Position numbers and translations under genes: made by a program. From Curvibacter sp. (GTDB lineage: Bacteria > Pseudomonadota > Gammaproteobacteria > Burkholderiales > Burkholderiaceae_C): 64,000 nt of DNA. The DNA is taken from positions 62,001 through 126,000 of the forward strand of contig JADCGR010000012.1 of assembly GCA_020248905.1 (NCBI GenBank). The letters run 5' to 3'. A model generated the notes under the pieces. The model was not told the origin of the DNA, ran no database searches, and saw nothing but the letters and a program-made list of their open reading frames with translations. Positions within the stretch are counted from its first letter, which is position 1. The number at the start of each line of letters is the position of its first letter. Positions 1 through 64,000 of the stretch are shown piece after piece.

Positions 1-2940
1 CCCTGGGAGTCCCCGCGGCGATACGACGCCCGCGGCCGCGTGGTCCGGCTGGAGGTCGCCGCGCGGCCCCGGCTCGAACCCCTGGTCGAAGGCGCGGCCG
101 TGCCCGGCACACTGGGCTCGCCAGGCGTGCGCGGCCTGACCCTCGATTTCGACCTGACCCAGGACGGCGGCCGCGCCAGCGTGCTCGTGCAACAGGGCCA
201 TCTGGAACTGCCCGGCGTGTTCGAGCAGCCGCGCATCCCGATCGACCAACTGGCCGCCGACCTGCAGTGGCGCCATCAGGCCGCAGCGGACGGGCAGAGC
301 AGCCTGCAGATCCAGAACGCCCGCTTTGCCAATGCTGAGGCCCAGGGGGAGTTCCAGCTCAAGTGGCACACCGGCGAGGGCGCCGCCCGCCTGCCTGGTG
401 TGCTTGACCTGCAGGGCAGCCTCGGGCGCGCCGATCTGGCCGCCCTGCACCGCTACTTGCCGCAAGCCGTCGACGCCGAGGTCCGAAACTACCTGCGCCT
501 GGCCTTGCCCTCAGGCTCGGCGGCCGGCGCGCGCTTTCGCGTCAAGGGTGACCTGCGGGATTTCCCCTTCAACCGGCCCGGGCAGGGCGAGTTCCGCATC
601 ACCGCCAGCGTCCAGGACACGCGCTTCTTGTATGTGCCGGACGCGTTCCAGCCCGCAGGCCTCAAGCCCTGGCCTGCGCTCAGCGAACTGCATGGCGAGC
701 TGGTGATTGATCACAGCAGCCTGCAACTGCGCAATATCAGCGCCCGTCTGGCGCAGAACCCCCAGTTGCGCATCCTCCAGGGTGAGGCGCGCATACCGGA
801 CATGGCGCAGGACGCACGCGTGCAGACGAGCTTGCAGCTGGCCGGCCCGCTCGACGATTTCGTGCGCGGCCTGGTCGTCAGTTCGCCGCTCGACGCCATG
901 CTCGGCGGCGTGCTGAGCGAGGCGCGCGCGGCCGGCAATGCCGAAGTCCAGCTCAGGCTGGACCTGCCCCTTCAGCAGCTGGAACGCTCCGCCGTATCCG
1001 GCCAGGTGCGGCTGGCGGGCAACGAGCTGCAGCTGGCGCCCTACCTGCCGCGCCTGACCCGGGCGCGCGGCACGGTGCATTTCAACGAGAACGGCTTCGC
1101 CCTGGGAGCTGTGCAGGGCCGCTTGCTGGGTGGTGATGTGCGGGCCGACGGCGGCACCATTGCCTTGCCCGGAGCGGCTACGAACGCCCCGGTCGGCATG
1201 CGCGTGCAGGGCGCACTCACGGCCCAGGGGCTGCGGCAGGAGAGCCAACTCGGGGCTCTGGCCTCGCTGGCTCGCCAGATGAGCGGCAGCACGACTTACA
1301 CCGCCGAGTTCGGCCTGCGCCAGGGCGTGCCCGAGTTCCTGTTCGAGTCGAACCTGCAGGGCCTGGCGCTGGACCTGCCCCCACCCCTGGCCAAGGCTGC
1401 CGAGCTTGCCCTGCCCCTGCGTCTGCAGTCGGGCCTGCTGACCGCCGGTCGCGAAGGCGCTGCGGTGGGCGACAAATCCACGGTGCGACATGACCTGCTG
1501 CGCCTGGACTTCGGGCGTCTGGTTTCGCTGCGCTACGTGCGCGAGCACGCGGATGGCGAGGTGCACGTGTTGCGCGGCGCCATCGGCGTCGGCCTGCCGG
1601 CCGGCGAAACCGCGCCCCTGCCCGATGCGGGCGTGGTGGCGCGGGTGATGTTTGATACGCTAGATGTGGACGCTTGGCGACGCAAGATTGCCGGGCCCGC
1701 CCCGGTCGGCACGGCCAGTGCGGGCATGCTGGCGGCCGCGAATGCCTACCTGCCCACCAGCCTGATCCTGCAGGGCGCCACGCTGCAGGCAGGGGGGCAG
1801 ACCTTCCGCCAGCTGGTCGCCGGTGGCAGCCGCGAAGACCAGATCTGGCGCCTAAACGTCGATGCGCGCGAGCTCAGTGGTTACCTCGAGTACCGCATGC
1901 CCGGATCGGTGGGCTCCGGCAGCGTCTACGCACGCCTGGCGCGCCTGGCGCTGGCCCAGGAGAACGCCACGGGCGTCGAGCAGCTACTGGACGAACAGCC
2001 TGTTGGCATACCCGCGCTGGACATCGTGATCCAGGACCTGGAGCTGCGGGGCCTCAAGCTGGGCCGCATGGAGATGGAGGCTATCAACCGGGGCCTGGCG
2101 GGGCGTGACGGCGGCGCACGCGAGTGGCGGCTCAGCAAACTGCGCATCAGCATGCCCGAAGCCGAGTTCACGGCCTTTGGCAACTGGGCGGTGTACCAGG
2201 AGGCTGGCGATCCTGCGGGCAGAGTGAGCGTGCCGCAGGCGCGTGCGCCCGCCGCAGCGCCCCGCAATGAGCGGCGCCGTACGGTCATGAATTTCCGTAT
2301 GGACGTGGCCGACGCTGGCGGCCTGCTCGCCCGCCTGGACATGCCGGGGCTGATCCGCGCGGGCAAGGGGCAACTCGAAGGCCAGGCCAGCTGGATCGGC
2401 TCTCCGCTGGCGATCGATTATCCGAGCCTGGGCGGCGCGTTCCGCGTGGACATCGAGCGCGGCCAGTTTCTCAAGGCCGATCCGGGCCTGGCCAAGCTGC
2501 TGGGCGTGCTCAGTCTGCAGTCGCTGCCGCGGCGCCTCACGCTGGATTTCCGCGATGTCTTCAGCGAGGGCTTTGCCTTCGACTTCGTGCGCGGTGACGT
2601 GCAGATCGAGCAGGGCATGGCGCGCACCAACAACCTGCAGATGAAGGGCGTTAACGCCGCAGTGCTCATGAGCGGCCAGGCCGATCTGGCCCGCGAGACC
2701 CAGGACCTGCGCGTGGTTGTCGTGCCCGAAATCAATGCCGGCACGGCCTCGCTCATTGCCACGGCCATCAACCCGGCCGTGGGGCTGGGCACCTTCCTCG
2801 CGCAGATCTTTCTGCGCCGTCCCGCGATTGCGGCGGCGACCCAGGAGTTCCGCATCACGGGGACTTGGGGTGATCCGCAGATGAACAAGGTCGAGCCGGC
2901 GCCCCCGGTCCGCACGCCGGAGGCGGGGAACGGACGATGA
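1..2940 (+). CDS. YhdP-family AsmA-like membrane-bordering protein, C-terminal part (5' truncated)
   Basis: The reading frame is open from base 1 and ends at a TGA at 2938-2940, so the N-terminus lies upstream of the window; the first in-frame GTG (40) is probably not the start. The visible 979 codons are a long, beta-rich, repetitive protein without motifs of an enzyme, ending with a hydrophobic stretch (NPAVGLGTFLAQ) and the sequence FRITGTWGDP, which is typical of the C-terminal AsmA-like region of the YhdP family (usually about 1250-1400 residues). Family members are inner-membrane anchored and are implicated in moving phospholipid to the outer membrane. The stop overlaps the start of the downstream amidase by 4 bases, so the two are probably co-transcribed. 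Confidence 0.85.
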   Translation, partial: PWESPRRYDARGRVVRLEVAARPRLEPLVEGAAVPGTLGSPGVRGLTLDFDLTQDGGRASVLVQQGHLELPGVFEQPRIPIDQLAADLQWRHQAAADGQSSLQIQNARFANAEAQGEFQLKWHTGEGAARLPGVLDLQGSLGRADLAALHRYLPQAVDAEVRNYLRLALPSGSAAGARFRVKGDLRDFPFNRPGQGEFRITASVQDTRFLYVPDAFQPAGLKPWPALSELHGELVIDHSSLQLRNISARLAQNPQLRILQGEARIPDMAQDARVQTSLQLAGPLDDFVRGLVVSSPLDAMLGGVLSEARAAGNAEVQLRLDLPLQQLERSAVSGQVRLAGNELQLAPYLPRLTRARGTVHFNENGFALGAVQGRLLGGDVRADGGTIALPGAATNAPVGMRVQGALTAQGLRQESQLGALASLARQMSGSTTYTAEFGLRQGVPEFLFESNLQGLALDLPPPLAKAAELALPLRLQSGLLTAGREGAAVGDKSTVRHDLLRLDFGRLVSLRYVREHADGEVHVLRGAIGVGLPAGETAPLPDAGVVARVMFDTLDVDAWRRKIAGPAPVGTASAGMLAAANAYLPTSLILQGATLQAGGQTFRQLVAGGSREDQIWRLNVDARELSGYLEYRMPGSVGSGSVYARLARLALAQENATGVEQLLDEQPVGIPALDIVIQDLELRGLKLGRMEMEAINRGLAGRDGGAREWRLSKLRISMPEAEFTAFGNWAVYQEAGDPAGRVSVPQARAPAAAPRNERRRTVMNFRMDVADAGGLLARLDMPGLIRAGKGQLEGQASWIGSPLAIDYPSLGGAFRVDIERGQFLKADPGLAKLLGVLSLQSLPRRLTLDFRDVFSEGFAFDFVRGDVQIEQGMARTNNLQMKGVNAAVLMSGQADLARETQDLRVVVVPEINAGTASLIATAINPAVGLGTFLAQIFLRRPAIAAATQEFRITGTWGDPQMNKVEPAPPVRTPEAGNGR

Positions 2941-3800
2941 AGACCGCTGCCTTGCAAATGGTGTCGGGTGCCGATCTGGTCGCGAACCTGGCGCGGGCGC
3001 GTGAGCTGTTGGTGAGGGCTGCTGGCGAAGGCGCGGAGCTGGCCGTGCTGCCCGAGTACTTCTGCCTGCTGGGCCATGACGAAAAGGACAAGCTGCGCAT
3101 CCGCGAGCGGCCCGGCCACGGACCCGTCCAGGACTTCCTGGCCTCGACCGCGCGCGAGCTGGGCCTGTGGATCGTCGGGGGTACCCTGCCCATCGAGGCC
3201 GCAACCGACGCGCGAGCCGGGGCCGTAACCGAGGTCGCGGCGCAAGACCCCTCTGCCCTGCGCGTCTACAACAGCACCCGGGTCTATACACCGCAGGGCG
3301 AATGCGTAGCCCAGTACGACAAGATCCACCTCTTTCGCTACGACAACGGGCGCGAGCGCTACGACGAGGCCCGTACCCTGTTGCCGGGTCGCGAGCCTGT
3401 GCATTTTGATCTCACCTCGCGTGACGGGCAGACGTGGCGCGTGGGCCTGAGCGTCTGCTACGACCTGCGCTTCCCGGAGCTTTACCGCGCCCATGCCCGC
3501 GCCGGCGCCGATCTCCTGCTCGTGCCAAGTGCCTTCACCCACACCACGGGCCAGGCCCACTGGGAGCCGCTGCTGCGCGCGCGGGCCATCGAAAACCTGG
3601 CCTATGTCGCTGCCGCCGCGCAGGGGGGCGTGCATGCCAACGGGCGCCGCACCTGGGGCCACACCATGCTGCTGGACCCCTGGGGGGGCGTGCTGGACCA
3701 GCACGCCGAGGGCGAGGCGGTGGTGCTGGCGGAGCTCGACGCCCGCTGGCTGGTCCAGTGCCGCCAGCAACTGCCGGCACTGGAGCACCGCGTGCTGTGA
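2937..3800 (+). CDS. Carbon-nitrogen hydrolase (nitrilase superfamily, Nit/deaminated-glutathione amidase type)
   Basis: This 287-residue protein has the full nitrilase catalytic triad: Glu40 in LPEYF, Lys129 in YDKIHLF and Cys174 in SVCYDLRFPELYR. The length and the RFPELYR signature fit the Nit1/NitFhit branch, whose members hydrolyse amide bonds such as that of deaminated glutathione; the actual substrate cannot be read from the sequence. It starts with ATG inside the stop of the YhdP-like gene (ATGA overlap) and ends inside the start of the histidine kinase gene (GTGA overlap), which points to one translationally coupled operon. This kind of amidase beside yhdP is a familiar Burkholderiales arrangement as I remember it. 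Confidence 0.88.
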   Translation: MKTAALQMVSGADLVANLARARELLVRAAGEGAELAVLPEYFCLLGHDEKDKLRIRERPGHGPVQDFLASTARELGLWIVGGTLPIEAATDARAGAVTEVAAQDPSALRVYNSTRVYTPQGECVAQYDKIHLFRYDNGRERYDEARTLLPGREPVHFDLTSRDGQTWRVGLSVCYDLRFPELYRAHARAGADLLLVPSAFTHTTGQAHWEPLLRARAIENLAYVAAAAQGGVHANGRRTWGHTMLLDPWGGVLDQHAEGEAVVLAELDARWLVQCRQQLPALEHRVL

Positions 3801-5803
3801 ACGCCCGCTTCCTCGATCCACTCGCCGGGCCCTGGCGGTCTCCCCAGTGGCGCCGTCGCCTGCTCTGGTCGCTGCTGGCCGCGCTGGTGGTGGCCCTGCT
3901 GGTCACACTGGTCTGGCTCGCCGGGCGCTACGAGGTCAGCCAGGTGCAGCGCCGACTGGATCGCGACGCGAGCGACGCGGTGGGCGATATCCGCTCCCGC
4001 CTCACGCGCAATCTGCAGAACCTGCAGGCTCTGCAGATTGGCGACCCCCGGCCCGCCTCCTGGACGGCTGAGGCCGCCAGCCTCCTGCGCGTGTACCGCG
4101 AGCTGGTGCGTATCGAGTGGCGCAACGAGCGCTTCGACATCGTGGCGCAGGCCGGGACTCCGTTTCGGCCCCCGGTGTTCGAGCGGCTAGGACGCGATAC
4201 TGCGCAGTCCGAGGTGATCCAGGCCTGCAATGCGGCGCGTCGTTTCAACGGTCCAGCGTATTCGACCAGCTATTTCGTACCACTGAGCAATGGTCTGGGC
4301 GTCGAGGTCATGGAGATGTGTCTGCCGCTGGCGACGGCCGGCGTGATCACGGGCTATCTCGTGGCGACGTACGCCTTGCAGGACCTGCTGGAAGAGCTGG
4401 GTCGCCAGTTCACGCGCAGCGTGGACATTTCGTTCACCGAGGGCGATGGCACCCGCTTGGCGATGCGCGGCACCGCGCAGCGCGGCGCACGCTTGTTTAG
4501 CGCCCGGCAGCTGATCGACTTGCCGGGCACAACCATGGTGCTGCGCATGGACAGCTGGCGCGGGGCGCCCGAGCTCTTCCCCAACGTCCTCACGGCCCTG
4601 GTCACCGGCATGTCGATTGCGCTGGTCTCCATCCTGCTGCTGCTGGGCAAGGACATGCGCCGGCGCCTCAAGGCCGAAAACGACCTCGCCGACGCGCTGG
4701 CCTTCCGCAAGGCCATGGAAGATTCACTGGTCACCGGCTTGCGCGCGCGCGACCTGCAGGGCCGCATCACCTACGTCAACCCGGCCTTCTGCCAGATGGT
4801 GGGCTTCAGTGCCGACGAGTTGCTGGGCCAGGGCGTGCAGGCGGCGCCCTATTGGCCGCCCGAGCTGGCAGAGGAGTACAAGAAACGCCAGGAGGTGCGG
4901 CTCGCCGGCAACGTGCCGCCGCGCGAGGGACATGAATCCGTCTTCATGCACAAGGACGGCACGCGCTTCCCGGTGCTCATCATCGAGGCGCCGCTGATCA
5001 ATGCGCAGGGTGTACAGACGGGGTGGATGAGCGCCTTCCTCGATATCCGCGAGCAGCGGCGCGTGGAGGAGCTCTCGCGCGCCAGCCAGGAGCGGCTGCA
5101 GGCGACCGCCCGCCTGGCCATGGTGGGCGAAATGGCCTCCCTGCTCAGCCACGAACTCAACCAGCCTCTAGCGGCCGTTTCCAGCTACGCCACGGGCACG
5201 CTTAACCTGCTCAAGCAGGGCGACCCCACCCCGGCGGATGTCGAGCTAGCGATGAGCCGCATTGCCGAGCAGGCGGAGCGGGCCGGCAAGGTCATCAAGA
5301 GCGTGCATGATTTTGTACGCCGGCGCGATCAGGCCCGCGAGGCCGTCGAACCCGGCGCGCTCTTTGACGCCGTGCTGCCTCTAGTGAACCTGCAGGCGCG
5401 CAAGCTCGGGGTGCAGGTCCAGATCCACTGCGCGCCCAAACTGCCCGCCGTGCTGTGCGACCGCACCATGGTCGAGCAGGTCCTGCTCAACCTGGCCCGC
5501 AACGGCATGCAGGCCATGGACCGCCCGGACATACGCCGACGCGTGCTGACCCTGGGCGTACGCCGTGCCCCGGCCGACGCGCGCTGGCTCGTGTTCTCGG
5601 TGGCCGACCTTGGCCCCGGCATTGCTCCTGAAGTCGCCGAACAGTTGTTCACGCCCTTCTTCACCACCAAGGCCGAGGGCATGGGCCTGGGGCTGTCTCT
5701 GTGTCGCACCGTGATCGAGCAGCACGGCGGCAACCTGGCCTTCGAGCCCGCCGGGGCGCAGGGCACGGTGTTCACCTTCACCCTGCCCGCGCACAGCGCA
5801 TGA
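3797..5803 (+). CDS. PAS-domain sensor histidine kinase (FixL/TodS-like), membrane bound
   Basis: The GTG at 3797 overlaps the amidase stop and gives a 668-residue protein with sensible topology: TM1 about residues 19-41, a periplasmic sensor region of about 220 residues, TM2 about 266-285, then a PAS domain (ITYVNPAFCQMVGFS), a HisKA segment with phospho-acceptor His452 in LSHELNQPL, and a HATPase_c domain with N box NLARNGMQAM, G1 box DLGPGIAP and G2 box GMGLGLSL. An open frame extends further upstream to 3434 but only as a shadow of the amidase gene. The HELNQPL type of H box is shared with FixL, TodS and DctB kinases. The partner is the FixJ-like regulator that follows after 14 bases. The signal sensed is unknown. 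Confidence 0.88.
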   Translation: MNARFLDPLAGPWRSPQWRRRLLWSLLAALVVALLVTLVWLAGRYEVSQVQRRLDRDASDAVGDIRSRLTRNLQNLQALQIGDPRPASWTAEAASLLRVYRELVRIEWRNERFDIVAQAGTPFRPPVFERLGRDTAQSEVIQACNAARRFNGPAYSTSYFVPLSNGLGVEVMEMCLPLATAGVITGYLVATYALQDLLEELGRQFTRSVDISFTEGDGTRLAMRGTAQRGARLFSARQLIDLPGTTMVLRMDSWRGAPELFPNVLTALVTGMSIALVSILLLLGKDMRRRLKAENDLADALAFRKAMEDSLVTGLRARDLQGRITYVNPAFCQMVGFSADELLGQGVQAAPYWPPELAEEYKKRQEVRLAGNVPPREGHESVFMHKDGTRFPVLIIEAPLINAQGVQTGWMSAFLDIREQRRVEELSRASQERLQATARLAMVGEMASLLSHELNQPLAAVSSYATGTLNLLKQGDPTPADVELAMSRIAEQAERAGKVIKSVHDFVRRRDQAREAVEPGALFDAVLPLVNLQARKLGVQVQIHCAPKLPAVLCDRTMVEQVLLNLARNGMQAMDRPDIRRRVLTLGVRRAPADARWLVFSVADLGPGIAPEVAEQLFTPFFTTKAEGMGLGLSLCRTVIEQHGGNLAFEPAGAQGTVFTFTLPAHSA

Positions 5804-5817
5804 CATAACATTGGATC

Positions 5818-6444
5818 ATGCAACCCGCGATTGATGCTTCCGTCTATGTTGTTGACGACGACGCCAGCGTGCGCGAGGCGCTGGCCTGGTTGCTGCGTTC
5901 GCGCCACCTAAGCAGCCACGCCTTTGACAGCGCCGAGGCTTTCCTCGAACGGCTTGAGGGCGCGCGCCTGCCCCTGCGCCCGGCCTGCCTGCTGCTGGAC
6001 GTGCGCATGCCCGGCATGAGCGGCCTGGCCCTGTTCGAGCGGCTGTTCGAGCGCGGCGTGCACGAAGTCATGCCCGTGATCTTCCTCACGGGCCATGCCG
6101 ATGTGCCTACGGCGGTGAGCATGGTCAAGCGCGGCGCCTTCGACTTTTGCGAAAAGCCTTTTTCTGACAACGCGCTGGTCGACCGGGTCGAGCAGGCGCT
6201 GGCCCAGTCCGAAACCCTGGTGCAGGGCCTGCTTGCACGCGAGCGGCGGCAGCAGCGCCTGGCCGAGCTGACCGAGCGCGAGCGCGCCGTGATGCAACTC
6301 GTCATCGAAGGGCTGCCCAACAAGCGCATCGCCGACCAGCTCGACATCAGCGTGCGCACGGTGGAGGTGCACCGCGCGAGGGTCTTCGACAAGATGGACG
6401 TCAAGTCGGCCGTCGAGCTCGCCAATCTTCTGCGTGTGGCGTGA
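5818..6444 (+). CDS. FixJ-family response regulator (receiver plus LuxR-type HTH)
   Basis: The 208-residue protein has an N-terminal receiver domain with the acidic pair Asp13-Asp14, phospho-acceptor Asp61 in LLLDVRMPGMSG, the conserved Thr in FLTGH and the Lys in EKPFS. A LuxR/FixJ-type helix-turn-helix follows at about residues 145-205 (LTERERAVMQLV, NKRIADQLDISVRTVEVHR). It begins 14 bases after the histidine kinase stop, so it is almost certainly the cognate regulator. The target genes are not evident in the window. An in-frame continuation past the stop does not exist; the next genes start at 6470 (minus strand) and 6612 (plus strand). Confidence 0.9.
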   Translation: MQPAIDASVYVVDDDASVREALAWLLRSRHLSSHAFDSAEAFLERLEGARLPLRPACLLLDVRMPGMSGLALFERLFERGVHEVMPVIFLTGHADVPTAVSMVKRGAFDFCEKPFSDNALVDRVEQALAQSETLVQGLLARERRQQRLAELTERERAVMQLVIEGLPNKRIADQLDISVRTVEVHRARVFDKMDVKSAVELANLLRVA

Positions 6445-6469
6445 CGGCTCGCCGCTTTTTGGCGTGTTC

Positions 6470-6613
6470 TCAATCGCGCCCGTCGTCCTTCGGCTTGCCC
6501 TTGTCCTCGCGATTTGACAGCTCCCCCTTGCGCCGCCCCGAGAACATGGTCCACCACACGATGAAGATCAGCAGCAGCAGCGCGCCCAGGGCTTCCAGGA
6601 AAATCAACCACAT
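6470..6613 (-). CDS. Small single-span membrane protein of 47 residues
   Basis: Read on the minus strand from ATG (6613) to TGA (6470). The first 22 residues form one strong membrane segment (LEALGALLLLIFIVWWTMF) followed by a highly charged tail (GRRKGELSNREDKGKPKDD). A GGAG sequence lies 7 bases before the ATG. Similar tiny proteins beside mltA are familiar from Comamonadaceae genomes as far as I recall, always unnamed. Its start codon overlaps that of mltA on the other strand by two bases, so the two genes run divergently from a shared point. Function unknown; it is short enough that coding status rests on the membrane pattern, ribosome site and remembered conservation. Confidence 0.6.
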   Translation of the reverse strand: MWLIFLEALGALLLLIFIVWWTMFSGRRKGELSNREDKGKPKDDGRD

Positions 6614-7805
6614 GAAACGACTCCAGCGAGGACTCCACGTCTTCGGTCTTGCCATTGTAGGAATGCTGGTCGGGTGTACTGACTTGCCCGTGGCCGCGCC
6701 CGCCGGCGACGGGCCGCGAATTGCCATTGAACAGCCGGGCGATGACGTTGCCGCTCCGGTCGGCGTAGCCGGACTGCCTTCCCTGCCGCCAGGCATCGTC
6801 GTGATGCAGCAGGCGCGCAGCCGCTGGACACCCGTGTCGTGGGCCGAACTGCCCGGCCTGGGCGTTGATCCGCTGGGTGAGGCCTGGTCCGCCTGGCTGC
6901 GCAGCTGCGAGCGCACCAACGCCCCTGCGCCCGCGGCCTTGCTTGCACTGTGCAGCGATCTGCGACGCCTGCAAGCGGCGACCGATGAGGACAAGCGGCG
7001 CTGGATGTTCGAGCGTCTTCAGCCCTACCGCGTCGAGACGCAACAGGGCGATCCGGTGGGCCTGCTGACCGGCTACTACGAGCCTGTGGCCGAGGCCTCG
7101 CGACTGCCCAATGCGCGCTTCAACGTGCCGCTGTACCGGCCGCCCGCAGCCCTGCACCTGCGCAAGCCCTGGTACAGCCGGCAGGAGATCGACACCCTGC
7201 CCGAGGCGCAGGCCGCGCTGCGCGGCCGCGAGATCGCCTGGCTGGCCGACCCGGTGGCCGTGCTCAACCTGCAGATCCAGGGCTCGGGCCGCCTGCTGGT
7301 GACCGAGCCCGACGGCCGCCAGCGACTCGTGCGCATCGGCTACGCCGGCACCAACGACCAGCCCTACCGCAGCGTGGGTGGCTGGCTGCTGCAAAGGCGC
7401 GAGGTACGCGATGCGTCCTGGCCCTCGATCCGCAACTGGGTGGCGCAGAACCCGGGGCGTGTGCAGGAAATGCTCTGGGCCAATCCACGCGTCACCTTCT
7501 TTCAGGAACAGCCCCTGCCCGAGAGCGAAAGCGTCATCGGTCCGCGCGGCGCCCAGGGCGTACCGCTCACGGCCGGCCGTTCCATCGCCGTCGATCCCGG
7601 CAGCATTCCCTATGGCACGCCGGTGTGGCTGGCCTCCGACGGCCCGCAGCTGCCGCTGCAACGCCTGGTGATGGCCCAGGACACGGGCAGCGCCATCGTC
7701 GGCGCAGTACGTGCCGACTACTTCGTGGGCACCGGGCCCGATGCCTCGCAGATTGCCGGGCGCATGAAGCAGCCGCTGCGCATGTGGGTGCTGTGGCCGC
7801 GCTGA
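6612..7805 (+). CDS. mltA: Membrane-bound lytic murein transglycosylase A
   Basis: Starting at the ATG at 6612 gives 397 residues with a lipoprotein signal (MKRLQRG, hydrophobic core, lipobox LVGC at about residue 21), as expected for an outer-membrane lipoprotein. The mature part carries the MltA domain (LTGYYEPV, NLQIQGSGRL, IRIGYAG-type region) and the C-terminal 3D domain with the catalytic aspartate in VMAQDTGSAI. MltA cleaves the MurNAc-GlcNAc bond of peptidoglycan with formation of 1,6-anhydro-MurNAc. The longer upstream frame (to 6441) would hide the signal peptide and is rejected. No terminator with a T run is seen after it. Confidence 0.92.
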   Translation: MKRLQRGLHVFGLAIVGMLVGCTDLPVAAPAGDGPRIAIEQPGDDVAAPVGVAGLPSLPPGIVVMQQARSRWTPVSWAELPGLGVDPLGEAWSAWLRSCERTNAPAPAALLALCSDLRRLQAATDEDKRRWMFERLQPYRVETQQGDPVGLLTGYYEPVAEASRLPNARFNVPLYRPPAALHLRKPWYSRQEIDTLPEAQAALRGREIAWLADPVAVLNLQIQGSGRLLVTEPDGRQRLVRIGYAGTNDQPYRSVGGWLLQRREVRDASWPSIRNWVAQNPGRVQEMLWANPRVTFFQEQPLPESESVIGPRGAQGVPLTAGRSIAVDPGSIPYGTPVWLASDGPQLPLQRLVMAQDTGSAIVGAVRADYFVGTGPDASQIAGRMKQPLRMWVLWPR

Positions 7806-7851
7806 GGCGGCGCGTCGTCATTGGATATCAACTGGATTGCTGTTCGAAAAA

Positions 7852-7874
7852 GGCAAAAGGCAAGACCTGACCCT
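7852..7874. repeat. 23-bp direct repeat, copy 1
   Basis: The core reads GGCAAAAGGCAAGACCTGAC and matches the copy at 8395-8417 at 21 of 23 positions in the same orientation. The two copies, 543 bases apart, bracket the small minus-strand membrane gene. Related AAGACCTGAC words are, from memory, scattered intergenically in many beta- and gammaproteobacteria next to mobile sequences. Confidence 0.55.
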
Positions 7875-7919
7875 GGATGTGGGACTGTTAGCTGTAACGT
7901 GTTGTTATTCGTGGCCACG

Positions 7920-8165
7920 CTACCTGAACAGCCAAACAACTAGAGAGATAAGCCCACCAAGTAAGGTGCCAGTGATTGTGGTGGCTTGCAGTGTGGCCAA
8001 AATTGTCTTTCCCCGCATTGACTGGTAGAAGGCGTCCACACTTTCCCGCGGCATTCCTTCGTTAAGCATACCGGCTCCGACTCGGGCTGTCCTTCCAGCC
8101 AGAATCGCGAAAACCGCGATGGCCACGACCAAATAGGTGAGGCCAAAAACTGCGATGTAAGGCAT
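7920..8165 (-). CDS. Small hypothetical membrane protein (81 residues)
   Basis: On the minus strand the ATG at 8165 is preceded by GGGAGGT at a 7-base distance, which decides it over the GTG nine bases further upstream. The product begins MPYIAVFGLTYLVVAIAVFAILAG, a first membrane segment at about residues 2-24, then a charged loop (RESVDAFYQSMRGK) and a second membrane segment (TITGTLLGGLISLVVWLF) ending at the C-terminus. I do not recognise a family. It sits in the lower-GC accessory patch after mltA, bracketed by the 23-bp direct repeats, and has no co-directional partner close by. Confidence 0.55.
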   Translation of the reverse strand: MPYIAVFGLTYLVVAIAVFAILAGRTARVGAGMLNEGMPRESVDAFYQSMRGKTILATLQATTITGTLLGGLISLVVWLFR

Positions 8166-8520
8166 GCCAGCCACCTCCCTTAGCTACTCATGAGTTTCGG
8201 TTGAGGGGACGCGCTGATGCATCTTTTTCCCCTCAGCTTTACCCTTTGGACTATACCGAACTACTGGTCAAGTGCAAGGCCGGTGCGGGTCAAATTGCGT
8301 CATCGGCAGTGCTCCCGGTTCGTTTTGCACGGAAGTCATACGCTGACCTTTTCTGGCGCATATGGCTATGGAGTCGCAAGGCTATGCGACCCCAGGCAAA
8401 AGGAAAGACCTGACGCTACGGTAGTCATCCTGGGGCAGGGCTGAAGCGGCCAAGCTTGGTTGGCCCGGAAGGTTGCGCAAGCACTCCAAGCCTCATGTCG
8501 CCAGAAGATGGCTTGAGAGC
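8166..8520. other. Gene-free stretch of 355 bases in the accessory patch
   Basis: No frame here has a convincing ribosome site or protein-like product. It holds the second copy of the 23-bp repeat (8395-8417) and an interrupted inverted repeat of GAGGGG (about 8204) and CCCCTC (about 8230). The composition is AT-richer than the flanking core genome, which fits transferred or decaying DNA. Confidence 0.5.
8395..8417. repeat. 23-bp direct repeat, copy 2
   Basis: Reads GGCAAAAGGAAAGACCTGAC plus three further bases, two differences from the copy at 7852-7874, same orientation. It may mark the edge of an inserted segment or be one of many genome-wide copies; one window cannot distinguish these. 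Confidence 0.55.
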
Positions 8521-8907
8521 CTAATCGGGCCGACGCTTGCTCTGGACGTACTGAGTCCACAGATCCGGCAAACGCCAGACGACTGAGCAAGAAAAGTAAA
8601 GCGCAAGCGATGCGGGCCAATTGGCCTCGCGCATGAGCTCCAGTGCAACTGGATTCTTGAAGTGCCAGTACAACGCATAGCACCCATCGACAGTCCACCA
8701 CACTGCCAACAGCATAAGGGGCACTAGTCGTAAGCGCCTGTACAGGATGACTTTAAGCGACCATACGGATGTCAGATATGTGAAGCCCGCCATGATGAAG
8801 CTGATCGGGATATCCCAGTCGGGGGCTTCGTAGTAAAACGAGCCCGCGACGAGCAGTCCTACCCCGATCACGAGCGTGGTCAAGTTCCAAGGGTGGAAGT
8901 AATTCAT
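8521..8907 (-). CDS. Hypothetical polytopic membrane protein (128 residues)
   Basis: The ATG at 8907 (MNYFHPWN) gives a compact protein with three to four predicted membrane spans: about residues 8-26 (LTTLVIGVGLLVAGSFYY), 32-52, 60-82 (LVPLMLLAVWWTVDGCYAL) and a weaker one near 100-115. The open frame continues upstream to 9042 but that extension is hydrophilic and low-complexity and lacks a ribosome site. I do not recognise a family. It is the middle one of three minus-strand orphans in the AT-richer stretch between mltA and the lrp-like gene. Confidence 0.5.
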   Translation of the reverse strand: MNYFHPWNLTTLVIGVGLLVAGSFYYEAPDWDIPISFIMAGFTYLTSVWSLKVILYRRLRLVPLMLLAVWWTVDGCYALYWHFKNPVALELMREANWPASLALYFSCSVVWRLPDLWTQYVQSKRRPD

Positions 8908-9067
8908 AGGGTCGTCGTCACCTCTGCCGTTCGTGGCGAACGTGGCTGTACTAGCTTGGCGGCATCGAGTTCGGTCATTCTTCCCTGCGTCACCGCACTT
9001 GCCTAGATCTAGCGAGTTTTGGCTTCGAGCTTGAGCTGCCAAGCGTGCGGACTTTCAGGCGATTACA

Positions 9068-9802
9068 TTAACTTTCAGATTTTTTAGTCTGCTTTTTTTG
9101 CTTCTGTTGCGGCGATGGAGGGGTTGTTTGTAACTCCTTGGCTCGCCTATCAGCCCGAATCGTAAGTACTAGTTCAATAAAGTCTGATGGGTCAGACAGC
9201 CTCCCCACTAAAGCGTTTTGTGCTTCCAGACTGAGCGCACTAGGCTCAAAAACAGATTCGACCCCGTAGGAGGATGCTGCCACAGATATCTGATTCCAAG
9301 CAAAGGGTCTGCACGCGCGTGATACCGCTGCTGCTATGTCAGCAGCAGGAGAAATCCCATCATCTAACGCAAGAGCGCGATCGACGACACATTTCTTAAA
9401 TGCTTCTTTGGATGCATCTCGCATTACTTCCTTTTTTGCCCTAGCCTTATTGCGAAGCTCCTCCCACTCCGGAAACTTGTCCACAAAAGGGAAAATCCTA
9501 TCCGACTCAACAAGGGCATCCTCTACGCATTTTTGGGCTCTATCAATGGGAGAGATGCTGCAAGTGGACCAAAGTGAAAGCCAATTTAACTTTAGCTTCC
9601 ATACATCCAACCACTCCTGAACACTGTTAGCTTTTTCCAGCGCTGAGAGGTACCGGATATCCACGTATATCGCTCTTGCCATTCGATCGACGTCCGCGCA
9701 AAGAACCTTGATCTTCGTATCATTCCTATTGCAGTTCAAAGGGTCAGCAAAAGCTGGAGAGGCAAACAGAACTAAGGCGAGTACGGCGATTAGATTCTTC
9801 AT
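9068..9802 (-). CDS. Hypothetical exported protein with cysteine-rich N-terminal half (possible LprI-like fold)
   Basis: This 244-residue protein begins with a clear Sec signal peptide (MKNLIAVLALVLFASPAFA, cleavage before DPLNC). The mature part has cysteines spaced C...C...C...C with a tryptophan and a short helix pattern (LNWLSLWSTC, AQKCVEDAL, RIFPFVDKF) that weakly recalls the N-terminal domain of LprI-type lysozyme inhibitors; this is a pattern impression only. The C-terminus is a lysine/glutamine-rich tail (QQKQKKQTKK). Codon use and GC are lower than in the neighbours, suggesting transfer. No partner gene is adjacent. Confidence 0.6.
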   Translation of the reverse strand: MKNLIAVLALVLFASPAFADPLNCNRNDTKIKVLCADVDRMARAIYVDIRYLSALEKANSVQEWLDVWKLKLNWLSLWSTCSISPIDRAQKCVEDALVESDRIFPFVDKFPEWEELRNKARAKKEVMRDASKEAFKKCVVDRALALDDGISPAADIAAAVSRACRPFAWNQISVAASSYGVESVFEPSALSLEAQNALVGRLSDPSDFIELVLTIRADRRAKELQTTPPSPQQKQKKQTKKSES

Positions 9803-9996
9803 GGGTGCATCTTAACGGCGACCACCATTACAGCCTATCCTCGCGACTGCTGAGTTAGGCAGCGTGTGAACGAACACACCAGACGACCGTCCGCGCCGTT
9901 GATGAATATGTCTCTGTTCAGATCTCGCACTCGCATCGTCCCAATCCGGCTCACCGTGGAATCGTGCAAGAAACGGCATGACATGGCGGCACACGT

Positions 9997-10647
9997 CTAG
10001 CGCAGGCTCACGCGCACCTGCACCCGCAGGCTGCGGCTGCTGCTCTCCGTTACGCGTCCGCCCCCGCCCAGGCCGGCGGCGTTCTGGCGCTGGTCCTGCG
10101 CGTCCTCGCTGTCGGCAATCGTGGTCCACTCATCGAGCGGCAGCATCAGCGTGGTGGATGTGCTGGCCTGCGCGCCCAGCGGCTGGCGGCCCTGCGACGC
10201 CACCAGCTCCAGGTAGACGGTGTCGCCGCCCTCCCAAACCGGTGTCGCCGTGAAGCCCGTGCCCGCCTGCACCCACACGGTGCCGGGCATGCTGCGGCGG
10301 ATGCCGTTTTGCACGATGAACTGCCGCAGGCGCAGCGGCACGGTTTGCCCCAGGCTGATGGCCGTGGGCCGGCCGTTGAGCACCAGCGCCTGCTGCAGCG
10401 TGCGCCCGCTGCCCGCGCTGTCCCGCCGGCGGGCTTCGAGCGTGATGTCCACCTCGCTACGGCCCGGCTGCACGCGCGCATCGACCTCGGCGCCGATGCG
10501 CTCGTTGCTGGTGCTGCGGCCGTCGTCCTGACGCACCTCGATGAGCAGGTTGCGCAGGGGCAGCGGGGCTGGCGTCATCACGGTCTGGGCGCACAGCAGC
10601 GCGGGCAGGGCGGCCAGCAGGAGGACGCAGGCACGGCGGTGTTTCAT
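9997..10647 (-). CDS. Hypothetical exported protein, coupled to the Lrp-type regulator
   Basis: A 216-residue protein with a signal peptide (MKHRRACVLLLAALPALLCAQ) and a beta-rich mature part containing LRNLLIEVRQDD near the N-terminus and a Gly-rich segment (AGLGGGGRVTESS) near the end. The phrase PLDEWTTIADSED recalls proteins of secretin or pilus-accessory type, but no family can be assigned. Its ATG lies inside the TGA of the upstream lrp-like gene (4-base overlap), so it is translated from the same mRNA. That coupling of a transcription regulator with a periplasmic protein is functionally unexplained. Confidence 0.7.
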   Translation of the reverse strand: MKHRRACVLLLAALPALLCAQTVMTPAPLPLRNLLIEVRQDDGRSTSNERIGAEVDARVQPGRSEVDITLEARRRDSAGSGRTLQQALVLNGRPTAISLGQTVPLRLRQFIVQNGIRRSMPGTVWVQAGTGFTATPVWEGGDTVYLELVASQGRQPLGAQASTSTTLMLPLDEWTTIADSEDAQDQRQNAAGLGGGGRVTESSSRSLRVQVRVSLR

Positions 10648-11171
10648 CGGGGGCGCCGGCGGGGGCGTTTCGGGGCGGGCGCCGCTGCGGGCCGCGGCGC
10701 CCGCAGGTGGCCCAGGGGCAGGGTGGGGCTGGCCTTGACTTCGCCCAGCGAGAAGCTGGTGTGCAGGTCCTTCACATTGGGCAGGTTGATCAGGCGCTGC
10801 AGCGCGAAGCTGGAGAAGCTGTCCAGGTCCTGCGCCACCACCTGCAGTTCGAAGGTGCCCGTGCCGCTGATGTAATGGCAGGCCACCACCTCGGGCAGGG
10901 CGCGCACGGCTTCTTCCAGCACGCGGGTGGCGTCGCCGGTGTTGCGCTCGGCGTCCAGGCGCACAAAGGCCAGCACGCCCAGGCCGATTTTGTGGCGGTC
11001 GATCTCGGCGTGGTAACCCTTGATGTAGCCCGCCGTCTCAAGCGCGCGCACGCGCCGCCAGCACGGCGCGGGCGACAGCCCCACCCGCGAGGCCAGCTCG
11101 GCATTGGTGAGGCGGGCGTCGGCTTGCAGCTCTTGCAGGATGGCCGGGTCGAATTTGTCAATTGTTTCCAT
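10644..11171 (-). CDS. Lrp/AsnC-family transcriptional regulator
   Basis: The ATG at 11171 gives 175 residues. Residues 4-60 form the AsnC-type helix-turn-helix (FDPAILQELQADARLTNAELASRVGLS, shown in part: LTNAELASRVGLSPAPCWRR), followed by the RAM/ACT-like effector domain (VLAFVRLDA, VVACHYISGTGTFELQVVA). A basic Pro/Arg tail of about 20 residues at the C-terminus is unusual. The gene diverges from the indolepyruvate oxidoreductase gene, and amino-acid-responsive Lrp proteins commonly control such a neighbour; an inverted repeat in the 134-base gap is a candidate operator. The frame extending to 11246 is rejected because it precedes the conserved METIDKFD start. Confidence 0.88.
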   Translation of the reverse strand: METIDKFDPAILQELQADARLTNAELASRVGLSPAPCWRRVRALETAGYIKGYHAEIDRHKIGLGVLAFVRLDAERNTGDATRVLEEAVRALPEVVACHYISGTGTFELQVVAQDLDSFSSFALQRLINLPNVKDLHTSFSLGEVKASPTLPLGHLRAPRPAAAPAPKRPRRRPR

Positions 11172-11179
11172 TAAGTCAA

Positions 11180-11215
11180 TTTTGCAGCAACATTCTTTCA
11201 AAAACCACTGCAAAA
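11180..11215. promoter_or_regulatory. Candidate Lrp operator between divergent lrp-like and ior genes
   Basis: Two perfect 8-base arms, TTTTGCAG at 11180-11187 and CTGCAAAA at 11208-11215, face each other across 20 bases, centre to centre 28 bases or nearly three helical turns, with A/T tracts between them. That suits an Lrp dimer array. A TACACT at 11254-11259 may be the -10 box for the ior gene. No matching experimental site is known to me. Confidence 0.45.
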
Positions 11216-11305
11216 CGGGCAAAGAAAGCAAAGACCTATCAGCCAATGCGCCCTACACTGCCGTGACCCAAGAACCACACGGCCCCGAGCCCGGAGACAA
11301 GCCGC

Positions 11306-14300
11306 ATGAACGCCCCCCTGCCCGCATCCATCCGTCAGGCGCTGGAAACCGTCACCCTGGACGACAAGTACAGCCTGGACCACGGCCGCGCCTTCATGAG
11401 CGGGGTGCAGGCGCTCGTGAAGCTGCCCATGCTGCAGCGCCTGCGCGACCAGCTGGCGGGCAAGAACACGGCGGGCTTCATCAGCGGCTACCGTGGCTCG
11501 CCGCTGGGCAGCTACGACCAGGCGCTGTGGAATGCCAAGAAGTACCTGCAGGCGCAAAACATCGTGTTCCAGCCGGGCGTCAACGAGGAACTCGCCGCCA
11601 CCGCGCTCTGGGGTACGCAGCAGCTGGGTTTTGCGCCGCCGGGCACCAACCGCTTCGACGGCGTCTTCGGCATCTGGTACGGCAAGGGGCCGGGCGTGGA
11701 CCGCTGCTCGGACGTCTTCAAGCACGCCAACATGGCCGGCACCACGCCCTGGGGCGGCGTCATCGCGGTGGCTGGCGACGACCACGTGGCCAAGAGCAGC
11801 ACGGCCGCGCACCAGAGCGACCACATCTTCAAGGCCTGCGGCTTCCCGGTGTTCTTCCCGGCCTCGGTGCAGGAGATCCTGGACCTCGGCATCCATGCCT
11901 TCGCCATGAGCCGGTATGCCGGTGTCTGGGCGGGCATGAAGACCATCCAGGAGATCGTGGAGTCCAGCGCCACGGCCCTGATCGACCCCGAGCGCGTGCA
12001 GATTGCGCTGCCGACGGACTTCGAGATGCCGCCTGGCGGCCTGCACATCCGCTGGCCCGACCACGCGCTGGAGCAGGAGGCACGGCTCTTCCACCACAAG
12101 TGGTACGCGGCCCTCGCCTACATCCGTGCCAACCGGCTCAATCACAACGTCGTCGCCACGCCGAACGACCGCTTCGGCCTCATTGCCAGCGGCAAGGCCT
12201 GGAACGATATGCGCCAGGCCCTGCTGGACCTGGGGCTGGACGATGCCACCTGCCGACGCCTCGGCATCCGCCTGCACAAGGTGGCCGTGGTCTGGCCGCT
12301 GGAGGCGCAGACCGCGCGCGACTTCGCCACCGGCCTGCAGGAGATCCTGGTGGTGGAGGAGAAGCGCCAGCTCATCGAGTACCAGCTCAAGGAGGAGCTC
12401 TACAACTGGCGTGACGACGTGCGCCCCAACATCCTGGGCAAGTTCAACGAGGGCGACCGCGCCGGCGGCGAATGGTCGCAAGCCAATCCCTCGAGCAACG
12501 AACTGCTGCGCGCCAACGCCGATCTGAGCCCGGCCGCGATCGCGCGTGCGATCGCCGGACGCCTCAAGAAGCTGGGTATTGCGCCTGCAGGCAGCGATGT
12601 CGCTGCCCGGATCGACGCGCAGCTCGCCGTGCTGGACGCCAAGGAGCGCGCCATGCAGACGTTGGTGCTGGGCGGCCCGGCCGCCGAGCGTCAGCCCTGG
12701 TTCTGCTCGGGCTGCCCGCACAACACCAGCACGCGCGTGCCCGAGGGCTCACGGGCGCTCGCGGGCATCGGCTGCCATTTCATGGCGACCTGGATGGACC
12801 GCAGCACCATCGGCTTCACGCAGATGGGTGGCGAGGGCGTGCCCTGGGTGGGCCAGCAGCCCTTCAGCAGTGAGCAGCATGTGTTTGCCAACCTGGGCGA
12901 CGGCACCTATTTCCATAGCGGCATCCTGGCCGTGCGTCAGGCCATCGCGGCCGGTGTGAACATCACCTACAAGCTGCTCTACAACGACGCCGTGGCCATG
13001 ACCGGGGGCCAGCAGGTGGGTGAGCGTCCCGAGGGTCACTCGGTGGTGCAGATCGCGCAGAGCATGCGGGCCGAAGGGGCGCAGAAGATCACCATCGTCA
13101 CGGACGAGCCCGAGAAGTACGAGGGCGTGCAGAGCTTGCCCGCCGGCATTGCCATCGAGCACCGCGACGAGCTCGACCGCATCCAGCGCGAGTTCCGCGA
13201 GCTCAAGGGCTGCACGGTCATCATCTACGACCAGACCTGCGCCACCGAGAAGCGCCGCCGTCGCAAACGCGGCACGATGGTCACGCCCGCCAAGCGGGTG
13301 GTGATCAATGAGCTGGTGTGCGAAGGTTGCGGCGACTGCGGCCAGCAGAGCAATTGCCTCTCGGTCGAGCCGCTGGAGACCGAGTTCGGCCGCAAGCGCA
13401 CCATCAACCAGAGCAGCTGCAACCAGGATTTCTCCTGCGTCAAGGGTTTCTGCCCGAGTTTCGTCACGGTGGAGGGCGGGCAACTCAAGAAAAAGGCCAA
13501 AGGCGAGGCGCTGTCGCCTTATGCCCTGGGCGAATTGCCCGAGCCCATCCAGCCCGCGCTGGAGCGCGAAGGTGCCTACGGCGTCGTCGTTGCGGGCGTG
13601 GGGGGCACCGGGGTCATCACCATCGGCCAGCTGCTTGGCATGGCGGCGCACATTGAGGGCAAGGGCATCGTCACCCAGGATGCGGCGGGCCTGGCGCAAA
13701 AAGGCGGGGCGACCTGGAGCCATGTGCTGATTGCCGCATCGCAGGAGGCCATCAGCACCACGCGCGTGGGGCTGGCCGCTGCTGATCTGATCCTTGGCTG
13801 CGATCCCATCGTGACGGCTGGCAAAGAGACCGTGATGCGCATGCGCGCGGGCCGCACCCGTGTGGCCCTCAATGCGCACACCGCGCCCACGGCGGCCTTT
13901 GTGAAGAACGCGGACTGGCAGAACCCGTCCGAGCGTTGTGCGGCCGATGTGGCACAAGCGGTCGGGGCCGAGGGCCTGGGCGCCTTCGATGCTGACGCCG
14001 TGGCCACCCGCCTCATGGGCGACGCCATCTTCGTCAATCCCATCATCCTGGGCTACGCCTGGCAAAAGGGCTGGATCCCCCTGGGCCGCGAGGCCCTGCT
14101 GCGCGCGATGGAGCTCAATGGCGTGGCAGTCGAGGCCAACCAGACGGCTTTTGCCTGGGGCCGCCAGGCGGCGCAGGATTGGGCGCGTGTGCAGACCATG
14201 CTGACGCCGGTGACCGCCGTGCAGTTCCAGCCGCGGGAGACGTTGGGGCAACTGGTGGCCCGTCGCGTCGAGTTCCTCAAGGATTACCAGGACGCGGCCT

Positions 14301-14875
14301 ACGCCGAGTCCTACCGCGCCTTTGTGGAGCGGGTTCGGGTGGCCGAGCACGCCGCCGTAGGCAAGACGACGCTGGCGGAGTCGGTGGCGCGCTATCTCTT
14401 CAAGCTCATGGCCTACAAGGACGAGTACGAGGTGGCCCGGCTGCACAGCGCGCCGGCTTTCGCATCGCGTATTGAGTCCATGTTCGAGGGTGAGTACAAG
14501 CTTCACTTCCATCTGGCACCGCCCCTGCTGGCAAAGAAAAACGAGCGGGGCGAGCTCACCAAGCGACCGTACGGCCCGTGGATGGCCCGCGTCTTCAGCC
14601 TGCTGGCCCGACTGAAGTTCCTGCGTGGAACGGCCCTGGACCCCTTTGGCCGCACAGAGGAGCGACGGGAGGAGCGCGCGCTGATTGCCGAGTACCGGGC
14701 CGACATTGAGGAACTGCTCGGCGGGCTGAGCCCGGTCAACCACGCTCTTGCGCTTGAGCTGGCCCGCGTCCCGGAGCAGATCCGTGGCTACGGGCACGTC
14801 AAGGCGCGCCATCTGCAAGCCGCGCGCCGGTTGGGTGAAGAGCGCCGCGCGGCCTGGCGCGCCGCGCGGGCCTGA
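11306..14875 (+). CDS. Indolepyruvate:ferredoxin oxidoreductase, fused alpha-beta-type (1189 residues)
   Basis: The protein combines an N-terminal TPP-binding pyruvate-oxidoreductase region (residues ~20-650, FISGYRGSPLGSYD near the start, TPP-site GIGCHFMATWMD near 490), a ferredoxin-like cluster region starting at Cys672 (CEGCGDCGQQSNCL, then SCNQDFSCVKGFCPSF), and a C-terminal gamma-type domain beginning GVGGTGVITIGQ near residue 765. This single-chain architecture is typical of the aryl-pyruvate oxidoreductases of Burkholderiales, which decarboxylate indolepyruvate and related 2-oxo acids to acyl-CoA with ferredoxin or another acceptor, in aromatic or branched amino-acid breakdown. A GGAG lies 9 bases before the ATG. 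It diverges from the Lrp-type regulator, its likely controller. Confidence 0.9.
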   Translation: MNAPLPASIRQALETVTLDDKYSLDHGRAFMSGVQALVKLPMLQRLRDQLAGKNTAGFISGYRGSPLGSYDQALWNAKKYLQAQNIVFQPGVNEELAATALWGTQQLGFAPPGTNRFDGVFGIWYGKGPGVDRCSDVFKHANMAGTTPWGGVIAVAGDDHVAKSSTAAHQSDHIFKACGFPVFFPASVQEILDLGIHAFAMSRYAGVWAGMKTIQEIVESSATALIDPERVQIALPTDFEMPPGGLHIRWPDHALEQEARLFHHKWYAALAYIRANRLNHNVVATPNDRFGLIASGKAWNDMRQALLDLGLDDATCRRLGIRLHKVAVVWPLEAQTARDFATGLQEILVVEEKRQLIEYQLKEELYNWRDDVRPNILGKFNEGDRAGGEWSQANPSSNELLRANADLSPAAIARAIAGRLKKLGIAPAGSDVAARIDAQLAVLDAKERAMQTLVLGGPAAERQPWFCSGCPHNTSTRVPEGSRALAGIGCHFMATWMDRSTIGFTQMGGEGVPWVGQQPFSSEQHVFANLGDGTYFHSGILAVRQAIAAGVNITYKLLYNDAVAMTGGQQVGERPEGHSVVQIAQSMRAEGAQKITIVTDEPEKYEGVQSLPAGIAIEHRDELDRIQREFRELKGCTVIIYDQTCATEKRRRRKRGTMVTPAKRVVINELVCEGCGDCGQQSNCLSVEPLETEFGRKRTINQSSCNQDFSCVKGFCPSFVTVEGGQLKKKAKGEALSPYALGELPEPIQPALEREGAYGVVVAGVGGTGVITIGQLLGMAAHIEGKGIVTQDAAGLAQKGGATWSHVLIAASQEAISTTRVGLAAADLILGCDPIVTAGKETVMRMRAGRTRVALNAHTAPTAAFVKNADWQNPSERCAADVAQAVGAEGLGAFDADAVATRLMGDAIFVNPIILGYAWQKGWIPLGREALLRAMELNGVAVEANQTAFAWGRQAAQDWARVQTMLTPVTAVQFQPRETLGQLVARRVEFLKDYQDAAYAESYRAFVERVRVAEHAAVGKTTLAESVARYLFKLMAYKDEYEVARLHSAPAFASRIESMFEGEYKLHFHLAPPLLAKKNERGELTKRPYGPWMARVFSLLARLKFLRGTALDPFGRTEERREERALIAEYRADIEELLGGLSPVNHALALELARVPEQIRGYGHVKARHLQAARRLGEERRAAWRAARA

Positions 14876-14920
14876 ATCCCGGCCCGCCGGCGGGACTCCC
14901 CGGGCGCGCGCAGCGGCCCG

Positions 14921-14970
14921 TACAATGCACGGCTGCGCGCCAGCGGGGGCCTGCCTCAGGCCTGCTGGCG
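14921..14970 (+). promoter_or_regulatory. Candidate yajC promoter -10 box and strong leader hairpin
   Basis: TACAAT at 14921-14926 is a good -10 box without a clear -35. About 12 bases later a stem-loop covers 14938-14970: the arms CGCCAGC and GCTGGCG pair, then an internal asymmetry, then GGCCTG and CAGGCC around a 3-base loop. The stem would sit in the 5' leader of the yajC-secD-secF transcript, about 30 bases before the ribosome site. It lacks a T run, so it is not a simple terminator. Confidence 0.45.
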
Positions 14971-15006
14971 GTCTCAGACATACAGAAAACCGACGTGGAG
15001 TCCATC

Positions 15007-15333
15007 GTGTTCATTTCTTCCGCCTACGCCCAGTCCGCCCCCGCCCCCGCGCCCACCATGCAGGACTCGCTGCTCAGCATGCTGCCCATCGTGCTGATGT
15101 TCGTGGTGCTGTACTTCATCATGATTCGCCCCCAGATGAAGAAGCAGAAAGAGCACCGCGCCATGGTTGAGGCCCTGGCCAAGGGCGACGAAGTGGTGAC
15201 CGCTGGCGGCATGCTCGGCCGCGTGAGCAGCCTGGGCGAGAACTACATCAACGTGGAGATTGCCTCCGGCGTGGAAGTCCAGCTGCAGCGCCAGGCCGTG
15301 GTACAGGTGCTGCCCAAGGGTACGATGAAGTGA
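15007..15333 (+). CDS. yajC: Preprotein translocase subunit YajC
   Basis: A GTG at 15007 is placed 6 bases after GGAG (14997-15000), giving 108 residues; the alternative GTG at 14995 has no ribosome site. Residues 1-20 are Ala/Pro-rich, one membrane segment follows (MLPIVLMFVVLYFIMIRP), then the conserved cytosolic part (QMKKQKEHRAMVEALAKGDEVV is the region; key words KGDEVVTAGG and GKV-like GRV). YajC associates with SecDF in the accessory complex of the SecYEG translocon. It is followed by secD after 89 bases and secF, the standard operon. The tgt gene usual upstream in many relatives is absent here. Confidence 0.93.
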   Translation: MFISSAYAQSAPAPAPTMQDSLLSMLPIVLMFVVLYFIMIRPQMKKQKEHRAMVEALAKGDEVVTAGGMLGRVSSLGENYINVEIASGVEVQLQRQAVVQVLPKGTMK

Positions 15334-15349
15334 GTTTGCCGGTCGGGCT

Positions 15350-15413
15350 TTGAGCGTTCAGCATTCAGCGCGAAATCCCCGACGTTTTTCGCTCAACGCC
15401 ACACGCTCAACGC
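15350..15413. repeat. Small direct and inverted repeat cluster between yajC and secD
   Basis: The word CGCTCAACG occurs twice with a 14-base period (15390-15398 and 15404-15412), and its inverse TTGAGCG lies at 15350-15356, so either downstream copy can pair with the upstream one to form a large hairpin. It lies in the 89-base yajC-secD gap and could be an mRNA processing or spacing structure. No promoter is obvious. Confidence 0.35.
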
Positions 15414-15422
15414 TGGACCCAC

Positions 15423-17303
15423 ATGAACCGTTACCCCTTGTGGAAGTACGCGATACTGGTGATCGCGCTGCTGGTTGGGTCCGTTTACACGGCCCCTAAC
15501 TTCTTTGGCGAGGCACCGGCCGTCCAGGTGTCGCCCGCCAAAGCGACCCAGAAAGTGGATGCTGCAACGCAGTCCCGGGTGGAAGCGGCGCTCAAGGAGG
15601 CCGGCATTGCGCCCGACGCGATCAGCCTCGACACCGGCTCCCTGCGGGTGCGCGTGGAAAACACCGACCTCCAGCTGCGAGCCAAGGACGCGATCCAGCG
15701 CGCGCTGATCCGCGACCCGGCCGACCCAGATTACATCGTCGCCCTCAACCTGCTGTCGCGCACGCCGGGCTGGTTGCTGTCGCTGCATGCCGCGCCCATG
15801 TACCTGGGCCTGGACCTGCGCGGTGGCGTGCATTTCATGCTGCAGGTCGACATGCAGGCCGCGCTGAACAAGAAGGCCGAATCGCTGGCGGGCGACTTGC
15901 GCACCGTTTTGCGCGAGAAGAACGTGCGCCACGGGGGCATCAGCCGCAGCGGCCAGACCGTGGAGCTGCGCGTGCGTGACGCCGCGACGCGCGATGCCGC
16001 CCAGCGCGTGCTGACCGACCAGTTCGCCGACCTGCAAGCGAGCGAGAGCCAGGAGGGTGGCGAGTACCGCCTGACCCTGAGCCTCAAGCCCCAGGCCGCG
16101 CGGCTCGTGCAGGAGCAGGCGCTCAAGCAGAACATCACCACGCTGCACAACCGCATCAACGAGCTGGGCGTGGCCGAGCCCGTGATCCAGCAGCAGGGCC
16201 TGGACCGCATCGTCGTGCAACTGCCCGGCGTGCAGGACACGGCCAAGGCCAAGGACATCCTCGGCCGCACCGCCACGCTGGAGCTGCGCCTGGTCGATGA
16301 AAGCACCGAAGGCCGCGCCGCAGAGGTTGGCTCGGGCCCGGTGCCCTTCGGCGCCGAGCGCTACCTGGACCGTAACGGCCAGGCCGTGATCGTGAAAAAG
16401 CAGGTCATACTGACCGGCGACAACCTGACCGATGCGCAGCCCGGTTTCGACAGTCAGACCCAGGAGCCGACTGTCAACCTCTCGCTCGACGCCAAGGGCG
16501 CACGCATCTTCAAGGAGGTGACGCGCGAGAACGTCAACAAGCGGATGGCCATCATCTTGTTCGAGAAGGGCAAGGGCGAGGTGGTCACCGCGCCCGTGAT
16601 CCGCACCGAGATCGGTGGCGGCCGGGTCCAGATTTCCGGCCGCATGACGAGCACGGAGGCGGCCGACACGGCCCTGCTGCTGCGCGCAGGCGCGCTGGCC
16701 GCGCCCATGGAGATCATCGAGGAGCGCACTATCGGCCCCAGCTTGGGCGCCGAGAACATCGACAAGGGTTTTGCGAGCGTGACCTGGGGCTTCGTGGCCG
16801 TGGCGGCGTTCATGTGCGTCTACTACATGCTGTTTGGCGTGTTTTCGAGCGTGGCGCTGGGCGTCAACCTGCTGCTGCTGGTAGCCGTGCTGTCCATGCT
16901 GCAGGCGACCTTGACCCTGCCGGGCATGGCGGCCATGGCCCTGGTGCTGGGCATGGCCATCGACGCCAACGTGCTGATCAACGAGCGGGTGCGCGAGGAG
17001 TTGCGCAGCGGGGCGTCGCCGCAGGCCGCCATCCATACGGGATACGACCGTGCCTGGGCGACCATCCTGGACTCCAACGTCACCACCCTGATCGCCGGCC
17101 TCGCGCTGCTCGCCTTCGGCTCCGGGCCGGTTCGCGGTTTTGCGGTGGTCCACTGCCTCGGGATTCTGACAAGCATGTTCTCGGCCGTCTTCTTCTCGCG
17201 CGGGCTGGTCAATTTGTGGTACGGTAGCCGCAAGAAACTCAAGTCCGTCTCGATTGGCACGGTCTGGCGCCCCGATGGCCAGTTGCCCATCAAGGCGGAG
17301 TGA
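15423..17303 (+). CDS. secD: Protein translocase subunit SecD
   Basis: 626 residues, the usual length. TM1 at about residues 8-26, then the periplasmic P1 region containing the conserved LGLDLRGGVHFMLQVD, the head domain (LTGDNLTDAQPGFD, SLDAKGARIFKEVT, IQISGRMTSTEAADTA-like VQISGRMTS), the motif IGPSLGAENIDKG, and five C-terminal membrane segments from about residue 450 with the RND-type motif GMAIDANVLINERVREE, including the proton-relay aspartate. SecD with SecF uses the proton gradient to drive late steps of protein export. It lies between yajC and secF in one operon. Confidence 0.96.
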   Translation: MNRYPLWKYAILVIALLVGSVYTAPNFFGEAPAVQVSPAKATQKVDAATQSRVEAALKEAGIAPDAISLDTGSLRVRVENTDLQLRAKDAIQRALIRDPADPDYIVALNLLSRTPGWLLSLHAAPMYLGLDLRGGVHFMLQVDMQAALNKKAESLAGDLRTVLREKNVRHGGISRSGQTVELRVRDAATRDAAQRVLTDQFADLQASESQEGGEYRLTLSLKPQAARLVQEQALKQNITTLHNRINELGVAEPVIQQQGLDRIVVQLPGVQDTAKAKDILGRTATLELRLVDESTEGRAAEVGSGPVPFGAERYLDRNGQAVIVKKQVILTGDNLTDAQPGFDSQTQEPTVNLSLDAKGARIFKEVTRENVNKRMAIILFEKGKGEVVTAPVIRTEIGGGRVQISGRMTSTEAADTALLLRAGALAAPMEIIEERTIGPSLGAENIDKGFASVTWGFVAVAAFMCVYYMLFGVFSSVALGVNLLLLVAVLSMLQATLTLPGMAAMALVLGMAIDANVLINERVREELRSGASPQAAIHTGYDRAWATILDSNVTTLIAGLALLAFGSGPVRGFAVVHCLGILTSMFSAVFFSRGLVNLWYGSRKKLKSVSIGTVWRPDGQLPIKAE

Positions 17304-17397
17304 AGAAAGAATGAGTGGCGAAGAGGGAGTTTTTTGCTGCGGATCACTTGCGCAAGCGGGTGCGAACCGCCACTGAGAACGCCAAGGAGAAAGACAA

Positions 17398-18357
17398 GTG
17401 GAGTTCTTCAAGATTCGGCGCGACATCCCGTTCATGCGGCATGCGCTGATCCTCAACATCATCTCGTTCGTGACTTTCGCAGCGGCGGTGTTTTTTCTTG
17501 TCACCCGCGGCCTGCACCTTTCGGTGGAGTTCACGGGCGGCACCTTGATTGAAGTCAGCTACGCCCAGCCGGCCGACCTTGAGGCCGTGCGCGGCGGCAT
17601 CGCCAAGCTGGGTTACAGCGACGTCCAGGTCCAGAATTTCGGGACCGCGCGCGACGTGCTGATCCGCATGCCAGCCGTCAAGGGGGTGAGCTCGGGCCAG
17701 CAGAGCGGGCAGGTGATGGCTGCGCTGCAAGCCCTGGACAGCAGCGCCACCCTGCGGCGCAGCGAGTTTGTGGGGCCCCAGGTGGGCGATGAGCTCGCCA
17801 TCGACGGGCTCAAGGCACTGGCCTTCGTCGTCGGCGGCATCATGCTCTATCTGGCGCTGCGCTTTGAATGGAAGTTCGCCGTCGCCGCCATCATCGCCAA
17901 TCTGCACGATGTGGTCATCATCCTGGGCTTTTTCGCGTTCTTCCAGTGGGAGTTCTCGCTGCCCGTGCTCGCGGCGGTGCTGGCGGTGCTGGGCTATTCG
18001 GTCAACGAGTCGGTGGTGATCTTTGACCGTATTCGCGAGAACTTCCGCCGTCTGCGCAAGCTCGACACGGTAGCCATCATCGACAACGCCATCACCTCGA
18101 CCATCAGCCGCACCATCATCACCCACGGTTCGACCCAGATCATGGTGGTCTCCATGCTGCTCTTTGGCGGGCCGACGCTGCACTACTTTGCGCTGGCGCT
18201 AACCATTGGTATCTGCTTCGGGATTTACTCCTCGGTGTTCGTCGCGGCGGCCATCGCGATGTGGCTTGGCGTCAAGCGCGAGGACCTGATCAAGGGCGGG
18301 TCCTCTCGGCGTGAAGGATCCGATCCCAACGACCCCAATGCCGGAGCCGTAGTCTGA
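17398..18357 (+). CDS. secF: Protein translocase subunit SecF
   Basis: Starts at GTG 17398 with AAGGAG 9 bases upstream; 319 residues. TM1 at about residues 17-36, a short periplasmic domain opening with the conserved SVEFTGGTLIEV, and five more membrane spans with LGYSVNESVVIFDRIREN, the SecF counterpart of the RND motif, and STQIMVVSMLLFGGPTLHYFAL-type TM (key word GGPTLHYF). The C-terminal tail is short and polar. It forms the SecDF complex with the product of the preceding gene; the gap of 94 bases has no recognisable promoter. Confidence 0.96.
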   Translation: MEFFKIRRDIPFMRHALILNIISFVTFAAAVFFLVTRGLHLSVEFTGGTLIEVSYAQPADLEAVRGGIAKLGYSDVQVQNFGTARDVLIRMPAVKGVSSGQQSGQVMAALQALDSSATLRRSEFVGPQVGDELAIDGLKALAFVVGGIMLYLALRFEWKFAVAAIIANLHDVVIILGFFAFFQWEFSLPVLAAVLAVLGYSVNESVVIFDRIRENFRRLRKLDTVAIIDNAITSTISRTIITHGSTQIMVVSMLLFGGPTLHYFALALTIGICFGIYSSVFVAAAIAMWLGVKREDLIKGGSSRREGSDPNDPNAGAVV

Positions 18358-18378
18358 CGGCACCCAGCCGCTAACGCC

Positions 18379-21141
18379 ATGGCCACCCAGCGCACCTACA
18401 TGCAGCGCATGCAGCTCGCACAGATGACGCGCGAGCGTTTCCTGTCGGATGCGCAGAAGATACTGGTCGATCTGGGCGGCCTGATCCACGACCGCCTGAC
18501 CGTCTTGCTCAACCAGAGTGGCACCACCCGCGACATGCAGAACCGGCGCGACTCCTGGATGCTGTTCCAGAAGAAACGCAGCGTCTGGGTCGAGGCGACC
18601 ATCAAGGTCTGGCGCGGGTCGCTCAGAGCGCCGGCCGGCAAGCCGGTCGAGAAGAAGAAGGAAGAGCTTTCCCTCGCAGAGGACGGCGGGCTTTCGCTGG
18701 TCGGCACCGACGCGGTCGAGAACAAGATCCTGGCCTCGCGCCTGGTTCTCTCGGTCGTCGAGAAGGCCGGCAACGAACTGGATGACCTGCGCGTGCGCAT
18801 CAAGGCCCTGGAAAACCGGGACGACCTTGAAGGCCACGACCTCTTCCGACCCGAGGTGCTCATCCTGCTCATGATCGAGCAGTGGACCTTTTGCGGCATG
18901 CCCCGCGAGTCCTGGCCCATGGTCAGCGATGTGGTGCAGAAGTACCTGATCGATAAGCTCAAGGCGGCCTATGCGAGCGCCAACGCCTTCCTAATCCAGC
19001 AGGGCATCATGCCCACCATCGAGCTCAAGGACCGCGTCAAGCGCGCTGCAGTGCCGCGTCGCCCGCCCCCGCCCCCCGGCGCCCCCCCGCCGGACCCGAT
19101 GCAGACCGACCCGCAGCCGCTGGGCTATGTGGGCGACATGGGCGGGGGCTGGGTCCCGTCGGTGCCGGCTTCGTATGGGGCGTCGGGATACCCGCAGCTG
19201 GCCGCTTATCCCCAGCAGGGCGCTTATCCCACCTCAGGCTACGGTTCTCCACGACCGGCTGTCATCTCGGCCCCCGCGCCTCTGGGCGCCGGCGCACCGC
19301 CCGCGATGGCACGCGGTGCCGGTGGCGCCCCGATGCCCCCTCAGGCGCCAGGCTATGGTGGCACGCCGCCCGCTCCGCCCGCTCCCGCCTACCCCGGCCA
19401 GCCGCAGCCCATGCTTGGCGTTGCGCCCGCGGCCCGTAGCGGTGGCGGTGGCCAGCCCTTTGGTGGCCGCCTCGGCTGGGACGAGGGGGGCGCCATGCCG
19501 GCCCCCTCTGCGGCTGGCCGTGGACCTGCCGCTGCCGCATCGGCTGCGTTTGCGGCCCCGATGGGGCAAACGCCCGCGCAGATGCATCAGGCCATGGCCC
19601 AAGCCGCAACGTCCCAGTTCGGCGGGGCACAAGAAGAAACCCGGCTCATCTCCCAGGCCACGCCGCTGGCGCGTACGCGCAGCCGGGCCCAGGGTATGTT
19701 CGGACAATTCAAGCGTCTGCTGGTCGGCCAGGGCGTGGCGGACTTCGGCGGCACGGGGCCGCATCCACCCTCTCCCGCGCTGGCGGCGGCCATGGCACAG
19801 CGCCCAGCCGCCAGCGGCACCCTCTACGGGGACTACAGCCCCGCTGGCGTGGTGCGCGTGGCCGAGATGCTGCGCGAGAAGACCGATGAACTCAAGCAGA
19901 AGGCCGAGACCAAGAGCGAGAAGGCGGTTATCGAGATGGTGGCGCTGATGTTCCAGGCCATCCTGGCCGAGGAGCGCATCCCAACCACCATCCGCGTCTG
20001 GTTTGCACGGCTCCAGATGCCGGTACTGCGTGTGGCGCTGTCCGATGCCGATTTCTTTGGCTCAGTCAATCATCCAGCCCGCCAGCTCATCGACCGCATG
20101 GGCTCTTGCGTCCTGGGCTTTGATGCCACCGGCATCAGCGGTAGCGCGCTTGAAGCTGAGATCAAGCGGGTTGTGCAGGTCATCGAGCAGTACCCCGAAA
20201 CCGGCAAACGCGTCTTCCAGATCGTCCACGACGAGTTCCAGAAATTCCTGGCCAAGTTCCTGACCGGCAAGGAAAAGACGCAGAAGGTCGTGAGCGTGGC
20301 GCAGCAGGTCGAGCAGAAGGAGACGCTGGCGATCCAGTACACGATCGAGTTGCGCAATATGCTCAAGGACATCCCGGTCCGCGACGAGATCCGTAATTTC
20401 CTGTTCAAGGTCTGGGCCGAGGTGCTCGCGGTTTCCGCCGTGCGCAAGGGGCCCAAGGATGTCGAGACGGTGGCATTGAAGAAGGCGGCCGCGGACCTAG
20501 TCTGGTCGGCCAGCGCCAAACCAAACCGCAACGACCGTGCCCGCGTGATCCAGGACCTGCCGCAGCTGCTGCAGCGACTGCGCGGCGGCATGAAACTGCT
20601 GGGCATGTCCCCGACGGACCAGGATGCCCACATCAAGATCATCAGCGACACGATGGCCGACGCCTTCATGTCCAAGACCCAGGCCATCCCCCAGGCCCAG
20701 ATTGATGCGATGACCCAGCGCCTCGCGAACCTCGAGGACTTTGTCAGCGAGGATGGGCTCGGTGACCTGCCCCTGGATGCCGAAAGCATCGAGATGATGC
20801 TGGGCATTGATGCCTCGACCATCGACGTCGTGACGAACGGGGGCTCCAAGCCTACCCCGGCCATGACCGCGTGGGCCCAGGAGCTGCAGGTGGGGTCGTG
20901 GTTCACCCTGGACCACAATGGCAAGGTGAGCCAGGTGCAGTTCGTCTGGCGCAGCGATCGCAAGCACCTCAACCTTTTTTCTTCCAGCGACGGCCACAGC
21001 TACCTGATCCAGGCCGGTCGTCTGGCCGCTTATCTGCAGGCGGGCCTGCTGCTGCCGCAGGAAGAGGAAACGCTGACGGTGCGCGCGACGCGCGAAGCGC
21101 TAACTCGACTCGAAGCCAATCCCGAGCGGCTGGTCACCTGA
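18379..21141 (+). CDS. DUF1631-type large protein of unknown function
   Basis: A 920-residue soluble protein. Residues 1-220 are helical (VDLGGLIHDRLTVLL, IEQWTFCGMPRESWPMV), residues about 225-420 are a Pro/Gly/Ala-rich low-complexity linker, and 430-920 are helical with a small beta domain at the end (VGSWFTLDHNGKVSQVQFVWRS, in part: LQVGSWFTLDHNGK; LNLFSSSDGHSYL). The closing motif pattern matches what I recall of the DUF1631 family, whose role is unestablished. It starts 21 bases after secF without a terminator between, so it may be read with the secDF transcript; a terminator follows at 21150. Confidence 0.65.
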   Translation: MATQRTYMQRMQLAQMTRERFLSDAQKILVDLGGLIHDRLTVLLNQSGTTRDMQNRRDSWMLFQKKRSVWVEATIKVWRGSLRAPAGKPVEKKKEELSLAEDGGLSLVGTDAVENKILASRLVLSVVEKAGNELDDLRVRIKALENRDDLEGHDLFRPEVLILLMIEQWTFCGMPRESWPMVSDVVQKYLIDKLKAAYASANAFLIQQGIMPTIELKDRVKRAAVPRRPPPPPGAPPPDPMQTDPQPLGYVGDMGGGWVPSVPASYGASGYPQLAAYPQQGAYPTSGYGSPRPAVISAPAPLGAGAPPAMARGAGGAPMPPQAPGYGGTPPAPPAPAYPGQPQPMLGVAPAARSGGGGQPFGGRLGWDEGGAMPAPSAAGRGPAAAASAAFAAPMGQTPAQMHQAMAQAATSQFGGAQEETRLISQATPLARTRSRAQGMFGQFKRLLVGQGVADFGGTGPHPPSPALAAAMAQRPAASGTLYGDYSPAGVVRVAEMLREKTDELKQKAETKSEKAVIEMVALMFQAILAEERIPTTIRVWFARLQMPVLRVALSDADFFGSVNHPARQLIDRMGSCVLGFDATGISGSALEAEIKRVVQVIEQYPETGKRVFQIVHDEFQKFLAKFLTGKEKTQKVVSVAQQVEQKETLAIQYTIELRNMLKDIPVRDEIRNFLFKVWAEVLAVSAVRKGPKDVETVALKKAAADLVWSASAKPNRNDRARVIQDLPQLLQRLRGGMKLLGMSPTDQDAHIKIISDTMADAFMSKTQAIPQAQIDAMTQRLANLEDFVSEDGLGDLPLDAESIEMMLGIDASTIDVVTNGGSKPTPAMTAWAQELQVGSWFTLDHNGKVSQVQFVWRSDRKHLNLFSSSDGHSYLIQAGRLAAYLQAGLLLPQEEETLTVRATREALTRLEANPERLVT

Positions 21142-21149
21142 TGCAACAA

Positions 21150-21170
21150 GCCCCGCGTGCGGGGCCTTTC
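21150..21170 (+). terminator. Rho-independent terminator after the DUF1631-type gene
   Basis: A short GC stem (GCCCCGC at 21150-21156 pairing with GCGGGGC at 21159-21165) is followed by CTTTC and ATTT. It closes the secDF-side transcript and faces the convergent smg gene. The T run is short, so efficiency may be moderate. Confidence 0.7.
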
Positions 21171-21196
21171 ATTTGCGGCTGAACGGGCCAGCCGTT

Positions 21197-21691
21197 TCAG
21201 TGCGCCAGGCGTTCCTCGCTGTCTTCACAAAGCTCATCCAGGATCAGGGCATCGGGTTCTTCTCCGAAGCTCCAGTACACCATGAGGATGATGATCTTCA
21301 GGTCGTCCAGGGCCATGGGCTCACCGGGCACAGCCATAGCCCGGTCTACGATGACCTCGCGCAGCGGGGGCGGCAGCACGCCAGCCGATTCCAGAAAGGT
21401 GATGAAACCAAGGCACTGGGCGCCGAGGTGGTTCTGCTCGGCCACAGAGTAGATGCGCAGACTGTCCGAAGCCTCGAAATTTGGGGGCAGATCGCGCGGC
21501 TCCTGCGCCGGGCTATCGAGCCACAGCGTGCTCTGGGCCGCGAGGTTCAGGCCGTCAAGCCAGGTCAGCGCGTCGCGGATCTCTTCCGCGCCAAAGCCGA
21601 TGGCGCTGAGCTTGCGTTCGAGTTGGGGGAGTTCAGGGCAGGCGTCGCCGCGCCAGTAGTTTTCATAAACGTACACGAGCACTTCGAACAT
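21197..21691 (-). CDS. smg: Smg family protein (DUF494)
   Basis: 164 residues beginning MFEVLVYVYENYW, the conserved start of the Smg family, with LDGLNLAAQ in the middle and LDDLKIIILMVYWSFGEE near the C-terminus. In enterobacteria smg lies beside dprA and def-fmt, the same context as here, although its own function remains unsettled. It is transcribed away from dprA with a 104-base gap. The position between dprA and a convergent transcript supports the assignment. Confidence 0.9.
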   Translation of the reverse strand: MFEVLVYVYENYWRGDACPELPQLERKLSAIGFGAEEIRDALTWLDGLNLAAQSTLWLDSPAQEPRDLPPNFEASDSLRIYSVAEQNHLGAQCLGFITFLESAGVLPPPLREVIVDRAMAVPGEPMALDDLKIIILMVYWSFGEEPDALILDELCEDSEERLAH

Positions 21692-21795
21692 GCGTCCAAT
21701 ATAGCGCAGAACCCCGTTGCAGCACGCCCGAATTGGCAGGCGATGCCGGCGCTGTTGCGCACCGGGTACGCCCCAGCGGCTGGCTCGCCACCCGT

Positions 21796-22917
21796 TCAGG
21801 CACGGACCAGGCGCTGCAACAGCCCGCCGGGCAGCCGCGCCACATGGCCCCCAAGCTCCAGGGTCATGAGACGCGCCTGCAGGCTGGCGATGTCCAGGCC
21901 GGTGCGCGCCTGAAGTGTGTCCAGACTGACCGGATCGAGCCCCATTGCCTGCTCAACGCTGTCGAGCAGGGTCTCGTCGACCACGGCCGCGCCTGCGTTG
22001 CGGCTACCTACCTCGGGTGAAAACTCCTCCAGCACGTCCTGTGCTGACTCGACCAGCTTGGCGCCCTCACGGATAAGCGCGTGGCAACCACGGGACTGCG
22101 TGGCATGAATGGAGCCGGGAATCGCAAAAACCTCCTTGCCCTGCTCCGCAGCCAGGCGGGCAGTGATGAGCGAGCCCGATTGCAGGGCCGCCTCGACGAC
22201 CAGGGTTGCCTGGCTCAAGCCGGCGATAAGCCGGTTGCGCCTAGGAAAGTTGGCCGCCAGGGGCGGGGTACCCAGGGGGTACTCGCTCACGATCAGACCG
22301 TGCTCGCAGATTCGGTGTGCAAGAGCGTGGTGGCTCTTGGGGTAGACGCGGTCCAGCCCCGTGCCCACCACGGCAACGGTCGCCAGACGATGGGCAGAGC
22401 CGACATGTCCGGCCAGGGCGCCCTCGTGGGCCGCACCATCGATGCCAAGCGCCAGTCCGGAAACGATGGTCAAGCCTGCACCAGCCAGGCTTTGGGCAAA
22501 CTGGCGTGCGTTGAGCGCACCCTGTGGGGTGGGGTTGCGGCTGCCCACGATGGCCAGGCTCTTGCAGGTGTCCAGCGGCAGATCAATCCGGCCGGCCAGA
22601 TACAGCATCAGCGGTGGATCTTCGATGTCCAGCAGGGAGTGTGGATAGCGCGCATCGCCCAGCGGGACGATGCCGCGTGCATCGGGCGCTTCCCGCAGCC
22701 AGGACCAGCTAAGGGCCAGTTGGTCTGCGAGTTCGGCCGGTTCGGTCTGCAGTGCCCGCGCCGCACTGGGCGCGACCAGCTGCTGCAGCGCGGTGACAGA
22801 CTGTTGATAGATCTCCGCTGGCAGGCCAAAGGCGGCCAGCAGCCGCCGCGCGCTCTGCGGGCCGACCCCCGGTGTGAGCGTCAGTCGCAGCCAGTCCCCG
22901 AGTTCACCACGATCCAT
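21796..22917 (-). CDS. dprA: DNA-processing protein DprA (Smf)
   Basis: 373 residues. An N-terminal helical SAM-like region (LTPGVGPQSARRLLAAFG) precedes the Rossmann-like DNA-binding core with LAIVGSRNPTPQG, SGLALGIDGAAHEGAL, VVGTGLDRVYPKSH and NRLIAGLSQATLVVEA. A C-terminal winged-helix segment (VSLDTLQARTGLDIASLQARLMTLEL, key VSLDTLQARTG) ends the protein. DprA loads RecA on incoming single-stranded DNA in natural transformation, hinting that the host is or was competent. It follows the lysM gene by 26 bases on the same strand. Confidence 0.95.
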   Translation of the reverse strand: MDRGELGDWLRLTLTPGVGPQSARRLLAAFGLPAEIYQQSVTALQQLVAPSAARALQTEPAELADQLALSWSWLREAPDARGIVPLGDARYPHSLLDIEDPPLMLYLAGRIDLPLDTCKSLAIVGSRNPTPQGALNARQFAQSLAGAGLTIVSGLALGIDGAAHEGALAGHVGSAHRLATVAVVGTGLDRVYPKSHHALAHRICEHGLIVSEYPLGTPPLAANFPRRNRLIAGLSQATLVVEAALQSGSLITARLAAEQGKEVFAIPGSIHATQSRGCHALIREGAKLVESAQDVLEEFSPEVGSRNAGAAVVDETLLDSVEQAMGLDPVSLDTLQARTGLDIASLQARLMTLELGGHVARLPGGLLQRLVRA

Positions 22918-22943
22918 GGCAAGTCTGGCTGTCGCCGCCCGGC

Positions 22944-24233
22944 TTACTCGGGCGAAATCAGCCGGTCGCCTACGCCCACCGGCTCCGAGGTGTCCAGGAT
23001 CAGGCCGTAGGAGAGCTTTTCGTAGACGCGAAACACCATGAGCAGGCCGGAGCGCTCGTCGGGCAGTTTGATGAGGGGCCGCGCCGGGTCGGTCGTGTCC
23101 ACGAGTTGCGCGCCGTCCTTGAGGATGGCCAGCACGTGCCCGCTCTCGATGCCGTCACGACGCCCGCGGTTAAGAACCACCACCTCGTTCTCCGTAGCAT
23201 TCACGACCGTGGTGCTGCCGTAGATCGAAACGATGCGAGCAGTGACCTGCTTGCCAGGAGCGCGGGGCACAAAGTTGAGAAACTCCCGCTCGGGTTCGGC
23301 CACCATGCGGTCACCGACCAGGATCTCGCTCTTGGCCAGGGTGACGTCGATGGTCGCGGGCACCCGCGCCGTACCGACCTTGCGGCCGGCTGCGGCGATT
23401 TCGGTGCTGCCTTCGCTGCGGGCCAGGGCCGCCTTGCCCAGGAACTCGGCCTCATAGCCCAGTACCTCGGATGTTTCCGGGTCCCTCAGGGCCTTGGCGT
23501 TTCGGAAGATGCGAAACTGCTTGATCTTCTGCGTGTCGTCCAGCAGTGGCGCGCCTGCCGGCCCACGGGCGTAAACACGGTCGCCGCGGCCGATGATGAC
23601 GCGGTTCTCGCCAGCCGCGACGATGCGCGGCGCGTGCCGCAGCTCGTTTTCCTCGACGATCAGGGGCTCGGCGAGGAACGGCTCAATCGCGCTGACCTGT
23701 ACGGTGCTCAAGGGGCTGCGGGGGTTCTCGAAGCGGATGCGTGGTGACAGGCGCACAGTCTCGGGGGCGCTGCTGCGTGTCTCCAACCGGCCGGCCTCGC
23801 TGGCGGCGGCTGGCGCGCCGCCCGGGCCGCTCGGTGCGCTGGTGGGTGGCGTCCCCGTTAGCATGGCGCGACCGTCGCGTTTGAGCAGATACAGGGTCTG
23901 GCCAGGGAAGATCAGGTGCGGGTTGCGGATCTCTTCGAGGTTCATGCCCCAGAGTTCAGGCCAGCGCCAAGGGCTCCTGAGATACAACTTGGAGATGGCC
24001 CACAGCGTATTGCCAGACTTGACGACGTAGGTGTCCGGGGCGTTGGGTACCAGCTCCGACAGAGGGACGCCGCCCTGTGCCACTTTCTGCGCGGTGGCGT
24101 TTTGTTCAGCGCTAATGGGCAGGTTAGGGAACTTCTGGCTCCAGACCGGCAGGCTCAACAGGCCCAGCGCCGTGATGATGGAAACTCGGGCGCTGATCCC
24201 CATCCTGCTGTTCGTCATGTCTCGTTGCTTCAC
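22944..24233 (-). CDS. LysM-domain exported protein
   Basis: 429 residues. A signal-anchor or signal peptide (ISIITALGLLSLPVWSQ region, about residues 14-32) is followed by one LysM peptidoglycan-binding domain at about residues 68-118 (YVVKSGNTLWAISKLYL, NPHLIFPGQTLYL) and a long beta-rich C-terminal part (ARIVSIYGSTTVVNATENEVVVLNRG, key word VVVLNRGRRDGI). In beta- and gammaproteobacteria a gene of this type lies between dprA and def, as here. It diverges from def. The role is probably in the cell envelope but is not defined. Confidence 0.9.
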   Translation of the reverse strand: MKQRDMTNSRMGISARVSIITALGLLSLPVWSQKFPNLPISAEQNATAQKVAQGGVPLSELVPNAPDTYVVKSGNTLWAISKLYLRSPWRWPELWGMNLEEIRNPHLIFPGQTLYLLKRDGRAMLTGTPPTSAPSGPGGAPAAASEAGRLETRSSAPETVRLSPRIRFENPRSPLSTVQVSAIEPFLAEPLIVEENELRHAPRIVAAGENRVIIGRGDRVYARGPAGAPLLDDTQKIKQFRIFRNAKALRDPETSEVLGYEAEFLGKAALARSEGSTEIAAAGRKVGTARVPATIDVTLAKSEILVGDRMVAEPEREFLNFVPRAPGKQVTARIVSIYGSTTVVNATENEVVVLNRGRRDGIESGHVLAILKDGAQLVDTTDPARPLIKLPDERSGLLMVFRVYEKLSYGLILDTSEPVGVGDRLISPE

Positions 24234-24404
24234 GATGCCCCCGGCTGGTTCCGGGCGCAGACCGATTGACCGCCGGGCCCGGAAAACTTAACAAATCACG
24301 CGCGATTTTGCGCCCAAGCCCTTGATCGGGCAATGTTTTCTATACTTTGTTGCACACTGGCCGGCCAAAAGTGGCGAAAATAGCGACATCGGCGAGCTTT
24401 TCAT
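24234..24404. promoter_or_regulatory. Divergent lysM/def intergenic region
   Basis: 171 bases serve two divergent genes. A TATACT at 24341-24346 on the plus strand is a plausible -10 box for def-fmt-azlCD, with TTGATC at 24322-24327 too near to be its -35. The half nearest lysM is T/A-richer (ACTTAACAAATC at about 24285) and may hold the lysM promoter on the minus strand. Confidence 0.35.
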
Positions 24405-24914
24405 ATGGCCCTCCTACCCATCCTTTGTTTCCCCGATCCGCGCCTGCACACGGTGGCAAAACCCGTGCAGGCCGTGGACGCGCGCATCCGCCAGCTGATC
24501 GCCGACATGCTCGAGACCATGCGCGAGTCGCAGGGAATCGGCCTTGCGGCGACGCAGGTCAATGTGCATGAGCGTCTGATCGTGATCGATGTCTCAGAGG
24601 GGCGGGATCAGCCCCTCGTGCTCATCAATCCCGAGATCGTGTGGGCCAGCCCCCAGACCCAGGTCAACGAAGAGGGCTGCCTGTCCGTGCCCGGCATCTA
24701 CGACGGCGTCGAGCGCCACGAGCGGGTGCACGTGCGGGCGCTTGACGGCGAGGGCCGCGAGCAGACCATCGAGGCCGACGGCCTGCTGGCGATCTGTATC
24801 CAGCATGAGATGGACCACCTCCTGGGCAAGGTTTTCGTCGAGTACCTGTCGCCGCTCAAACGCAACCGCATCAAGACCAAGATGCTCAAGGCGCAGCGCG
24901 AGGCGCAGCGTTGA
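24405..24914 (+). CDS. def: Peptide deformylase
   Basis: 169 residues with the three deformylase motifs: GIGLAATQV (from residue 44), EGCLSVPG carrying the metal-binding Cys, and [12 protein letters not shown] carrying the two metal-binding His and the catalytic Glu. It removes the formyl group from the N-terminal methionine of new proteins. The stop overlaps the TTG start of fmt, whose product adds the formyl group to Met-tRNA, the classic def-fmt pair. Confidence 0.97.
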
Positions 24915-25879
24915 CCTTGCGCATCGTATTTGCGGGCACGCCCGAGTTCGCCAGGGTTGCCCTGCAAGAGCTGCATGCTGCCGGTCATGACATCCCGCTG
25001 GTTCTCACCCAGCCCGACCGGCCCGCAGGCCGCGGCATGAAGCTGCAGGCCTCTGCCGTCAAGCAGTTTGCCGTCGACCATGATCTGCCCGTCGCGCAGC
25101 CCCGCAGCCTGCGTCTGGACGGCAAGTACGCCGAAGATGCCGCGCACGCACGCACGGCGATACGGGCGGCGCAGCCCGACGTGATCGTCGTAGCGGCCTA
25201 CGGCCTCATCCTGCCGCAGTGGGTGCTGGACCTGCCACGCCTGGGCTGCCTCAATATCCATGCCTCGCTGCTGCCACGCTGGCGAGGTGCGGCGCCCATC
25301 CACCGAGCCATCGAGGCCGGTGATTCCGAAACCGGCGTTACCCTCATGCAGATGGATGCCGGCCTTGACACGGGCGACATGCTGCGGGTTGCGCGCGTAC
25401 CCATCACCGCCGCCGATACGACCGGCAGCCTGCACGACCGGCTGGCCCTGCTCGGGGCACGCCTTACCGTCAACGCTCTGCAGTCGGCCGCTGCAGGCCC
25501 CGTGCCGCGCACGCCCCAGCCATCAGAGGGCGTGACCTACGCGTACAAGATCGACAAGGCCGAGGCGCAGCTAGACTGGACCCAGCCGGCCGAGGTGCTG
25601 GCGCGCCGCGTGCGTGCCTTCAACCCGAATCCGGGCGCCAGCACGCAGTGGCAGGGCGAAGCGCTCAAGATCTGGCAAGCTCAGCCCGACACCGGTATCC
25701 ACCCCGGCCATCAAGCGCCGGGCAGCGTGCTGGTTGCGCGACCTGATGGCATCCGCATCCAGTGCGGCGAGGGCGTGCTGTGTGTCACCGAGCTGCAGCG
25801 CGCCGGTGGCAAGCGGCTGCAAGCGGCAGATTTTTTGCGCGGTTGCGAATTGCCGGCGGGTGCCGTGCTCGGGGTTTAA
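24911..25879 (+). CDS. fmt: Methionyl-tRNA formyltransferase
   Basis: 322 residues starting with TTG at 24911 (TTGA overlap with def). The N-terminal formyltransferase domain has [10 protein letters not shown], the folate site region with [16 protein letters not shown] (catalytic Asn and His), and [17 protein letters not shown]; the C-terminal tRNA-binding domain begins near residue 210. It formylates initiator Met-tRNA using 10-formyl-tetrahydrofolate. The next gene starts only 3 bases after the stop. Confidence 0.96.
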
Positions 25880-25882
25880 GCC

Positions 25883-26617
25883 TTGGGCGGTCTGCGCCAG
25901 TTGTTGCGGCACCCCGAGTTCCGCACCGGGCTGCAGGAGATGAGTGCCGTGGCACCGGGCCTAGCCGCCTGGGGCATGATGACCGGCGTTGCCATGGTCA
26001 AGTCCGGCATGAGTGTGGTCGAGGCGGTTGCGATGACCCTCTTGGTCTATGCGGGCAGCTCCCAGCTCGCGGCCATTCCCCTGATCGCGGCCGGTGCGCC
26101 GGTGCTGGTGATCTGGGCCACGGCCTTCTGCGTGAACCTGCGTTTTGTGGTCTTCAGCGCCCACCTGCGGCCTTACCTCATGCACCTGCCGCGCCGCTGG
26201 CGCCTGTTCGCAGGCTATGTCACTGCGGACTTGAGCTATGTGATGTTCACCCGACGTTTTGCCCAGCCGCCGCAGACCGCCAGAGAGCGACAAGCCCAGC
26301 TCGCCTATCTGCTTGGTGGCTGTACGGCCAACTGGAGCAGCTGGCAGCTGGCCAGCCTGCTGGGTATTTTCCTCGCGCACGCCGTTCCCGCCGAATGGGG
26401 GCTGGGCTTCGCCGGTATCCTGGCCTTGTTGGGCGTCGCCTGTTCGCTGGCCAGCAGCCGCCTGCGCGTGGTTTCAGCCGGGGTTGCGGGGGCCGCCGCC
26501 GTGGCCGCCTTCACGCTGCCTTTCAAGCTCAACATCGTCGTGGCGATCGCGGCTGCCGTGGCGTTGTGCCTGCTGTTGGAGAAGACGGCGCTGCTTCCTA
26601 GGGAGGACAGGCATTGA
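25883..26617 (+). CDS. AzlC-family branched-chain amino acid exporter, large subunit
   Basis: 244 residues from a TTG at 25883. Several membrane segments and the AzlC family words [22 protein letters not shown], in part [14 protein letters not shown], and [15 protein letters not shown] are present. With the AzlD partner that follows (TTGA overlap), AzlC proteins export branched-chain amino acids or analogues. Translational coupling to fmt upstream is likely given the 3-base gap; the metabolic link is not obvious. Confidence 0.9.
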
Positions 26618-26961
26618 AAGAGACCGACCTCTGGACCCTGGCCGTCATTGCCGGCTTGGCGGCGGTGACGGTGGTCACCCGTTCCTTCTTCTTCATCTCC
26701 AGCAAACCCTGGAGTCTTCCGCACTGGGCCCAGCGCGGCCTGCAGTACGCGCCCATCGCGGCCCTGGCGGGCGTGATCGTGCCGGAGATCGTGATGAGCC
26801 ATGGCGCGCTGGTGCAGACCTGGCAGGACGCGAGGCTCTACGCCGTGGCGGCCGCCACGGCCTGGTACTTCTGGTGCCGCAAGAGCACCTGGGCCCTACT
26901 GGGGACCATCGTCGTGGGCATGGCGGTCTATCTGCCCCTGCGTCTGGCACTGGGCTGGTGA
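26614..26961 (+). CDS. AzlD-family amino acid exporter, small subunit
   Basis: 115 residues from a TTG at 26614, with AGGGAGG about 6 bases upstream and its start overlapping the azlC stop. Four membrane segments are predicted and the family word TVVTRSFFF appears near the N-terminus ([16 protein letters not shown]). AzlD proteins always pair with AzlC. The gene closes the def-fmt-azlC-azlD series. Confidence 0.9.
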
Positions 26962-26976
26962 GGCGGACGCCCCGCC

Positions 26977-27015
26977 TAGAATTGCGGCTGATGCGCGGGC
27001 CCGTAACGCCCGCGC
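26977..27015 (+). promoter_or_regulatory. Candidate pgk promoter -10 and leader hairpin
   Basis: TAGAAT at 26977-26982 could be a -10 box. Eleven bases on, GCGCGGGC (26993-27000) and GCCCGCGC (27008-27015) form a perfect 8-bp stem with a 7-base loop, in what would be the leader of the pgk mRNA. With no T run after it, it is a weak terminator candidate for the azlCD transcript at best. Confidence 0.35.
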
Positions 27016-27044
27016 CCGCCTCTTCACTTCCCGTCCAGACCAAC

Positions 27045-28238
27045 ATGAAATTCCTCCGTTTCCAGACCCTGTGTGAGCAAGGCCAGGCTCGCGGCAAGCG
27101 CGTCTTCATCCGCGCCGACCTCAACGTTCCGCTGGATGACGCTGGCGCCATCACCGAAGACACCCGCATCCGCGCCTCTATCCCCTGCATCCGGATGGCC
27201 CTGGAGGCTGGCGCTGCCGTCATGGTTACCTCGCACCTCGGGCGCCCGACAGAGGGCGAATTCAAGCCCGAAGACAGCCTGGCCCCGGTGGCCCGCCGGC
27301 TCGGTGAACTGCTCGGCCGCGAAGTACCCCTGGTCTCCAGCTGGACCGAGGGTGTGCGCGTGGAGCCCGGCCAGCTGGTGATGCTGGAGAACGTGCGCCT
27401 GAACAAGGGGGAAAAGAAGAACGGCGAAGAGCTCAGCCGCAAGATGGCCGCGCTCTGCGACATCTTCGTGCATGACGCCTTCGGCACCGCGCACCGCGCC
27501 GAGGCCAGCACCTACGGTATCGCCCAGTACGCCCCGGTGGCCTGCGCCGGCCCGCTGCTTGCCGCCGAGATAGACGCCATCACCAAGGCCCTGCATAACC
27601 CCCGGCGGCCGCTGGTGGCCATCGTCGGTGGTTCCAAGGTTTCCACCAAGCTGTCCATCCTCAAGACCCTGGCGTCGCGCGTGGACCAGCTCATCGTGGG
27701 CGGCGGCATCGCCAACACCTTCCTGCTCGCCGCGGGCAAGCGCATCGGGGACTCGCTGGCGGAGCCGGAGAGGGTGCGCGAAGCGCAGCAGGTCATGGAC
27801 CTCATGAAGGAGCGCGGCGCCGAAGTGCCGCTGCCGGTGGATGTGTTGGTGGCGGACGAACTGTCTTCTCTGGCCCGCGCCAATCTGGTGTCCGCCGACC
27901 AGGTGGGGCCGCATGACCGCATCCTTGACATCGGCCCCAAGAGCGCCGGCAAGCTTGCCGACATCGTGGCCCGCGCGGGGACCATCGTCTGGAATGGTCC
28001 TGTCGGCGTCTTCGAGTACGACCAGTTCGCAGGCGGCACCAAGATGCTGGCCGCGGCGATTGCCCATTCGGACGCGTTCTCGATTGCCGGCGGCGGGGAC
28101 ACACTGGCCGCGATTGCCAAGTTCAACATCACGGACCAGGTGGGCTATATCTCCACCGGTGGCGGCGCCTTCCTGGAAGTGCTCGAAGGCAAGACTCTGC
28201 CGGCCTTCGAGATTCTGGAGCGACGCGCCGGGGCTTGA
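27045..28238 (+). CDS. pgk: Phosphoglycerate kinase
   Basis: 397 residues, the normal length, from the ATG at 27045 (MKFLRF). Diagnostic words: [10 protein letters not shown] near residue 20, [47 protein letters not shown] and the C-terminal nucleotide-site region [12 protein letters not shown] with [13 protein letters not shown]. It transfers phosphate between 1,3-bisphosphoglycerate and ATP in glycolysis and gluconeogenesis. A long open frame upstream of the ATG is a shadow of azlC/azlD. pyk and fba follow, a glycolytic cluster. Confidence 0.97.
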
Positions 28239-28254
28239 CGGCTGATGGCCCTGG

Positions 28255-28287
28255 CATCGACGGCCCTGCAGGGGCCATCGATGTTTT
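28255..28287 (+). terminator. Terminator between pgk and pyk
   Basis: CATCGA at 28255-28260 pairs with TCGATG at 28278-28283, enclosing an inner GGCCC/GGGCC stem, and a TTTT run follows at 28284-28287. It separates pgk from pyk, which has its own ribosome site AAGGAG. Confidence 0.75.
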
Positions 28288-28348
28288 GTCGCACCCGTGT
28301 AACCGATTCCGTGCCAAAATAGAAACTAAGTTACAAGGAGACCGCCAG

Positions 28349-29782
28349 ATGAATCGTCGTGCGACCAAGATCGTTGCCACCCTCGGCCCAGCTTCCAGTG
28401 ACCCTGCCCTGCTGGAGCAGATGATCCGGGCCGGCGTGAACGTGGTTCGGCTCAACTTCAGCCACGGCAAGGCCCAGGACCACATCGACCGGGCCCGCCT
28501 CGTGCGCGAGGCCGCCGCCCGCGCCGGTCGTGAGGTGGCCATCATGGCCGACCTGCAGGGTCCCAAGATCCGCGTCGGCAAGTTTGCCGACAACAAGGTG
28601 CAGCTCAAGAACGGCCAGCCCTTTGTGCTGGATGCGGCCCGCACCGAGCCTGGCGATATCAACGCCGTGGGTCTGGACTACAAGGAGCTTCCCCAGGACG
28701 TGAAGGTGGGTGATGTGCTACTCCTGGCCGACGGCCTCATCGTCATGGAAGTCCTGGCGGTCAAGGGAGCGGCTGTGCACTGCAAGGTGGTACAGGGCGG
28801 CGAGCTCTCCAACAACAAGGGCATCAACAAGAAGGGTGGCGGCCTGACCGCGCCTGCGCTGACGGCCAAGGACATGGAGGACATCAAGACGGCGATGAGC
28901 TTCCAGGCCGATTACGTGGCGGTGAGCTTCCCGCAGAACGCCACCGACATGGAAATGGCGCGTCAGCTCTGCAACGTCGCGGGCGCGGCATTCAACCACA
29001 AACCGCTGCTGATTGCCAAGATCGAGCGCGCCGAGGCCATCCCGCGGCTGGAGGAGATCCTGCGAGCCAGCGACAGCATCATGGTCGCGCGCGGTGACCT
29101 GGCCATCGAGGTGGGCAACGCAGCCGTCCCTGCGCTGCAAAAGCGCATGATCAAGATGGCGCACGAGATGGACAGGACCGTGATCACGGCCACCCACATG
29201 ATGGAGTCCATGATCAACAACCCCATGCCCACACGCGCCGAGGTGAGCGACGTGGCCAATGCGGTACTCGACGGCTCGGACGCCGTGATGACATCGGCCG
29301 AGACTGCCGCAGGCAATTTCCCGCTCGAGACGGTGGTCGAAATGGCTGGTATCTGTGTGGCCGCAGAGTCCGCCGAGGAGGTCAAGCTCGATGCCGATTT
29401 CAGCGGCAAGACCTTTGCGCGCATCGACCAGTCCATCGCCATGGGGGCGCTGTTCACCGCTTACCACCTTGGGGCCAAGGCCATCGTCGCGCTCACCGAT
29501 TCCGGTTCCACCGCGCTGTGGATGAGCCGCCATCGCGTCCACATCCCGATCTACGCGCTCACGCCCAAGGTCGCGACCCAGCGCAAGATGACGCTGTACC
29601 GCAATGTCAGCCCGCTGCTCATGGACACCGCAGCCGATCGCGATACCGCGCTCGCACAGGCCGAGCAGCACCTCAAGTCCCGCGGCATCGTCCAGCCGGG
29701 CGACATCTACGTCATTACCTGCGGCGAGCCCATGGGCGCACCCGGCGGAACGAACATGCTCAAGATCTGCCGCGTGGCCTGA
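28349..29782 (+). CDS. pyk: Pyruvate kinase
   Basis: 477 residues from the ATG at 28349, 9 bases after AAGGAG. Key words: TKIVATLGPASS at the start, RLNFSHG, DLQGPKIRVG, the active-site region LLIAKIERAEAI and MVARGDLAIE, and ATHMMESMINNPMPTRAEVSDVANAVLDG, in part TRAEVSDVANAV. The C-terminal regulatory domain is complete (ITCGEP near the end). It converts phosphoenolpyruvate and ADP to pyruvate and ATP. It is followed by the fba gene with its own promoter region. Confidence 0.97.
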   Translation: MNRRATKIVATLGPASSDPALLEQMIRAGVNVVRLNFSHGKAQDHIDRARLVREAAARAGREVAIMADLQGPKIRVGKFADNKVQLKNGQPFVLDAARTEPGDINAVGLDYKELPQDVKVGDVLLLADGLIVMEVLAVKGAAVHCKVVQGGELSNNKGINKKGGGLTAPALTAKDMEDIKTAMSFQADYVAVSFPQNATDMEMARQLCNVAGAAFNHKPLLIAKIERAEAIPRLEEILRASDSIMVARGDLAIEVGNAAVPALQKRMIKMAHEMDRTVITATHMMESMINNPMPTRAEVSDVANAVLDGSDAVMTSAETAAGNFPLETVVEMAGICVAAESAEEVKLDADFSGKTFARIDQSIAMGALFTAYHLGAKAIVALTDSGSTALWMSRHRVHIPIYALTPKVATQRKMTLYRNVSPLLMDTAADRDTALAQAEQHLKSRGIVQPGDIYVITCGEPMGAPGGTNMLKICRVA

Positions 29783-29792
29783 GCGCCGAGCG

Positions 29793-29865
29793 CTTTGCGG
29801 GGGCTCTTTGCGGGGGCTCTCCTGAGGGACGATAAAATTACAGGTTACCAACCTGTTACCAACCT
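29793..29865 (+). promoter_or_regulatory. fba upstream region: TAAAAT -10 box flanked by two tandem repeats
   Basis: CTTTGCGGGGGCT is repeated in tandem (29793-29805, 29806-29818), TAAAAT at 29833-29838 is a probable -10 box, and just downstream GTTACCAACCT is repeated in tandem (29844-29854, 29855-29865). The second array includes the palindrome AGGTTACCAACCT (29842-29854), placed at the likely transcription start, a position for a repressor or a leader structure. No known regulator site matches it in my memory. Confidence 0.45.
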
Positions 29866-29881
29866 TCCCGGGGGATTCCTC

Positions 29882-30946
29882 ATGCCACTCGTCTCGATGC
29901 GCGAGCTGCTGGACCACGCTGCCGCTAACGGCTACGGTATTCCGGCTTTCAACGTCAACAACCTCGAGCAGGTCCAGGCCGTGATGGCCGCTGCCGACGA
30001 AGTCGGTGCGCCCGTCATCCTGCAGGCCAGCGCGGGCGCCCGCAAGTACGCCGGCGAGCCCTTCATCAAGCATCTGATCCAGGCCGCCTGCGAGGCCTAT
30101 CCGCACATTCCCTTGGTCATGCACCAGGACCACGGCACCAGTCCCAAGGTCTGCGAAGGGGCCATCGGGCTGGGCTTTGGCTCGGTGATGATGGACGGCT
30201 CGCTCAAGGAAGACGGCAAGACCCCGGCCGACTTCGCCTACAACGTCGACGTGACGCGCAAGGTGGTGGACCTTGCCCACAAGGTGGGCGTCACCGTGGA
30301 AGGTGAGCTGGGCTGCCTGGGCAACCTGGAAACCGGCGACGCCGGCGAGGAAGACGGCATCGGCGCCGAAGGCAAGCTCGACCACAGCCAGATGCTGACC
30401 GACCCAGAAGAGGCAGCCCAGTTTGTCAAGGCCACGCAGCTCGACGCGCTGGCCATTGCCATCGGCACCAGCCACGGCGCCTACAAGTTCAGTCGCCCAC
30501 CCACCGGTGACATCCTGGCCATCTCGCGGGTCAAGGAAATCAACCGCCGCATTCCCAACACCCATCTGGTGATGCACGGTTCTTCGTCCGTGCCGCAGGA
30601 ACTGCTGGACATCATCAACCAGTACGGCGGCAAGATGAAGCAGACCTATGGCGTGCCGATCCAGGAAATCCAGGAAGCCATCAAGCACGGCGTGCGCAAG
30701 ATCAACATCGACACCGACATCCGCCTTGCCATGACGGGTGCCGTGCGCAAGTTCCTGGCCGAGAACCCGGACAAGTTCGACGCGCGCGAATGGCTCAAGC
30801 CGGCGCGCGAAGCCGCCAAACTCGTCTGCAAGTCGCGCTACCTTGAGTTCGGCTGTGAAGGCCAGGGCGCCAAGGTCAAGGGCGCGAGCCTGCAGGTCAT
30901 GGCCACCAAGTACGCCCAGGGCGAGCTGGCCCAGGTGGTGAACTGA
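29882..30946 (+). CDS. fba: Fructose-bisphosphate aldolase, class II
   Basis: 354 residues from the ATG at 29882 ([14 protein letters not shown]). Class II features: zinc-binding MHQDHGTS (with HxDH) near residue 80, ELGCLG with metal/active-site Glu, and GTSHGAYKF and [11 protein letters not shown] containing the second zinc His region and substrate site. The CbbA-like longer type seen in proteobacteria with [15 protein letters not shown] near residue 280. It cleaves fructose-1,6-bisphosphate reversibly. The open frame upstream of the ATG crosses the repeat array and is not coding. Confidence 0.96.
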
Positions 30947-30971
30947 GGGCGCGAACTTGCGATAATCGACG

Positions 30972-31003
30972 GCCCGGCGCGATCGCGTCGGGCTTTTCTT
31001 TTT
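30972..31003 (+). terminator. Terminator after fba
   Basis: GCCCG at 30972-30976 pairs with CGGGC at 30989-30993 around an inner CGCGATCGCG palindrome, followed by TTTTCTTTTT to about 31003. The purC ATG comes only 9 bases later, so purC either starts transcription inside this hairpin or reads through it; GATAAT at 30961-30966 with TGC before it resembles an extended -10. Confidence 0.75.
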
Positions 31004-31011
31004 CCAGCATC

Positions 31012-31908
31012 ATGACCTCCGCCCTGCACACCTCCAGTCTGCGCTCCCTGCCCCTGCTGGCCCGGGGCAAGGTGCGTGACAACTACGCGGTGGGCGAGGA
31101 CCACATCCTCATGGTGGCCTCGGACCGCATCAGTGCCTTCGATGTGATCATGGGCGAGCCCATCCCCGGCAAGGGCGAGCTGCTGACCCGCATGGCGCTT
31201 TTCTGGTTCGAGCAGCTCGGGGGCATCTGCCCCAATCACCTGACCGGCGCCGATCCACTCAGCGTGGTCCAGCCCGACGAGGCCGCGCAGGTGCGCGGTC
31301 GCGCGATGCTGGTCAAGCGGCTGCGGCCCATCCCCGTGGAAGCCGTGGTGCGTGGCTACCTCGCCGGCAGCGGCTGGGCCGAGTACCAGGCCAGCCAGTC
31401 GGTCTGCGGCGTCAAGCTGCCCGCCGGCCTGAAGAACGCCAGCAAGCTGCCCGAGCCCATCTACACGCCCGCCGCCAAGGCCGAGGTGGGCGAGCACGAC
31501 GAGAACATCACCTACGAGAAGACGGCGAAGATGATCGGCCCGGCGCTGGCCTCGCAGATCCGCGACATCTCGATCGCCCTGTACAAGGCCGCCAGCGAGA
31601 TCGCCCTGAAGAAGGGGATCATCATCGCCGACACCAAGTTTGAGTTCGGGCAGGATCGTGATGGCACCCTGGTGCTGATGGACGAGGTGCTGACGCCGGA
31701 CTCCTCGCGTTACTGGCCGGTGGAAGGTTACGTCGAGGGAAGCAACCCGCCAAGCTATGACAAGCAGTTCCTGCGTGACTGGCTCGAAACCGCCACGGTG
31801 AATGGCAAGCCCTGGGGCAAGACCAAACCGGCCCCCGCGCTACCGCAAGAAGTGATAGAGAAGACCGCCGCCAAGTACCGCGAGGCCTTGAAGCGCTTGA
31901 CGGCCTGA
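31012..31908 (+). CDS. purC: Phosphoribosylaminoimidazole-succinocarboxamide synthase
   Basis: 298 residues, the longer SAICAR synthase type found in proteobacteria. Motifs: [13 protein letters not shown] (nucleotide loop), [31 protein letters not shown], in part [22 protein letters not shown] and [13 protein letters not shown]. It joins aspartate to CAIR with ATP hydrolysis in purine synthesis. Other pur genes (purE, purK) lie 1.1 kb downstream on the same strand, separated by the reverse-oriented thioredoxin gene. Confidence 0.97.
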
Positions 31909-31939
31909 GCGCCAGCGCCAGCGCAAGGCAGTAGTCAAC

Positions 31940-32041
31940 AACAGGGCGCCCCTGGAACCGGCTTCGCCGGACCACTGGGTGCGCCCCCCGTGCGTCGCAG
32001 GGGAGAGAGGGGGGGCGCGGCGCAGCCGCTCAGGGGGTGCT
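31940..32041. repeat. GC-rich palindromic intergenic repeat between purC and the thioredoxin gene
   Basis: The segment contains the hairpin CCGGCTTCGCCGG (31963-31975), runs of C and G (GCGCCCCCCG, GGGGAGAGAGGGGGG) and GGCGCGGCGCAGCCGC. From memory, such blocks are a family of dispersed intergenic repeats in Comamonadaceae. Here it separates two convergent genes and can serve as a transcript stop. Confidence 0.45.
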
Positions 32042-33001
32042 TCAGTTCAGGGCCATGCTGAGCTTACGCCGATAAGACGACACAAGCGCAGCCTGCTCGT
32101 CTTGCTGCACCGTCGTGGGGCCAGCCAGCTCAATGCCACCCTCACTCTTACCGCTGATTTCCTGCGCGGGGGCCTTGGGCTTGGGCGGGGTCAGCAGCTC
32201 GAGAATGGCAATAAAGGTCTTGCGCGGGGCTTCCTCGTCCCACTTCTTGTCGCGCATGATGATCTCCAGCAACTCGTCCAGTGCCGCCTCCCAGGCGTTG
32301 GCCGACATGAGCACGCGAGCCTTGGCAAAGCGGGCGGCGAAGTCACGCTTGTTCGCGTTGATGGCGTCATCAAACTTGTCCAGCGGCCACTGGCCGCGTG
32401 GATCGTTGCTGACGAACTCCAGCGCGTTGAGCCATTGCTGCAGGGCTTCGAACGGGAGGGGGACCGGGATGCGCGCGAGCGCAGGGGCCAGCTGCGCTGC
32501 GGCCTGGTCCAGCGCGCCGCTGCCGATGAGCAGCTTGATGTAGTTGTAGCGCAGCGCGTCGTTGGCCGGTTCCGCCTGCAGGGCCTGGGCCATGCGCGTC
32601 AGGGCGCTTGCGATGTCGCCGGACTCCAAGTGCTCCTGCGCTTGCTCGGCGTCCGCCTGCGCCTGAAGCTGTTCCTCGCCCGGCAGATGTTTGTCGAGAA
32701 ACTCGCGCAGCTTGCCTTCAGGCAGCGCGCCCATGAAGCCGTCCACGGGCTTTCCCCCCATCATCAGCACACAGGTCGGGATGCTGCGGATGCCAAAGGC
32801 GGCGGCCAGCTCCTGCTGTTCGTCGGAGTTGATCTTGGCCAGCACAAAGCGACCCTTGTAGGCGACTTCGAGCTTTTCGAGGATGGGCCCGAGCGACTTG
32901 CAGGGGCCGCACCAGGGCGCCCAGAAATCAACCAGCACAGGCACGGATAGGGAGGCCTGGATAACCTCGGTTTCAAAGTTTTCGGTCGTGATGTCGATCA
33001 T
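32042..33001 (-). CDS. Thioredoxin with C-terminal TPR region (YbbN/CnoX-like)
   Basis: From ATG 33001 the protein has 319 residues: an N-terminal thioredoxin domain (DFWAPWCGPCKSLGPIL, redox motif WCGPC at about residue 31-35) and a helical TPR-like region (about 115-290, EQAQEHLESGDIASALTRM type repeats). This layout is that of CnoX/YbbN co-chaperones that hand substrates to chaperones under oxidative stress; here the CGPC is intact, whereas in E. coli YbbN the motif is altered. The frame upstream to 33046 lacks a ribosome site. It diverges from purE (35 bases apart) and converges with purC. Confidence 0.88.
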   Translation of the reverse strand: MIDITTENFETEVIQASLSVPVLVDFWAPWCGPCKSLGPILEKLEVAYKGRFVLAKINSDEQQELAAAFGIRSIPTCVLMMGGKPVDGFMGALPEGKLREFLDKHLPGEEQLQAQADAEQAQEHLESGDIASALTRMAQALQAEPANDALRYNYIKLLIGSGALDQAAAQLAPALARIPVPLPFEALQQWLNALEFVSNDPRGQWPLDKFDDAINANKRDFAARFAKARVLMSANAWEAALDELLEIIMRDKKWDEEAPRKTFIAILELLTPPKPKAPAQEISGKSEGGIELAGPTTVQQDEQAALVSSYRRKLSMALN

Positions 33002-33036
33002 TTGGGGCGGTCCGGCACGGAAAGTAAAATTCGGGG

Positions 33037-33528
33037 ATGAAAACACTCATCGGCGTCGTCATGGGTTCCAGTTCCGACTGGGACACCATGCAACAGGCAG
33101 TCCAGATTCTCCAACACTTTGGCGTCGGCCATGAAGCCAAGGTCGTCTCGGCGCACCGCATGCCTGACGACATGTTTGCCTACGCCGAGAGCGCCGCCGG
33201 GCGCGGCCTCAAGGCCATCATTGCCGGTGCCGGCGGGGCCGCCCATTTGCCGGGCATGCTGGCCGCCAAGACCGTTTTGCCTGTGCTGGGCGTGCCGGTG
33301 CCCAGCAAGCACCTGCAGGGCGTGGACTCGCTGCACAGCATCGTGCAGATGCCCAAGGGCATTCCGGTGGCAACCTTCGCCATCGGGCCCGCAGGTGCGG
33401 CCAACGCGGCGCTGTTTGCCGTTGCCATATTGGCCAACGAAGACGCGGCCCTGCGCCAGAAACTTGATGCCTACCGGGCCGAGCAGACCGCCCACGCGCG
33501 CGGCATGCACCTGCCACCGGCCCTATGA
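33037..33528 (+). CDS. purE: 5-(Carboxyamino)imidazole ribonucleotide mutase
   Basis: 163 residues with the class I PurE words [13 protein letters not shown] near the start (phosphate-binding GSxSD), [22 protein letters not shown] and [24 protein letters not shown], in part [12 protein letters not shown]. It converts N5-CAIR to CAIR in purine synthesis. It is coupled to purK by an ATGA overlap. Confidence 0.97.
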
Positions 33529-34712
33529 GCGCCCATGACGCTCGTGGGCGCATCCTGCCCGGCGCCCTGGTCAATGGCCAGCCCGCGACGCTGGGCGTCA
33601 TGGGCGGCGGCCAGCTCGGGCGCATGTTCGTGCACGCCGCCCAGCGCATGGGCTACTTCACGGCTGTGCTCGACCCCGATCCCGCCAGCCCCGCAGGGCG
33701 CGTCAGCCATCACCATATCCAGACCGACTATCTCGACGAACAGGGCCTGGCGCAGCTGATGCAACGCAGCGCCGCCATCACCACCGAGTTCGAGAACGTC
33801 CCCGCACCGGCGCTGCTCACCCTGGGGGCACACCGGCTGGTGGCGCCTGCCGCGCCCGCCGTGGCAATCGCCCAGGATCGCGCAAAGGAGAAAGCCCATT
33901 TCGCCAGTTGCGGCGTGCCGGTGGCACCGCACGCGGTGATCGACACCCCGCAGCAGCTCGCAGCGGTCCAGGACACGCTGCTGCCCGGCATCCTGAAGAC
34001 GGCGCGCCTGGGGTACGACGGCAAGGGCCAGATCCGCGTGAAGACGCGTGCCGAGCTCGTGGCCGCCTGGGACGAGCTCAAGCGCGTGCCCTGCGTGCTC
34101 GAGCAGCTGCTGCCGCTGGTGGCCGAATGTTCGGTGATCGTGGCGCGCGGCGCCGACGGGCAGATGGTGCACTTTCCGGTACAGCGCAACCGGCACCGCA
34201 ACGGCATTCTGGCCACCACCGAGGTCTACGACGGCAATGTGCCGCCCACCCCCGCAGCGCAGGCGATTGAAGCGACGAAGTCGATTGCCGAGGGCCTGCA
34301 GTATGTGGGCGTGCTCTGCGTGGAGTTTTTCCTGCTGCAGGATGGCTCCCTGGTCGTCAACGAAATGGCGCCGCGACCCCACAACAGCGGCCACTACAGT
34401 CTGGATGCTTGCGACCATTCGCAGTTCGATCTGCAGGTCTGCACGCTGACCGGCCTGCCCCTGCCCCAGCCGCGCCTGCACAGCCCGGCCATCATGCTCA
34501 ATCTGCTCGGTGACATCTGGCATCAGTTCCATGGCACGCCCCCGTGGGATGAGGTGCTGGCCTTGCCAGGCACCCATCTGCATCTGTACGGCAAGCTCGA
34601 CGCCAAGCCCGGTCGCAAGATGGGCCACCTGAACATCACCGGGCCCACGCTTGAGCAGGTGCGCGCCACGGCCCGGGCCGCGGCGAAAGTGCTGGGTCTG
34701 GAGCCCGTCTGA
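33525..34712 (+). CDS. purK: 5-(Carboxyamino)imidazole ribonucleotide synthase
   Basis: 395 residues; starts within the purE stop. ATP-grasp enzyme: [12 protein letters not shown] near residue 24 (nucleotide-binding loop), [34 protein letters not shown] and the metal site in [16 protein letters not shown], with GDIW near the C-terminus. It makes N5-CAIR from AIR, bicarbonate and ATP, feeding PurE. The N-terminal 20 residues ([13 protein letters not shown]) are a modest extension. Confidence 0.96.
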
Positions 34713-34734
34713 GCGCGTCTCGGGGCTGCCCATC

Positions 34735-35736
34735 ATGATCTTGGACGGTAGCGACCCGGCCTCCGTACGCACGGCGGCCCAGGCCCTGCGTCGCGGGGAG
34801 CTGCTGGGGCTGCCCACCGAAACCGTGTACGGCCTCGGGGCGGATGCAGACAACGACGCGGCTGTGGCGCGGATCTTTGTCGCCAAGGGTAGACCCAGCA
34901 ACCATCCGCTGATCGTGCATGTCGCGGACGCAGCCGATATCGACCACTACGCGTGCGAGGTCCCGGACTTTGCCCGTCGTCTCCTCCAGGCCTGCTGGCC
35001 CGGCCCGCTCACCGTCATCCTGCCGCGCCGCGCGGGCGTGGGCACCGCTGCTGCGGGTGGGCAGGACTCGATCGGCCTGCGCTGCCCCTCGCACCCTGTG
35101 GCGCACGCCCTGCTGCGCTTGGCCCGCGATCTGGGCGTGTGTGGCGTGGCCGCACCCAGCGCCAACCAGTTCGGCCGTGTCAGTCCCACGACGGCCGCGC
35201 ATGTGCAGGGCGAGTTTGGTGAGGGCCTGCTCATCCTCGACGGCGGGCCCTGCGAGGTCGGCATCGAATCCACCATCGTCGACTGCACGCGCGGCGTGCC
35301 CGTGCTGCTACGTCCGGGGCGTATCTCGCGCCAGCAGATCGAGGCGGCTTGCGGTGAGAGCCTGCGCGACCAGGATGCGCTGCCCGACGCGGCACCACGC
35401 GCCTCGGGCACGCTGGAGGCGCATTACGCGCCGCGCGCCAAGCTGCGCCTGATGGACGGCGCCCTGCTGCAGACGGCGCTGGAGGTGCTGGGCCCCGAAT
35501 TCGATGGCGGCCGGGCCACCATTGCGGTCTATGCGCGCCGCCCACTGCGTTCCCCGTTGAGCAAGGTGCTGTACCGCCGCATGCCCGACGATGCCGAGGC
35601 GGCCGCGCGCGAGCTGTTTGCCGCCCTGCGCGCGTTCGACGCACAGGGCGCGAACCTGATCTGGGTCGAGCAGCCACCGCAGGGGCCTCAGTGGGAGGGC
35701 GTGCGCGACCGTCTGCAACGCGCGGCCGCGAGCTAG
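34735..35736 (+). CDS. L-threonylcarbamoyladenylate synthase (Sua5 type)
   Basis: From the ATG at 34735 (22 bases after purK) the product has 333 residues: an N-terminal YrdC domain (LLGLPTETVYGLGADA, KGRPSNHPLIVHV, SIGLRCPSHPVA, AAPSANQFGRVSPTTAAHV, in part APSANQFGRVSPT) and a C-terminal Sua5 domain (SGTLEAHYAPRAKL; ATIAVYARRP). It makes threonylcarbamoyl-AMP for the t6A modification of tRNA; the partner TsaB is encoded at 39994. The frame upstream to 34651 is a shadow of purK. Confidence 0.93.
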   Translation: MILDGSDPASVRTAAQALRRGELLGLPTETVYGLGADADNDAAVARIFVAKGRPSNHPLIVHVADAADIDHYACEVPDFARRLLQACWPGPLTVILPRRAGVGTAAAGGQDSIGLRCPSHPVAHALLRLARDLGVCGVAAPSANQFGRVSPTTAAHVQGEFGEGLLILDGGPCEVGIESTIVDCTRGVPVLLRPGRISRQQIEAACGESLRDQDALPDAAPRASGTLEAHYAPRAKLRLMDGALLQTALEVLGPEFDGGRATIAVYARRPLRSPLSKVLYRRMPDDAEAAARELFAALRAFDAQGANLIWVEQPPQGPQWEGVRDRLQRAAAS

Positions 35737-35804
35737 GGCCTGCGCGCAATCGAGAACGACGTGTGAGCAGACCGCAGTCTTCAACCATCCATTGAGCGGG
35801 CGTC

Positions 35805-36136
35805 ATGAAGCACTTTATGTTTGTCGGTGCGGGCCTGCTGGCCACACTGGGCTGCCGGGCGCAGTCTTGCGCTACAGGCGCGCGCGACCTCGCTGGCCTG
35901 AGCCTGGGGGTGGCGCTGCGTTTCAACAAGGCCAAGACCATGGCACCGTCAGCGCCAGAGAGACCTTCGACGGCAATCTGCTCGCGCTCGGCTGGCGCCC
36001 CAAGATCGCGGCACACTGGTCACTCGATGTCGAGGGCCGTCGGCTGAGCTTCAGGGCCAAGACCAGCACGATCACCGGCGCTCTGGCCGAGCCCTATGTG
36101 CGCCAGCTGGGGCTGGGGCTCAACCATCACTTCTGA
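35805..36136 (+). pseudogene. Remnant of an outer-membrane beta-barrel protein, frameshifted
   Basis: One frame (from ATG 35805) gives a signal-like start MKHFMFVGAGLLATLGCRAQS and a short piece LSLGVALRFNKAKT; another frame then gives FDGNLLALGWRPKIAAHWSLD and a terminus LGLGLNHHF, typical of the last strand of small outer-membrane barrels with C-terminal Phe. Joining the two needs a shift at about 35935-35950, and the total is shorter than a normal barrel protein, so an internal deletion is likely as well. Family assignment (OmpW or lipid A deacylase type) is not possible. Confidence 0.5.
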
Positions 36137-36396
36137 GCGGGGCGCTCGCGTCCGTAGCGCAGCTTCATGCCCAGGATGGCCAGGGCCAGCACCAGTGTGA
36201 CTGCGTTGGCTGCGACCACCGGCCAGGCGGCAACCAGCACGCCGTAGACCAGCCACAGCGCCACGCCGGTGGTGAACATGGCATACATGCCCAGGGAGAT
36301 GCCGCTCACGTCCCGTGTGCGGAAGGTATGAAGCGCCTGGGGCAGGAAGCTGAGCGTGGTGAGACAGGCCGCGAGGTAACCGATGAGGTCGTTCAT
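36127..36396 (-). CDS. SemiSWEET-type small sugar transporter
   Basis: The ATG at 36396 gives 89 residues with three membrane helices and the PQ-loop words TTLSFLPQALHTFRTRD and SGISLGMYAMFTTGVALW, as in bacterial SemiSWEETs, which dimerise to form a sugar pore. Its start overlaps the stop of the diguanylate cyclase gene by 4 bases (ATGA), so the two are coupled. The longer frame start (36426) lies inside the cyclase gene. The last bases overlap the barrel remnant on the other strand. Confidence 0.82.
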   Translation of the reverse strand: MNDLIGYLAACLTTLSFLPQALHTFRTRDVSGISLGMYAMFTTGVALWLVYGVLVAAWPVVAANAVTLVLALAILGMKLRYGRERPAQK

Positions 36397-37583
36397 GATG
36401 CGGCAGCGGGTGATTGCGCGTCCCACACGGCCACACGGTTGCGGCCTTCGGCCTTGGCGCGGTAAAGGGCCTGGTCAGCGCGTTGGATAAGCTGTTGCGC
36501 AGTGATGCTGCCCCGCGCATGGCAGACGATGCCCACGGAGAGTGTGGCGCGGATAGGCGCATCGCCGACCACCCGATCAGTTCCCGCGAAGTCCTCGCGC
36601 CAGGCCTCGGCGCGCTCGCAGGCAGTGGCCAGGGACATGCCTGGCATTACCACCACGAACTCCTCGCCGCCATAACGGCAGGTCATATCTGCCACGCGTG
36701 CACGCGCGGTCAGCAGCTCTGCCAAATGTCGCAGCACGGCGTCGCCAGCAGGGTGACCCAGGGTGTCGTTGATCTTCTTGAAGTAGTCGATATCAATCAG
36801 CATCAGGCACAAGGCCTCGCCATCGCGTTCGCAGCGCGCCAGCTCACGCGGCAGCGTGCTGTCGAGATAGCGGCGGTTGTACAGGCCCGTCAGCGCGTCG
36901 CGGTTGGCCTGCTCGCGCAGCTGTGCCTGCAGGGTGTTGACCTCGGCCATCTGGAGTTGCAGCGCGGCGTTAGCGTCGAGCAGCGCTTGCTCGTTGACAC
37001 GCAAAGTCGCACTGGCCTTGCGCAGCTCAATGATGCGCCGGAAAGCCATGTCAGAAACGGTGTACAGGTAAAGCGTAAGACTCAGCATGCACAGCCCTGT
37101 CGTCAGCGGGCCGGTCAGCGGCTGCAACGCCGTTGCGCTCAGCCCAAGCCACATCATGCCGGGCAACACAAAGCTCAACACGATCAGAACCGTTGCCAGT
37201 CGGCCCATGTAGTGCAGGACTGCCGCAGCATGACAGATCAGCAGCGTGAAGCTGATCCAAAGAGGGTAGCCAAGCGCTGCCGACCAAACCCCGAGCAGGC
37301 CTGAGTCGACGCAAAGCCAGTTCAAGCTCGCTTGCGCAGACGGTCTACCACGCTTCAAGACAGCCCTGACCAGGTGCGGATAGACCAGAAAACTCAGACC
37401 CAACAGAAGCCACACAAGCGGCCCAACCTCGCGGTCCAGCAAGTGCGAGCCCAGGCTGAGAAAGGCCAGGAAGAACCCACCCAGGCGCGCGCGGTGAATC
37501 GTCGCCAAAGTAGCTCGCGCCGACTCTTGCGACCGGCGTGAATCGGACGCAGAGACCGTGGTAAGCGCTGTGCTCTTATTCAA
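36393..37583 (-). CDS. MASE2-type diguanylate cyclase
   Basis: A TTG at 37583, 6 bases after AGAAGG, gives 396 residues; it overlaps the dacB stop by 8 bases. Residues ~20-180 hold about five membrane segments in the MASE2 pattern (LGGFFLAFLSLGSHLL, LLICHAAAVLHYMG), then a coiled-coil linker (~190-225) and a GGDEF domain with NRDALTGLYNRRYLD, active-site GGEEF at 305-309 and the product-inhibition site RVAD at 296-299. It should make cyclic di-GMP from two GTP and be feedback regulated. Another upstream TTG at 37640 lacks a ribosome site. Confidence 0.85.
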   Translation of the reverse strand: MNKSTALTTVSASDSRRSQESARATLATIHRARLGGFFLAFLSLGSHLLDREVGPLVWLLLGLSFLVYPHLVRAVLKRGRPSAQASLNWLCVDSGLLGVWSAALGYPLWISFTLLICHAAAVLHYMGRLATVLIVLSFVLPGMMWLGLSATALQPLTGPLTTGLCMLSLTLYLYTVSDMAFRRIIELRKASATLRVNEQALLDANAALQLQMAEVNTLQAQLREQANRDALTGLYNRRYLDSTLPRELARCERDGEALCLMLIDIDYFKKINDTLGHPAGDAVLRHLAELLTARARVADMTCRYGGEEFVVVMPGMSLATACERAEAWREDFAGTDRVVGDAPIRATLSVGIVCHARGSITAQQLIQRADQALYRAKAEGRNRVAVWDAQSPAAAS

Positions 37584-39006
37584 TACGCGCCTTCTGCGTC
37601 GGCGGGCTTCGTCGGGCCGTCCACTCAACCAGCGCCTCAAGCGCCGGGCGCCCGGCGACGGCGTTCGGGTGGTTGATCAGCGCGACCAGCACATGGCGCC
37701 GCCCATCGGGGCCGTGCACGTAGCCGGCAATGGCCGAGACGTCGCGCAGGCTGCCCGTCTTCAGGTGGGCGCGGCCCTCGCTCCTCCAGCGCCCCGGACG
37801 CAGGGTGCCATCGAGCCCGGTGATGGGCAGCGAGCTCATCAGCTCGGGCATCAGTGGCGAGGCCCAGGCGTACTGCAGCAGACGCGCCAGCGCCGCTGCG
37901 CTCACACGGTCCTCGCGTGAAAGGCCAGCGCCATTGCTCATCTGCGGCTCGGCGCCGCTGCCGAAGCGCTGACGCCACCAGCCCTGCAGCAGCTCGCGCG
38001 AACCCGCGTACGTGCCCAGACCACGCTGCTGCAGGCTCAGCGTGAGGAAGAGCTGCTGCGTCATCACGTTGTTGCTGTACTTGTTGATGTCACGCACCAG
38101 CTCGGCCAGCGGCGGTGACTCCAGCGCGAAGGCAGGCGCCAGTCCATCGGGCACGCGCCCCTCGCGCACGCGTCCGGAAAGCTGTCCGCCGATGGCGCGC
38201 CACATGCCCTCGATGGCCCGTGCACCGAAGCCGGCGGGATCGGACCAGGCCAGGGGCCAGACCTTTTCGCCGCAGGCGGCCGGGTAGCGGCCGGCGAAGC
38301 GTGGCCTGGCGGGGTCCGAGAAGTCAGCGCGCAGTCCGCTGCGGTAGTCGTTGCAGGCGCCGTCGCGCAGCGGCACCTGTGCGGGCCAGTTCACGCCGGC
38401 CAGCGGGGGCTCCACATGCAGCTCCGCAGTCTGGCCCCCGGGCGTGGGCACGAAGGTCATCAGCACCGACTTGAAGTTCAGCAGCAGGGCGTCGGGCGCC
38501 GCGTTGTAGGGGCGCAGCGCTTCACCGTCGAACTCGGCGGGGTCGTGATTGAATGCCTCAAAGGCGCTGCGGTCAAGCACGATATCGCCTGCGATCTGGC
38601 GGATGCCCAGCCCCTGCACACGCCGCAGCAGCAACCAGATGCGCTCGGCCACCAGCTTGGGATCGCCTTGGCCCTGGAGGTAGAGGTTGCCCTGCAGGAC
38701 GCCGTCGCGCACCGTGCCATCGGTGTAGACCGGCGTCTTCCAGGTCCAGGTCGGGCCCAGCATCTCCAGCGCGGCCAGGGTGGTGACGAGCTTCATCACC
38801 GAGGCCGGATTCATGGATGCGCCAGCGCGGTGGCCGAGCACGAGGCGGTGCGACCCCGCCTCCTCGACGACGATGCTGACCGCCTCCAGCGGCACCTTGG
38901 CGCGGGCCAGCGCCTGGCTGACAGCCGGGGGGAGGGAGTCGCGCGCCGCCGCCGCAGTGGCGAGCAGGGCCAGCATGAGCGGCACGGTGGAGCGCAGGGC
39001 AGGCAT
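37576..39006 (-). CDS. dacB: D-alanyl-D-alanine carboxypeptidase/endopeptidase (PBP4 type)
   Basis: 476 residues with a signal peptide (LMLALLATAAAA) and the three active-site motifs of class C penicillin-binding proteins: SVMK (SxxK) near residue 68, SNN in YSNNVMTQQLFL and KTG in HLKTGSLRD. The long insertion between SxxK and SNN is typical of PBP4/S13 enzymes. It trims peptide cross-links in the periplasm. The first two residues after the signal, RDSLPPAV, fit an exported start. The cyclase gene overlaps its stop. Confidence 0.93.
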   Translation of the reverse strand: MPALRSTVPLMLALLATAAAARDSLPPAVSQALARAKVPLEAVSIVVEEAGSHRLVLGHRAGASMNPASVMKLVTTLAALEMLGPTWTWKTPVYTDGTVRDGVLQGNLYLQGQGDPKLVAERIWLLLRRVQGLGIRQIAGDIVLDRSAFEAFNHDPAEFDGEALRPYNAAPDALLLNFKSVLMTFVPTPGGQTAELHVEPPLAGVNWPAQVPLRDGACNDYRSGLRADFSDPARPRFAGRYPAACGEKVWPLAWSDPAGFGARAIEGMWRAIGGQLSGRVREGRVPDGLAPAFALESPPLAELVRDINKYSNNVMTQQLFLTLSLQQRGLGTYAGSRELLQGWWRQRFGSGAEPQMSNGAGLSREDRVSAAALARLLQYAWASPLMPELMSSLPITGLDGTLRPGRWRSEGRAHLKTGSLRDVSAIAGYVHGPDGRRHVLVALINHPNAVAGRPALEALVEWTARRSPPTQKARIE

Positions 39007-39043
39007 GGCGGGAAGTCTAACGCCGCGCCCCGATAATCACGCC

Positions 39044-39997
39044 ATGGACTTCCTCAAGGCCTGGTCGCCGCGCAGCATCGGTATCGCGGCGGCGGTCATC
39101 ACCGTCGGCATCTGGTCGGCCTTCATTGTCATTGCCCGCGCCTCGGCCCAGGGCACGCTTTCACCTTACGACATTGCGCTGGCGCGGGTGCTCGGGGCCA
39201 GCGCAGTGCTGCTGCCGCTGGGCTGGTGGATGGTCCGGCGCCAGCGCGCCGCCGGGCGATCGCCCGGGGCTTCCTTCCTGGGCCTCTCGCCCCTAGGCTG
39301 GAAGGTCACGGCGGCCTGCGGCCTGTTCGGTGGTTTTGGCTATGCCCTGCTGGCTTACGCCGGCTTTTTCTACGCGCCGGCAGCCCACGCCTCGGTGCTC
39401 ATGCCGGGCAGCCTGCCGCTGTGGACCACCCTGCTCGCCCTGTTGGTCTTGGGTACTCGCATCACGCCCGCGCGCGTGGTCGGGCTGGCTTGCATCACGG
39501 GGGGCGACCTGCTGGTGGGCGGAGCCAGCCTGCTGCAGGCCCTCGAGGGCGGCGAGGTCTGGAAAGGCGACCTGCTGTTCATGGGCGCCGCCATGAGCTG
39601 GGCGATCTACAGCGTGCTGGCTCGCCGCTATGCGCTCGATGCCGTGCGCGCCACCATCGCCATCACGGTGTTCGCGTTTGCCAGCTACCTGCCCTTCTAC
39701 GGCCTGCTGGTGGCGCTGGACGTGATTCAGAGCCAGTTGCGCCATGCGCCCGTGGCCGAGCTGCTCTTTCAGGTCGTGTTCCAAGGCGTGGGCTCGGTCG
39801 TGATATCTGGCATCACCTTCGTGCGCATGATCGAGTACTTCGGCCCCGTGCGCTCCACCATGATCACGGCGCTCGTACCCGGTCTTTCCGCACTCGGCGC
39901 CGTGCTTTTTCTGGGTGAGCCCCTGCACTGGAACTTGCTCGCCGGCCTCGTTCTGGTCACGGTGGGCATCACCTTCGGGGTGAGGAAGTCGGCATGA
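39044..39997 (+). CDS. EamA/DMT-family permease
   Basis: 317 residues from the ATG at 39044 with ten predicted membrane helices in two EamA repeats (IGIAAAVITVGIWSAFIVI; LLFMGAAMSWAIYSVLARR). The C-terminal repeat ends FLGEPLHWNLLAGLVLVTVG, in part FLGEPLHWNLLAGL, a family hallmark. The substrate is unknown. The stop overlaps tsaB by 4 bases, so it heads the tsaB-rimI-udg series. The longer frame from 38780 is antisense to dacB. Confidence 0.9.
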   Translation: MDFLKAWSPRSIGIAAAVITVGIWSAFIVIARASAQGTLSPYDIALARVLGASAVLLPLGWWMVRRQRAAGRSPGASFLGLSPLGWKVTAACGLFGGFGYALLAYAGFFYAPAAHASVLMPGSLPLWTTLLALLVLGTRITPARVVGLACITGGDLLVGGASLLQALEGGEVWKGDLLFMGAAMSWAIYSVLARRYALDAVRATIAITVFAFASYLPFYGLLVALDVIQSQLRHAPVAELLFQVVFQGVGSVVISGITFVRMIEYFGPVRSTMITALVPGLSALGAVLFLGEPLHWNLLAGLVLVTVGITFGVRKSA

Positions 39998-40728
39998 AAC
40001 TGTTGGCCTTTGACACCAGCACCGAACTGATGTCCATCGCGGTCATGCGCGAGGTCGACGGTGAGGCACGGGTCTGGCAGCACACCAGCGCTGGCGGCGC
40101 GCAGGCTTCTGGCGCGCTGATTCCGGCCATTGAGACGCTGATGGCCGAGGCTCGGCTGGGCTTAAGCGATCTGGACGCCATCGCCTTCGGCCGCGGGCCC
40201 GGTTCCTTTACGGGCCTGCGCACCGCCTGCGCGGTGGCCCAGGGCCTGGGTTTTGGTGCGGGGGTGCGCTTGCTGCCCGTGGATACGCTGCTGGCGGTGG
40301 CCGAGGACGCGCGCTTGCGCCATGCCGCCGCCAGCGACCGCCTGAGCGTGCTGGCGCTGCTCGACGCGCGCATGGACGAGCTTTATGCCGCGCCCTACGA
40401 CTACTACCAGGGTTGCTGGCAGCAGCGCAGCGAATTCAGCATGTGCAGGCCCCAAGAGCTACCGGCAGCGCCCGTCGATGCCCTGGCAGGCAATGTGTTC
40501 GTTCAGCATGGTGCGCGCCTGGCCGTGCCGGCAACCCTGCCGCGCTGGGAGGCGCTGCCGACGGCCGCGGCCCTGCTACACCTGGCGCCAGCTTTGTTGG
40601 CCGAGGGCAACGCGCTGCGTGCCGAGGACGCCCTGCCGCTCTACATCCGCGATAAAGTGGCCCAGACCACCGAGGAGCGTGCGACCGCCAAGGCCACGCG
40701 TGGTATGCCGAACAGGCCCCAAACATGA
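39994..40728 (+). CDS. tsaB: tRNA threonylcarbamoyladenosine biosynthesis protein TsaB
   Basis: 244 residues with the ASKHA-fold start LLAFDTSTELMSIAV and the family word FGRGPGSFTGLR near residue 68. TsaB partners TsaD and TsaE to transfer threonylcarbamoyl to A37 of tRNA, using the product of the Sua5-type enzyme encoded at 34735. ATGA overlaps join it to the permease gene before and rimI after. Confidence 0.95.
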   Translation: MKLLAFDTSTELMSIAVMREVDGEARVWQHTSAGGAQASGALIPAIETLMAEARLGLSDLDAIAFGRGPGSFTGLRTACAVAQGLGFGAGVRLLPVDTLLAVAEDARLRHAAASDRLSVLALLDARMDELYAAPYDYYQGCWQQRSEFSMCRPQELPAAPVDALAGNVFVQHGARLAVPATLPRWEALPTAAALLHLAPALLAEGNALRAEDALPLYIRDKVAQTTEERATAKATRGMPNRPQT

Positions 40729-41219
40729 GCGCTGTACTCAAACCCGTCGAAGCCCGTCTGGAGCCGCTGGATACGTCGCGGCTGCATCAGGTGCTGCAGA
40801 TTGAGCAGCGCGCCTATGCGCATCCCTGGAGCCGCGGCAACTTTCTGGACGCGCTGAAGTCCGGCTACCACGCCCGGGTGTTGCTGGCCGGCGAGGAAGT
40901 GCTCGGCTATTACGTGGCCATGCAGGGCGTGGACGAGGTGCACCTGCTCAACATCACGGTGTCACCCGATGTCCAGCGCCAGGGCTGGTGCCGCGCCATG
41001 CTTGATGCGCTGGCCCTGTGGTCGCGCGGCCAGGATGCCCAGTGGCTGTGGCTGGAGGTGCGCGCCAGCAACCGCCGCGCCATGGCCATCTACGAGACGC
41101 ATGGCTACCGCCGCATCGGCCTGCGCAAGGCCTATTACCCGGCCGGCCATGGCCAGCGTGAAGACGCCGTGGTCATGAGCTTGCGCCTGTGTGCGACGGA
41201 TCACAATCACCAGCCATGA
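40725..41219 (+). CDS. rimI: Ribosomal protein bS18 alanine N-acetyltransferase
   Basis: 164 residues of GNAT fold: IEQRAYAHPWSRGNF near the start, the acetyl-CoA-binding segment VSPDVQRQGWCRAML, and EVRASNRRAMAIYETHGY, in part RASNRRAMAIYE. The word GYRRIGLRKAYYP is typical of RimI. The usual Gly after RQG is replaced (QGWCRAM), a modest departure. Coupled by ATGA overlaps to tsaB and to the uracil-DNA glycosylase gene. Confidence 0.92.
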   Translation: MSAVLKPVEARLEPLDTSRLHQVLQIEQRAYAHPWSRGNFLDALKSGYHARVLLAGEEVLGYYVAMQGVDEVHLLNITVSPDVQRQGWCRAMLDALALWSRGQDAQWLWLEVRASNRRAMAIYETHGYRRIGLRKAYYPAGHGQREDAVVMSLRLCATDHNHQP

Positions 41220-42058
41220 ATCTGCAAATCGACGCGCGTCAGTGCGCCATGCTGGAGGAAATGGGAGTGAAGGTGTGGGGGCCCTCAGCCCCCACGCCCT
41301 CACTCCCATCCGGGCTAGGGGACGATGCCCCCCCCAGCCCCCCTCAAGGGGGGAAGGCCGCCTCGTCGGCGGCCGCCGTGGCTGTGGCACGCCCAGCCAA
41401 AGGCTCGGTAGCCCCTCGTGCCTCCGTCCCTCTCGCGGCGCGGTCTATTTCGGGCGCTGTCGAGGGGATGGACTGGGAGGCGCTGGAGCAGGCGGTGGCG
41501 GGCTGCCAGGCCTGCGGGCTGTGCAAGAGCCGCAAGAACACCGTGTTCGGGTTTGGCAACCGGCAGGCGAACTGGCTCGTGGTAGGCGAGGCGCCAGGAG
41601 AGAACGAGGACCTGCAGGGCGAGCCCATTGTAGGCCAGGCCGGAATCCTGCTGGACAACATGCTCAAGTCGCTGGGCCTGAGCCGAGCTGGCGAGGATGC
41701 GCAGGCGGTTTACATCGCCAATGTGCTCAAGTGCCGACCACCGGCCAACCGCAATCCGCAGCCCGAAGAGGTACTGCAGTGCGAGCCCTATTTGCGTCGC
41801 CAGGTGGCGCTCTTGCAGCCGCAGATCATCCTGGCCCTGGGCCGTTTCGCGGCGCAATCGCTGCTGCAATCCAGCGTGGCCGATGTGGCCAGCCTGCCCC
41901 TGGGCAAGCTGCGCGGCCAGGTACACCGCTACGAAGGCGTGCCCGTCGTGGTGAGCTACCACCCGGCGTACCTTTTGCGCACCCCCCAGGACAAAGCCAA
42001 GGCCTGGGCAGATCTGTGCCTGGCGCTCAGCGTGATGCAGAGCCGTGCCGGCCTCTGA
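41216..42058 (+). CDS. Uracil-DNA glycosylase, family 4/5 type, with repeat-encoded N-terminal insert
   Basis: 280 residues from the ATG at 41216 (ATGA overlap with rimI). Residues 85 onward hold the iron-sulphur type glycosylase: CQACGLCKSRKN with the first two Cys, GEAPGENEDLQGEPIVGQAG (active site), CRPPANRNPQPEEVLQC with the other two Cys, and SYHPAYLLR. It excises uracil from DNA. Residues ~16-55 are encoded by palindromic repeats and read as low-complexity Pro/Ser/Gly/Ala, with nothing conserved, so this segment looks like an in-frame insertion tolerated in a linker. Confidence 0.92.
   Translation: MNLQIDARQCAMLEEMGVKVWGPSAPTPSLPSGLGDDAPPSPPQGGKAASSAAAVAVARPAKGSVAPRASVPLAARSISGAVEGMDWEALEQAVAGCQACGLCKSRKNTVFGFGNRQANWLVVGEAPGENEDLQGEPIVGQAGILLDNMLKSLGLSRAGEDAQAVYIANVLKCRPPANRNPQPEEVLQCEPYLRRQVALLQPQIILALGRFAAQSLLQSSVADVASLPLGKLRGQVHRYEGVPVVVSYHPAYLLRTPQDKAKAWADLCLALSVMQSRAGL
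41261..41374. repeat. Cluster of three palindromic repeats inside the uracil-DNA glycosylase gene
   Basis: Palindrome 1 has 22-base arms (41261-41282 and 41288-41309, 20 of 22 pairs plus two wobble pairs, 5-base loop). Palindrome 2 is CCCCCC TCAA GGGGGG (41338-41353). Palindrome 3 is GGCCGCC TCGTC GGCGGCC (41356-41374). All are in frame within codons 16-53 of the gene. The composition resembles intergenic repeat families of Comamonadaceae. Confidence 0.7.
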
Positions 42059-42096
42059 TGTCCTCTGACCCCCTTGTTGTTTCTGGAGACCCGACG

Positions 42097-42525
42097 ATGA
42101 AAACCCTGATCCGTTCCGTGTTGATCTTGCTGGTCGTGCTTGTACTGCTTGCCGTGGCCTGGGTCTGGCTCGCGCTCAGCTGGAGCTATTCGGAGGGCGA
42201 GCGCGCCGGCTACGTGCAGAAGTTCTCGAGCAAGGGCTGGATCTGCAAGACCTGGGAGGGCGAGATCGCCATGGTCACCATGCCCGGTGCGATTCCTGAG
42301 AAGTTCGAGTTCACCGTGCGCGAGGAATCCGTGGCTCAGCAGATCAACGCGCTGGCGGGCAAGCGCGTGGTGCTCCATTACCGCCAGCACAAGTTCGTGC
42401 CGACCAGCTGCTTTGGCGAGACCGAGTACTTTGTCGTCGGCGTGCGCGAGATGCAGGACGCCCCCGCGCCTGCACCGCTGGCTCCTGCGCTGCCGCTGCC
42501 CGGCGTGCCGGGCGCGTCGCGCTGA
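42097..42525 (+). CDS. Small membrane-anchored protein, unknown function
   Basis: The ATG at 42097 (GGAG 8 bases before) yields 142 residues: one N-terminal membrane anchor (SVLILLVVLVLLAVAWVWLA), then a conserved-looking periplasmic part (SWSYSEGERAGYVQKFSSKGW, in part SYSEGERAGYVQK; ICKTWEGEIAMV; HYRQHKFVPTSCFGETEYFV) and a Pro/Ala-rich tail. Relatives are, from memory, common in proteobacteria and often mislabelled 6-phosphogluconate dehydrogenase, for which there is no support here. It stands alone between udg and the MarR-type gene. Confidence 0.75.
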   Translation: MKTLIRSVLILLVVLVLLAVAWVWLALSWSYSEGERAGYVQKFSSKGWICKTWEGEIAMVTMPGAIPEKFEFTVREESVAQQINALAGKRVVLHYRQHKFVPTSCFGETEYFVVGVREMQDAPAPAPLAPALPLPGVPGASR

Positions 42526-42608
42526 GCCAGCCGCCTGGTGCGTGATCTGCAGCGCGCCGGGCTTCAAGCACAATCGGGGTTCCGCATCGATCCCAACATT
42601 CCCCCGCC

Positions 42609-43106
42609 ATGACCCTGCCGACTGCCGAATTGCCCCGGGCGACCAAACTCCACGACGAGCCTGGCCACCTGATCCGTCGCGCCCAGCAGATCGCGGTGTC
42701 GAAGTTTCACGAGGTGCATGGCCGACATATCACGCCCATCCAGTACGCGATCCTGCGCACCCTTCAGCAGTCACCCGGCATCGATCAGGTGACGCTGGCC
42801 GACCTGATTGCGCTCGACACCTCGACCACGGCGGATATTGCCGCCCGGCTGGAGACCAAGGGCTGGATCCTGCGCGAGGTCTTGCCGCGCCGGCAGCGCC
42901 GGCTTTCGCTCACGGCTGAGGGAGAGGAAGTCTTGGCTGAGCTCCTGCCGGGCGTGGGCCATCACTACGACGGCATGATGAGCAGCCTGGAGCCCGACGA
43001 GCAGCGCGAGTTCCTGCGCCTGCTGCGCAAGTTCGTGCATCTGCATGACAGCCAGAGCCCGCCGGAAAGCCGCAAGACCCGGGCAGCCGAGCGCGACCAG
43101 GCCTGA
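42609..43106 (+). CDS. MarR-family transcriptional regulator (probable vanAB regulator)
   Basis: 165 residues with the winged-helix MarR pattern: PIQYAILRTLQQSPGIDQVTLADLIALDTSTTADIAARLETKGW region (key ITPIQYAIL, DTSTTADIAARLETKGWI) and the wing RRQRRLSLTAEGEEVL. It lies immediately upstream of vanA, in the same direction. The two inverted repeats overlapping the vanA promoter are natural binding sites. It could respond to vanillate or a related phenolic acid; this is inferred from context. Confidence 0.85.
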   Translation: MTLPTAELPRATKLHDEPGHLIRRAQQIAVSKFHEVHGRHITPIQYAILRTLQQSPGIDQVTLADLIALDTSTTADIAARLETKGWILREVLPRRQRRLSLTAEGEEVLAELLPGVGHHYDGMMSSLEPDEQREFLRLLRKFVHLHDSQSPPESRKTRAAERDQA

Positions 43107-43155
43107 CGCCGTCGGTCGATTCCCTCCTTTCCGGGTAAACACGGATGCCAATGGC

Positions 43156-43207
43156 TTGAAATGGTCTATTGATTCAGTATAATGAATCAGATTCCGTATG
43201 CGGAATC
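43156..43207 (+). promoter_or_regulatory. vanA promoter with two operator palindromes
   Basis: TTGAAA (43156-43161), a 16-base spacer and TATAAT (43178-43183) form a near-consensus sigma-70 promoter. Palindrome 1, TGATTCA...TGAATCA (43170-43189), has the -10 box in its centre. Palindrome 2, GATTCCG TATG CGGAATC (43190-43207), follows at 19 bases centre to centre, next to the start site. The four half-sites share GATTC/GAATC, fitting two bound dimers of the MarR-type regulator that would shut the promoter. Confidence 0.75.
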
Positions 43208-43259
43208 AAGGTGCCTGATCCTTCCCCTGTGTCTGTATTCCCTCAATGATGAGCCTGCC

Positions 43260-44321
43260 ATGTTCCCGAAAAACACCTGGTATGTCGCCGCGACGCCCCA
43301 CGAGATCGACGAGAGGCCGCTGGGCCGCATGATCTGCGGCGAACGCATCGCTTTCTATCGTGGACTGGAGAGCAAGGTGGCCGCCGTGCAGGACTTCTGC
43401 CCGCACCGGGGCGCCCCTTTGTCCCTCGGGTACGTCAACGAGGGCAGGTTGACCTGCGGCTACCACGGCCTTGAGATGGGCTGCCAGGGCAAGGCCATCG
43501 CCATGCCCGGGCAGCGCGTGGCCGGCTTTCCGGCTATCAAGGCCTATCCGGTGGTCGAGCGCTGCGGCTTCATCTGGGTCTGGCCGGGTCACCCGGCGCT
43601 GGCCGACGACAAGCTCATCCCGCACATGGAGTGGTACGACAACCCCGAGTGGGCCTACGGCGGCGGCCTGTACCACATCGCCTGCGACTACCGGCTCATG
43701 ATCGACAACCTCATGGATCTGACGCACGAAACCTATGTGCACAGCACCTCCATCGGGCAGAAGGAGATCGACGAGACCCCTTGCAAGACCACGGTCGAGG
43801 GCGACCGTGTCACCACCGCCCGCTACATGAGCGGCATCACCCCGCCGCCCTTTTGGAAGGCAGCCCTGCGCGGCCACGGCCTGCCCGATGACGTGCCCGT
43901 AGACCGCTGGCAGATCTGCCGCTTCACGCCACCGAGCCACGTGATCATCGAGGTGGGTGTAGCCCTGCAGGGCCATGGCGGCTACGACGCCCCCAACGAC
44001 AAGAAGGTCTACAGCCAGGTGATCGACTTCATCACCCCCGAGACCGAGACCTCCATCCACTACTTCTGGGGCATGGCGCGCAAGTTCAACCCGAAGGACA
44101 AGGCGCTGACCGCAACCATCCGCGAGGGCCAAGGGAAGATCTTTGCCGAAGACCTGGAGATGCTCGAGCGTCAGCAAAAGAACCTTCTCGCCTGGCCCGG
44201 GCGCAAGCTGCTGATGCTCAACATCGACGCCGGCGGCGTGCAGTCGCGCAAGATCATCGAGCGCATCCTAGCCGCTGAAGAGGCGGCAGCCGCGACCGAA
44301 CCTAAACCGGTCAACGCATGA
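43260..44321 (+). CDS. vanA: Vanillate O-demethylase oxygenase subunit (VanA-like Rieske oxygenase)
   Basis: 353 residues from the ATG at 43260. Rieske cluster ligands Cys47, His49, Cys66 and His69 (CPHRGAPLS, CGYHG), and the mononuclear iron site with His156 and His161 in DLTHETYVH. FPKNTWYVAATPHEI at the start is typical of VanA. With the reductase encoded next, it oxidatively removes the methyl group of vanillate to give protocatechuate and formaldehyde; related Rieske enzymes act on other methoxybenzoates, so the exact substrate is an inference. The frame upstream to 43182 crosses the operators and is not coding. Confidence 0.88.
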   Translation: MFPKNTWYVAATPHEIDERPLGRMICGERIAFYRGLESKVAAVQDFCPHRGAPLSLGYVNEGRLTCGYHGLEMGCQGKAIAMPGQRVAGFPAIKAYPVVERCGFIWVWPGHPALADDKLIPHMEWYDNPEWAYGGGLYHIACDYRLMIDNLMDLTHETYVHSTSIGQKEIDETPCKTTVEGDRVTTARYMSGITPPPFWKAALRGHGLPDDVPVDRWQICRFTPPSHVIIEVGVALQGHGGYDAPNDKKVYSQVIDFITPETETSIHYFWGMARKFNPKDKALTATIREGQGKIFAEDLEMLERQQKNLLAWPGRKLLMLNIDAGGVQSRKIIERILAAEEAAAATEPKPVNA

Positions 44322-45286
44322 GAACCGCTGCGACGCTGCACGTGCGCGTGGTTCGCAAGACGACCGAGGCCCAGGACATCGTCTCGCTGGAGCTGATGGA
44401 TGCGGACGGGCAGGCGCTGCCGGCCTTCACGGCCGGCTCGCATGTCGACGTGCATCTGCCCGGTGGCATCACACGTCAGTACTCGCTGTGTAACGACCCG
44501 CGCGACACGCACCGCTACCAGATCGCGGTGCTGCGCGACAACGCCTCACGCGGCGGTTCGGTGGCGGTGCATGACCAGATCAGGCAGGGCGACACGCTCA
44601 CCATCAGTGCGCCCCGCAACCACTTCGCGCTTGCCCCTCAGTCACACCGGCACCTCCTGCTGACCGGGGGTATCGGCGTCACGCCCCTGCTATGCATGGC
44701 CGAGGAGCTTGCGCGCACCGGCGCCGACTTTGAGATGCATTACGCCACCCGCAGCCCGCAGCGCACGGCTTTCCGTCAGCGCATCGCGGCAAGTGCCTTT
44801 GCCGCCCGCGTGCACTTCCATCACGACGACGGGAACGCCGCGCAAAAGCTGAATCTCTCGGCCCTCCTGTGCAAACCCGAGCCGGACACGCACATCTATG
44901 TGTGCGGCCCGCGGGGCTTCATGGACGCGGCGCTTGCAACGGCCCGCAACGCCGGCTGGCACGAAGCCCAGCTGCATTACGAGTTCTTCGGCGCCGAAAG
45001 CGCCAAGTCCGACAGCGACGCCGGTTTCGAGATCCAGCTTGCTAGCTCTGGCCGCGTCATCATGGTCCCCCGGGACCAGACCGTGGTCCAGGCCCTGGCC
45101 GCTTTTGGGGTGGACATCATGGTCTCGTGCGAGCAGGGCCTCTGCGGTACCTGCCTCACCCGCGTGATCGAGGGGGTGCCAGACCACCGGGACAGCTTCC
45201 TGACGCAGGAGGAGCAGGCCGCGAATGACCAGTTCACGCCATGCTGTTCCCGCAGCAGGTCGCCGAAGCTGGTTCTTGACCTTTGA
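44318..45286 (+). CDS. vanB: Vanillate O-demethylase oxidoreductase (VanB-like)
   Basis: 322 residues, start overlapping the vanA stop (ATGA). A flavin domain (FTAGSHVDVHLPGGITRQYSLCNDP, in part RQYSLCNDP), an NAD domain (LLTGGIGVTPLLCMAEELA, YVCGPRGFMD) and a C-terminal plant-type [2Fe-2S] domain (CEQGLCGTCLTRV with a further Cys near the end) are in the order typical of phthalate dioxygenase reductase-type enzymes. It passes electrons from NADH to the VanA Rieske centre. It converges with the permease gene 7 bases later. Confidence 0.9.
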   Translation: MRTAATLHVRVVRKTTEAQDIVSLELMDADGQALPAFTAGSHVDVHLPGGITRQYSLCNDPRDTHRYQIAVLRDNASRGGSVAVHDQIRQGDTLTISAPRNHFALAPQSHRHLLLTGGIGVTPLLCMAEELARTGADFEMHYATRSPQRTAFRQRIAASAFAARVHFHHDDGNAAQKLNLSALLCKPEPDTHIYVCGPRGFMDAALATARNAGWHEAQLHYEFFGAESAKSDSDAGFEIQLASSGRVIMVPRDQTVVQALAAFGVDIMVSCEQGLCGTCLTRVIEGVPDHRDSFLTQEEQAANDQFTPCCSRSRSPKLVLDL

Positions 45287-45293
45287 CGCAGCC

Positions 45294-46181
45294 TTACGCC
45301 GCCACTCTGCGCGTCGGCCAAAGCACTGACGCGATCGCCAGCACCATGAGACCCACGGCCGCATAGTCCTGCCACCGCAACAACTCGCCCAGCCAGAGCG
45401 CGCCGCTGAACACCCCGATGACCGGAATCATCATCACGCTGAGCGTGGAGGCCACCGGCGTCAGATGGCGGGTCAGCGAAAGGTAGAGGGCCTGCACCAG
45501 ACCAAAGATGAGCACGGCGTTGTAGGCGATCGCGCCCCAGGTCGTGGCGGAGGGCGCGGTCCATTGCGCGCGCTCCAGCAGCAGCGCCAGCACACTGATG
45601 AACAGCGTGGTGATCACTGACATCCAGAAGGCCAGCGTCACGGTCGGCACGGGGATCTGGGTGCGTCGCATGAGCTGCACACCCATGGCCCAGGAGGCGG
45701 CGGAGAGCAGGGCCAGCAACACGGCCAGCGGCTGGCCTGCCAGGCGGCTGAACTCGTTACATAGCAGGAGCACGACGCCGGTCAGCGCGGCCAGCACGCC
45801 GCCCCAAGCCCGCGGCGCCAGGTGCTGTCCGAAAAGCCAGGCGCCGAACAGCGCCGAAAACACCGGCATGCTATAGCCCAGGATGGCTGCGCGCCCGCTG
45901 CTGAGCGACTTCACCGCCACGATGATGAGCGCGTGCCAGATCAGCATATTGAACAGCGTGAGCCGCAGCAACTCGGGCCAGTGCGCGCGCGCGATACGCA
46001 GTGGCGCCTTCATGAGCAGCAGGCCAACGCCCAGCACCGGCAGGCCCAGCCACATGGAAATCACGCGGAAGGTCAGCGGCGGGTAATCGGTGACGCCGAT
46101 CTTCATGACGGGCCAGTTCAGTCCCCAGATCGCGGTGATACAGACCAGAGCCCAGAGCTGCTGGCGGGTGAGGGCGGGCAT
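45294..46181 (-). CDS. EamA/DMT-family permease
   Basis: 295 residues from the ATG at 46181 with ten membrane helices in two EamA repeats (LVCITAIWGLNWPVMKIG; LLALLSAASWAMGVQLMRR) and the closing ALWLGELLRWQDYAAVGLM. The substrate is unknown; being beside vanAB it might move an aromatic acid, but EamA proteins carry many metabolites. It diverges from pyrF over 33 bases. Confidence 0.9.
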   Translation of the reverse strand: MPALTRQQLWALVCITAIWGLNWPVMKIGVTDYPPLTFRVISMWLGLPVLGVGLLLMKAPLRIARAHWPELLRLTLFNMLIWHALIIVAVKSLSSGRAAILGYSMPVFSALFGAWLFGQHLAPRAWGGVLAALTGVVLLLCNEFSRLAGQPLAVLLALLSAASWAMGVQLMRRTQIPVPTVTLAFWMSVITTLFISVLALLLERAQWTAPSATTWGAIAYNAVLIFGLVQALYLSLTRHLTPVASTLSVMMIPVIGVFSGALWLGELLRWQDYAAVGLMVLAIASVLWPTRRVAA

Positions 46182-46214
46182 GGTGGCATTGTCGCGGTTT
46201 CTTACAATGCCCGT

Positions 46215-47054
46215 ATGACCTTTCTTGACATGCTGCGCGCCGCCGAGCGTGCAAACGAGTCCATGCTCTGCGTCGGCCTGGACCCCGAGCCGGCCCGTTT
46301 TCCCGGCGCACTCAAGGGTAATGCCACGAAGATCTACGAGTTCTGCGCAGCCATCGTCGACGCCACCGCCGATCTGGTGATAGCCTTCAAGCCGCAGATC
46401 GCCTACTTCGCCGCACACCGTGCCGAAGACCAGCTCGAGCGCCTGATGGAGCACATCCGCCGCGTTGCGCCCCAGGTGCCCGTGATCCTCGACGCCAAGC
46501 GTGGCGATATCGGCAGCACGGCGCAGCAGTATGCGAAGGAAGCCTTCGAGCGCTACGGTGCCGACGCCGTGACCCTCTCGCCCTTCATGGGCTGGGACTC
46601 GGTCGAGCCCTATCTGCAGTACCCGACCAAGGGCGCCTTTCTGCTGTGCCGCACGTCCAACCCCGGTGGGGACGACCTGCAGGCACAGCGCCTGGCGAGC
46701 GTTGCGGGCGAGCCGCTGCTCTACGAGCACGTGGCCCGTCTCGCACAAGGCCCCTGGAACCTCAATGGCCAGCTCGGTTTGGTGGTGGGCGCCACCTACC
46801 CCGCAGAAATCGAGCGCGTACGCGCCGTGGCCCCTACGTTGCCGCTGCTGATTCCCGGCGTGGGCGCGCAGGGCGGCGACGCCGTGGCCACGGTGAAGGC
46901 TGGCTGGCGCGGCAGCGCCGCAGGCACCACCGCGCCCATCATCGTCAATTCCTCACGCGCTGTGCTCTACGCTTCGGCCGATGCCGACTACGCGCAGGCC
47001 GCCCGCCGCGTCGCGCAGCAAACCCGCCAGCAACTGCACGCTGCGCGCGCCTGA
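46215..47054 (+). CDS. pyrF: Orotidine 5'-phosphate decarboxylase
   Basis: 279 residues, the type 2 subfamily length. Key words: LCVGLDPEPARFP near the start, VIAFKPQIAYFAA, the catalytic VILDAKRGDIGSTAQQYA (Asp-Lys-Asp set), TLSPFMGWDSVEPYL and LIPGVGAQGGD near the phosphate site. It forms UMP. TACAAT at 46203-46208 lies so near the ATG that the leader would be very short. Gene order breaks after it, where the accessory patch begins. Confidence 0.96.
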   Translation: MTFLDMLRAAERANESMLCVGLDPEPARFPGALKGNATKIYEFCAAIVDATADLVIAFKPQIAYFAAHRAEDQLERLMEHIRRVAPQVPVILDAKRGDIGSTAQQYAKEAFERYGADAVTLSPFMGWDSVEPYLQYPTKGAFLLCRTSNPGGDDLQAQRLASVAGEPLLYEHVARLAQGPWNLNGQLGLVVGATYPAEIERVRAVAPTLPLLIPGVGAQGGDAVATVKAGWRGSAAGTTAPIIVNSSRAVLYASADADYAQAARRVAQQTRQQLHAARA

Positions 47055-47527
47055 ACCGCCCACGGAACACCATGAGATTCACCCCAAGCCTTCTCGTTAG
47101 AACGCTCGCCGGTCCGCGAGGTCTACCGCCCGCCGGTTAAGAACTGCTCACCGGGCCTCGCTAAAAAGGGCCACGGCTGCCAGCCGCAGGGCCAGGGCAA
47201 GAAATGGATGCTCGCCCAGCCGCTGCCGCGCGATCTTGGATTCCGGTCCGTAGAAGCCGAGATACGCATGTCTGGGCACGCCGACGGCGGGCGAAGATTT
47301 TTTGCGAGTGGCGCAGGATACGCTGATGATTGCCGTTGGCACGGCCACCGCCATCGACGCCATCGAACACCTTCGGCGCTGACAAAACGACGCAGACCCA
47401 TGGCGCCTAAACAACGCGCCATCGGTCTGCGTGGCCTTTCGCGGCGCGTGGAATCGTCACTCGCGAAGCGTGCTGAACCAGGGGTGTGATCGGCATAATC
47501 GCTGCACTGTCACACACAACACGCTTC
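47055..47527. other. Gene-free stretch between pyrF and the restriction-modification gene
   Basis: 473 bases without a supported gene. A minus-strand frame (47414-47148, ending LALALRLAAVALFSEAR) and a short plus-strand frame ending IAVGTATAIDAIEHLRR at about 47382 both look protein-like at their C-termini but have no starts or ribosome sites, so they may be tails of decayed genes. This is the left border of the 47-51.5 kb accessory patch. Confidence 0.45.
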
Positions 47528-50500
47528 ATGAGCCAGCTCCTCATCAACCATTACCTCAAGCAGCTCGACGTCATCAGAAGGGCCAGCGGGAGCAGCCGCG
47601 AGACCATCGTCCGCGAAGCCTTCAAGGATTTGCTCAAAGCCTGGGGCAAACAGCAAGACCTTGTCTTTCTGGCCGAATACCCGCTCAAGACCGCCACCAA
47701 AACCAGTATCAATGTGGACGGCGCGCTGCTGCACGAGCTGCGCATGCCGCTGGGCTACTGGGAGGCCAAGGACGCGAACGACGATCTGGACGAGGAAATC
47801 GCCAAGAAGTTCCGGCGCGGCTACCCGCAAGACAACATCATCTTCAGCGACGACCATAGCTTCGTGCTCTGGCAGCACCGGCAGGAGGCCATCCGCTGCA
47901 GGGTGGAGGACACGGCAGCGCTGGAGAGACTGCTCAAACTCTTCTTCAGCTACGAGCGGCCCGAGATCGCCGATTTCCGCAAGGCCGTGGAGCAGTTCAA
48001 GGCCGACTTGCCCGCCGTGCTGCAAGCACTGCGGGACATGATCGACGCCCAGGACGGAACCAACCCGGCGTACCGCAAAGCGGCCGCGCGCTTCCTGACG
48101 CACGCGCGCGAGGCGATCAACCCAGAGCTGGGCGACGCCGACATGCGCGAAATGCTCGTCCAGCACATCCTGACCGAGGAAATCTTCGCGAAGGTGTTTG
48201 ATGACAGCGACTTTCACCGCCACAACAACGTCGCACGCGAGCTTTACGCGCTGGAGGCCGCATTCTTCACAGGCGCGCTCAAGCGGCAGACGCTCAAGGG
48301 ACTGGAGTCTTATTACGCGGCGATCCGAGCCGCTGCCGCGCAGATAAGCAGCCACCACGAAAAGCAAACTTTCCTGAAAGTCATCTACGAAAACTTCTAC
48401 AAGGTCTACAACACCAAGGCGGCGGACCGGCTGGGCGTGGTCTACACGCCCAACGAAATTGTGCGCTTCATGATCGACGGCACTGACTGGCTTTGCGAAA
48501 AACACTTCGGCAAAAGCCTCGTAGACAAGGATGTGGACATTCTTGACCCCGCCACCGGCACGGGCACGTTTGTGTGCGAACTGCTGGAGCACTTTCGTGG
48601 TCAGCCAAAAAAGCTGGAGCACAAATACAAGCACGAGCTGCACGCCAACGAAGTGGCCATCCTGCCCTACTACGTGGCCAACCTGAACATCGAATCGACC
48701 TATGCCGCCATCACCGGCCAGTACGAAGAGTTTCCCAACCTCTGCTTCGTGGACACGCTGGACAACGTCGGCCGGCACACCGCAGCCAAAGGCACCACGG
48801 CCGAGCTGTTCGGCAGCGTGAGCGAGGAGAACGTCGCCCGCATCAAGCGCCAGAACAGCCGCAAGATCAGCGTCATCATCGGCAACCCGCCTTACAACGC
48901 CAACCAGGCCAATGAGAACGACAACAACAAGAACCGCGAATACCCGCAGATTGACCAGCGCATCAAGCAGACTTACATCGCCGAGAGCACCGCGCAAAAG
49001 ACCAAGCTCTACGACATGTACGCGCGCTTTTTCCGCTGGGCCAGCGACCGGCTGAACGAGAACGGCGTGCTGGCCTTTGTCACCAACCGCAGCTTCATCG
49101 AGAGCCGCACCTTCGACGGCTTTCGCAAGACTGTGGCGAAGGAATTCGCCGACATCTATGTAGTGGACCTGGGCGGTGACGTGCGCGCCAATCCCAAGCT
49201 CAGCGGAACGAAACACAACGTCTTCGGCATCCAGACTGGCGTGGCGATCAGTTTCATGGTCAAACGTCAGCAGAGTGTGAAAGACAAGCGGCCGGCGCGG
49301 ATTTGGCACGTGCGTCGCCCGGAGACGGAAACCGCAGAAGAAAAGCTTGCCTTTCTCGCGAGCCACCCGATGAGCGGCCTGGCATTCGACGAGATACAGC
49401 CCGACAAGGCAGCCAACTGGATCAACCTGACGAACAATGACTTCGATAAGTTGATTCCACTGGCGAGCAAGGAGACTAAGGCGGCCAAGACGACTGCGGA
49501 GGAACGCGCGATTTTCAAACTGTTTAGCAATGGCGTGAACACGGCGCGAGACGAATGGGTGTATGACGTAGGTGACGCTTCATTGAAGTCCAAGGTCGAT
49601 TACCTTATCCACGAATACAACGAAGAATTCAAGCGCACTCGTTCACGAGGCAAGGTAGACGCCAAGCTCGTTTCCAATAACATTAAGTGGAGTGCCGGAC
49701 TGCTGGGAAATGTCGGACGGGCACAGGCGGGACCGTTCTCTCAAAAATTGGTGGCGAAGGCCATCTATCGCCCGTACTGTCGAGTGAGGTACTACGCGGA
49801 CACCATCTTTTCTGATCGATTGACTGGAAACCACGCGGAGATCTATGGAGAAGGCCTCGACCAGTTGTCTGAAGGCTTTGCGCTCACTGCGCCAGGCGCA
49901 TCCAAAACATACAGCGCCTTGGCAGTAGACAGTCTTGCTGATTGGCATTGTCTTGGGGACACGCAAATATATCCTCGCACTCGGCTGGTGGATGGCACCC
50001 GTATCGACAACATCACCGACTGGGCACTCAAGCAATTCGCCAGCCATTACGCTGCCGAGATCGGCAAAGGCAAGGGCGCACGCAAGATCAGCAAGGAAGC
50101 CATCTTCAACTACTGCTACGCCGTGCTGCACGACCCGGTCTACCGCGAGAAGTACGCGCTCAATCTCAAGCGGGAATTTCCGCGTATTCCCTTTTATGCC
50201 AACTTTTGGCGCTGGGCCGACTGGGGCGAGCAGCTTATGCACCTGCACATCGGCTACGAGCAGGCACAGCCCTGCGCGCTGACGCGGCACGACGAGCCCG
50301 ACGCCAAGGCCCGCGCCGCCGGCCTGCCGCCCAAGGCCGTGCTGCGCGCCGACCCGGCAGCGGGCAGCATCGTCATCGACAGCGAAACCACGCTGCGCGG
50401 CGTGCCGCGCGAAGCGTGGGACTACAAGCTGTGCAACCGCTGCGCCATCGACTGGGTGCTGGACCAGTACAAGGAAAAGAAACCCAAAGACCCCACCATC

Positions 50501-50629
50501 CGCGAGAAGTTCGACACCTACCGGTTTGCCGAATACAAGGAAGGAGTCATCGACCTGCTCGCGCGCGTGACCACGGTGAGCGTGGAGACGGTGCGACTTG
50601 TTGAGGCAATGAAACTTGCGCTGCGCTGA
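47528..50629 (+). CDS. Type ISP-like restriction-modification enzyme (nuclease plus methyltransferase, no helicase)
   Basis: 1033 residues from the ATG at 47528. An N-terminal Mrr-like nuclease region with E79-A80-K81 in GYWEAKD, a helical region to about 300, a gamma-type N6-adenine methyltransferase with DPATGTGTF at 340 (SAM site) and catalytic NPPY at 453-456, and a C-terminal target-recognition region (residues ~620-1030). LlaGI-type ISP enzymes carry the same nuclease-methyltransferase-recognition parts but with an SF2 helicase of about 500 residues inserted, absent here; the shorter build resembles type IIG enzymes. It should methylate and cut its own site. No separate specificity or methylase gene is adjacent. 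Confidence 0.85.
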   Translation: MSQLLINHYLKQLDVIRRASGSSRETIVREAFKDLLKAWGKQQDLVFLAEYPLKTATKTSINVDGALLHELRMPLGYWEAKDANDDLDEEIAKKFRRGYPQDNIIFSDDHSFVLWQHRQEAIRCRVEDTAALERLLKLFFSYERPEIADFRKAVEQFKADLPAVLQALRDMIDAQDGTNPAYRKAAARFLTHAREAINPELGDADMREMLVQHILTEEIFAKVFDDSDFHRHNNVARELYALEAAFFTGALKRQTLKGLESYYAAIRAAAAQISSHHEKQTFLKVIYENFYKVYNTKAADRLGVVYTPNEIVRFMIDGTDWLCEKHFGKSLVDKDVDILDPATGTGTFVCELLEHFRGQPKKLEHKYKHELHANEVAILPYYVANLNIESTYAAITGQYEEFPNLCFVDTLDNVGRHTAAKGTTAELFGSVSEENVARIKRQNSRKISVIIGNPPYNANQANENDNNKNREYPQIDQRIKQTYIAESTAQKTKLYDMYARFFRWASDRLNENGVLAFVTNRSFIESRTFDGFRKTVAKEFADIYVVDLGGDVRANPKLSGTKHNVFGIQTGVAISFMVKRQQSVKDKRPARIWHVRRPETETAEEKLAFLASHPMSGLAFDEIQPDKAANWINLTNNDFDKLIPLASKETKAAKTTAEERAIFKLFSNGVNTARDEWVYDVGDASLKSKVDYLIHEYNEEFKRTRSRGKVDAKLVSNNIKWSAGLLGNVGRAQAGPFSQKLVAKAIYRPYCRVRYYADTIFSDRLTGNHAEIYGEGLDQLSEGFALTAPGASKTYSALAVDSLADWHCLGDTQIYPRTRLVDGTRIDNITDWALKQFASHYAAEIGKGKGARKISKEAIFNYCYAVLHDPVYREKYALNLKREFPRIPFYANFWRWADWGEQLMHLHIGYEQAQPCALTRHDEPDAKARAAGLPPKAVLRADPAAGSIVIDSETTLRGVPREAWDYKLCNRCAIDWVLDQYKEKKPKDPTIREKFDTYRFAEYKEGVIDLLARVTTVSVETVRLVEAMKLALR

Positions 50630-50637
50630 GCACGATG

Positions 50638-50656
50638 ACCTATAATTTCTATAGGT
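50638..50656. promoter_or_regulatory. Promoter/operator of the DUF4258-HTH toxin-antitoxin pair
   Basis: ACCTATA (50638-50644) and TATAGGT (50650-50656) are perfect inverted arms around ATTTC. The left arm overlaps a TATAAT (50641-50646), the probable -10 box. The ACCT/AGGT ends recall sites bound by MqsA-type antitoxins, so autoregulation is likely. Confidence 0.6.
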
Positions 50657-50670
50657 AAGATGATTCAGTG

Positions 50671-50979
50671 ATGTCCCCGCCAGCTCTTTCAGCGCCGCAA
50701 TGGGAGCGTTTCATACGCAAGGCGGCGTTGCGGTCGGAATTGATTGTTTTCACGAAGCATGCGCTGGCGCGCATGAAGTTGCGTGGTGTGACCCGATTGA
50801 TGGTGCTGGATGTTCTGCGGCAGGGCAAGCTCCGACGGACGCCAGAGCCCAATGCCGCAAGGGGAACGCTGGAGTGTCGGATGGAGTACTTCTTGTCAGG
50901 ACGTGATATCGCGGTGGTGGCCGCTGTGGCGCCCGATGACCCTGGGGTGGTGGTTGTCACGGTGATGGAGTTGTCATGA
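50671..50979 (+). CDS. DUF4258-type protein, probable toxin
   Basis: 102 residues from the ATG at 50671 (a GTG one codon earlier is also possible). The core FTKHALARMKLRGVTRLMVLDVLRQGK and the closing beta segment (MEYFLSGRDIAVVAAV) match the DUF4258 pattern, a small RelE-like fold often found as the toxin of a type II pair. It precedes the antitoxin-like gene, an order like that of mqsR-mqsA and higB-higA, and its stop overlaps the next start (ATGA). RNase activity is inferred only. Confidence 0.7.
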   Translation: MSPPALSAPQWERFIRKAALRSELIVFTKHALARMKLRGVTRLMVLDVLRQGKLRRTPEPNAARGTLECRMEYFLSGRDIAVVAAVAPDDPGVVVVTVMELS

Positions 50980-51437
50980 AGGATGCATATCACTTCACAG
51001 ATGGTGGGCTACGCAATGTGTGGCTGGAGAATGGCTTTGCCTGGAATTCCACAGCCTATGGCAAGGCGGTGGCAATCGAAGACATCGATGGTTTGGTGTT
51101 GACGATTTGCAAGCAGTTGACGCGCAAGCGGGGCAAACTGACGGGGGCGGAATTTCGCTACCTGCGGCAGCACTTGGGCTTGTCGCAGAAGTCATTGGCC
51201 AAGTCGTTTGGCAATTCTGAGCAAAGCGTCGCCATTTGGGAGAAGACAAGCAAAGTCCCGCTTTGGGCCGACAAGCATCTGCGCCTGTTGTGGACTGCGG
51301 CGCACGATGCGAGCACATCTGTCAGAAAATTGGTGGAGCGACTCAACACGGTGGAGCGCTTGATCCATCAGAAAATTGTGCTGCAAGAAACCCGCCGTGG
51401 CTGGCGCGTGCAAGAAAATGAAGAGGCCAGGACCTAA
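50976..51437 (+). CDS. MqsA/HigA-like HTH antitoxin
   Basis: 153 residues. The middle carries an XRE-type helix-turn-helix with the MqsA-like order LTGAEFRYLRQHLGLSQKSLAKSFG and NSEQSVAIWEKTSKVP (two pieces of one domain, residues about 48-90). The N-terminus (FTDGGLRNVWLENGF) might bind the toxin; it lacks the Cys residues of the MqsA zinc domain. The gene is coupled to the toxin-like gene and ends 111 bases before the convergent uvrA stop. Confidence 0.75.
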   Translation: MKDAYHFTDGGLRNVWLENGFAWNSTAYGKAVAIEDIDGLVLTICKQLTRKRGKLTGAEFRYLRQHLGLSQKSLAKSFGNSEQSVAIWEKTSKVPLWADKHLRLLWTAAHDASTSVRKLVERLNTVERLIHQKIVLQETRRGWRVQENEEART

Positions 51438-51487
51438 GATGTTATTGAGTTGGCGTGTACGAACTTGAAAAATTTCCGCGCGGGCTG

Positions 51488-51532
51488 AGCTTACCGAAGC
51501 CCCTTGACAGGCTCAGGGCGAACGGGTTCAAG
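51488..51532. repeat. Dispersed intergenic repeat between the toxin-antitoxin pair and uvrA
   Basis: Contains CCCTTGACAGGCTCAGGGCG followed by AACGGG, a near match to a word (CCCTTCGACAGGCTCAGGGCG) that I recall as widespread between genes of beta- and gammaproteobacteria. The flanks AGCTT and AAGCT are inverse. It lies between two convergent genes. Confidence 0.45.
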
Positions 51533-51548
51533 CTGAAGGCGGACAACT

Positions 51549-54647
<3,099 letters not shown>

Positions 54648-54680
54648 GCTGCCGCCCCGGCCCTGTCAAGCGCCTGGTCC

Positions 54681-55913
54681 GTGTCTTTCATTCCCGTGTC
54701 CACCCTTACCGTCACACCCCCCGTCGCCTCCGAGACTGACAGCATGACCGCGCTGGAGCGACGCGCCAGCGCCTCGCTCGCGTCCATCTTCGCGCTGCGC
54801 ATGCTTGGGCTCTTTCTCGTGCTGCCGGTCTTCGCCCTGGAAGCAGCCCGCTACTCCGGGGGGGACGACGCCACCCTGATCGGGCTGGCCATGGGCATTT
54901 ACGGCCTCACGCAGGGCCTGCTGCAGATTCCCTTCGGCATGGCGTCGGACCGCTATGGCCGCAAGCGCGTCATCCTCATCGGCCTGCTCATCTTTGCGGC
55001 CGGCAGCTTCCTGGCAGCGCTGGCGACCAGCCTCACCTGGCTGCTGATCGGTCGCTCGCTGCAGGGTGCCGGCGCCGTCTCTGCTGCGGTCACCGCCCTG
55101 CTGGCCGACCAGACCCGCGACGAAGTCCGCACCAGGGCCATGGCGCTGGTGGGCGCCAGCATCGGCCTGATGTTCGCGCTATCCCTCGTGCTTGCGCCGC
55201 TGCTGGTGACCTTTGTGGGTCTGGCCGGTTTGTTTGCCCTGACCGGTGTGCTCGCGCTGGGCGGCGTGGCCGTGGTGATCTGGTGGGTGCCGGCCGAGCC
55301 CGGCAGGCAGGACGACCTGCCGCGCGGCAAGCTCTTGGAGGTGCTGCGTCATCCCGGCCTGCTGCGGCTGGATGCTGGCGTCTTCATCCTGCATGCCGTG
55401 CAGCTGGCCATGTGGGTGGCCGTTCCCGCGCTGCTGGTCCAGGCCGGGATAGAGAAAGACCGGCACTGGTGGGTCTACCTGCCTGCGGTCATTGCGTCCT
55501 TCGTGGTCATGGGCTTCACCCTCTTTCCGCTGGAAAAGCGCGGCTACCTGCGCGCCGCTTTCCTGGGCGCCGTGGGCCTTGTCGGCCTCGTGCAGCTGGG
55601 CCTGCTGTGGGCCGTGGAGGCACCACACATCGCGTGGCTGGCCTTCTTGCTGTTTGCCTTCTTCTGCGGCTTCAACGTGCTCGAAGCCAGCCAGCCCAGC
55701 CTGGCCTCCCGCATGGCGCCCGCAAACGCGCGCGGTGCAGCGCTGGGTGTCTACAACACCCTGCAGTCGATGGGCTTCTTTGTCGGCGGCGCCCTGGGCG
55801 GCTGGCTCGCCCAGCACCATGGCGTGGATGCCCTGTTCATCGGCTGCGCAGGCGCCATGGCCCTGTGGCTGCTGCTGGCCTGGCCCATGGTGGCGCCGGG
55901 TCGCGGCGGCTGA
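54681..55913 (+). CDS. MFS transporter (YajR-like drug/metabolite efflux)
   Basis: 410 residues if started at GTG 54681, 389 from ATG 54744 (MTALERRASASLA); no ribosome site decides. Twelve membrane helices and the MFS words LMGIYGLTQGLLQIPFGMASDRYGRK, in part GMASDRYGRKRVI, and LQGAGAVSAAVTALLADQ are seen. A gene of this type between uvrA and ssb is the usual order in Comamonadaceae as I remember. The substrate is unknown. The toxin-antitoxin pair intervenes between it and ssb. Confidence 0.9.
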   Translation: MSFIPVSTLTVTPPVASETDSMTALERRASASLASIFALRMLGLFLVLPVFALEAARYSGGDDATLIGLAMGIYGLTQGLLQIPFGMASDRYGRKRVILIGLLIFAAGSFLAALATSLTWLLIGRSLQGAGAVSAAVTALLADQTRDEVRTRAMALVGASIGLMFALSLVLAPLLVTFVGLAGLFALTGVLALGGVAVVIWWVPAEPGRQDDLPRGKLLEVLRHPGLLRLDAGVFILHAVQLAMWVAVPALLVQAGIEKDRHWWVYLPAVIASFVVMGFTLFPLEKRGYLRAAFLGAVGLVGLVQLGLLWAVEAPHIAWLAFLLFAFFCGFNVLEASQPSLASRMAPANARGAALGVYNTLQSMGFFVGGALGGWLAQHHGVDALFIGCAGAMALWLLLAWPMVAPGRGG

Positions 55914-55931
55914 TCCCCACCCCTTGGGGTC

Positions 55932-55979
55932 TTGACAGCTGACCCTAAGTTTCTCCAGAATGGTTCCATTTCAGAACCA
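55932..55979 (+). promoter_or_regulatory. Promoter and operator of the FitA/VapB-type antitoxin-toxin pair
   Basis: TTGACA (55932-55937), an 18-base spacer and CAGAAT (55956-55961) form a sigma-70 promoter; TGGTTC (55961-55966) and GAACCA (55974-55979) are perfect inverted arms around 7 bases at the expected start site. This is the normal place of an autoregulatory operator for a ribbon-helix-helix antitoxin. Confidence 0.65.
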
Positions 55980-55989
55980 CTTTGAAGTC

Positions 55990-56280
55990 ATGCCTCATCT
56001 TTCCATCAAGGATGTGCCGCCGGCCTGGGCTGAGGCCCTGCGCCAGCGCGCACTTCAGCACCATCGCTCGCTGCAGGGCGAGCTCATGGCCATCCTGGAG
56101 CAGGCTCTGAGTGCGGCGCCGCCGCGGCCAGCGGTAACGGCCGCGCCCGAAGCGGGTTTGCGTCAGGGCCGCAAGACGCTGGCTCAGGTGCGGCAGGCCC
56201 TGCAGGCCCGATATCCGCGGCCCATCGAAGGCCAGTCCTCCAGCGTGGCCTTGATCCGTGAGGCGCGCGACAGCCGATGA
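55990..56280 (+). CDS. FitA/VapB-like ribbon-helix-helix antitoxin
   Basis: The ATG at 55990 gives 96 residues starting MPHLSIKDVPPAWAEAL, a strand followed by two helices (RALQHHRSLQGELMAILEQAL, in part HHRSLQGELMAILE), the usual ribbon-helix-helix of FitA-type antitoxins, then a variable linker and a C-terminal toxin-binding tail (TLAQVRQALQARYPRP). The frame upstream to 55960 overlaps the operator and is not coding. Its stop overlaps the toxin start (ATGA). Confidence 0.82.
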   Translation: MPHLSIKDVPPAWAEALRQRALQHHRSLQGELMAILEQALSAAPPRPAVTAAPEAGLRQGRKTLAQVRQALQARYPRPIEGQSSSVALIREARDSR

Positions 56281-56702
56281 GTGCCCTGCACATCGCCGAG
56301 CCGCCGGCGAAGTACCAGGTCCGTCCGCCCATCGTGGTGGACTGCAGCGCCCTGGCCGGCATCGTCTTTCGCGAGCCCTGGGGCGAGCAGGCGGCGCAGC
56401 AGCTGGAGGCACGCAGCCTGCACGCGCCCTGGTTGCTGCAGGTTGAGATCGCCAGCGTAGCGGTCAAGAAGATGAGGCGCGGCGAAGAACACGCGGCCTA
56501 TGGCCTGGGACTGGCGGCGGACATGGCGATCGACCTGCATGCCGTCGATGCGGTGGCCGTCGCCCATCTTGCGCAGCGCTATCAGCTCAGCGCCTACGAC
56601 GCCGCTTACCTCTGCCTGGCAGCCGAACTGCGCTGCCCGCTGGCTACCTTCGACGCCCAGTTGGCCCATGCGGCGCAGAGCCACCTGGCCAGCCTCATCT
56701 GA
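56277..56702 (+). CDS. PIN-domain toxin (VapC/FitB type)
   Basis: 141 residues with a PIN fold: the first acidic metal ligand Asp22 in [13 protein letters not shown], Glu in [14 protein letters not shown], Asp in [15 protein letters not shown] and the last in [12 protein letters not shown]. Such toxins cut RNA, often tRNA, unless bound by the antitoxin encoded just before. The 18 N-terminal residues before the first strand are longer than usual. Confidence 0.85.
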
Positions 56703-56758
56703 GCCGGTGCCCCTTTCTTGCGGCACAATGTTTCACCCATAGGAAGAGAGTACATACC

Positions 56759-57241
56759 ATGGCATCCGTCAACAAAGTCATCCTGGTCGGCAACTGCGGC
56801 CGCGATCCCGAAATCCGCTACCTGCCCTCGGGCCAGGCCGTGGCCAATGTCAGCGTGGCGACCTCCAGCCGCCGCAAGGACAAGAACTCGGGCGAGATGA
56901 TCGAAGACACCCAATGGCATCGCGTCACCTTCTACGACCGCCTGGCCGAGATCGCCGGCGAGTACGTCAAGAAGGGCCGCCCCATCTATGTGGAAGGCCG
57001 CCTCAAGTACGGCAAGTACACCGACAAGGACGGCATCGAGAAGAACACCGTGGACATCATCGCCACCGAAATGCAGTTGCTCGGCGGCCGCGAAGGCATG
57101 GGTGGTCCCGACGATGAAGGCGGCGCCCCGCGCCGCAGCGCCCCGGCCCAGCGCCCGGCGGCCAGCGCCCCGGCCCAGCGCCAGGCGCCCGCCAAGTCGT
57201 CCAGCGGCTTTGACGACATGGACGACGACATTCCGTTCTAA
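56759..57241 (+). CDS. ssb: Single-stranded DNA-binding protein
   Basis: 160 residues: OB-fold with [21 protein letters not shown], in part [15 protein letters not shown], and [19 protein letters not shown], in part [14 protein letters not shown], a Pro/Ala/Gln-rich linker and the acidic tip DMDDDIPF that binds partner proteins. GAAGAGAG lies about 8 bases before the ATG. It protects single-stranded DNA in replication and repair. A strong terminator follows, after which the integrated element begins. Confidence 0.97.
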
Positions 57242-57270
57242 TTAGTACCTAGAACCTTTTTTGTTGATAC

Positions 57271-57306
57271 TGGCCCGCTTCCCAAATGGGGAGCGGGCCA
57301 TTTTTC
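57271..57306 (+). terminator. Strong terminator after ssb
   Basis: TGGCCCGCTTCCC (57271-57283) pairs with GGGGAGCGGGCCA (57288-57300) with one wobble pair, loop AAAT, and TTTTT follows. It ends the ssb transcript and separates it from the recombinase operon. Confidence 0.9.
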
Positions 57307-57375
57307 TACCCACATCTGATTTCTGTGTGCTAGACTGACCCGAGCTAAACCCGTATCTTGAAAGGATGGTGGGTA
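57307..57375. promoter_or_regulatory. Imperfect inverted repeat flanking the leader of the recombinase operon
   Basis: TACCCACATC at 57307-57316 and GATGGTGGGTA at 57365-57375 are inverse copies with one extra base in the right arm, separated by 48 bases that should hold the operon promoter (no consensus boxes are clear). The left arm touches the ssb terminator tail, so it may be an element end; the right arm covers the ribosome-site region (AAGGA at 57362-57366) of the first recombinase. Confidence 0.35.
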
Positions 57376-57376
57376 A

Positions 57377-58633
57377 ATGCCGAGGTATGTCGCGCAGCGA
57401 ATCCGTTTCCAGAACGGGGAGCGGCACTCCGTGCTTCAGGTCCCATATGGACTTCCCGTTCACGAAGTCACGCTTTATCTGGGTCGTTTCCGGAAGAAGG
57501 GCAGGGCGGCGAACACCATCCATTTCGTGTGCACGGCCCTTGCGCTTTTGTATCGTGAGCTCTCGTCAGCTCAAGTGAGTTTGGTTCAGCGCCTCAGCAA
57601 TGGGCGATTCCTATCCCTCTCCGAGCTCGACCGGCTGGCTGCGGCAACTCAGTATCGATTCGAGGATTTAGAAGAAGAGGAGAGCGAAGTCCAGCGTAGC
57701 CAAAATGTCGTCAGCCTGAACCGCATCGCTATGCGCCGTCGTAGTAAAGACGACCATAGACAGCCCGTCGACGTTCAGACTCAGGCGTCTAGAGTCAGGT
57801 ACATCGCCGACTTTCTTGACTTCATCTCTGCATACGTCGGGGAGAGTCTTCCGCCGCAGAGCCGTCGAGAGCTCCGGGAAGACACGGCGCGAGCTTTGAG
57901 CGCATTTCGACAGCATATTCCTAGAGTATCCAGGCGAGCCAAGATTGGCGCTCGTATTGGGCTAACCGAGGAAGAGCAAACCAGATTGGTCGAGGTCGTT
58001 CGGCCTGACTCTCCCGATAACCCTTGGAAGCGACCATTTATACGCAGCCGTAATCAATTAATTGTGCTCCTCCTGTTGGCCACAGGCATGCGGCGAGGAG
58101 AACTACTCGGCTTGCAGGTACGAGACATTCTGCCCAATCAACCTAAGCTTCGCATCGTCCGCCGTGCCGATGCATCTCAGGACCTTAGGACGAAACAGCC
58201 GGGTACGAAGACTAGCGACCGAGAAATTGAGCTGATTCCCTCCATCGCCCGAGCGCTTCATATGTATCTACAGGAGCGCAGAACCATCAGAGCAGCTCGC
58301 TTGATACCCCAGGTTTTTGTATCCGATGACGGCAAAGCCCTTTCAGAAAGCAGTATCGAGAAAATATTTCGGCAACTGAGCGTGGCATGCCCTGACCTCT
58401 CGGTGAAGCTGACTAGCCATGTCATGCGTCACACATGGAACGAAAGGTTCTCTGAAATCGCCGATGCAATGGGTCTTTCGGAAGTGGTCGAGGAGCGGGC
58501 CCGCAATACCCAGCAGGGATGGGCAGAAAACTCGAAGACTGGCGCAACTTATACAAGACGTCACAGCGCCAAGAAGGGCCAAGAAATCGCGCTCAAGTTG
58601 CAGGAGAAGCTTGATGCCGCGCGCTCTCAGTAA
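57377..58633 (+). CDS. Tyrosine recombinase/integrase 1 of the element
   Basis: 418 residues from the ATG at 57377. The C-terminal catalytic half has the expected residues: Arg239 in ATGMRRGELLG, His348 and Arg351 in SHVMRHTWNERF, and Tyr392 in TGATYTRRHS. The N-terminal half (to about 190) contains a SAM-like core-binding region (RVRYIADFLDFISAYVGE). An acidic patch (EDLEEEESE) at about residue 95 is unusual. The gene overlaps the next recombinase by 20 bases. It should join and cut DNA ends through a 3'-phosphotyrosine link; whether it acts alone or with the other two is not known. Confidence 0.88.
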   Translation: MPRYVAQRIRFQNGERHSVLQVPYGLPVHEVTLYLGRFRKKGRAANTIHFVCTALALLYRELSSAQVSLVQRLSNGRFLSLSELDRLAAATQYRFEDLEEEESEVQRSQNVVSLNRIAMRRRSKDDHRQPVDVQTQASRVRYIADFLDFISAYVGESLPPQSRRELREDTARALSAFRQHIPRVSRRAKIGARIGLTEEEQTRLVEVVRPDSPDNPWKRPFIRSRNQLIVLLLLATGMRRGELLGLQVRDILPNQPKLRIVRRADASQDLRTKQPGTKTSDREIELIPSIARALHMYLQERRTIRAARLIPQVFVSDDGKALSESSIEKIFRQLSVACPDLSVKLTSHVMRHTWNERFSEIADAMGLSEVVEERARNTQQGWAENSKTGATYTRRHSAKKGQEIALKLQEKLDAARSQ

Positions 58634-60143
58634 GACCGAAATAAAAGCGCCCGACGGAGCGCGAGTGCTGCCGGAGGTGGCGCACACACGCAGCGGAATC
58701 GCGTTTAGACCTAGCGATGACTTATGGCGTTGGCGGGATGGCCCTTTTGAGGTGAATCTCAGTTTTGAGCGGGTTGACTCATCAGCGGCCTTGCTGCTGC
58801 CTTGCCTCAAGCACACCCTTTGTGTGTTCGCGAAGCAGGCGTCACCGTCACACCTCGGAAACTTGTACGAAGCATTTGTTCACTTCCTCCGTAGAAGGGT
58901 AAGCAACTCTCCCCTCACGTCAATCACAACGGAAGAAATCTCCAACTACATCGCCACGCTCAAGCAGGATGAAAAATGGCGTATTGGCCACCTGAACGTA
59001 CTCTTGCAAAAGTGGGCCGCGCTGGAACTCCCAGGTGTTGATGAGGAGTGCGTTCGTTATCTGTCAGAGATTCGCAAACCCGGTAATGTCAAAGGGGCCG
59101 CTGTGCGGCAGCGCGACCCGTTTAATGGACCGTTTAGCGAGGAGGAATACACAGCGCTCTACAAAGCTGTGGACGCGGCCTACGGTACAGGTGAGATTCC
59201 GCCTTGGGTTATTGTCCTGGCCCGACTACTTTTCGCCACTGGAGCCCGAATCTCTCAGATGGCGTCCCTTAAGGTCAAAGACCTCAGAATCGAAAGAGGC
59301 AAGTACGTCCTCAACCTTCCACACGGAAAAACCGGACTAGTAAACAACCGCGAGTCGTTCATTGAGTTCGTGTTGAGCCCACAGACCGGCAGGCTTGTGA
59401 TGGAGCACATCGAGCGAATGAATGCCGATAGTGACGCGCCGCTGTTTCCAGAGCACGAGGTCCACGTAAGAACTCAACACCCTCGTCCGACAAACGACCC
59501 GTTTGCGGGGCATTGCATCAGCCAAGTATTGTCTGCAGCCTTCTCCAGAGCTATTGGTCCAATCACACCGCTCACCTCTCGGCTCAATTTTCAGACCTTT
59601 ACAGTACTTCCAAAGCGGTTTCGCTCAACCTTTGCAACTCGTATGGCAGAGGAAGGCGCCAGCCGAGCGGTGATTGCCGAAAGGCTGGGTCATACCGACT
59701 TACAGAACGTCGACGTCTACTTTGAGGCGTCACCTGCCATAGTTGACAGCATCGACAGAGCAATGAGTCGCCAACTCGCTCCACTCGCGCGGGCGTTCAG
59801 AGGTCGCTTGGTAGAGGATGAGGCTCACTCAACGCACAAGGGCGCGCCAGGCAGCCGGATTATTGACTTCCGCGTGTCGACAAAGCCACTCGCAAGCTGC
59901 GCGGGCAAAGCTCAAGGCTGCGCGTTCAACAAGCCAGTCGCCTGTTACACATGTCATCGATTTGAGCCATGGCTGGACGCACCGCATGAAAAGGTGCTTC
60001 AACGCCTCAAAGCGGAACGTACCAAGTGGCAGCACGATGAGCGATTGGCCGCCATTAACGACGACGCAATCGAGGCAGTACGGGAAGTTATTGCCGAGTG
60101 TGCGCGGGCTCGGAAGCAACAAGGTGCGAGGGAACAGCCGTGA
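58614..60143 (+). CDS. Tyrosine recombinase 2 of the element, with Cys-rich C-terminal segment
   Basis: The ATG at 58614 (AGGAG 8 bases before) gives 509 residues; a longer frame to 58419 is a shadow of recombinase 1. Catalytic residues: Arg212 in FATGARISQM, Lys334 and Arg337 in PKRFRSTFATRM (Lys in place of the usual His), His360 in ERLGHTD, and Tyr369 in VDVYFEAS. After the catalytic domain a segment with CAGKAQGC and ACYTCHRF may bind zinc. In the strand-biased circularizing elements the middle gene encodes a recombinase-fold protein, but here the catalytic set looks complete. Overlaps recombinase 3 by GTGA. Confidence 0.85.
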   Translation: MPRALSKTEIKAPDGARVLPEVAHTRSGIAFRPSDDLWRWRDGPFEVNLSFERVDSSAALLLPCLKHTLCVFAKQASPSHLGNLYEAFVHFLRRRVSNSPLTSITTEEISNYIATLKQDEKWRIGHLNVLLQKWAALELPGVDEECVRYLSEIRKPGNVKGAAVRQRDPFNGPFSEEEYTALYKAVDAAYGTGEIPPWVIVLARLLFATGARISQMASLKVKDLRIERGKYVLNLPHGKTGLVNNRESFIEFVLSPQTGRLVMEHIERMNADSDAPLFPEHEVHVRTQHPRPTNDPFAGHCISQVLSAAFSRAIGPITPLTSRLNFQTFTVLPKRFRSTFATRMAEEGASRAVIAERLGHTDLQNVDVYFEASPAIVDSIDRAMSRQLAPLARAFRGRLVEDEAHSTHKGAPGSRIIDFRVSTKPLASCAGKAQGCAFNKPVACYTCHRFEPWLDAPHEKVLQRLKAERTKWQHDERLAAINDDAIEAVREVIAECARARKQQGAREQP

Positions 60144-62149
60144 GCGCCACCGTTCTACATTTCACGCCGAATGCAGAGCTTGCACCGCAGGAGAACCTAG
60201 ATGCCTTCATCGAGACGTGCCGGCGCTCAAATGTACTTAGCGCAAGTAAACAGTTTGACCAGAACACATGGGATATTGGCTATGTCAAGGGCCAGAACAA
60301 GATGCAGCGGGCCATTTTCAGCACTATGGAGGCAGCCGCTAATCGCGAAAACGAACCATTTCTCCCGGAGCCATTCTTGAGCTTCAGTAAAGCGGCACTC
60401 GTATATCTTCACGACCGTCGCCCGGTTGTATCCCAAGCATCAAGGATATCCGCACTCAGATTCCTTGAGGCGGCACTTCGTGACTTGAATAAAGGTTCAC
60501 GACCAACTGCCGTCAACGAGGACGTTCTGGACACGGCGGTAGAGCTGGCCCGAAACCAACTCGGAGCTGCAGCCGCCTACCGAGTGGCCGGGCAGCTCGA
60601 ATTTATCGCGGACATGATGACGAGCAATGAGTTCATCTCCCTCCGCGTGCGCTGGGCACACGGAATGAAAAAGCCAGCAGAGCTTGGCTCACGAATCTCC
60701 ACCGATGCCCTGCAGGCTAGACAAGAGAAACTGCCGTCTGCAGCTGCTCTTCGGGCACTCGCTGGAATCTTCCAAGAAGCTACGGAACTTCGAGACATCG
60801 TCGTTTCGAGCTACACCGCGCTAATGGCGTGTGCGCCTGAGCGGGTTAACGAGGTTCTGAGACTCAGGCGCGACGCGCTTGTAAGAGGTGACGGGAGATT
60901 CACCGGAAAGGTCGGTCTGCGTTGGCCTGGCTCGAAGGGCGCTGAAGACACCATCAAATGGTTGCCTACCGAAATGGTGCCTGTCGCCGAGAAGGCCATG
61001 AGTAACCTTCTAAGGGCGACAGTGCAGGCTAACGAGTTGGCCGAATGGTATGCAGCGAATCCGAACCAGATTTTTCTTCATCCAGAAGCGCAGTACCTGA
61101 GGGGCAAGGAGCTGTTGAGCAGCGCAGACATAGCTCTCATACTCTGGGGAGATGCGGATGCGGCGCCCTCCGCAGTGCAATGGGCGAACGCAAGGAAAGA
61201 GCTGACAAAGGTCCCCTTGCAGGGCAGACGCGTCGGATATCGGTTCACGGATATGGAGACGGCTGTACTGTCCCTGCTTCCAGAAACGTTTCCTTATGTG
61301 CCTGGCGCGCCGGACCTGATGTGCAAGGACGCGCTGGGAGTAATTCCTCTTAACGCCATGGCATCCGAGCGCGCTACCTATAAGTGCATGTTCAGTTGTA
61401 TCGGCTACACGAACATCTCGATGCCACTCACTGGCAGCAACGGACAGCAGACCATTTTTGATAAGTTTCACTACACCGAGGACGATGGCACCCCGATTAC
61501 CTTCAGGACGCATAGCCTTCGTCATTACTTGAACACGCTGGCACAAATGGGCGGTATGACCAGCGCGGAAATAGCCCTCTTCTCTGGTCGAAAGGACGTC
61601 TCTCAGAACAGAGCGTACGACCACATGACATCCAATGAGGTTCAGGAGCCAATTAGCCAAGCACTGAAGAGTGGGATGAACGCCCAGCTGTCACCCTATC
61701 AATCTTCTCGACCCGTAAATCTGCGCAGCAAGTTCTCGCTGGTCAGCAGCGCTGCCGGCCACACAACTGAGTTCGGCTGGTGCACACATGACTTTGCGGG
61801 GGAGCCTTGTCAAATGCATCGCGACTGCATCAATTGCGAAGAGCAGGTGTGCGTTAAAGGTGAAGGCGAAAAGGAAAAGAACCTTAGAAACTTGAAAGCT
61901 GAGACGGAGCATCTTCTTGCGAACGCGAAAAGCGCTATGAATGAAAAAGAGTACGGTGCAGACGCATGGGTAAAGCATCAGACGATGACGCTTGAGCGAA
62001 TCAACTCTCTCCTCGCAATCCTTGAAGACCCCAATGTCCCAACTGGCGCCCAAGTGCGTCTCGATATCCAGAACGCCCCGCTGATTGCGAACTCGGTTGA
62101 GCCGGCGCGCAAACCTCTCCAATTTAAACGCCGGAGGGCTCTGAAATGA
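60140..62149 (+). CDS. Tyrosine recombinase 3 of the element, large type with Cys-rich C-terminal segment
   Basis: A GTG at 60140 with GAGGGA before it gives 669 residues. An N-terminal domain of about 230 residues leads to a catalytic domain with an Arg in ACAPERVNEVLRL, His-x-x-Arg in RTHSLRHYLNTLA and Tyr in NRAYDHMT; the position usually His or Trp is Arg in FSGRKD. Beyond it lies a Cys/His cluster (GWCTHDFAGEPCQMHRDC, INCEEQVC) and a helical tail that looks coiled coil. This is a different subfamily from recombinases 1 and 2. Start and stop both overlap neighbouring genes (GTGA and ATGA). Confidence 0.85.
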   Translation: MSATVLHFTPNAELAPQENLDAFIETCRRSNVLSASKQFDQNTWDIGYVKGQNKMQRAIFSTMEAAANRENEPFLPEPFLSFSKAALVYLHDRRPVVSQASRISALRFLEAALRDLNKGSRPTAVNEDVLDTAVELARNQLGAAAAYRVAGQLEFIADMMTSNEFISLRVRWAHGMKKPAELGSRISTDALQARQEKLPSAAALRALAGIFQEATELRDIVVSSYTALMACAPERVNEVLRLRRDALVRGDGRFTGKVGLRWPGSKGAEDTIKWLPTEMVPVAEKAMSNLLRATVQANELAEWYAANPNQIFLHPEAQYLRGKELLSSADIALILWGDADAAPSAVQWANARKELTKVPLQGRRVGYRFTDMETAVLSLLPETFPYVPGAPDLMCKDALGVIPLNAMASERATYKCMFSCIGYTNISMPLTGSNGQQTIFDKFHYTEDDGTPITFRTHSLRHYLNTLAQMGGMTSAEIALFSGRKDVSQNRAYDHMTSNEVQEPISQALKSGMNAQLSPYQSSRPVNLRSKFSLVSSAAGHTTEFGWCTHDFAGEPCQMHRDCINCEEQVCVKGEGEKEKNLRNLKAETEHLLANAKSAMNEKEYGADAWVKHQTMTLERINSLLAILEDPNVPTGAQVRLDIQNAPLIANSVEPARKPLQFKRRRALK

Positions 62150-62580
62150 GAAAGCCTCGTGCTCCAGATTTGACTAACGAGCGGATTGAAGTGGTTCTTT
62201 CAACAATAGATGATTGGAAAGGAAAGCTGACTTGGGACTTGCTAATCGAGTCAGTGGAGAAAGCTACAGGTATAGCCTACTCACGCTTCACCTTGGCTGA
62301 GTACCCCGACATAGCCAATGCCTTCCGATTGAAGAAGCAAGCACTTCGAGGAACTTGGAAAGGAAAACAAATAGTCCCCAGGGACGAACGCGTACGCGCA
62401 GCTCTGGAGCAAGTCGAACGTCTTCAAGCGACAGTTGCGAGACTTAAGCAAGAGAACATGCTCTTAAAAGAACAGTTTGTTACCTGGGCGTACAACGCCG
62501 AGCGTAAAGGCGTGACCATGATGATGTTGAATGCGCCGTTGACGAAACCTCATCGAGACCGTACGAGAGGAGAGGGTTGA
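62146..62580 (+). CDS. Small accessory protein 1 of the element (GmtX/TnpC-like, coiled coil)
   Basis: 144 residues. The N-terminal part (DWKGKLTWDLLIESVEKATG, YSRFTLAEYPDIANAF) looks like a small DNA-binding unit, followed by a predicted coiled coil (RVRAALEQVERLQATVARLKQEN, in part LEQVERLQATVARLKQEN) and the closing word EQFVTWAYNAERKGVTMMMLN, in part EQFVTWAYNAERKG. That ending recalls, from memory, the GmtX family and TnpC-like helpers in related elements. A likely role is to guide or bias the recombinases; not proven. ATGA overlap with recombinase 3. Confidence 0.75.
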   Translation: MRKPRAPDLTNERIEVVLSTIDDWKGKLTWDLLIESVEKATGIAYSRFTLAEYPDIANAFRLKKQALRGTWKGKQIVPRDERVRAALEQVERLQATVARLKQENMLLKEQFVTWAYNAERKGVTMMMLNAPLTKPHRDRTRGEG

Positions 62581-63017
62581 TGGCTAATGGGCAGCAAATT
62601 GCCGAAGAGAACCTCAAGAAGTTTTCGGCGTGGGCAACATCAAAGACAGACGAGGACTTTCGCTCCTTGGCTTTGCGCGGTGTTCTGTCTCGGACTGACA
62701 TTGCGGCTGAATGTGGATTCGCGAAATCTGCCCTGAGCCAGAACCCTCGCATTCGCGAAGCATTGAAACGCCTCGAGGAAGAGCTGCGTAGTCGAGGCGT
62801 GCTCCCGCAGATGGCAACTGCGCCCGGGGATACTCCGGGAAATTCGCCCACTGGTACTTCAGCAGGAAGCCTCAACCGTAGGGACGCCGAGCGGCTCAAA
62901 CGACTTGAACAGGAGAATGCAAGCCTCCGCGCCGAGTTGGCCGAAGTCAAGCGTGCTTTGTCCCGCTACGCAGTGCTTCAGGAAGCACTTGCTGATACTA
63001 GAAGGCTTCCACGTTGA
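62580..63017 (+). CDS. Small accessory protein 2 of the element (VPA1267-like, HTH plus coiled coil)
   Basis: The ATG at 62580 shares its A with the preceding TGA; GGAG lies 7 bases before it. The 145-residue product starts MANGQQIAEENLKKFSAWA, then an HTH-like segment (LSRTDIAAECGFAKSALSQNP), a variable linker with Gly/Thr/Ser, and a C-terminal coiled coil (RLKRLEQENASLRAELAEV). The start and ALSQNPRIREAL resemble, from memory, the VPA1267 family seen in recombinase-trio islands. DNA binding is inferred. Its stop overlaps the TTG of the helicase gene. Confidence 0.75.
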   Translation: MANGQQIAEENLKKFSAWATSKTDEDFRSLALRGVLSRTDIAAECGFAKSALSQNPRIREALKRLEEELRSRGVLPQMATAPGDTPGNSPTGTSAGSLNRRDAERLKRLEQENASLRAELAEVKRALSRYAVLQEALADTRRLPR

Positions 63018-64000
63018 GCCAGTCAATCACCGTTCGAGTAGTAACCGTCAGGTCGCAGAACCCTCGCGGTTTCGGTGGGGCGATATTCTCCGGAGTCCCT
63101 GTAAACAGCACCGGTGGTGTAGTCGATGCTGCTGCGTACGTTGTAGTCCGAGCGCCGCGACAGACCCTAGGAAACACCAGGGTAGAGCGTGGGCAGTGGT
63201 GGACCGTAAGTGGACCTGTTACTGAACGACAGGTACAAGTCAACGGATTCGTCATGAAAGAGCGCGAGTTGAATGCCGAAGAGGCATTGCTCGCGCGCCC
63301 ATCGGGTGAACACATTATCAATTTTCTGGCCGACAACCCGGCGTTCGAAGGTGTTGGAACCGTAAAGGCCAGGCGGCTGTGGGACACATTTGGAGAACGT
63401 CTGTATGAGCTTCTAGAGGCAGGTGATGCCGACTCTTTGGCTGGTGTCCTCACGCCCGAGGTCGCCAATCGCGTAGTGCTGGCGTGGAGTTCACTTGGCG
63501 ATTTGGGGACCTTGCAGTGGCTCCAGTCACAGGGCTTTGAGCCGAAACTTGGTCGTAAAGTGTTGGCCTTCTTCGGGGCTGACGCTCGTGCCCGCATTGA
63601 GGAGGACCCCTATCGCCTGCTTTCCTTCTGCGCCGGTTGGAAAGAGGTTGACTGCCTCGCGCTCGACCAGTTTGGTTTAGAGCCCACAGACCCACGCCGC
63701 CTTCTCGGTGCCGTGGAGGAGGGGTGTTACCGAGTATTCAGCGATGGCCACACCGCAATGCTGTCTGCTGACTTGATGGACCGAGTAGTTCCACTACTTG
63801 GCCGACCTCCAGTAGGCGTTCGTTGGCGCGACCAGCTGTCTGAAGCATTGAACCTGGGCCTTAGTAACGGCACGTTCGTCAAATGCCGGCATGGTTTGCA
63901 GCCCCTCGGCGCGTTTGTGATGGAACGTCAGATTGCGCTGGCCGTGAAAAGCCGTGTCAGTAGTGGGTCTGCACCATTGCTCACGGCTGCTGAGGTAGAG
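63014..64000 (+). CDS. RecD2-like DNA helicase, N-terminal part (3' truncated by window end)
   Basis: A TTG at 63014 overlaps the preceding stop (TTGA) and opens a frame of 329 codons with no stop to the window end. The first 80 residues look like the N-terminal OB-like domain of RecD2 (NPRGFGGAIFSG, RGQWWTVSGPV); an HhH-type segment follows (FEGVGTVKARRLWDTFGERL), then helical repeats and the words EDPYRLLSF and YRVFSDGHTAML, the order found in RecD2. The Walker A motif would lie beyond the edge, so ATPase activity is inferred from the family. A second possible start (ATG 63254) would lose the OB part. Confidence 0.75.
   Translation, partial: MSQSITVRVVTVRSQNPRGFGGAIFSGVPVNSTGGVVDAAAYVVVRAPRQTLGNTRVERGQWWTVSGPVTERQVQVNGFVMKERELNAEEALLARPSGEHIINFLADNPAFEGVGTVKARRLWDTFGERLYELLEAGDADSLAGVLTPEVANRVVLAWSSLGDLGTLQWLQSQGFEPKLGRKVLAFFGADARARIEEDPYRLLSFCAGWKEVDCLALDQFGLEPTDPRRLLGAVEEGCYRVFSDGHTAMLSADLMDRVVPLLGRPPVGVRWRDQLSEALNLGLSNGTFVKCRHGLQPLGAFVMERQIALAVKSRVSSGSAPLLTAAEVE

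Follow-up and report, generated by a model that had tools for sequence, protein, structure and literature searches.

A GInt-type island at the end of ssb with an attached S2-helicase pair, a putative exchangeable module of multi-recombinase elements

The closest described relatives of the locus presented here are the GInts, which figure as Tn6571-family transposons in PMC10121019. They form circular intermediates, all four genes of their published core (ginABCD) being needed. A minimal GInt is mobile with ginABCD alone, cargo is said to begin at the ginD stop codon, and for some GInts circles form although no empty site can be detected (PMC5385486), which gives a hint of copying. Three other systems are similar in part. 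SEs (strand-biased circularizing integrative elements), as described in PMC9345347 and PMC10214605, also combine several recombinase-fold genes with a small protein, have overlapping genes and leave a 6-bp footprint; their gene order, intA-tfp-intB-srap, differs from that of our locus and no helicase is mentioned there. SEs are reported as separate from GInts by sequence, and they are argued to copy out (PMC10214605). Tn554, according to PMC10214605, shares the 6-bp footprint and has in TnpC a counterpart of GinD, but it possesses two recombinases and lacks a counterpart of GinC. Finally, GMT (gamma-mobile-trio) islands carry, directly behind the small gmtX gene, a VPA1267-family small protein (S2) together with a helicase from the subfamily of ours, yet they use other recombinases (GmtY, GmtZ). 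In the parts of the GInt and SE texts that were searched, neither a helicase nor any other element-encoded replication factor is mentioned.

The window, a stretch of 64,000 nucleotides from Curvibacter sp., ends inside an operon of six genes (Table 1), which overlap in order by 20, 4, 4, 1 or 4, and 4 bp. The fourth value depends on the start of gene 5, whose product has 145 aa from ATG at 62580 (1 bp) and 146 aa from TTG (4 bp). The last gene is complete on the contig and corresponds to 63014-65278 in window coordinates. Our analysis confirmed the overlaps at all five junctions and a single operon in which two small proteins and a helicase accompany three recombinases, as had been proposed in an earlier note on this DNA. 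The note presented a helicase within a recombinase translation unit as unfamiliar, and the searched texts mention none. The six-gene arrangement is more than chance, because relatives show the same arrangement and the same type of overlap between S2 and helicase genes.

Table 1. Features of the left island end and of the six-gene operon, in window coordinates
Feature	Position	Strand	Evidence or remark
ssb, integration target, DDDIPF tail kept	56759..57241	+	PF00436
attL 6-bp core in ssb tail codons	57233..57238	+	same 6 bp = attR, contig C20 33498-33503
terminator-like hairpin, left island end, ssb/ginA gap	57271..57300	+	consensus scan: 1 vs 0.2 in shuffles
ginA-like tyrosine recombinase, 418 aa	57377..58633	+	PF00589; homologue in 76/82 loci
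ginB-like tyrosine recombinase, 509 aa	58614..60143	+	PF00589; NF041502 above cut-off; homologue in 80/82 loci
ginC-like tyrosine recombinase, 669 aa, GTG start, C-terminal Cys cluster	60140..62149	+	fold, active-site residues
ginD-like small protein, 144 aa, predicted coiled coil	62146..62580	+	homologue in 80/82 loci
S2, VPA1267-family small protein, GinD homologue	62577..63017	+	NF040697; TTG start, ATG 62580 possible
RecD2-like SF1B helicase, first 329/754 aa	63014..64000	+	PF14490, PF13604, PF13538; PDB 3e1s

Judged by its sequence, the element is a GInt-type island, site-specifically inserted at a 6-bp core in the tail codons of ssb. The assignment was made by gene order, fold and the ssb site. 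As in GInts, three recombinases and a small fourth gene follow each other in the order ginA-ginB-ginC-ginD, the end of ssb is the target and its product is left unaltered, the attachment sites are hybrid and the right end is AT-richer (over the 150 bp that precede attR, GC is 0.48, against 0.658 for window positions 1-57200). GInts are characterized by imperfect direct repeats of 10-17 nt; here, the 6-bp core is identical at both ends and similarity beyond it is weak. The core recurs at the right end on contig C20, where native ssb-downstream DNA resumes, and a pair of occupied and empty plasmids reveals the same 6-bp crossover. Among the elements with at least 300 bp of upstream sequence, 51/64 are preceded by an ssb ORF, and a DDIPF-type tail ends all 52 ssb ORFs found upstream of elements. 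The target of Tn554, by comparison, is radC. The earlier note had placed the operon behind ssb; we reject membership of ssb in the operon, since the DNA that natively follows ssb is found on the far side of attR and ssb genes of plasmids serve as targets as well. A match on contig C16 was rejected as the right end of the island; it represents the end of another gene, in an apparently phage-like stretch. The ends of contigs C20 and C4 look like breaks at insertion sequences.

The trio belongs to the GInts, an established class that the note did not name. GinA reaches only 18.8 bits against the GmtY model (cut-off 340), and GMT was rejected as the class of the element. The GmtX and GmtZ models match none of the other operon genes in the window.

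GinC deserves separate attention. It has no Pfam match at E 1, and a PDB search with its profile returned just two weak, apparently chance matches. Nevertheless, it displays a recombinase fold with conserved active-site residues: R235, K266, R461 and Y493 are present in all 76 aligned rows and H458 in 75 of them (405 homologues were found among 7,999 scored). Profile comparison pairs Y493 with GinB Y369 and R235 with R212, at a probability of only 22% (E 9e-4). In the literature, GinC is described as missing the first arginine (PMC5385486) or as devoid of the catalytic tyrosine (PMC10214605). As read from the alignment, GinC retains the R-H-R-Y set, contrary to these accounts, and the published picture of a catalytically incomplete GinC is thereby put in question.

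The two remaining genes distinguish the locus from the published four-gene core of GInts. S2 scores 177.9 bits against NF040697 (cut-off 90), and its profile matches GinD (probability 96.6, E 6.8e-10). The helicase matches PDB 3e1s (E 1.7e-36; SF1B, RecD-like fold) and contains the full set of helicase motif patterns. It shares the SF1B core and the HHH domain with RecD2, but in a phylogenetic tree a long branch separates it from plain plasmid RecD-like helicases. Against the RecD2 equivalog TIGR01448 (cut-off 500 bits), its first 329/754 aa obtain 56.5 bits; a full-length relative from GMT island L143 obtains 366 bits. The start of the helicase gene overlaps the S2 stop in 25/25 elements, by 4 bp in 19, by 1 bp in 3 and by 8 bp in 3, when start codons are chosen mechanically as those nearest to the stop.

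Among the 73 testable relatives, 23 contain S2 and helicase directly behind ginD and 50 contain neither, so that the two genes are present together or absent together in every case. The pair and the gin genes form two separate inheritance blocks, the pair being swapped between GInts. Further, a remnant stump of the pair persists in 5/57 helicase-less elements, which means that some of them descend from six-gene elements. Such descent, together with the overlaps at all five junctions, would suit the obligatory six-gene machine of the earlier note. The frequent absence of the helicase from homologues, named there as decisive against it, is however what we found, and together with the two inheritance blocks it refutes an obligatory machine. 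What survives of that idea is a helicase-linked module exchangeable among multi-recombinase elements.

Variable cargo does start at the ginD stop, with the pair as a recurrent exception. It is conceivable that the pair itself is cargo that serves another island or host function (e.g. defence or repair) and came to rest where cargo begins behind ginD. Its absence from 50/73 elements, its exchange and its loss with stumps left behind all fit, as does the published start of GInt cargo. On the other hand, the pair always comes first behind ginD, while other families within 3 kb, behind ginD or behind the helicase, recur in at most 5/72 elements; GMT islands and divergent trios have it in the same slot; and S2 shares homology with GinD, which is a recombination factor. 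We therefore regard the cargo explanation as rather unlikely. The helicase is not cargo of the ordinary sort, since gene 5 accompanies it wherever it occurs and both keep to a single slot. Gene order and trees demonstrate the slot, pairing, exchange and loss of the module, and they support the view that the pair would be an optional, exchangeable module tied to multi-recombinase elements.

What might the module do? We suggest that GinA, GinB, GinC and GinD carry out recombination, as published for another GInt and as homology implies here. S2, a second GinD-like protein translationally coupled to the helicase, would act as an adaptor recruiting it to the recombined att junction. There the helicase might unwind or displace a strand, the circular form being then made by replication (copy-out); alternatively, it could clear the recombinase-bound intermediate. 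To this proposal we assign an even chance. As the helicase is absent from 50/73 elements and the minimal GInt moves without it, recombination at large cannot depend on it. The tandem copies at L027/L029, which have no helicase, also count against the proposal, as does the scatter of the label "helicase" on the GinC tree (18 changes vs a shuffled mean of 21.6, 35/500 shuffles being as low), a pattern possible for an ordinary acquired gene too.

For the movement of GInts, SEs and Tn554-like elements, a helicase recurring in a fixed slot across different recombinase sets offers a concrete replication-factor candidate, which makes copy-out testable by gene removal. Instead of taking part in strand exchange, the helicase could act once the island has been excised or has entered a cell, and restart or protect it, for example as an aid to circle replication or against host RecBCD/SSB. 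Its RecD-like fold is compatible with this, the SSB tail is bound by certain RecD2 proteins, and a RepB primase gene stands immediately upstream of the pair in one recombinase operon (L150). Since a replication initiator was not found in the assembled part of the window island, we hold post-excision action to be improbable.

In GMT islands L140, L141 and L143, gmtX is directly followed by S2 and a helicase that belongs to the subfamily of the window's protein; in L142 the pair is in the same place, with the helicase interrupted. The pair is found in further recombinase operons as well (L144, L145, L148, L150), and L146 has the helicase with a small protein that is weakly S2-like. GInts and GMT islands are thus linked through a shared, exchanged S2-helicase module. 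We tentatively propose, as a possibility short of an even bet, that this module may be a dedicated mix-and-match cassette for strand displacement or replication, used by GInts and GMT islands as well as by two or more further operon types, with S2 as adaptor to a GinD- or GmtX-like partner. If true, multi-recombinase elements would copy out after single-strand exchange with a helicase of their own, beyond cut-and-paste.

As for the origin of the helicase, a phage source was rejected: the five listed of 36 phage records are 27-31% identical, and 49 helicase relatives in IMG/VR reach at most 405 bits, with no match of S2 to any of them. In a class-wide search of 369 genomes, NF040697 exceeded its cut-off only in the window's own genome and the helicase was detected at E 1e-60 in three, its own included. 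Among the places examined, helicases of the close subfamily were located only near recombinase genes.

Re-examination of the reading frames confirms the six genes joined by overlaps that the earlier note had described. The window covers positions 62001-126000 of contig C4, and its end cuts the sixth gene; the contig extends 1,823 bases beyond and completes a helicase of 754 aa, with a full set of Walker A, DEAS box, III, V and VI motif patterns. Judged by order, fold, size and target, genes 1-4 correspond to ginA, ginB, ginC and ginD, and in the family model scan genes 2 and 5 exceed the cut-offs of NF041502 and NF040697 (VPA1267 family; here S2), respectively. The GInt class of mobile islands and its ssb target are already known. 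According to Bardaji et al. 2017 (PMC5385486), who describe ginABCD of GInts, excision and integration need all four genes in the GInt studied, and the ssb gene is the site of 6 of 11 GInts examined.

Of 7,999 candidates scored with the gene 3 query, 405 proteins matched with an E value of 1e-3 or lower, and in the three plasmid records inspected ssb lies about 133-160 bp upstream of a homologous trio. A scan of GTDB genomes with a GinC alignment confirmed 162 places, of which the best 80 were kept and make up 79 loci; three plasmid loci brought the set to 82. Profiles matched GinC in all 82, GinB and GinD in 80 each, GinA in 76, ssb in 52 and the helicase in 24; for S2 there were 30 matching loci, but some of these matches are weak cross-matches to GinD, to which S2 is homologous (profile comparison, probability 96.6, E 6.8e-10). 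The loci contain 82 separate elements, L084 being one element with a split ginD, and ginC and ginD overlap by 4 bp in 41 of the 82. Where at least 300 bp lie upstream, an ssb ORF is present in 51 of 64 elements. Among the remaining 13, read by eye, L012 shows an ssb tail beside masked bases, L023 and L029 come after another GInt, and several stand behind other genes. All 52 ssb ORFs end in a DDIPF-type tail (DDDIPF 43, EDDIPF 4, SDDIPF 2, DDEIPF 2, MDDVPF 1).

S2 and the helicase behave as one module. In 73 elements ginD is followed by 3 kb or more of sequence; 23 of these have both genes, 50 neither, and none has one alone; with L036 and L062, which have shorter flanks, and the window, carriers total 26. 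In each of 25 cases the S2 stop and the helicase start overlap (4 bp in 19, 1 bp in 3, 8 bp in 3), a tighter junction than that between ginD and S2. Motif patterns in 25 GInt helicases were found for Walker A in 24, DEAS box in 23, III in 25, V in 21 and VI in 22. Within 3 kb downstream of ginD or of the helicase, other ORF families (100 aa or more) are each common to at most 5 of 72 elements. The open-access literature searched yielded no account of this pair in GInts, and neither PMC5385486 nor PMC10214605 nor PMC10121019 uses the word "helicase" in its main text. An earlier notice is possible, because the paper on gamma-mobile-trio (GMT) islands lay outside the search and the VPA1267 family is already named in NCBIfam.

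The pair also occurs outside GInts. Three GMT records share the order gmtY, gmtZ-type gene, gmtX, VPA1267, helicase, with a 55-bp gap behind gmtY and then overlaps of 1, 1 and 4 bp in L140, overlaps of 1, 1, 1 and 4 bp in L141, and of 4, 4, 8 and 8 bp in L143, the only one where family models confirm GmtZ and GmtX. L142 carries this helicase too, split into two pieces that flank an insertion sequence. Matches to S2 occur in 45 plasmid records; gmtX is named under the match in 24 of the 30 listed. L144, L145 and L148 are divergent trios bearing the pair, and in L146 a small, weakly S2-like protein (16.6 bits) precedes the helicase, with recombinase-like genes around it by eye. With the GInt helicase profile, the eight outside helicases scored whole (L140, L141, L143-L146, L148, L150) all reach 503-730 bits. 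L147, L149 and L151, which are without S2, reach 391-398 bits and fall outside a long branch at support 100, although the tree program flags a meeting of long branches at this point. The 49 IMG/VR relatives all stay at or below 405 bits and lack an S2 match. In the places inspected, among them a subset of the 188 plasmid records that match the helicase, helicases of this type stand only near recombinases.

Inheritance of the module differs from that of the recombinase genes. Across 25 elements, the identity matrices of GinC and GinD correlate at 0.947 and those of S2 and the helicase at 0.919; the correlation of GinC with S2 is 0.577, and that of GinC with the helicase 0.695. L040 and the window share 69% identity in the helicase and 39% in GinC, and the helicase of the GInt L084 clusters with GMT helicases (tree support 100); these two therefore show that the module has been exchanged. 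Mapped on the 81-row GinC tree, the helicase is scattered and hardly clustered: its label needs 18 changes against a shuffled mean of 21.6, and for the helicase group 35 of 500 shuffles reach a value this low. Losses have occurred in some lineages too, since an S2 5' stump stands directly behind ginD in 5 of 57 helicase-less elements (L010, L011, L066, L087, L013), outscoring all 2,280 control windows. In L010, L011 and L066, homology to helicase-bearing elements ends at about S2 nucleotide 36 and the sequences look alike further downstream; their breakpoint may reflect one shared event or a preferred joint.

Helicases of the RecD2 family have 5'-3' polarity, and by homology this SF1B helicase would unwind in that direction, while GinABCD would carry out recombination. 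We suggest that S2 might recruit the helicase, which would support copying of the element. This proposal fits the circularization of some GInts without detectable empty site (PMC5385486) and the apparent copy-out of strand-biased circularizing integrative elements (PMC10214605). Against it count the minimal published GInt (PMC5385486), which functions without helicase, and the helicase-less identical tandem GInts of Tepidimonas fonticaldi (NZ_VJOO01000006.1; L027, L029). These two follow one ssb 21,741 bp apart, with 100% identity across at least 14,931 bp; the tandem is a recent duplication, via copy-in next to itself or unequal crossing over. In Paraburkholderia elongata (L023), two unlike GInts, both with the helicase pair, stand head to tail, the right end of the first being the start of the second.

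Within the genus, 25 of 26 genomes have an ssb match; GinC matches strongly in the window's own genome only, and weakly (about 21 bits) in three others. Among seven congener stretches, four (L119, L120, L123, L124) share the ORFs behind ssb, L121 and L125 share a different set, and in L122 the ssb is the second one of its genome (G017). Contig C20 of the window's genome carries downstream sequence of the four-member type, 83% identical to L120, adjoining 1.1 kb of other DNA that reaches the contig end. The island is seen as a left part (C4) and a right end (C20), its middle not being assembled, and both ends bear an identical 6-bp core. When occupied pTROUS1 is compared with empty pCT14, the left and right matches share exactly 6 bp of the empty site, and these lie in the codons that also hold the window's core; in pTROUS1 the ssb stop comes from the element. 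Right of attR, C20 lacks the ssb stop that follows the core immediately in L119, L120 and L124; a later deletion may account for this. Window 1-57200 has a GC content of 0.658, the left part of the island 0.551, and the final 150 bp ahead of attR 0.48.

Coordinates of features in the window, elsewhere in its genome and in one plasmid
Feature	Position	Remark
Low-GC patch (0.527)	window 8001-10000	ORFs without Pfam match
Type ISP restriction-modification enzyme	window 47486-50629	in lower-GC stretch
Ribbon-helix-helix and PIN-domain gene pair	window 55960-56702	directly upstream of ssb; Pfam
Core at attL	window 57233-57238	
Core at attR	C20:33498-33503	
ginC	window 60140-62149	
Staphylococcal-nuclease-like ORF	L002 8288-8710 (window coordinates about 65287-65709)	directly behind helicase, then contig end
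RepB-type primase gene directly before S2-helicase pair	L150 7230-10806 (Rhodovastum atsumiense plasmid)	integrase genes behind

GinC has a conserved Cys cluster C-terminal to its recombinase domain (residues 548-571), in which C548, C557, C563, C566 and C571 are conserved in 76 of 76 alignment rows; it is a possible zinc site. GinB has a Cys cluster as well. The gene pair upstream of ssb is likely a type II toxin-antitoxin pair. The pTROUS1 GInt also has a type ISP enzyme, behind ginD.
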